21,698 nucleotides of DNA from a virus, in IMG/VR virus record IMGVR_UViG_3300030107_000837, positions 1 to 21,698 of that record, one strand, 5' to 3'. Numbering within the stretch: position 1 is the first letter of the stretch; each line of letters starts with the position of its first letter. The notes under the pieces were generated by a model that saw only the letters and a program-made list of their open reading frames with translations, was not told where the DNA came from and did not search any database. Below, in pieces: positions 1-21,698 of this stretch. Position numbers and translations under genes: made by a program.

Positions 1-829
1 CCCTGAGTTCCTGATATTTATCTAAATACGCCTTTTTAATAGTTGGAAACTTAGTCTTTGTGTAAGTTCCCACGCTTTGAAGAAAAGCCAGAGCTTCGTC
101 ACTTTTAAGGTTCCTTTTGTTTTCTTGTAAATAATCCGCAGTCAGTTGGTCCAAAAACCCTTGAAAGGCTTCGGGGGAGTCAATTCCGTCCAGAAGCAAA
201 TTGGACGCAGGGTTGTTCCATTCCGCTTCGCGCTCTTTAACTCTGTTTGTCACGTATTCAGGAAACCCAGCCGCTAGCGCTTTTCCTAATCGACGCCGTT
301 GAACCAAATGGTCTATCTTGGTGTCTCTCGCTCCTCCTTCGTTTATTTGACCAAGCAACGCCGCGCTCGCTTGATTGATTATCTCCTCCTCGCCATCAAG
401 CGCTTCTTTTATCTCGGGGAGACTTAGCTGCCCCATCACAGCATCCATAACCATGTCATGACGCTTCATGTCCATGGTGTCTAGCTGTATAGCCTGTTGT
501 TTAAGGCGCTCGTCAATCTGCGCTGTTTGTAGATGCGTTAAAGCAGTAGAGTGCCGCGTTTGCAGGCTTTGTTCCTCAAGCGCCCTCTTCTTAGCAAACA
601 TCTCGTCAACCTGACTGAGCAAAGCACTGCCGCTAGCCAAAGAAGACGACAATTGTCCCAACGCAGTATCTTTGGCGTCTAACGTCGGCATTTGGGCAAC
701 GGTATACGCTCCTCCTCCTCCGACTGAAGGTCTTACAACTAACTCAGTTCGCTTTAGAGAAGGCGTAGCCGGTGTCCCTCTTCCGATTCCAAGAAGGTTC
801 GCTAGTGTTTGTTGTCTTTTCTTAGACAT
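1..829 (-). CDS. Internal virion protein, T7 gp15-like (N-terminal part, runs off the window)
   Basis: The frame opens at an ATG at 829 and stays open to position 1, giving 276 codons without a stop, so the 3' end lies outside the window. The protein starts MSKKRQQTLANLLGIGRGTP. It has a Gly/Pro-containing N-terminal stretch with a GGGG run, then a long polar, Ala/Gln/Glu/Leu-rich helical region (roughly residues 50-200). No catalytic motif is visible. It is assigned as internal core protein gp15 mainly from position: it follows the gp14-like gene after an 11-base gap, as gene 15 follows gene 14 in T7. In T7, gp15 forms part of the ejection core that extends through the periplasm during DNA entry. 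No Shine-Dalgarno site precedes the ATG, so translation may be coupled to the upstream gene. The family call is inference from synteny; that the region is coding is clear. Confidence 0.72.
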   Translation of the reverse strand, partial: MSKKRQQTLANLLGIGRGTPATPSLKRTELVVRPSVGGGGAYTVAQMPTLDAKDTALGQLSSSLASGSALLSQVDEMFAKKRALEEQSLQTRHSTALTHLQTAQIDERLKQQAIQLDTMDMKRHDMVMDAVMGQLSLPEIKEALDGEEEIINQASAALLGQINEGGARDTKIDHLVQRRRLGKALAAGFPEYVTNRVKEREAEWNNPASNLLLDGIDSPEAFQGFLDQLTADYLQENKRNLKSDEALAFLQSVGTYTKTKFPTIKKAYLDKYQELR

Positions 830-840
830 AGGTAAATTCG

Positions 841-1512
841 TTATTGAGTAACTCTACTAGTAATTACAAGGCCACGCTGCGCTTGTTCTAGGGCGGTGGC
901 CCTCCGCGCGGAAGAAAGACTTCTATTGGCTCGGCCTATTTGAGCGCCTCGCAAAGCCGCTTGGTCCGCGTAAAGACCTTCTCTCATTTGATTCATTCGA
1001 GCAGCTCCGTATACCTGCGTAGCCGCTGTAGCGGTGTTTAGGGCTGTTCCTAGTAAGTTAGGTCGAGGAACAGGCTGCATAAAGCGGGTCATATTACTAA
1101 CAAACCCACCGCCCGCGCTTTCCAAATCATATTGTATTCCTTGGGTCCTAAAGCGCTCTTGAACCAGCTGGTCTACCTTATAACCGAGGTTTAGGTTCTG
1201 AAAATCATCTTCCCGTAGGCTTGTAGAAATACCTGTTGTAGCGCTTTCTCCTGAAGCAGCCTGTAACGTAGCTAGACCGGAGTGCGCTTCTTCGTCCGCT
1301 TTAAGAACCTCAAGGGCGGACGAAGTTTCTTCTTGCCGCTGCTGCGCCCTGATACCGCTGACCTGTTGTTGGTATCTCTTTATTTCATTGGCCTGAGCCT
1401 GCCTCTGCGCTTGCTCTTGGGCTTTAGCCGCCTGCACTTGAGCCGCATAATTAGCAACCCCTGACGCAATGGTCAGCGCTGCTTGAGCTGCGACTGGTAA
1501 TACTACACACAT
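841..1512 (-). CDS. Internal virion protein, T7 gp14-like
   Basis: This 223-aa protein begins MCVVLPVAAQAALTIASG, a Met-Cys start followed by an Ala-rich hydrophobic helix (about residues 3-30). T7 gp14 (196 aa) also starts with Met-Cys and a similar hydrophobic stretch. Residues 28-75 are Gln/Ala/Glu-rich and probably coiled coil. A segment near residues 85-100 (AASGESATTGIS) matches the AA-GES-hydrophobic pattern I recall from the centre of gp14 proteins. In T7, gp14 is ejected first and forms a pore in the outer membrane. The gene starts 2 bases after the gp13-like stop and ends 11 bases before the gp15-like start, which is the T7 order 13-14-15. No Shine-Dalgarno site is visible. The family call rests on the N-terminal features, length and position. 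Confidence 0.82.
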   Translation of the reverse strand: MCVVLPVAAQAALTIASGVANYAAQVQAAKAQEQAQRQAQANEIKRYQQQVSGIRAQQRQEETSSALEVLKADEEAHSGLATLQAASGESATTGISTSLREDDFQNLNLGYKVDQLVQERFRTQGIQYDLESAGGGFVSNMTRFMQPVPRPNLLGTALNTATAATQVYGAARMNQMREGLYADQAALRGAQIGRANRSLSSARRATALEQAQRGLVITSRVTQ

Positions 1513-1514
1513 GG

Positions 1515-1982
1515 TTATCTAGTTATGGTGAATTTAATAAAGGTTTGTTTGTCTATTTCAAAGGGGTCGCTGAGCGTTGCTCCGCACCACTCTAGCCATT
1601 TAAGGCAAATAAAGTTTTCGGCGTGTATGTAATTGGACACAGAGCCATAAAGCTCCGCTAGCGACCAAACCCACTTACGACAATGACGAAGAAAATGACG
1701 AGAGTATTGGTCAACTTGTGGTGAGCCTAGCATCCATATGTAAGCTTCGGGATGTGCCCCAGCGCCAAATATAGCCATGACCTTTTCGTCTTTAGACATG
1801 ACCGTTAAAGAAACGTCGCTGTTATCTACAGAACCGTTAAGAGCTTCTTTGGGGTTACTACCAAAGCAGCGTATTTCTACTTTGTCCATTTCCCTGAGAT
1901 TGCTCTCAAGTTCTTCAATGTGCGCTTTTGTAGTCACTCGTATAGTGTGACCTTCGGGTGTTGTTTCTATGATGCTATCCAT
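1515..1982 (-). CDS. Internal virion protein, T7 gp13-like (acetyltransferase-like fold)
   Basis: This 155-aa protein is counted from the ATG at 1982 (MDSIIETTPEGH). The frame is open further upstream, but a longer start would lie deep in the tail tubular B gene, whose stop this ATG overlaps by 8 bases. The C-terminal two thirds resemble T7 gp13 (138 aa): a segment about Gly/Ala-containing function and position, then a helix with RHFLRHCRKWVWSLAELYG, then YIHAENFICLKWLEWCGA near residues 115-133, and an ending FTITR like the FTITK of T7 gp13. The motif N-x(5)-WL-x-CGA is also typical of GNAT acetyltransferase folds, but whether any enzyme activity remains is unknown. In T7, gp13 is needed for virion assembly or infectivity and is not a major core component. 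It sits between the tail tube gene and the gp14-like gene, as expected. Confidence 0.8.
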   Translation of the reverse strand: MDSIIETTPEGHTIRVTTKAHIEELESNLREMDKVEIRCFGSNPKEALNGSVDNSDVSLTVMSKDEKVMAIFGAGAHPEAYIWMLGSPQVDQYSRHFLRHCRKWVWSLAELYGSVSNYIHAENFICLKWLEWCGATLSDPFEIDKQTFIKFTITR

Positions 1983-4968
1983 ATCGGCGCGAACGCTGGT
2001 GGACAAACGACTCAAATTCTGCGCTTTGAAGATTACAAGGACCGGCGGAATCGTTCTCAATTGTAATCTCGGTGCCTTTTGAGTCGGTAAACACAGGAAA
2101 ACGGAAACTGTTGGACTCTAACGGAAGAGTGCCTTCTGTAGTTTCTTGAACAACGGTAGCGTTAAATTCGTTACTAGAGGTGCTGCGCAAATAAGGCGTA
2201 ACCTTAACTTTAAAGTGAGTTGTGTCCGTAAAGAACAGGCTACCATTTTTAACGATTAACTTACCAGAATTTGTAGGAGACATATCGCCACCTGAAGCAG
2301 CTTTGAATATCTGTTCCGAAAAAGTGTATTTCATTGTGTATGCTATACCGACATACAGCGGAACTGCGGAACCAGTAACGCCTCCTCCAACAAAGTTATT
2401 CTTAAACTTAATTGTCGTCGTCCCGTCTGCATTGCTAATTACGAGGCTGGAATTAGCAGAAGTGACTTCTTGGAGAAGCAAGCCGTCTTTAGTGTAAACC
2501 TGAAGACGCTCACCAGCGGCTAAGCTGTAAGGCACGCTAAAAGAAGGCTCAGCGGCGTCAGCGTTCAGCGTGACCTCTACGCGACGGTCTAGGTGAGTGT
2601 TACTCCCTTCCGCGTCTCTATATTTGTTAGCAAGAGGTAGCTTTAGGATATCTGTCTGCGCTTTGCTGGAATAAGCGACAGGTAGTTCTGTCTTAACTTG
2701 CACAATATACAAATCCGAATCAATAAACCCTATTCCGCGTATCCCGCCTCCTGACAAGGTAAACTTACTCCAAGAGCTGAGAATTTTCTCAACCCCGCTG
2801 AAGAAGTATTTGTATACGTAAATGTCAGTTCCGTCCGTAATAGCCATTAGCTCTTCTGAACTAGTGCCGGTCATCGCTACAATCCCGCCAGTAGTCGAAT
2901 TACCATACTGAGGAATATAAGCCGGAACGTGAGCGGTTATCTCGTTTGCGTCAAATACGTCTGTGTTAGAATTTACAGTAAACTCTCTAACTCCTATGTG
3001 GCTTCCGCGAGCAAACGGAAAATAAATAAAAGAACCAAGAGCTATTGGGTTTACCGAAGATTCGCAATCAAACTCAGTAATAGGGTTAACCGATACTGTT
3101 TTTGGAGTCAGTAGCTCTCCTCCTCTTAGCACAAATTGACCGTAATCAGAAAACATCACCAAGTTATCTTGGTATGCAAGGGCGCTTTTTAGCTTAACGA
3201 CGCTAGAGGACGACACAGTGACGTCTATAGGGTCGCTATCCAGAAGAGAGGTTACAGCAGTCCTATAGAAGTTGTAATGTTGTATTCCCAGTTCACCGTC
3301 GTAGTAACCAAATTTGGTTTCCGTCATCGTGACCGAAGGACCCGACAAGAAACCTAAGCGCCCTTTAAACTGGAACATTCCTTCAATTGTATTGTCTACA
3401 AAAGAAGGGTCAGGGTTTGTGTCAGAGTCACCAGCAGCTAGCGCGTCTAAAGGCATATGCCCTATTTCAAACACGTTTTCCGCTGTGTTCCTCAAAACAA
3501 GAGGCATCGTGTGAACGTCTAATCTATCGACGATATCTGGGCCACTAGTTTCGACCCAACTTCCTTGACCGACTGTATCGGCGTTCGTGTTAGCGTCCGA
3601 ACCATCAATAAGAAATTGAACGTAACGGTCGTCTGTTGCCTCTTCTAAGTCACCGCGAACTTTAATCTTAAACAGATGAGGAGCAACTTTGGGTAAGTCA
3701 GTAATACTGGTAACGGATTTATGAGCAACCCCTATTCCGCCTCCAGCTAGACCGTCTACGCCGTAGATATTATAACTCTCAACACTTCCGTCCGCTTCAA
3801 TTATACCAAGCTGGGGAGACGCCAAAGATGATGTAAAGTTGGGAATTGGTGGGTCTGCCCCCAAAGGATTCGGAGTCCCAACGTCAGTAGAATTCGTAGC
3901 GTCTTTTACTGCGGCGGCAGAGCTACCAAAAAGAGCAGCTAAAATGGTATCACTACCTGCATTTTTTGCGGTGTTGTAGAAGGTGGTTCCTTCTTTGGCT
4001 TGAGACGCTCCTGAATAGGTATACCTTTCATGTTCTGTGTCTGTAGCGTCCGTTTCGCCTTCTACTTTTACCTTAACTCCGTACTTCTTTTCGTAGTCTC
4101 CCTGCTTAATCCACACTAGCGCTTTTTCGCTTATTTCTCGCGTTTTTGTTACGTCTTTAGCGACCTTCTTTTTAGTGTTTAAGACATAAGTAACGTCTCC
4201 CGTAGTGAGCATTTCAATGTCTACTCTAGGAGTCGTTTTACTTTCGGAGCCAGAAACGCCGTTTAAATAGTTATCTTCATGAAGAACTACAGGGCTATTT
4301 GCGGCCCCTTTAAACGTGTATTCAATTACAGACTGAAGCTCTCCTTGAGCGTCGTCACTGGCTCCGTAAAGTTTAAATTTGGCCGTGTCAAAAAACCCGC
4401 CGTCCTTATTGCGAATCCAAATAAGGTTTTTAGGTCTATTGATATCCTCGACCCAATACTCTACTCCGTTTATAAAACCGCCTTCTACAATGCGGGCTGT
4501 ATGTCCGTCTGACTGAGTAAAAGCGGCTCCTGTATTATCTAAAGGGATGTTTACAGAGCCGTCAGCGTTCTTAGTGAATACCACTTTTAAACGAGCAGAC
4601 GCGGGGTCGCCATCCAGCGCCGTAAACTCATATTTTTGAACAAGGCCCCTATACTTTTGGTTAATGGTGGCCGCTTGCCCAGTTTTTAAACTGTAAGCTT
4701 CTATAGTCTTTACGGTAGACCCTTTAATAATTACCACATAACGCTCATTAGAATCTCTCTCTATAAAATGAACTTTTGCATCCGCATCAATAGAGGCGTC
4801 TTGAAGAATTGACGCAATGTGTTGCGTAGCGGGCCTCTTTTGAAGACCGTCAACAACACTAGCAAGGGCGTTTTCTTGGTCAGCACATTGCCCGCTAAAA
4901 CGCACAGATGCGGGCTGCTGGGAAACGCCTTGAATTAGATTACTAATTGAAGTGGTAATAAGAGGCAT
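1975..4968 (-). CDS. Tail tubular protein B (T7 gp12-like), enlarged
   Basis: At 997 residues this is the longest gene in the window. It starts MPLITTSISNLIQGVSQQPA, the characteristic N-terminus of podoviral tail tubular protein B/nozzle proteins, followed by the conserved ENALASVVDGLQKRPAT segment at about residues 32-48. A recognisable internal block around residues 540-640 contains FKGRLGFLSGPSVTMTET, ALAYQDNLVMFSDYGQFVL and a PITEFDC-type sequence. T7 gp12 is 794 residues, so this protein is about 200 longer; part of the excess seems to lie in the N-terminal half (roughly residues 300-500). Six copies form the tail nozzle below the gp11 ring and contact the tail fibres. It begins one base after the tail tubular A stop and ends overlapping the gp13-like start, so the genes are translated together. 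The start codon is unambiguous; no clear Shine-Dalgarno site. Confidence 0.96.
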   Translation of the reverse strand: MPLITTSISNLIQGVSQQPASVRFSGQCADQENALASVVDGLQKRPATQHIASILQDASIDADAKVHFIERDSNERYVVIIKGSTVKTIEAYSLKTGQAATINQKYRGLVQKYEFTALDGDPASARLKVVFTKNADGSVNIPLDNTGAAFTQSDGHTARIVEGGFINGVEYWVEDINRPKNLIWIRNKDGGFFDTAKFKLYGASDDAQGELQSVIEYTFKGAANSPVVLHEDNYLNGVSGSESKTTPRVDIEMLTTGDVTYVLNTKKKVAKDVTKTREISEKALVWIKQGDYEKKYGVKVKVEGETDATDTEHERYTYSGASQAKEGTTFYNTAKNAGSDTILAALFGSSAAAVKDATNSTDVGTPNPLGADPPIPNFTSSLASPQLGIIEADGSVESYNIYGVDGLAGGGIGVAHKSVTSITDLPKVAPHLFKIKVRGDLEEATDDRYVQFLIDGSDANTNADTVGQGSWVETSGPDIVDRLDVHTMPLVLRNTAENVFEIGHMPLDALAAGDSDTNPDPSFVDNTIEGMFQFKGRLGFLSGPSVTMTETKFGYYDGELGIQHYNFYRTAVTSLLDSDPIDVTVSSSSVVKLKSALAYQDNLVMFSDYGQFVLRGGELLTPKTVSVNPITEFDCESSVNPIALGSFIYFPFARGSHIGVREFTVNSNTDVFDANEITAHVPAYIPQYGNSTTGGIVAMTGTSSEELMAITDGTDIYVYKYFFSGVEKILSSWSKFTLSGGGIRGIGFIDSDLYIVQVKTELPVAYSSKAQTDILKLPLANKYRDAEGSNTHLDRRVEVTLNADAAEPSFSVPYSLAAGERLQVYTKDGLLLQEVTSANSSLVISNADGTTTIKFKNNFVGGGVTGSAVPLYVGIAYTMKYTFSEQIFKAASGGDMSPTNSGKLIVKNGSLFFTDTTHFKVKVTPYLRSTSSNEFNATVVQETTEGTLPLESNSFRFPVFTDSKGTEITIENDSAGPCNLQSAEFESFVHQRSRRYG

Positions 4969-4969
4969 C

Positions 4970-5563
4970 TTAAGAAATTACATTGTATTTACGACGCACG
5001 CCAATTCGGTGATAAACATCTTGGCTATCGAAAATGGTTCTGTCTGACGATTGTGAATCCAGCTCTTGTAGACGCGCTCTAGCTTGAACTTCATCTACAG
5101 CTATTAGAGCTTCCAGCTCTCGGCTACCTACGAGTCGCCCTTGGAATATACGAGACGCCCTAAGCGTTATGTAGCGTCTAGCAGGCTCCGGTAGGTCGTC
5201 CCAGTCAAGCTGGGTAGTGAGGTCTACTTTAATAGTAGAAGTGAAAATAGAGGTTCTGTCTTTTCTATTATACAAATACAAACCACGCTGAACTACGTCA
5301 TCAGTTGACTTAACACCATCGACAAACAAAGTGTTGTCAGGGAGACGTAGCTTTCCGTCCGCTTCCAGAATAGGCTCGTAGTCAGTAATAGTATTGAAGT
5401 GCCATTCTTCTGTTTGCACTTCTTTGGCTACCTCACGAAGCACGTTAAGCGCAGTGCTGGCGGAAATGGGCAACGCGGCTGTGTCAGCCAGTGAATTTAC
5501 GGGTGCTTCACCAATGTGCCCAAGCATTTGGTTTACGCTTTCGAGTTCTGTAGTAAGAGCCAT
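4970..5563 (-). CDS. Tail tubular protein A (T7 gp11-like)
   Basis: This 197-aa protein matches the T7 gp11 length (196 aa). It starts MALTTELESVNQMLGHIGEAPVNSL, the family signature for the adaptor/gatekeeper ring: a helix, then 'N-x-ML-x-x-IGEAPV'. Further signature elements are the NVLREVAKEVQTEEWHFNT segment (about residues 39-57) and YITLRASRIFQGRLVGS (about 130-146). Twelve copies sit below the portal and connect it to the gp12-like nozzle. The gene is the first after the strong terminator that follows the MCP gene, which is the T7 arrangement (10, terminator, 11, 12). It is separated from the tail tubular B gene by one base. The start at 5563 is an ATG inside the family-consistent N-terminus, and no better upstream start exists. 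Confidence 0.96.
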   Translation of the reverse strand: MALTTELESVNQMLGHIGEAPVNSLADTAALPISASTALNVLREVAKEVQTEEWHFNTITDYEPILEADGKLRLPDNTLFVDGVKSTDDVVQRGLYLYNRKDRTSIFTSTIKVDLTTQLDWDDLPEPARRYITLRASRIFQGRLVGSRELEALIAVDEVQARARLQELDSQSSDRTIFDSQDVYHRIGVRRKYNVIS

Positions 5564-5570
5564 GTGACTT

Positions 5571-5613
5571 AAGAAAAAAAGGGGCTCCCGCAGAATAAAC
5601 TACGAGAGCCCCT
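5571..5613 (-). terminator. Rho-independent terminator after the major capsid gene
   Basis: On the minus strand an AGGGGCTC...GAGCCCCT stem (7 G/C-rich pairs plus one A:T; arms about 5580-5587 and 5606-5613) closes an 18-base loop in which two further C:G pairs are possible. It is followed directly by a run of seven T (5580-5574). It lies 17 bases past the MCP stop and just before the tail tubular A start, where T7 has its late terminator. As in T7 it probably lets the capsid message dominate while some polymerases read through to the tail genes. Confidence 0.92.
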
Positions 5614-5630
5614 CTAAGGTTTAATTACCG

Positions 5631-6689
5631 TTAGCTAACAACGCTAATAGCGGCTTCAGGCCGAAGAATGCCGTGACCCATTGCATACTTAGCCAACATG
5701 AGCGTTGACTGCTTCTGCATCGAGTATTCGGACTCAACAGCAAGGTCGAGAAGCTTGACAGTTCCGATGGCGGACTTGTGTCCGGCCAAGAACTGAACAA
5801 CGTCAAGACCAGCGTCAAGGTAACCCTTGTCGTCTGAGGTTCCTTCCGCGTCGTCGAACGGGTTGTTGTTCGCGTTGACATCATCACCAGTAGTATCGTT
5901 GGTAGCGATGTCAGAGATGTGCGGAGAGCTGTAGATTTTGATACCCAGCAGCTCTGGAATGTTACCAGCGGCTACACCACCACTACCACCAAAGTCCCGG
6001 TTAATAGCGATACTGTCGCTACCGGTCAGAAGGTAGTATTGAGCCGGGGTAAGAATCGCAAAGCGGTCCTCACTCGGCACGTGGTTCTCGTCCAGCGTCT
6101 GAGCAATAACCCGGAAGGTCTGAACGATGTTTGCAGCGGTGCTCAGGTCAGCGGGAGCGCCCGTAGTGGTGCCCAAGTCAATCCGTCCGCCTTGAGCGGC
6201 GTTCGGGTTAGCCCGGTCAGCATGGTCGGTCTCCGCAGCAGCAGCCAGTGTCCGCAACGTGGCGAGGTCAAACCGCTTGGCGAGAGCCCGGCCCAGTTCC
6301 GTAGAATAGGCAGAGCGGACGTCGTAGTGGTTCTTAAGCTCGTCGATGTTAGCGATAGAGGTAGCCGCAAGCAGCACGTCATCAATGTTAATAACACGCT
6401 CACGGTGTTTGATTTGAGTCGGGTAGGTCGAGCCGTTGCCCTTTTCAAACACATCATCACCGGGAGTGTGATACTTCGCTTCCGCAGTTCCCAGAACAGG
6501 GAATTGCGCCGACTTACCGCTCGAAATGGTCCGAACGGTGTGAAGCTCTTTCATCACGTTTGCTTCCTCGAAGGCCGTAAGCACTTCGTTTCCGAAAACT
6601 TTGAGGAAAAGAGCATTATCTTGTGCATACGTCCCGGTAGTCCCCATCGAGGCTCCGAGGCGTGACGGAGTTGTATCTCCATTAGCCAT
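5631..6689 (-). CDS. Major capsid protein (T7 gp10A-like, HK97 fold)
   Basis: This 352-aa protein is close to T7 gp10A (345 aa). It starts MANGDTTPSRLGASMG, and family features follow: ALFLKVFGNEVLTAFEEANV (about residues 26-45), TISSGKSAQFPVLG (about 55-68, equivalent to the T7 'GKSAQFPV' block), the HTPGDDV segment, then IDDVLLAATSIANIDELKNHYDVR (about 101-124). It assembles into the icosahedral shell around the scaffold. A good ribosome binding site (AAAGGA, about 10 bases upstream) precedes the ATG. The 102-base gap before it (6690-6791) is one of the longest in the late region and is where a phage promoter would be expected, but I could not recognise a repeated promoter sequence. Base composition is much richer in G+C than the tail genes: one 60-base line hand-counted gives about 67%. 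I saw no slippery sequence for a 10B-type frameshift product. Confidence 0.97.
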   Translation of the reverse strand: MANGDTTPSRLGASMGTTGTYAQDNALFLKVFGNEVLTAFEEANVMKELHTVRTISSGKSAQFPVLGTAEAKYHTPGDDVFEKGNGSTYPTQIKHRERVINIDDVLLAATSIANIDELKNHYDVRSAYSTELGRALAKRFDLATLRTLAAAAETDHADRANPNAAQGGRIDLGTTTGAPADLSTAANIVQTFRVIAQTLDENHVPSEDRFAILTPAQYYLLTGSDSIAINRDFGGSGGVAAGNIPELLGIKIYSSPHISDIATNDTTGDDVNANNNPFDDAEGTSDDKGYLDAGLDVVQFLAGHKSAIGTVKLLDLAVESEYSMQKQSTLMLAKYAMGHGILRPEAAISVVS

Positions 6690-6791
6690 TGTTTAATGTC
6701 CTTTCTTTAAGGTTTAGAGTTTAATTTACCGTTTCAAGTCCTTGTTCATATTGTTCACTCGTAAGCGTTATCCTTTCGGGCGCTTCGGTTA

Positions 6792-7487
6792 CTAAGCTAC
6801 TACTTTAGACAGGAAATTCTTAATCCCTCTGGCGTATGCTTTCGCCAGTAAGTTACGAGAAGCGGAGAACATACTCCACTCTCGCTCATTAGAGCCAAAG
6901 AATGGCTCACAAATGACGGCAGGACACTTGGTCTTAACCAAGAATCCACCGCCACGGGAAAATTTTTGCATGGGCTTTGTGCCCCTGTTTTTGGTGTTGT
7001 ATTCCGTAATGACCTCTATTTGCAAATTAGCGGCCAAACGCTCGCCGGACGCAGACTTATGATAGTAAAGCATCTCGCATCCATTTGCTGACGGTGAGGC
7101 GGAATTAAAGTGCAGCTCAATGGCTGCTGTGACGCCGTCTTCGTCCATCTGGCTAGCTACCCAACGCATTGCGCTACTGTAGCTGGACCCTTCGTATTCG
7201 TCGTATATCTTGGAAGGAATACCAAAGTCATTAAGATACTTCTTCAGGAGAGAGGCTACGCGAACATTGTATAGCCACTCGTTCATTCCGCTTACGCTTA
7301 GCGCACCTGAATCGTCAGGTCTGGAATGCCCTACACAAATCCCAATAAGGTCAGCGGGCTTCGAGGTCGTTGGCGTATTTGAGGAGTCTTCCAATGGTTT
7401 CTTTTTCTTCAGGCGAGAAAGAATGTTTCTCCAGCTCTTGAATAAAGAAAGGAATTTCACTTTTCTTAATCGTCGTCGTGCACCCAA
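6792..7487 (-). CDS. N-acetylmuramoyl-L-alanine amidase (Amidase_3-type endolysin)
   Basis: This enzyme cleaves the bond between N-acetylmuramic acid and L-alanine in peptidoglycan, for lysis. The zinc-amidase pattern is visible, numbering from a TTG at 7487: H54 in ICVGHSRPDDSGA, E70 in GMNEWLYNVRVA, H126 in AIELHFNSAS, and probable catalytic E194 in VICEPFFGSN. This is the AmiA/AmiC family, not the T7 gp3.5 lysozyme family. The catalytic domain starts near residue 46; about 40 basic residues precede it. The start is uncertain: 7487 is a TTG, and a GTG at 7460 or a TTG at 7394 are alternatives. All three lie inside the overlapping lipoprotein gene (7548-7351), so the N-terminal extension may be an artefact of overprinting. 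There is no signal peptide, so a holin is expected to release it. It sits directly upstream of MCP, an unusual place for an endolysin. Confidence 0.88.
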   Translation of the reverse strand: MGARRRLRKVKFLSLFKSWRNILSRLKKKKPLEDSSNTPTTSKPADLIGICVGHSRPDDSGALSVSGMNEWLYNVRVASLLKKYLNDFGIPSKIYDEYEGSSYSSAMRWVASQMDEDGVTAAIELHFNSASPSANGCEMLYYHKSASGERLAANLQIEVITEYNTKNRGTKPMQKFSRGGGFLVKTKCPAVICEPFFGSNEREWSMFSASRNLLAKAYARGIKNFLSKVVA

Positions 7488-7548
7488 CGATTGATAAGCT
7501 TATCGTTGCGCTTATTACGCCGAGCTTTATACGCCTTAAAGTATTCAT
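7351..7548 (-). CDS. Small lipoprotein of the lysis cassette (possible outer-membrane spanin)
   Basis: This 65-aa protein has an N-terminal basic segment (MNTLRRIK), a hydrophobic stretch, and a lipobox SIVGC with the lipidated Cys at residue 23. The mature 43 residues are charged and probably helical (EIPFFIQELEKHSFSPEEK...LLKYANDLE). An AAGG Shine-Dalgarno site precedes the ATG with good spacing. The gene begins inside the 50-aa ORF upstream (83-base overlap, different frame) and ends inside the amidase frame. Overlapping out-of-frame lipoproteins next to an endolysin are typical of Rz/Rz1-type spanin genes, which disrupt the outer membrane in Gram-negative lysis. That role is inferred; the lipobox is seen directly. 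The coding claim is supported by the signal peptide, the ribosome site and the context. Confidence 0.68.
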   Translation of the reverse strand: MNTLRRIKLGVISATISLSIVGCTTTIKKSEIPFFIQELEKHSFSPEEKETIGRLLKYANDLEAR

Positions 7549-7618
7549 CCCTGACCTTAAAGAACAAGTCAGCCAGCTTAGGGAACTGAATCAATAAACT
7601 GACAACCAGTTTAACCAT
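7466..7618 (-). CDS. 50-aa basic protein of the lysis cassette, function unknown
   Basis: This small ORF begins at the ATG of a TAATG junction, so its A is shared with the stop of the holin-like gene, and it ends in TAA at 7466-7468. The protein starts MVKLVVSLLIQFPKLADLFF and continues with a strongly charged helix rich in Arg and Lys (KVRDEYFKAYKARRNKRNDK), ending INRWVHDDD. The N-terminal 20 residues are hydrophobic or amphipathic and could associate with the membrane. The stop-start coupling, the absence of any other gene in 7549-7617, and the protein-like composition support real coding. It overlaps the lipoprotein gene by 83 bases in another frame. It could be an inner-membrane lysis partner or regulator, but it is too short for a classical Rz-type spanin. 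The function is not known to me. Confidence 0.6.
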   Translation of the reverse strand: MVKLVVSLLIQFPKLADLFFKVRDEYFKAYKARRNKRNDKLINRWVHDDD

Positions 7619-7806
7619 TACTTGCTTTTAGCCTTTCCGATGTTCAGGGCGAGCCAGCTCACCACTTTAGATGCGCGAGCAACCCACTTGTTGTCGCTCT
7701 CGTTGGGGGTCATCGTAGCGATAAGACTAGCGACAGTAACAACGCCGGTAAGGATACCAATAATGGCTTCTTTATTATCAGAAACCCAAGTCAATGCGTC
7801 AGTCAT
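7618..7806 (-). CDS. Holin-like small membrane protein
   Basis: This 62-aa protein has one clear hydrophobic segment, about residues 14-33 (AIIGILTGVVTVASLIATMT), flanked by a short polar N-terminus and a C-terminal segment ending LALNIGKAKSK with clustered lysines. The pattern 'one membrane helix, T-P linker, then a lysine-ended LALNIGKAK tail' is one I recall from small phage proteins of the holin-like type. A holin would permeabilise the inner membrane and release the amidase encoded 130 bases downstream. The gene starts 2 bases after the 42-aa lipoprotein stop and is stop-start coupled (TAATG) to the next ORF, so the cassette is translated as a unit. Holin identity is inferred from size, membrane segment and neighbourhood, not from a catalytic signature. 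Confidence 0.66.
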   Translation of the reverse strand: MTDALTWVSDNKEAIIGILTGVVTVASLIATMTPNESDNKWVARASKVVSWLALNIGKAKSK

Positions 7807-7808
7807 AA

Positions 7809-7937
7809 CTACTCTACGTTAATATCAAGACTACCTGACGGCTCCACGCTAACGCTAACCCAAGGGGTAGACACAGCGCAGGAAACTAGAGCAACGCTGA
7901 GCGCCGCTACAACAAGGAGGATAATTTTACTCTTCAT
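7809..7937 (-). CDS. 42-aa lipoprotein (lysis cassette), function unknown
   Basis: This ORF is too short for routine gene calling but has a textbook lipoprotein signal: MKSKIILLVVAALSVALVSC, with two lysines, a hydrophobic core and the lipobox LVSC (Cys20). The mature part is only 23 residues (beginning CAVSTPWVSVSVEPSG) and ends in an acidic DINVE tail. It fills the gap between the scaffold stop (7942) and the holin-like start (7806) almost exactly, leaving 4 and 2 bases. No Shine-Dalgarno site precedes it, so translation is probably coupled to the scaffold gene. Very small lipoproteins beside a holin and an endolysin suggest a spanin-like or lysis-regulating role. With a second lipoprotein at 7548-7351, the cassette would encode two. 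The coding call is based on the signal sequence and the exact packing. Confidence 0.66.
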   Translation of the reverse strand: MKSKIILLVVAALSVALVSCAVSTPWVSVSVEPSGSLDINVE

Positions 7938-7941
7938 TTTA

Positions 7942-8706
7942 TTAGATGTTGGATATAGCCAAACGCCGTTCTACTTCAGTGCGGTAGGCTGGGTCAACTT
8001 CATACTTCTTACGCCCAGTAGCATCTCTTTCTGCCATAGCAGCGAGAACTTGAGCCCGACTTTCAAACGGAGCCGAACTGGAACCTTGCGTCTTACCAAG
8101 GATAAGAGCCGGGTTAGTCCCATTGTCAGCTTCATATTTACCTTTAAGCCAGTCTAGAGCGAGCTTTGCTTGCTGCTCTGTGCCCGTTTCAACAGCTTTA
8201 TTGTAGGCGTCAAGCTGCGTTTCGCTAAGAGACTCAGAGGCCCATTCAGCCATACGATTGTAGGCTTCTTTGCCCCCAACTACGTCCATCAACTCTGCTT
8301 CCGCTGTAGAATGAAGCGCTTGTTGTCCTTCGATATAAGAATCTACTAGCTCTTTACTTAAACCAACTTTCTGCAAAGCGTCGTAAGTCATGTCGCTTAG
8401 CTCTCCCGTTTCGCTCCATTCAGCGGATGCGGCTTGAATCGCGCTCGTTTGACTCTCAGAGCCTTCGCTTTCGCCGCTAGGCTCCGTTGGTGGGAGGTCT
8501 TCTGCTTCGCTAGGTTCTTGATTTGAACCAAGTTTTGCTTCAAGACTATTGTAGGCTCTCGCCAAGTCTTCTGGGCTTTTGAACTTTTCAGGGAGCCACT
8601 CGGGACGACCATCGTCTGCGGGCTTGTCTGGAATGTTCTCTGCTTCTTCCTCAAGTGTGATTTGTTCTGAGGGTGTTGGGTCGTTTATTTCGTATGTATC
8701 AGCCAT
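7942..8706 (-). CDS. Scaffolding (capsid assembly) protein, T7 gp9-like
   Basis: This 254-aa, strongly acidic protein starts MADTYEINDPTPSEQ. An early conserved block near residues 33-60 reads RPEWLPEKFKSPEDLARAYN, which is typical of podoviral scaffold proteins. The middle (about 60-95) is a Ser/Glu/Pro-rich disordered stretch. The C-terminal part is helical and more basic, ending YRTEVERRLAISNI, in keeping with the shell-binding C-termini of scaffolds. T7 gp9 is 307 residues. It directs procapsid assembly with MCP and leaves before DNA packaging. It follows the portal gene by one base, as in T7, but unlike T7 it is separated from MCP by a lysis cassette. An AGAGGAA ribosome site precedes the ATG. 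Confidence 0.93.
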   Translation of the reverse strand: MADTYEINDPTPSEQITLEEEAENIPDKPADDGRPEWLPEKFKSPEDLARAYNSLEAKLGSNQEPSEAEDLPPTEPSGESEGSESQTSAIQAASAEWSETGELSDMTYDALQKVGLSKELVDSYIEGQQALHSTAEAELMDVVGGKEAYNRMAEWASESLSETQLDAYNKAVETGTEQQAKLALDWLKGKYEADNGTNPALILGKTQGSSSAPFESRAQVLAAMAERDATGRKKYEVDPAYRTEVERRLAISNI

Positions 8707-8707
8707 G

Positions 8708-10276
8708 TTATTGTTCCTCTGCTACCGGCTCTCCTGTTTCTTCTGGAGGAGCCGACAGAGCATCTCGCGTAATGTTACCTAAAGCTGCGGCCCCTTGCGG
8801 AGCTGCTTTTTCAGCCATAGCCATCATTTGCGCTTGTTGCATTTCTTGTTGTATTTCTTCTTGTGTCTTAATGAGCCCTTGGGTCTTGATTCCAAGACTA
8901 GTAGCTCTCCGCTTAAAGTATTCCTCGACGTTTACAAACTGACCAATTGCTTGCGGTCCTACCACTTGCGCAGCTCCGGCAAGGAACAGGTCCAGTTTTT
9001 GTAGGTCATTACCTCGACCCAGTGCCTCAATGCCTGTAATAATAACAGGCCGCACAAGGTCTTTAGGAAGCTTAGGCAAACGCTTTTGCTTGCCCATTAC
9101 GTCCATGACCCGATTTACCATGGGGAGCTGAAGCTCGTTACTCAGCAAAGAGTAAAGCCCTCCTAGAGAAGACTCTAGCTCCATTGTAAGCATCCTGATT
9201 TCTTCAGCGGTAACGCGCTCTGCGTTACGGACTACGCCGGAGGTCAAAAGGAAAGCGTGCCCCAGTCGGTCTTTAATCGCTGTTATAGTTTCCGAGGCAA
9301 TACGGAAGTCATTGAACTTATCCAACTGAAGAACAGAAACGTCAGCTGCATTACCTTGAGTAATGGCCCCGTTAGGACTTTCAGCCAGCGTTTTAGCTCT
9401 AGTGGTTCCGTTTGGATTAACCAAGAACAATACCTTTGCAGCCGCAGCGGAGCCTTCGACAATAGCCTGAGTCAGCTTCTCAAGGCTTATGAGGTCTCCA
9501 AGGTATTCCTCTACATATCCCCTTCCATAATCCTCGCCATCAATCTTAGAAAACCGAAGAGCGATGTAAGGAAGGTTTTCTTTTTTGAACACCCCTTCCG
9601 AACCCTCAACAACAGTGCCTTTGATTTCTTGGTGAACTACCCAGTTGTCCCCGTGCAAACAAATAGAAGTGAACAAATCACAATCTTTATCCGGGGAGCC
9701 GTCGCCGTGAAGACCAGCGGCCATCTTGAGGTCGTCCGAAAGAGAGCTGTAAGCAAGGGTCTCTTTGGTAACAATTTTCAAAGGGTTACCCATTGGGTCT
9801 CTTTGAACCACGAAGCGGTCTAAGTGGAAGACCCTCAAGCCCCCATCTTCTGGTAAATACAAAAGAGCATTTCCAGAAACGATGAGGTGCTTGAGAGCTT
9901 CATGGATGCCTACCCTGTAAGATTGTCTGCTAACCTCCTCCATTACCGATTCCTCAACCCGCTGCAAAGCGGACTCCATTTCGGTAATAATATCTTCGGT
10001 AGCCCCCTCTTGACGCAAAACATTCTCGTCAAAGTTAAGGCGGAAAAATGGGGCATTCGGAGCCAGTAAGGCTAGTAGTAATTTTGAAGCTAGGTTGTTG
10101 ACCCCTCTTGCTCCAATGCCCTGAAAAGGTGTTTCAAGGCGTGAGTGTGAATTATGCCCGTCTTCTGGGATAAGGTAAGGTAAGGTCAGCTTTGAAGCCT
10201 GCCGCGCCCGGTCGAGAAAGGGTTTCCTTTCATGTTCAAGGGAAGTGTATAGAGCCTCGGCGGATGTAGGATTCAT
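8708..10276 (-). CDS. Portal / head-tail connector protein (T7 gp8-like)
   Basis: This 522-aa protein is close to T7 gp8 (536 aa). Family features visible from the N-terminus are RARQASKLTLPYLIPEDGHN (about residues 23-42), the GARGVNNLASKLLLALLAPNAPFFRL block (about 54-79), SGNALLYLPEDGGLRVFHLDRFVVQRDP (about 134-161), and the central SLEKLTQAIVEGSAAAAKVLFLVNPNG block near 268-290, followed by a TSGVVRNAERVTAEEIR segment. Twelve copies form the DNA channel at one capsid vertex, where terminase docks and the tail attaches. The C-terminus is Gln/Met/Ala-rich. The gene lies 17 bases after the LamG-like gene and one base before the scaffold. The start ATG at 10276 gives the family-consistent N-terminus. 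Confidence 0.97.
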   Translation of the reverse strand: MNPTSAEALYTSLEHERKPFLDRARQASKLTLPYLIPEDGHNSHSRLETPFQGIGARGVNNLASKLLLALLAPNAPFFRLNFDENVLRQEGATEDIITEMESALQRVEESVMEEVSRQSYRVGIHEALKHLIVSGNALLYLPEDGGLRVFHLDRFVVQRDPMGNPLKIVTKETLAYSSLSDDLKMAAGLHGDGSPDKDCDLFTSICLHGDNWVVHQEIKGTVVEGSEGVFKKENLPYIALRFSKIDGEDYGRGYVEEYLGDLISLEKLTQAIVEGSAAAAKVLFLVNPNGTTRAKTLAESPNGAITQGNAADVSVLQLDKFNDFRIASETITAIKDRLGHAFLLTSGVVRNAERVTAEEIRMLTMELESSLGGLYSLLSNELQLPMVNRVMDVMGKQKRLPKLPKDLVRPVIITGIEALGRGNDLQKLDLFLAGAAQVVGPQAIGQFVNVEEYFKRRATSLGIKTQGLIKTQEEIQQEMQQAQMMAMAEKAAPQGAAALGNITRDALSAPPEETGEPVAEEQ

Positions 10277-10293
10277 TTAATCTGTTTGTCTCG

Positions 10294-11043
10294 TTATGAG
10301 TAGAAGTCTTGTATATTAGCAACGATGGCGGAGTGGTCCGCGTCCGACAAGGCTGGAGTGATTATCCATTCCGCAAAGTGGCATTCTAGCCGCCAAGTAG
10401 CGTCGTTACCACCGAGCTTGATGTGCCCCCCGATGGACTGAAGGTCAACGTCCTCCAGACTTAGAACATTCAGACCAGACACTGTCAGAGCATCCCACAA
10501 AGCGTTTCTTGTCACTGTCGCAGGCAGGATTGTGTCGTTTACGCGAATTTCGCCCACGGTCATGCCAGCAATAGCGGCAGAGCCGCTGCCATCGTCCATT
10601 CTGATAACGTCGCCGCTTCCGCGCCCGAATATAGCCTGTTTGTCGGACGATGTTCCCGCGTAAACAGGGTCAAGGACAATGAAAACGTCATGGTTGCCGC
10701 TCGGCCAACTGCCTCCGGTGATGCCCGTTGAGAGGTTTGTGTTGGAGGTTGACGAAAAGATGCCCCTTGTCGTCTTTCCTGAGCCCGTGAGGAATACGTC
10801 GTCTCCGGCGGCGGGGTTAGTCAGGTTCCGGCCGTTACCAGATTGGTCGTATATGGTTGTCGCGAAACCAGTTTCCGAAACATACAGGTCACCAGAATAA
10901 CTCCCAACAAGGTTGCGAGTCATGGAGACGGCAAGTTCCGGCGTAATTCCCAAGCTATCCAGAATAGTGCTACTACTGGTCTTGAAGAGGTCCTGCGTCA
11001 ACCCACGGGTTAACGAAGAGGTAACGCTGGCGGTTTTAGGCAT
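10294..11043 (-). CDS. LamG/concanavalin-like structural protein, function unknown
   Basis: This 249-aa protein contains a central block 'NLVGSYSGDLYVSETGF...YDQSGNGRNLT' (about residues 44-77). I associate this pattern (AxSxRxLVxSYxG ... VxxxYDQSGNGR) with arabinofuranosidase-B-like/LamG jelly-roll domains common in phage virion and tail proteins. The remainder is beta-rich, with VFIVLDPVYAG and a C-terminal 'FAEWIITPALSDADHSAIVANIQDFY', which resembles the usual LamG-domain ending. No obvious catalytic residues can be assigned, so binding to a glycan or to the virion surface is more likely than hydrolysis; this is inference. It sits between the gp7.3-like and portal genes, which is not its usual place among tail fibre genes. 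G+C content is high: one 60-base stretch hand-counted is about 60%, against about 37% in a tail-gene stretch. That suggests separate acquisition. Confidence 0.72.
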   Translation of the reverse strand: MPKTASVTSSLTRGLTQDLFKTSSSTILDSLGITPELAVSMTRNLVGSYSGDLYVSETGFATTIYDQSGNGRNLTNPAAGDDVFLTGSGKTTRGIFSSTSNTNLSTGITGGSWPSGNHDVFIVLDPVYAGTSSDKQAIFGRGSGDVIRMDDGSGSAAIAGMTVGEIRVNDTILPATVTRNALWDALTVSGLNVLSLEDVDLQSIGGHIKLGGNDATWRLECHFAEWIITPALSDADHSAIVANIQDFYS

Positions 11044-11046
11044 ATG

Positions 11047-11352
11047 TTACAGGGCGTGGTTTTCATACACCGGCTGAACAGACACAGTAACACTTGGAGT
11101 GTGTGCTGAGTTCACAACTTGTAGGGCTGTGGCAGACGTGGTGAACAGAATAGAACCGCTCGCCGTAAGCGTAGCGTCTGCTCCGATATCTTGCCACACC
11201 GCAGAGGCTCCGTCTCCAATCTGATGTTGGAGCTTAACGGTAGCCCCGCTGAACGTCCCTTGAACGGCGAACATTCCCGTTCCTCCGTTCCAATCGACGG
11301 CTGTGCTGGAGCCGCTAGCTGGGTTGGTAAAGTTTTTTCCGTAGATAATCAT
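11047..11352 (-). CDS. Small beta-rich protein, probable virion component
   Basis: This 101-aa protein is rich in Ser, Thr, Gly, Ala and Val with few charged residues. Its pattern of alternating hydrophobic residues (TGMFAVQGTFSGATVKLQHQ, then ILFTTSATALQVV) suggests a small beta sandwich. The motif 'VDWNGGTGMFAVQGTFSGATV' near residues 19-39 recalls small structural proteins annotated as hypothetical beside portal or tail genes in other podoviruses. It has no signal peptide or membrane segment. It lies 3 bases before the LamG-like gene and shares its high G+C, so the two may form a pair, for example a capsid decoration or a two-part adhesin. The function is not known. Confidence 0.62.
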   Translation of the reverse strand: MIIYGKNFTNPASGSSTAVDWNGGTGMFAVQGTFSGATVKLQHQIGDGASAVWQDIGADATLTASGSILFTTSATALQVVNSAHTPSVTVSVQPVYENHAL

Positions 11353-11357
11353 GATAT

Positions 11358-11558
11358 TTAATAGTTTGCACCGGTTCCTTTAGAACCGATTTTAGGAGTC
11401 GTGCGGTTAATTACCAGAGACCTCATGCCACCTTTTCGCGGGTTAGCTTTGCGCTTTTTAAGAGAAGGGTTTTTTACTTCTTTGACTATAGAAGCCGGAG
11501 GAGGAGCTGGCGCTGGAGTAGGCTGCGGAGGAGGAGCCTTGGGGCTGCGGAAGCACAT
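11358..11558 (-). CDS. Proline-rich basic small protein, T7 gp7.3-like
   Basis: This 66-aa protein starts MCFRSPKAPPPQPTPAPAPP, with a proline-rich stretch through about residue 23. A Lys/Arg-rich part follows (SLKKRKANPRKGG), and the end is MRSLVINRTTPKIGSKGTGANY. The C-terminal order 'basic-GG-x-SL-x-V/I-x-R ... G-x-G-x-N-x' resembles the end of T7 gp7.3, a minor virion protein of the tail. The position also fits: gene 7.3 lies shortly upstream of the portal gene in T7. Two genes (11352-11047 and 11043-10294) are inserted between it and the portal here. The assignment is tentative because the similarity is short and compositional. Confidence 0.6.
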   Translation of the reverse strand: MCFRSPKAPPPQPTPAPAPPPASIVKEVKNPSLKKRKANPRKGGMRSLVINRTTPKIGSKGTGANY

Positions 11559-11559
11559 G

Positions 11560-11763
11560 TTAATTATTGATTATTGAGGTTAATGAGTTTTCTCTTTGCT
11601 CTGTAGACTTGGCTAAAAGAAAGCGGATAACAGACCTTTGCCCGTAGTGGTAGTCTAACTCGCGTAGGGACTCGCCGGGACCAAAGTCTTGCGCGGGAAA
11701 CCGTTCCTCTAAAGCGCGGAGTAATTCGTTAGAAATAGGGGGAAATTGGTTTTCCTGTGTCAT
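11560..11763 (-). CDS. Small conserved phage protein, function unknown
   Basis: This 67-aa protein contains 'PPISNELLRALEERFPAQ' (about residues 8-25) and 'ELDYHYGQRSVIRFLLAKSTEQRE' (about 35-58). The pattern of an L-x-x-LE-x-x-FP helix followed by a W/Y-x-x-G-x-R-x-V-I-R-F-L segment recurs in small proteins encoded between the exonuclease and portal genes of T7-like phages, from general memory of such genomes. No catalytic or membrane features are seen. It starts 6 bases after the upstream stop and ends one base before the gp7.3-like start, so it is part of the late operon. The function is unknown. Confidence 0.6.
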   Translation of the reverse strand: MTQENQFPPISNELLRALEERFPAQDFGPGESLRELDYHYGQRSVIRFLLAKSTEQRENSLTSIINN

Positions 11764-11769
11764 ATATAC

Positions 11770-12048
11770 CTACTCTCTATTTTTATCGCATTCGCGCTGG
11801 AGGTTCGCCATGGCTCGCCAAGCGACCGCCGCCCAGTCTTCTTCGATTAGGTGCCTCATCAGAGCGTCTAGCTCGTCTGTAGACTTACTCTTGTCCCAGA
11901 ACAGCTCTTTGTCAGGGTGGTGCTGGAGGTTCCCTTCGGCGCTACGCTTAGTGACCTCAACGATAGCGTCAGGGAAATACCGAACAAAACCCCTATAGAT
12001 AGGGATTTGTTTTCGCTCTTCGGCTGTCCCGGTTATGACGGTTCCCAT
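11770..12048 (-). CDS. dATP/dGTP diphosphohydrolase N-terminal-like protein
   Basis: This 92-aa protein carries the signature 'YRGFVRYFPDAIVEVTKRSAEGNLQHHP...LFWDKSKSTDELDALMRHLIEE' followed by VAWRAMANLQRE. I recognise this as the family named after the N-terminal domain of phage dATP/dGTP diphosphohydrolases (formerly DUF5664), where G-N-x-Q-H-x-P and DALMRHL are conserved. Phage proteins of this group act in nucleotide metabolism, for instance in supplying or filtering dNTPs. This version consists of that domain alone, so an active enzyme is not established. A strong ribosome site (AAAGGAGA) precedes the ATG, and the start overlaps the end of the exonuclease gene by 16 bases. It closes the replication block. 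Confidence 0.72.
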   Translation of the reverse strand: MGTVITGTAEERKQIPIYRGFVRYFPDAIVEVTKRSAEGNLQHHPDKELFWDKSKSTDELDALMRHLIEEDWAAVAWRAMANLQRECDKNRE

Positions 12049-12758
12049 AGCTTTATCTCCTTTGTTGTTGGGTCGTAGTCCTTGTCATGAAGTATGTAAG
12101 CCAGACGAGCCGTCAGTAAGGCGTCCTCCTCGGTCATATCGGCCTTCTCGTAAGCGTTGACGACCGTCTCCCATGTGTAGCCCTCTTTGTCTAGAATCTT
12201 CCGTGCGGTCACGTTACCGATTCCCCTTACGCCCATGTAGCCGTCAGCAGCGTCCCCCGCAAGAGTCTGGACTAGATGGAAATCCGCCGCCTCCTGCTCA
12301 GTAGTCACCTTCTTCTCGTCCTTCAACGGGTTATACCAAGCAATCGGGAGGGTTCCGAAATCCTTGTCACCAGACACGGCTACAGTTTTGCTGGGCTCCC
12401 GTGTGCAAAGAATACCGATAAGGTCGTCAGCCTCCATGTTCTCAGCGGTAATGCCGTTGTAATTACTTTGTATCCACTGCACCAACCAGCGCAGACCAAG
12501 AGGCTTTCTCTTGTCTCGGCGGTTGGCTTTGTATTCAGGGAACAGGGAGAACCGGAAGTTATCTCTGGGCGAGAAGACGGGAAGAATATCGTTGCATCCT
12601 AGGTTATCGCTCAGGTTGTCAAAGAACCTGTTGACCTCAGACTTCATCTCCGTCTCCGAAGACATAAGGGTCCAGTGGTCTTCATCCCACTTGGTCTCAT
12701 ACTCACTAGCGAACGCCGCCCGGTAGGCCAGCATGTCGCCGTCTACAATAAGTTTCAT
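12033..12758 (-). CDS. 5'-3' exonuclease (T7 gp6-like, FEN/PIN fold)
   Basis: This 241-aa protein starts at MKLIVDGDMLAYRAAF; the ATG at 12758 has an AAGGAG site, so it is preferred over an open TTG further upstream. Acidic metal-binding residues typical of the FEN-like exonucleases are visible: D6 and D8 in IVDGD, ENMEADDLIG near residues 125-134, SGDKDFGTL near 145-153, and a helix-three-turn-helix in LAGDAADGYMGVRGIGNVTARKIL near 174-197. T7 gp6 is 300 residues. Gp6 degrades host DNA to nucleotides and removes RNA primers. The start codon overlaps the DNA polymerase stop (TGATG), and the 3' end overlaps the next gene, so the three are translationally linked. Confidence 0.93.
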   Translation of the reverse strand: MKLIVDGDMLAYRAAFASEYETKWDEDHWTLMSSETEMKSEVNRFFDNLSDNLGCNDILPVFSPRDNFRFSLFPEYKANRRDKRKPLGLRWLVQWIQSNYNGITAENMEADDLIGILCTREPSKTVAVSGDKDFGTLPIAWYNPLKDEKKVTTEQEAADFHLVQTLAGDAADGYMGVRGIGNVTARKILDKEGYTWETVVNAYEKADMTEEDALLTARLAYILHDKDYDPTTKEIKLWEPS

Positions 12759-14572
12759 CAGTGGGTCTCCTTCCAGTTGGCTCCTATATTGTATTCCCCG
12801 TCCAGCGGGCAACGAACGCCAAGTGTCTTCCCGGCTTTCTTAATACTGTCTACGAACAACTGACCAAGCTCGTCCGCCCTGTTCGCATCGCATGAGAACT
12901 GAACCTCGTCGTGGACGTTGCAGTGCATCTCGTAGCCGTCCGCAACCTTGACGAACTCGACCAGTGCTTGCTTCATGATGACCGCAGCAGCCGACTGGCA
13001 AAGGAGGTTCAACGCAGAGAACGCCTTACGAGCCGGTAGGATACGACCGTCGAGCCCAGTCAGCGTTCCGCTGTTGTTGACCTTGCGCTCCACGGTCTCC
13101 ATGAGCGTCCTCACAGCGGGTATCTTACGAAGGAACTGCTCCTTCAGAGCCTTTCCCTCTCGCTCCCCGCCATCCACAATCTCTCCAAGTGCCTTATTAC
13201 CAGCACCATACAACCACATGTAGATGAATTTTTTGCTTTCGTCACGTGTGCTCAGCCCCGCTGCCTCTTGGTTAGCCGTATGTATGTCACCCTCAACAAT
13301 TGTCTTGGCGTAGCTCCCGTTATCCCACTGGGCTAGGTAATGCGCCAAGACTCGCAACTCGATTCCAGAAGCGTCCGCTCCTACGAGAACCTTACCATCA
13401 GGAGCCTTGAACAACTCCCGACACTCACCACCATAAGGAGCGCGTGTAGCGGGTATCTGGGCTAGGTTGGGTTTGGAGTGGGAACAGCGACCAGAGTAGG
13501 TACCGTGGGTGTTGACGTTTCCGTGTATGCGTCCGTCCTTAACCATTCCCATCCATGCGTTCTTACCTTCAGCTAGAGCGCCGAGACGCTTCTGAACCAA
13601 GAGGTATTCCAATAGCTTGTCCGCAGCGGGCGTCCCAATATCCTTCAAGACAACCTCGTTAATCTCCGGGCGCTTACCTTCATACGCATTCGGTTTCCAA
13701 CCGTCAGCCATCAATCTCTCCGCAATCTGGTCCCTGCTTCCGGGGTTAAAGGGAATAGACTTCGTCTTGAACCCGTCCTTGTAAACGTCCTTAGCTTTGT
13801 TCCCCGCCTCGACGGCGCTCTTCTTGGTCTTCCAAGTAGAACCATCAGGAGTCTTCCAAATGGGAGTCTTAGTCTCCACTATGGTGGGGGTGAACAGCTC
13901 CTGTAGTTCCGCTTCAAGCTCAACCCTACGCTTCATCAGGGTTGCGGCTAAGTCTCTGGCCCTGTCCTCGTCAAAGGGGAACCCGTTCTGCACTTGAGTC
14001 TGAATTGCGCTCGCAAACTCATGCTCTAGCAGGAGCATCTTGCTGCTCGGTTTCTTGGATGTCAGGTGCTTGTAGAGAGTGTAAGTCACACGCACATCCT
14101 GCTCGCAGTAGTCTTGCATCTCCTGAGACCAAGCAGACCAATCTTCCGTGGCTCCATGGTCGTCCTTGTAGTTACCCAGTCGAATCCCCCAAGCCTTTAG
14201 GCTATGGCTCCCGGCCATGTTCTTGGGGAAGGCTTCGTTTTTGAAGTCGTCATTCTTCAAGTCAGGGTAGATGCACGCCGCCATGACCTTGGTATCTATG
14301 ATAAAAGGAGGGTCAATGGTTAGAGAGCCCTCTCTGTCCATGCGCAGCAAGGCGGGCCAGTCAAAGCCAATGGCATTGTGACCGATTACTTTCTCGGCCG
14401 AACCTATGATTTCAAAAGCCCGGCTAAGGGCTCCTTCAGTCTGGCTGTTGTATGAATAGACCTTCTCAGTAGCCACATCCATTATCGAGATGCAGTGTAT
14501 GGTGTGAAGGTCAGTCAATCGTTCCCAGTCCGTAATGGCATTGGTTTCGATATCGACTATTAGTTTCTTCAT
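12758..14572 (-). CDS. Family A DNA polymerase (T7 gp5-like)
   Basis: This 604-aa replicative polymerase has an intact proofreading exonuclease: D7 and E9 in LIVDIETNA, the HNAIGFDWPAL block near residues 65-75, and YCEQDVRVTYTLY near 154-166. Polymerase motif A is VLVGADASGIELR with catalytic D400. Motif B is RDESKKFIYMWLYGAG, with a Tyr in the FIY position as in T7. Motif C is CNVHDEVQF with D555-E556. T7 gp5 is 704 residues. Much of the difference lies in the thumb, where T7 carries the thioredoxin-binding segment: only about 50 residues separate the LQELF and PFNPGSRD blocks here. The gene is ATGA-coupled to the nuclease-like gene upstream. Its leader lacks a Shine-Dalgarno site and is A/C-rich (AACACACAACGAAA). 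Confidence 0.97.
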   Translation of the reverse strand: MKKLIVDIETNAITDWERLTDLHTIHCISIMDVATEKVYSYNSQTEGALSRAFEIIGSAEKVIGHNAIGFDWPALLRMDREGSLTIDPPFIIDTKVMAACIYPDLKNDDFKNEAFPKNMAGSHSLKAWGIRLGNYKDDHGATEDWSAWSQEMQDYCEQDVRVTYTLYKHLTSKKPSSKMLLLEHEFASAIQTQVQNGFPFDEDRARDLAATLMKRRVELEAELQELFTPTIVETKTPIWKTPDGSTWKTKKSAVEAGNKAKDVYKDGFKTKSIPFNPGSRDQIAERLMADGWKPNAYEGKRPEINEVVLKDIGTPAADKLLEYLLVQKRLGALAEGKNAWMGMVKDGRIHGNVNTHGTYSGRCSHSKPNLAQIPATRAPYGGECRELFKAPDGKVLVGADASGIELRVLAHYLAQWDNGSYAKTIVEGDIHTANQEAAGLSTRDESKKFIYMWLYGAGNKALGEIVDGGEREGKALKEQFLRKIPAVRTLMETVERKVNNSGTLTGLDGRILPARKAFSALNLLCQSAAAVIMKQALVEFVKVADGYEMHCNVHDEVQFSCDANRADELGQLFVDSIKKAGKTLGVRCPLDGEYNIGANWKETH

Positions 14573-14928
14573 TTTCGTTGTGTGTTGATGAGGTCCTTTA
14601 TTCTTAGAAGGACGCCAACGGATGTGTTGTTGTCCCCTCCACGTCTTTCCTTGTCCGTGCCCTTGAGAGGCTCCACGATTTCTTTGAGGCGGGAGGAGTT
14701 GATGAGTATGAAAGTCTCCTCAATGACAAAGCACCAGTAGTCCGCTTCGGAGGTTGAGATGCCAGAAGGTTTGCCTCTGGATTCATATTCGACAAATACA
14801 TTCCCAGTAAGCCGCGCTTTCCGGTCACGTTTAACTTCAACTTTCTTGCCCTCAAATATCTTCGCAAGAGCTTGCTCAGCCACTTGTCCGACTTTGAGGT
14901 CATAGCGAAAGTCGCTATTGTATTCCAT
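14569..14928 (-). CDS. Small PD-(D/E)XK-like nuclease-fold protein
   Basis: This 119-aa protein begins MEYNSDFRYDLKVGQ. It has AEQALAKIFEGKKVEVKRDR (about residues 17-36), then 'LTGNVFVEYESRGKPSGISTSEADYWCFV' (about 40-68). E18, E31-x-K33 and E47 fit the spacing of a PD-(D/E)XK nuclease core, and the 'EVK-x-D ... TGN-x-x-x-E ... SGI-x-T-x-ADYW' order recurs in small phage proteins of that fold. The expected role is DNA cleavage or processing during replication or recombination, but no activity is proven and it could be a structural relative. It starts directly after the helicase stop (TAAATG) and is ATGA-coupled to the DNA polymerase. Among T7 genes there is no direct equivalent at this place that I can name. 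Confidence 0.62.
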   Translation of the reverse strand: MEYNSDFRYDLKVGQVAEQALAKIFEGKKVEVKRDRKARLTGNVFVEYESRGKPSGISTSEADYWCFVIEETFILINSSRLKEIVEPLKGTDKERRGGDNNTSVGVLLRIKDLINTQRK

Positions 14929-16404
14929 TTAAAAAGAGGGGGTTTCGTCGTCATCGTTGCCTTCTTGTGTGTGTGTTATCTCCGCTTCTACCAGTCTTCC
15001 TGTTGTTTGGCTATAACGAAGTGTAGTCGCCAACCCCGTGTCACCGCTGAACCTGTTCTTCAAGACGCGCACATTTGTTAGATGGCGAGCCTCGGGGTCC
15101 TGTTGGTCGCGCTCTAGCCCAACAACGCAGTCAGACAACTGAGCAATGGCAGCGCTACCCCTAAGCTGAGCCAGCGTGGTCTCCGCTCCATTCTCATGGC
15201 CACGCCCATCAGGGCGCTTGAGGTGACTAACCAATATCAAGCCAAGCTTACATTCCTCTACAAGCCCTCGCAGCTTGGTCATCGTGTTGTCTATGAGTCT
15301 TCGCTCATCGCCGCTGTCGATACCGCTGACCACAATGGACAGGTGGTCTAGGACGATGTATTCAACGCCCAGAGCCTTTGCCATGTAGCGGATGTGATTG
15401 AGTAGGTTGTCGGACTCCAATGAACCCCAGTGGTCATAGAAGAACATACGACCATTACCTACCGTTTCGTTAAACGCGGTCTTGTAGTCGTCGTCCACCT
15501 TGATGGGTTCGAGATGCAAGAGCTTGTTCATTTCCAGACCGATGATTGAGTTGGCAGTGCGCTCAATGGATTCCTCCAAGGCGATGTAACCAATCTTTCG
15601 GTATGTGTTTCGTATGAGGTGATGCGCAATCTCCTTGGTCACCGCGCTCTTACCAATACCAGAACCAGCACAGATGGTAACAATCTCTCCCAGCCTGAGT
15701 CCGTGAGTCTTTTCGTTAAGACCAATCCATGGGTAAGGAACGCTGTCGTTGACCTTGGTGGTGGTTAGCCGGTCAAACAGGTCAGAACCTTCCATGATTG
15801 TGTCAGGACGCCAGACCTTGGCCTGCCAATAAGCATCCACAATCTCCCGGCTGCGCCCCTCCATGAGCATCTCATTGGGGTCCTTCATGGTGAGATGAGC
15901 AATCTTACACTTACCCGCTGGTAAGATATGACTGCACTCCTCGGCGGCTTTGTTACCCGCGTCGTCGTTGTCAAACATGAGGACAATCTCCTCAAACTTC
16001 TCCAACCACTTCAGCTGCTTTTTGAAAACGCTCTTAGCTGATTGCGCTCCACTAGGTAAACTTACAACCGGCCACTTACCTTCGCCAACAACTTGAGCTA
16101 CCGTAAGGCAATCAATCTCACCCTCAGTAACCGTCAGACGCTTGCCGCCGTTGGGCCAGAGGTGCTGACCCCAGAAGTAAGTAGGGCTGCCTATGGCGGT
16201 GAAGTCCTTGCCTTCAAAGCGAACCTTCTGAGCGATGATGCTTCGCTCCGGGTTGCGGTAGGTGGCTATGTGGCAATCTTTCCCTAGGTGGGAACCAATG
16301 CGGTAGTCATACCGCTGACATACTTCCTTGTGTATGCCTCTTGTCGGGATGGACATGAAGTCTCCCTGTAGGAATTGGGGAACTGTCCCCGGTGTTGTAT
16401 TCAT
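14929..16404 (-). CDS. Internal-start helicase form (T7 gp4B-like)
   Basis: An in-frame ATG at 16404 (MNTTPGTVPQFL) starts 47 codons after the full-length start, just past the zinc-binding domain. T7 gene 4 makes a short form, gp4B, from an internal start at codon 64, which lacks the zinc domain but keeps helicase activity. Here the internal ATG is preceded by an A/C-rich run, ACACACACAACAGAA, which resembles the leaders of the SSB and DNA polymerase genes in this genome. In the protein this region encodes the linker NGEKTHTTE, so a coding need for this particular composition is not obvious. Two products are therefore likely. This is inference by analogy plus the leader similarity. Confidence 0.6.
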   Translation of the reverse strand: MNTTPGTVPQFLQGDFMSIPTRGIHKEVCQRYDYRIGSHLGKDCHIATYRNPERSIIAQKVRFEGKDFTAIGSPTYFWGQHLWPNGGKRLTVTEGEIDCLTVAQVVGEGKWPVVSLPSGAQSAKSVFKKQLKWLEKFEEIVLMFDNDDAGNKAAEECSHILPAGKCKIAHLTMKDPNEMLMEGRSREIVDAYWQAKVWRPDTIMEGSDLFDRLTTTKVNDSVPYPWIGLNEKTHGLRLGEIVTICAGSGIGKSAVTKEIAHHLIRNTYRKIGYIALEESIERTANSIIGLEMNKLLHLEPIKVDDDYKTAFNETVGNGRMFFYDHWGSLESDNLLNHIRYMAKALGVEYIVLDHLSIVVSGIDSGDERRLIDNTMTKLRGLVEECKLGLILVSHLKRPDGRGHENGAETTLAQLRGSAAIAQLSDCVVGLERDQQDPEARHLTNVRVLKNRFSGDTGLATTLRYSQTTGRLVEAEITHTQEGNDDDETPSF

Positions 16405-16545
16405 TTCTGTTGTGTGTGTTTTCTCGCCATTGGAAGGAGTGAAGAGCCCGCAGACAAAGCACTTGGTGCTTCCGTCTTCGTTGATGGCTAACCCATCGCT
16501 GCTCCCACACTCCTCGCAAGGCTGGTGTGTAGTTACGAAACCCAT
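14929..16545 (-). CDS. Primase-helicase (T7 gp4A-like), full-length form
   Basis: The 538-aa protein is counted from the ATG at 16545 (MGFVTTHQPCEECG). An upstream GTG would extend it by 16 residues into the endonuclease gene and is less likely. A zinc-binding primase domain is present (C10, C13, C29, C32). TOPRIM primase motifs follow: TVTEGEIDCLT and VLMFDNDDAGNKAA. The RecA-like helicase has Walker A GSGIGKS (K299), Walker B YIVLDHLSIV, and a C-terminal LVSHLKRPDGRGHENG followed by LRGSAAIAQLSD and VLKNRFSGDTG. It unwinds DNA at the fork and makes RNA primers for the DNA polymerase. The C-terminus is acidic and ends in SF (DDDETPSF), like the Phe-ended acidic tail T7 gp4 uses to dock on polymerase. 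It overlaps the endonuclease gene by 13 bases. Confidence 0.97.
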   Translation of the reverse strand: MGFVTTHQPCEECGSSDGLAINEDGSTKCFVCGLFTPSNGEKTHTTEMNTTPGTVPQFLQGDFMSIPTRGIHKEVCQRYDYRIGSHLGKDCHIATYRNPERSIIAQKVRFEGKDFTAIGSPTYFWGQHLWPNGGKRLTVTEGEIDCLTVAQVVGEGKWPVVSLPSGAQSAKSVFKKQLKWLEKFEEIVLMFDNDDAGNKAAEECSHILPAGKCKIAHLTMKDPNEMLMEGRSREIVDAYWQAKVWRPDTIMEGSDLFDRLTTTKVNDSVPYPWIGLNEKTHGLRLGEIVTICAGSGIGKSAVTKEIAHHLIRNTYRKIGYIALEESIERTANSIIGLEMNKLLHLEPIKVDDDYKTAFNETVGNGRMFFYDHWGSLESDNLLNHIRYMAKALGVEYIVLDHLSIVVSGIDSGDERRLIDNTMTKLRGLVEECKLGLILVSHLKRPDGRGHENGAETTLAQLRGSAAIAQLSDCVVGLERDQQDPEARHLTNVRVLKNRFSGDTGLATTLRYSQTTGRLVEAEITHTQEGNDDDETPSF

Positions 16546-16916
16546 GTTAGTGGTATGACCTTCTCGCACCACTCGAATCCATGCTTGTCGCACCAGTCAG
16601 CATAAGTTGTCTTGCTGCTCTTGTTGAGCCGGTTCTTCGCGTTCTGGAAACAGAATCGAATGTCTAACTCAGGGTGCGCTTCGCGAACTCGTAGATGCTT
16701 TGTCCGGTCGGCTGATGTGAAGTAGCCCTTAGCTTCTACAATGACTCCATTCGGTAGAATGAAGTCAGGCTTGTAGGTTCTAAAGACCGTGTAGGTCAGC
16801 TTCTCGGTTTCGTAGGAGAAGGCAACGCCCATCTTATCCAAATGACTCGCTACCTTCTCCTCGAAACACGAACGATAACCTGACTTAGAACGGCGAGACT
16901 TTTTCTTCCTCGTCAT
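16533..16916 (-). CDS. Endonuclease I, Holliday junction resolvase (T7 gp3-like)
   Basis: This 127-aa protein is somewhat shorter than T7 endonuclease I (149 aa). It starts with a basic segment MTRKKKSRRSKSGYRS, followed by the first acidic residue at E20 (FEEK). The catalytic core is YKPDFILPNGVIVEAKGYF with D51, E61 and K63, spacing identical to T7 D55, E65 and K67. It resolves branched replication intermediates and helps break down host DNA. The gene overlaps the end of the SSB gene by 32 bases and the start of the primase-helicase by 13. No Shine-Dalgarno site is evident at the ATG at 16916, so translation is probably coupled. The gene order SSB (2.5), endonuclease (3), primase-helicase (4) is as in T7. 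Confidence 0.94.
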   Translation of the reverse strand: MTRKKKSRRSKSGYRSCFEEKVASHLDKMGVAFSYETEKLTYTVFRTYKPDFILPNGVIVEAKGYFTSADRTKHLRVREAHPELDIRFCFQNAKNRLNKSSKTTYADWCDKHGFEWCEKVIPLTWVS

Positions 16917-17487
16917 TCAACACATCAGAGAATGATTCCCCGCTGGTAGTATAACCATCAGCTTCCGCTGAGAAGCTCGAAGCTCCGGCACCTGCTGAAT
17001 ACTCAACCAACTCAAGAACCTGTGCCTCCCTCAAGCGGAGAGTGTATCCCCAGCCTTGAGACGAGACGAACCATGGGTTGAAGGTCATGCTCATCCTAAT
17101 CTTAGAACCAGAGCCAATCTTAGGCTGGTCAAGGATAGGCTTAACCTGACTGTCGAACAGAGGGATGTTGAACTCCAACGTCTCTCCGTTACGGGTGATT
17201 ACCTTCGCCTTTTGTTTGGCGAAGATTTCGTAAGCCCCGTCATCCGTAATACGGACAGGACAGGACTGCGCTTTGCGAACCTCCTTGCCCTGCTTGTCGC
17301 ATTCGGCTTTGTAGGCCGCTTCGACAAGAGGGTCGAGCTTAGCTTTGAACTCCTCGAACTCTTCCTTCGTGACGTGTAGCTTGCAGCTATACACGCCTGC
17401 TTCGTCAAAGGCGGTGTCCGGGTGAACGAGCTTAGGGTAAACGGCGGTCCCAATGGGGCTTACTAGTTTAATGGCATTCTTACTCAT
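16885..17487 (-). CDS. ssDNA-binding protein (T7 gp2.5-like)
   Basis: This 200-aa protein is counted from the ATG at 17487 (MSKNAIKLVSPIGTAVYPKL). A longer open frame upstream would run into the RNA polymerase gene and is rejected. The N-terminal half has the YPKLVHPDTAFDEAGVYSCKL pattern of T7-type SSB proteins with an OB fold. A central block includes KIGSGSKIRMSMTFNPWFVS and GYTLRLREAQVLELVEY. The C-terminus is acidic and ends in Phe (FSDVLNDEEEKVSPF), as in T7 gp2.5, where that tail contacts DNA polymerase and helicase. T7 gp2.5 is 232 residues. It lies 22 bases after the RNA polymerase stop. Its leader has no Shine-Dalgarno site but an A/C-rich run, AACAAACACAAATAACACAC. Confidence 0.92.
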   Translation of the reverse strand: MSKNAIKLVSPIGTAVYPKLVHPDTAFDEAGVYSCKLHVTKEEFEEFKAKLDPLVEAAYKAECDKQGKEVRKAQSCPVRITDDGAYEIFAKQKAKVITRNGETLEFNIPLFDSQVKPILDQPKIGSGSKIRMSMTFNPWFVSSQGWGYTLRLREAQVLELVEYSAGAGASSFSAEADGYTTSGESFSDVLNDEEEKVSPF

Positions 17488-17509
17488 TTGTGTGTTATTT
17501 GTGTTTGTT

Positions 17510-19927
17510 CTAACTGAAGAGATACCGACTATGTTTGACTGTTGTTGGGTCAAAGGTTCCATACTCGGGTAACTCAGGGAACTCCAACTCCGGGTTGGAG
17601 CGCCGCAAGGAATTATCCAGTTCCGCAAGCAAGTCAACCTCAAAAATCTCAGAAGCTGATTTTCGTATCGCGTCTGCTAAGTCCTGAGAGCGAGTTGAGT
17701 GGGTTCCGAAGGAGTCGTGAATACAGCAGAAATCCCATATTCCACGGGCGTTAGCCTCGATTACGGTCTTAGTGAGAATGCTGGCGTCAATACTGTGAAC
17801 GAAGTTGGGGGAAATACCTTGTTTGGCCCTTGCCAAGCTTAGCTCATCAGTGCTGTCCCTGAAGTTTACCCACGTTGCTTCGCCTGCAATCTGGGTTGAT
17901 ACCGACTTGCTGATTTGTTTGGTGTAGTGCTGTAGCACCGGGAAGTTTGTAGGAGTTGTCCAAGTAACGTCCTTGCCCGCTCTGGTAAGAACTTTGGCGA
18001 CCTCTTGTAAATACTTCATGCACTTTGTGGGGCGGTCGAACACGTCATGAATAGCTTCCCACACAAACTTAGAAAGATACCCAGTGACTTTGTAGCGTTC
18101 ACCTTCTCCAAATGGGTTGTCAACTTGGTCTTTACGCAGGCGGTCTTGATACCACTCATCAACATACGCTCTACACGAATAGAACGTGCCTCCGTATGGG
18201 TAGACCATGGTAGGACGCTTGGTTGCTTTACGGTCTACACCAAACTCAATCCACTTTTGAGCGACGGCGTTACCAGTAGCAGCGTCCTTTTTTAACTTGT
18301 CTACAACACGCGCCGCAATGACTGCGTAAATGTCTTGAGGGAAAGGGGTGGGTGCGGCGTTAGTTGAGTAGGCCGTTTCTTCGCAGTGCGTAAGACACGC
18401 CAGTAGTTGCAAGCCGTTGTTGGTTGCGTCCTGTGCGCAAGGTAGTTTTGTCTTTACCATCCCATTCCTAACAAACTCAGCCCACTCAAAACACCAAGCT
18501 AAGTGTTGCCAAGGTTTGTCGGCGTCTTTCCATGTAAGGTGCCCACGCGGGTCGTCAGCTATTCGCTCCGCTTCAGCAGCGTAGTCCTTTGCCCACTTAA
18601 CGCGCTCTTCAAGGGTGACCTTGTCAAACCCGTATGTGTTGGCTCCATGAATTGCCAGCCACTCAGCGTCTTTTTCTGTCTTTACTCGCTCTTCCCGGTA
18701 GAACTGAAGGAGCCCCCTAGAGGGGTCCGCGTTTTGCACATTTAGAAACGCCGGGATGTTGTAGACGCGACCTCTCCAATCCACATTGGAAGGGAAAAAG
18801 AACCTGTTGCCCGCAAACTTATTCGCTAGGTGGAGAACCTTTGCGGTTAGTAGTCTACGAGATTTGGTAGACAGGTTAAGGTCGTATATTTTTGCAGCAG
18901 ACCTACGCCAGTTTGTGTTGGCTTCTTTGTTGGTCTTGAAGTCCTTCGGGACCGGAGGAAACTCTTCGTCTTTACGGTTTGGTATGTCTCCTATGGTTAC
19001 GTTGTTATCCCACGACCATTCCATTACCTCCTTAACCCGCTCATTGATTTCCCATGGGGTTTGCTGGATAAGGTTGACCGCTTCCATTGGCTCTTTGAGC
19101 GGCCCTTGGATGGAGCGGAGGTAATCCATATTAGTGCTCTTGATAAAAGATATCGGAGGTAATCTTTCATCGTCCGGGTAACCGCCTGCCCATACGTTTG
19201 TCCAAGGTTCAGGCGTTTCGACAGTAGGTAACCAAAATGGTTCCACCAATTCTCTTTTTTCATTATAATTTTCAATCCACTCAAGGAGTTCTTTAGTGGG
19301 AGCTACAAACCGTGTCGGTTTTCTCCCGGCGCGTTCTAGAATGTAGACGTATTCAATTAAACCAGTGCAGTGCCTGAAAAGTTCTATGGCGTTTAGCCCC
19401 ATGTTCAATTTATCCCTTACTCCCCACTTTTTAAATTCTGGCATTAACCCCTTTTTCGCTTCGTTTTTCATGGAGGAGCGAACGTGCCGAACCTTCGCCT
19501 TTAACCCTTTGCGCTTTTTAGCGCCCAATAAAATTCCTTTTCCTTTTGCTTCGTTATTTGCCAACAAAAAGCGGCACCTAATTTCGTCCTCAATACGCGC
19601 TCCCAAAAAAATAGAAACCTGAGACAACGAGCGTCTTTTGGTGATGCTGTCGATTATTGATTTTGTGGCAATAAAAGCGATTACCTTTGAGCTTAGCTCT
19701 TGAACCTCTATCTGATACCGCGCAGGTGTAGGGTATTGGATTATGTCTTTTTTCCAGTCGCTGAGTTTTTCAGCATACTGTGGCAGCACTGTGCGCATTA
19801 GAGCTTGCCCGTAGCGCGTTTCTATTTCCGCTTCGCGGCTTTTGGCGTTTTCTATCTTAGAACGATACCTACCAACCCCGAGGGTAAGCATGTTTTCGTT
19901 GAGTTCTTCTTGAGTTATGTGTCCCAT
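17510..19927 (-). CDS. Phage single-subunit RNA polymerase (T7 gp1-like)
   Basis: This 805-aa polymerase (T7 is 883) transcribes the phage middle and late genes. Catalytic residues are intact: D500 in LPCAQDATNNGLQ (T7 D537), K570 and Y578 in TKRPTMVYPYGGTFYS (T7 K631 and Y639, identical spacing), and H737-D738 in CCIHDSFGTHS (T7 H811 and D812). The C-terminus YLFS ends close to the active site, as FAFA does in T7. The motif PNFVHSIDASIL has Ile where T7 has Gln and Ala where T7 has Gly. The region around residues 640-700 that would contain the promoter-specificity loop is not close to T7, so a different promoter is expected. An AGGAA ribosome site precedes the ATG. The gene follows a 372-base non-coding region with inverted repeats. 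Its N-terminal third is noticeably A+T-richer than the DNA polymerase gene. Confidence 0.96.
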   Translation of the reverse strand: MGHITQEELNENMLTLGVGRYRSKIENAKSREAEIETRYGQALMRTVLPQYAEKLSDWKKDIIQYPTPARYQIEVQELSSKVIAFIATKSIIDSITKRRSLSQVSIFLGARIEDEIRCRFLLANNEAKGKGILLGAKKRKGLKAKVRHVRSSMKNEAKKGLMPEFKKWGVRDKLNMGLNAIELFRHCTGLIEYVYILERAGRKPTRFVAPTKELLEWIENYNEKRELVEPFWLPTVETPEPWTNVWAGGYPDDERLPPISFIKSTNMDYLRSIQGPLKEPMEAVNLIQQTPWEINERVKEVMEWSWDNNVTIGDIPNRKDEEFPPVPKDFKTNKEANTNWRRSAAKIYDLNLSTKSRRLLTAKVLHLANKFAGNRFFFPSNVDWRGRVYNIPAFLNVQNADPSRGLLQFYREERVKTEKDAEWLAIHGANTYGFDKVTLEERVKWAKDYAAEAERIADDPRGHLTWKDADKPWQHLAWCFEWAEFVRNGMVKTKLPCAQDATNNGLQLLACLTHCEETAYSTNAAPTPFPQDIYAVIAARVVDKLKKDAATGNAVAQKWIEFGVDRKATKRPTMVYPYGGTFYSCRAYVDEWYQDRLRKDQVDNPFGEGERYKVTGYLSKFVWEAIHDVFDRPTKCMKYLQEVAKVLTRAGKDVTWTTPTNFPVLQHYTKQISKSVSTQIAGEATWVNFRDSTDELSLARAKQGISPNFVHSIDASILTKTVIEANARGIWDFCCIHDSFGTHSTRSQDLADAIRKSASEIFEVDLLAELDNSLRRSNPELEFPELPEYGTFDPTTVKHSRYLFS

Positions 19928-19935
19928 GGTAATTC

Positions 19936-19977
19936 CTGATATGTCGAAAGAATCGACACGTCAACACTATGTGTTGA
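19936..19977 (-). promoter_or_regulatory. Tandem inverted repeats and possible host promoter before the RNA polymerase gene
   Basis: Two perfect inverted repeats lie side by side 3 bases apart: TGTCGA-5-TCGACA (19942-19958) and TCAACAC-3-GTGTTGA (19961-19977). A third, CTATTT-1-AAATAG, is at 19997-20009. On the minus strand, TTGACG (19964-19959), a 17-base spacer and TATCAG (19941-19936) form a moderate sigma70-like promoter whose spacer is exactly the first inverted repeat. Such placement fits an operator, but the start point would then be within a base or two of the ATG at 19927. The repeats could instead be RNA hairpins in the leader (for RNase III or RNA stability). Confidence 0.4.
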
Positions 19978-20009
19978 AACAGCAAAACATTTTTGACTAT
20001 TTAAAATAG

Positions 20010-20155
20010 AGCAGGGGGGACGCAATCTGATGATAGTATTGGGAGGTGTGAGGGTGTGTGTGTGATGAGGGTGAGGTGTGAGTGGGTGTGCGCTGATGCG
20101 TGGGTTTTGTTTTTTGAGGTTTGTGTATTTGTGTGCATGATTTTGGTGCTGGGTA
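20010..20155 (-). other. G-poor, C/A-rich tract in the non-coding region before the RNA polymerase gene
   Basis: The non-coding stretch between the stem-loop at 20157-20199 and the RNA polymerase start is almost free of G on the sense (minus) strand, apart from a few scattered bases and its last 20. The plus strand appears as G/T-rich runs of GTGTGTGTG and GGTGTG. A 10-base direct repeat GAGGTGTGAG (plus strand) occurs at 20043 and 20073, 30 bases apart. A 45-codon open frame (20138-20001) exists but is His/Thr/Ser low complexity and is probably not a gene. Possible roles are an unstructured mRNA leader, an origin element or a protein-binding tract; nothing decides between them. Confidence 0.5.
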
Positions 20156-20156
20156 C

Positions 20157-20199
20157 AAAGAGAGGGCCTAGTCTTTATATTGACTAGAGCCCTCTCTTT
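20157..20199 (-). terminator. Strong stem-loop between the early genes and the RNA polymerase gene
   Basis: An 11-bp stem (AAAGAGAGGGC, 20157-20167, pairing with 20189-20199) continues, past a one-base bulge, into a further 6 bp (CTAGTC with GACTAG), closing an 8-base loop. The minus-strand 3' side ends in only three T, so it may be a modest terminator, a bidirectional terminator or an RNase III processing hairpin. It lies about 100 bases past the GP88-family stop. The sequence between that stop and the hairpin (20200-20299) is A+T-rich and shows no gene. Confidence 0.65.
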
Positions 20200-20299
20200 G
20201 GTTGTGGTTTATTTATTCCCTTTTACTATTTTAATGATTATTAGTAACCATATTATGTAGGGTATTAGTATTATTCTAGTAAGAATGAAGTCTATTAGT

Positions 20300-20938
20300 T
20301 TAATGCATTTTGTAGTTTACGTTTGTTAAACTAGTGTCCCAACATGCGCGACAGGTACCACATTGGTTGCCTTGTTTTGATGCGGGACAATGCACATCTG
20401 CCTTTGCATACCCTACTGATGATGTAGTTATTTTATTGGGTCTGTAGTGAGCGGGGTATGCTGGTTTTTGTGCGACCATGTTTGCCGATACACGTATTGC
20501 TAGGTTAGGCGCAATAGTGTTGTTAGCTAGCCATTTGTCTAATATTCTATTCTCTCTGGTGGGTAACCAGAATTTAATGTCAGGTAGTGATAGTGCTACC
20601 TTGTTTATAGAAGATAGATGGCTTATGCCTTGGATGTCGCCGCTGTCGTGCCAGCGGAAGTATCCACTTTTTTCCTTTCTGCTAATAAGTTCTGTTATTA
20701 GTTCTGTCCATTCAGGGTCATTTACAACTGCGTCTAATCGCTTGTTTAATGCGGATTGCACGTTGTTAAAGACGTATCTGTTTTTAAGAGCGTAACAGTT
20801 TTGGCAGACGGAATTTTTTGCTTTTCTCAGTAAAGAGCCTCGTTTGCAGGCATAAGCAGTTGTGCTATACCCGTGACAAGGCATTTTACTGGGTTTTGAT
20901 AGAGACCCGATTCGGGACTCTAAATCTTTTATGGTCAT
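20300..20938 (-). CDS. GP88-family cysteine-rich phage protein
   Basis: This 212-aa protein belongs to the phage 'gene product 88' family by its pattern. There is LSKPSKMPCHGYSTTAYAC near the N-terminus (C21, C31), then SVCQNCYALKNRYVF (C45, C48), the hallmark YFRWHDSGDIQG (about residues 92-103), FWLPTREN (about 123-130), and a C-terminal cysteine cluster (C184, C193, C196, C199) in CGTCRACW. The conserved cysteines suggest metal or iron-sulphur binding; the biochemical role is not established to my knowledge. The ATG overlaps the upstream stop by one base (TAATG), with a GAGG site nearby. The gene is the last early gene before the stem-loop and is A+T-rich. In T7 this position holds host-takeover genes, so a role in modifying host functions is possible but unproven. 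Confidence 0.82.
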   Translation of the reverse strand: MTIKDLESRIGSLSKPSKMPCHGYSTTAYACKRGSLLRKAKNSVCQNCYALKNRYVFNNVQSALNKRLDAVVNDPEWTELITELISRKEKSGYFRWHDSGDIQGISHLSSINKVALSLPDIKFWLPTRENRILDKWLANNTIAPNLAIRVSANMVAQKPAYPAHYRPNKITTSSVGYAKADVHCPASKQGNQCGTCRACWDTSLTNVNYKMH

Positions 20939-21381
20939 TAGACCTCAACTTTTTCAGGAGTAGTTTTCTGAGAATCTTCCGTATTTTTGATTACGTGTGT
21001 TACCTTAAAGGTATTCGGGTCAAGTGGAAGGTGTTGATTGTTGATATCAAGTAGTATTCCATTGAGAGCTGTAAGCGCGTCATTAACTAGAGCTGCAATG
21101 GCGGTGACTTTTTCATTGAGAAGTGATAGTGGCTCAATGAAATCACTTTCGTCGTGGTTTGCGTCAATACCTTCATCCAGCATTTCTAGAACTCCTCGAA
21201 TGTATCCTTCGGCCTCTTCGGCGTAGCTTGCTGCTTCATCTGCGCTTTCTTGAGCAGAGGAGGCGTTGCTATAGGCTTCTTCTGAGTAGTTCGATGCGCC
21301 TTCTGCTGCTGATTGCGAATCGACAATGTTGGTATTTGCGCTGTGTAGTTGGTATTTTATTTCTTCTATTGTGTGTTTCAT
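20938..21381 (-). CDS. Ala/Ser/Glu-rich coiled-coil-like early protein, function unknown
   Basis: This 147-aa acidic protein has an Ala/Ser/Glu/Tyr repeat-like segment (about residues 20-60: SAAEGASNYSEEAYSNAS..., then SADEAASYAEEAEGY), which looks like imperfect heptad-type helical repeats. A second helical segment follows (about 85-112: LLNEKVTAIAALVNDALTALNG). The C-terminus is polar. There is no signal peptide, membrane helix or recognisable domain. Alanine-rich helical proteins of this kind occur both as phage early proteins and as structural bridges; nothing here decides which. The leader has no Shine-Dalgarno site but carries an A/C-rich run, ACAAACACAACAAATAAC, very similar to the one before SSB. 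The stop overlaps the GP88 start (TAATG), so the two are co-translated. Confidence 0.7.
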   Translation of the reverse strand: MKHTIEEIKYQLHSANTNIVDSQSAAEGASNYSEEAYSNASSAQESADEAASYAEEAEGYIRGVLEMLDEGIDANHDESDFIEPLSLLNEKVTAIAALVNDALTALNGILLDINNQHLPLDPNTFKVTHVIKNTEDSQKTTPEKVEV

Positions 21382-21403
21382 GTTATTTGTTGTGTTTGTG
21401 GGC

Positions 21404-21698
21404 TTATGCCCAGATGTTATAAAGTCTTTCGACGTAATTCATTCCGTTGTTAGTTAGTCCTCCTTGCGGTAAGAAATAGGAGTCTTCGTCGTGGAATTCT
21501 TGCAAGGAGTGCCATAATTCTATGGGAAATCCTTTATACGGTTTTTTAAGAATGTCTTCTAGTGATGTTTCCGTCCACATATGTAAAGCTCTTGCAATAT
21601 CTACGCCGTTTATTTTATTATGGTCTTCTATGAATAGACCAACAGCGCACATTTTACCTTCAGTGGATTGGTAGGCACAACCAGAAGGTTCTCCTTCA
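21404..21698 (-). CDS. Conserved hypothetical early protein (5' end outside the window)
   Basis: The frame is open from the right edge to the stop at 21404, and the upstream codons in frame read EGEPSGCAYQSTEGKMCAVG, so the ATG at 21652 is internal and the true start lies beyond 21698. The pattern 'SGC-x-Y ... G-K-M-CAVG-x-x-I-x-D' is one I recognise from a family of uncharacterised phage and bacterial proteins (consensus 'C-x-Y...G-x-x-CAVG-x-LIPD'). Two cysteines and the CAVG motif are the conserved core. The remainder (WHSLQEFHDEDSYFLPQGGL...) gives no further clue. The function is unknown. It is the first of three co-oriented early genes, 22 bases from the next start. Confidence 0.75.
   Translation of the reverse strand, partial: EGEPSGCAYQSTEGKMCAVGLFIEDHNKINGVDIARALHMWTETSLEDILKKPYKGFPIELWHSLQEFHDEDSYFLPQGGLTNNGMNYVERLYNIWA

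Follow-up and report, generated by a model that had tools for sequence, protein, structure and literature searches.

Lysis genes placed between the scaffold and major capsid protein (MCP) genes of T7-like phages are already on record. Rhizobium phage Pasto (MT708545), a member of the Autographiviridae, is annotated with the order scaffold-endolysin-holin-i-spanin-o-spanin-MCP, and Mesorhizobium phage Lo5R7ANS (KM199771) of the same family carries homologues of the Pasto lysis genes at the same site; in both, a T7-type Amidase_2 endolysin comes first and is accompanied by a class II holin and an i-spanin with an overlapping o-spanin. Pseudomonas phage LUZ100 (OP329100) has a T7-type lysozyme in its replication region, a T7-type holin at terS and no Amidase_3; its scaffold-MCP gap contains gp37, a homologue of the 62-aa protein (hol62) dealt with below, and an out-of-frame lipoprotein gene lying over a short hydrophobic/charged ORF. 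LUZ100 was reported to lack spanins (PMC10134795). Its gap lipoprotein matches the Rz-like spanin family phrog_1275 (1.6e-12), and the frames at 7676-7912 and 7743-8018 (annotated gp38, 7827-8018) likely form an Rz/Rz1-type pair.

The nearest relative of the virus studied here is AP013544 (MedDCM-OCT-S45-C18), an uncultured marine phage (Ayaqvirus) whose connector, MCP and RNA polymerase (RNAP) are 67%, 53% and 40% identical, respectively. It shares with our locus homologues of hol62 and of two further small proteins (bas50, lipo65) in the gap, an Amidase_3 enzyme and the same hairpin in the MCP leader, but its amidase gene (about 34-37% identity) follows the large terminase gene and it lacks the 42-aa lipoprotein. 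Within the AP013544 gap we also observed an unannotated overlapping lipoprotein gene (11766-11987, minus strand); its Amidase_3 gene is at 34359-35048 (minus strand).

So the scaffold-lysis-MCP layout, on which the initial annotation had remarked as a departure from T7, is neither unique nor unprecedented, since Pasto is annotated this way and Lo5R7ANS has the homologous genes in the same place. Rather than a T7-type endolysin with canonical holin and spanins, our locus has hol62 and a swapped-in Amidase_3 gene that overlaps a lipoprotein gene, none of which occurs in the gaps of Pasto or Lo5R7ANS.

Results

The window, i.e. the whole 21.7-kb virus record that was analysed, is a genome fragment with the terS region outside the contig and has T7-type RNAP, connector, scaffold, MCP and tail tube genes in T7 order, which marks this marine phage as T7-like (Autographiviridae). 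The five small ORFs between scaffold and MCP, initially proposed to be a compact lysis cassette, are all present on the minus strand (Table 1) and packed as tightly as had been described, with 4 nt between the scaffold and 42-aa lipoprotein genes, 2 nt between the latter and hol62, then TAATG and out-of-frame overlaps.

Table 1. Features of the scaffold-MCP region, with positions in the window.
Feature	Position	Strand	Evidence and remarks
Head-tail connector (portal)	8708..10276	-	PF12236, E 2.7e-84; same operon, upstream
Scaffold protein	7942..8706	-	PF05396, E 2.8e-15; phrog_1052
42-aa lipoprotein	7809..7937	-	Lipobox ALVSC; optional
hol62, 62-aa protein, lysis-linked, holin-like	7618..7806	-	phrog_9685; one TM segment and C-terminal amphipathic helix
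bas50, 50-aa basic protein	7466..7618	-	Membrane-proximal amphipathic; partner of overlapping lipoprotein
lipo65, 65-aa lipoprotein	7351..7548	-	Lipobox SIVGC; +1 frame relative to bas50; o-spanin-like family
Putative Amidase_3 endolysin, 222 aa	6792..7460	-	Probable GTG start; PF01520, E 8.6e-22
MCP leader RNA hairpin	6763..6785	-	P1, C, P2, GAAA loop, AUAA bulge
Major capsid protein (MCP)	5631..6689	-	PF21703, E 6e-58
Intrinsic-terminator-like hairpin, strong	5578..5615	-	Directly 3' of MCP; 16 pairs, T run

The order scaffold-(42-aa lipoprotein)-hol62-(variable)-bas50/lipo65/amidase-MCP recurs in about 25 related marine contigs, gathered by searches with the amidase and with the 19-mer GCGCCCGAAAGGATAACGC. 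Among 32 contigs with this 19-mer, the amidase gene is directly upstream in 29 and MCP directly downstream in 29, the exceptions being contig ends and one unrelated contig (L034). Because the order is kept in many independent contigs, whose amidases range from 41 to 100% identity, it is not due to chance. When 60 marine contigs were compared (those with both scaffold and MCP among the best 80 by MCP similarity and not a random sample), the gap held the trio of hol62, bas50 and overlapping lipo65 together with the amidase in 10, the trio alone in 22 and neither in 28. As for the fifth gene, the 42-aa lipoprotein is real as an ORF but no fixed member of the cassette; it is found in only part of the clade and is absent from many members including contig L003, where hol62 is instead followed by a Lys-rich ORF. 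With this correction, and another to the amidase start (see below), the observation of the gene cluster is confirmed. The gaps of L003, L056 (17028-17663), L020, L021 and L023 are a hotspot of small Lys-rich ORFs, the one in L003 (42 aa) resembling an ORF of Pelagibacter phage HTVC019P. In contig L096 the three trio genes stay in one block but are found immediately 5' of the connector gene (-3159 to -2632 relative to MCP) and not in the gap.

The amidase is a convincing Amidase_3 endolysin and a putative lytic enzyme, its assigned role in lysis being backed by family membership (78.4 bits for PF01520 against a curated cut-off of 27; 1.4e-35 for the phrog_435 endolysin) and by its active site. 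H45, E61, H117 and E185, which we take from knowledge of the Amidase_3 family to be the zinc ligands and the catalytic Glu, are invariant in 12 sequences including the AP013544 enzyme; the best solved-structure profile matches are the endolysin 3qay plus autolysins/amidases, and active-site residues align with those of 3qay and 5j72. The most likely start is GTG at 7460, five nt past the bas50 stop, because GTG is kept at this place in all 15 distinct amidases and the TTG at 7487 is not. Upstream TTG/GTG codons are absent from divergent amidases, in which the match runs into stops, and the TTG start with its three-frame overlap was rejected. Of the frame first given to the amidase (6792-7487), the out-of-frame overlap with lipo65 thus stands, but that with bas50 does not: started at GTG 7460, the enzyme would overlap the lipo65 gene only.

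This overprint places roughly the first 37 amidase codons (110 nt) over the lipo65 gene in another frame. Read in the lipo65 frame, the amidase GTG demands the Ser codon AGT, which accounts for 13% of Ser codons in the window phage and is present in 17 of 17 distinct sequences. Likewise, all 17 keep the amidase frame open where it crosses lipo65, against an expected 0.17-0.33 per sequence under random synonymous recoding, the 17 being related sequences and not independent trials. In contigs L210 and L249 the amidase gene comes after lipo65 with an overlap of about 10 nt. The N-terminal extension of the enzyme is a cationic amphipathic segment, in which a segment hydrophobicity/TM test found no TM or SAR signal, so export of the amidase would require a holin.

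Whether bas50 and lipo65 act in lysis as well was judged against known spanins. The lipobox of the lipo65 family has an invariant G-C and a +2 residue other than Asp, consistent with outer-membrane sorting, and the gene begins 70 nt into bas50 in the +1 frame, an arrangement that resembles overlapped spanin genes (PMC6139136) and is shared with the Rz/Rz1 spanins of T7 and lambda. Profile matches are weak and come from family members (5 of 14 to the phrog_456 Rz-like spanin, best 0.0015; 4 of 14 to LysC, best 0.005), the window's own lipo65 having no significant profile match. Unlike Rz, bas50 has neither a convincing TM segment (best 19-mer about +9 kcal/mol summed dG), for lack of which we rejected it as a classical i-spanin, nor a long periplasmic domain; its 50 residues are short for an i-spanin and the family is conserved only over the first 50 or so. 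We therefore call the two a spanin-like pair and not spanins, the part in lysis initially ascribed to the 65-aa lipoprotein being weakly favoured through its Rz1-like family matches. An alternative sees bas50, lipo65 and the 42-aa lipoprotein as small membrane morons (e.g. superinfection-exclusion lipoproteins) in an insertion hotspot and unrelated to lysis. While the crowding of the gap with small ORFs, the TM result for bas50 and the optional nature of the 42-aa lipoprotein would fit such morons, the three trio genes are kept side by side in many genomes and relocate jointly, the lipoprotein overlaps the partner in +1 as in overlapped spanins and the lipo65 family matches Rz1-like profiles; to our minds this makes a moron origin quite unlikely, and we keep to a spanin-like pair.

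hol62 belongs to no named holin family and matches only phrog_9685 and phrog_402, both of unknown function. It has one TM-compatible segment (residues 14-32, KD 2.20, summed dG -0.3) followed by an amphipathic C-terminal helix. Collections were scanned for relatives with a narrower alignment, the full one being too diverse, and in other phages these relatives adjoin six unrelated hydrolase types (GH19, M15, M23, Hydrolase_2, lysozyme, Amidase_3). In alphaproteobacterial prophage-like regions the neighbouring enzyme is Hydrolase_2, GH19 or M15; another phage group (L144, L145, L147, L188, L190-L202) has Amidase_3 close by, Salicola phage CGphi29 has M23 and Azospirillum phage Cd a lysozyme. Since the neighbours are cell-wall hydrolases of unrelated kinds, guilt by association makes a good case for lysis as the preferred reading of hol62. 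Among the prophage-like regions, eight (L160, L161, L164, L166, L170, L171, L177, L180) show the order large terminase, Hydrolase_2, mostly a coiled TM protein, then hol62; two 63-66 kb contigs of other marine phages (L190, L192) have a compact series of hol62, basic ORF, overlapping lipoprotein, TM ORF and Amidase_3.

Is hol62 then the holin of the system? In the relatives G001, G002 and AP013544, terS is directly preceded by a 51-53-aa ORF that contains two hydrophobic segments; it occupies the position of the T7 holin 17.5 and has weak PHROG holin matches in G001 and G002. LUZ100, in turn, carries a T7-type holin alongside its hol62 homologue. Based on these relatives hol62 may be a second or accessory holin, and we infer that the window phage has a terS-side holin, too, in the part of its genome beyond the contig. 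A reading with hol62 as main holin and the 53-aa ORF in some other role has in its favour the TM segment and the many phages in which hol62 adjoins an endolysin; we consider it unlikely, however, in view of the position and holin family matches of the 53-aa ORF and the combination seen in LUZ100. Hence the holin-like 62-aa protein of the initial annotation retains its link to lysis through its hydrolase neighbours but, with a terS-side candidate in relatives, not the standing of an only holin.

Downstream of the amidase, a 102-nt leader precedes MCP and contains the most novel item of the locus, an RNA hairpin with the plan P1 (2-5 pairs), C, P2, stable tetraloop (UGCG, UACG, CGAG, UGAG or GAAA), A[U/C]AA, P1', in which the C and A[U/C]AA face each other as an internal loop. 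Free folding predicts the window version as AAGCG-C-CC-GAAA-GG-AUAA-CGCUU; the whole leader folds ordinarily (z -0.75), its 36-nt core unusually well (z -2.2). The hairpin is present in 57 of 65 MCP leaders, which were gathered by MCP protein similarity and not by motif, as opposed to 7 of 2448 control windows (0.3%) from the same contigs. Across 39 distinct sequences, double changes occur in 8 of 9 pairs; double-changed cells number 92, compared with 34 when shuffled, and covariation is 0.65 compared with 0.22, this set having been selected on P2 and partly on P1 pairing, which inflates paired cells but not the variety of pairs; sliding the partner destroys the signal. Hairpins upstream of MCP also occur in AP013544, HTVC019P, HTVC031P, HTVC200P, roseophage CRP-113, CRP-403, RHEph21, BB8 and P-SCSP2, and homologous sites were seen in L064-L142. 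Searched with a hairpin model, complete genomes gave significant hits (AP013544, CRP-113) at the MCP leader only, while in LUZ100 and Pasto the hits were correctly placed but below threshold; the short-P2 variant of the window was not found by the model. Rfam has no match at the hairpin in the window and six relatives. Hits to a group II intron (E 0.14) and NsiR1 (E 0.08-0.2) lie elsewhere, below gathering scores, and were taken as chance. The leader block was rejected as a repeated phage promoter, being single-copy in the window and confined to the MCP leader in AP013544 and CRP-113. Literature searches returned no direct description of the MCP leader hairpin or of the scaffold-MCP lysis layout.

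The initial annotation had placed lysis under capsid-level transcription. If the cassette were on the abundant capsid mRNA, lysis timing would be tied to head production, and in line with this the genes follow directly on one another between scaffold and amidase, a stretch that has no notable terminator or promoter. But a conserved structured element and the 102-nt leader part amidase from MCP, a terminator directly follows MCP and in LUZ100, albeit a distant relative, the hol62/spanin-like genes are separated from MCP by the phage promoter phi7, and MCP is described there as being under local control by a promoter and a terminator (PMC10134795). A capsid mRNA shared with lysis genes is highly doubtful on these grounds, and because of the hairpin before MCP, the terminator after it and phi7 of LUZ100 we regard expression of the cassette at portal/scaffold level as more likely. 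A sigma-70 scan found fewer sites than in shuffles. At 19928-20299 on the minus strand of the window, the gap upstream of the RNAP gene contains a long inverted repeat, AAAGAGAGGGC...GCCCTCTCTTT, which probably serves to terminate the early genes.

Discussion

Judged by gene content, the T7 gp3.5-type enzyme is replaced by Amidase_3 in these phages, since the two amidase types do not co-occur in the genomes compared: a single Amidase_3 and no Amidase_2 is encoded by each of G001 (38.3 kb), G002 and AP013544, whereas in CRP-113, LUZ100, Pasto and KT997847 it is Amidase_2 that is present and Amidase_3 that is missing. Between the endonuclease I (16533-16916) and primase (14929-16593) genes, which abut, no gp3.5-type amidase was found in the window or in L056, and a gp3.5-type lysozyme/RNAP inhibitor is also missing from near-complete relatives of the window phage. 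T7 gp3.5 also restrains RNA polymerase, and its loss raises the question how these phages restrain theirs.

Taken together, we think it likely that the scaffold-MCP gap houses an Autographiviridae lysis module made of hol62, bas50 with lipo65 and an Amidase_3 in place of the gp3.5-type enzyme, which would be expressed on the portal-scaffold transcript and apart from MCP. What is left of the lysis cassette as originally conceived is thus the amidase, the 62-aa protein and, more weakly, lipo65; a sole holin, a unique layout and capsid-level transcription fall away. The cassette genes would be made late, and the inner membrane would be opened by holin function, provided by the terS-side holin-like gene with or without hol62. 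This would let the signal-less amidase into the periplasm, where it may cut MurNAc-L-Ala bonds, before the lipoprotein pair, with lipo65 as its outer-membrane part, helps to disrupt the outer membrane. MCP, for its part, would be expressed separately via its own leader hairpin and terminator.

In T7-like phages whose hosts are marine or soil bacteria, the scaffold-MCP gap appears as a recurrent home of lysis genes, in which type and place of the endolysin have been swapped at least once, with gp3.5 lost and Amidase_3 gained. Annotation evidently misses small overlapping spanin-like genes, LUZ100 with its reported lack of spanins being a case in point. Beyond lysis, we lean slightly towards the idea that most marine Autographiviridae carry one undescribed cis-acting hairpin in the MCP leader, which would give the capsid gene a post-transcriptional or processing control of its own, decoupled from the upstream small genes including a lysis module whose Amidase_3 gene, in this clade, overprints a spanin-like lipoprotein gene. 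The leader hairpin is thereby a testable candidate for capsid-gene control in abundant marine T7-like viruses.
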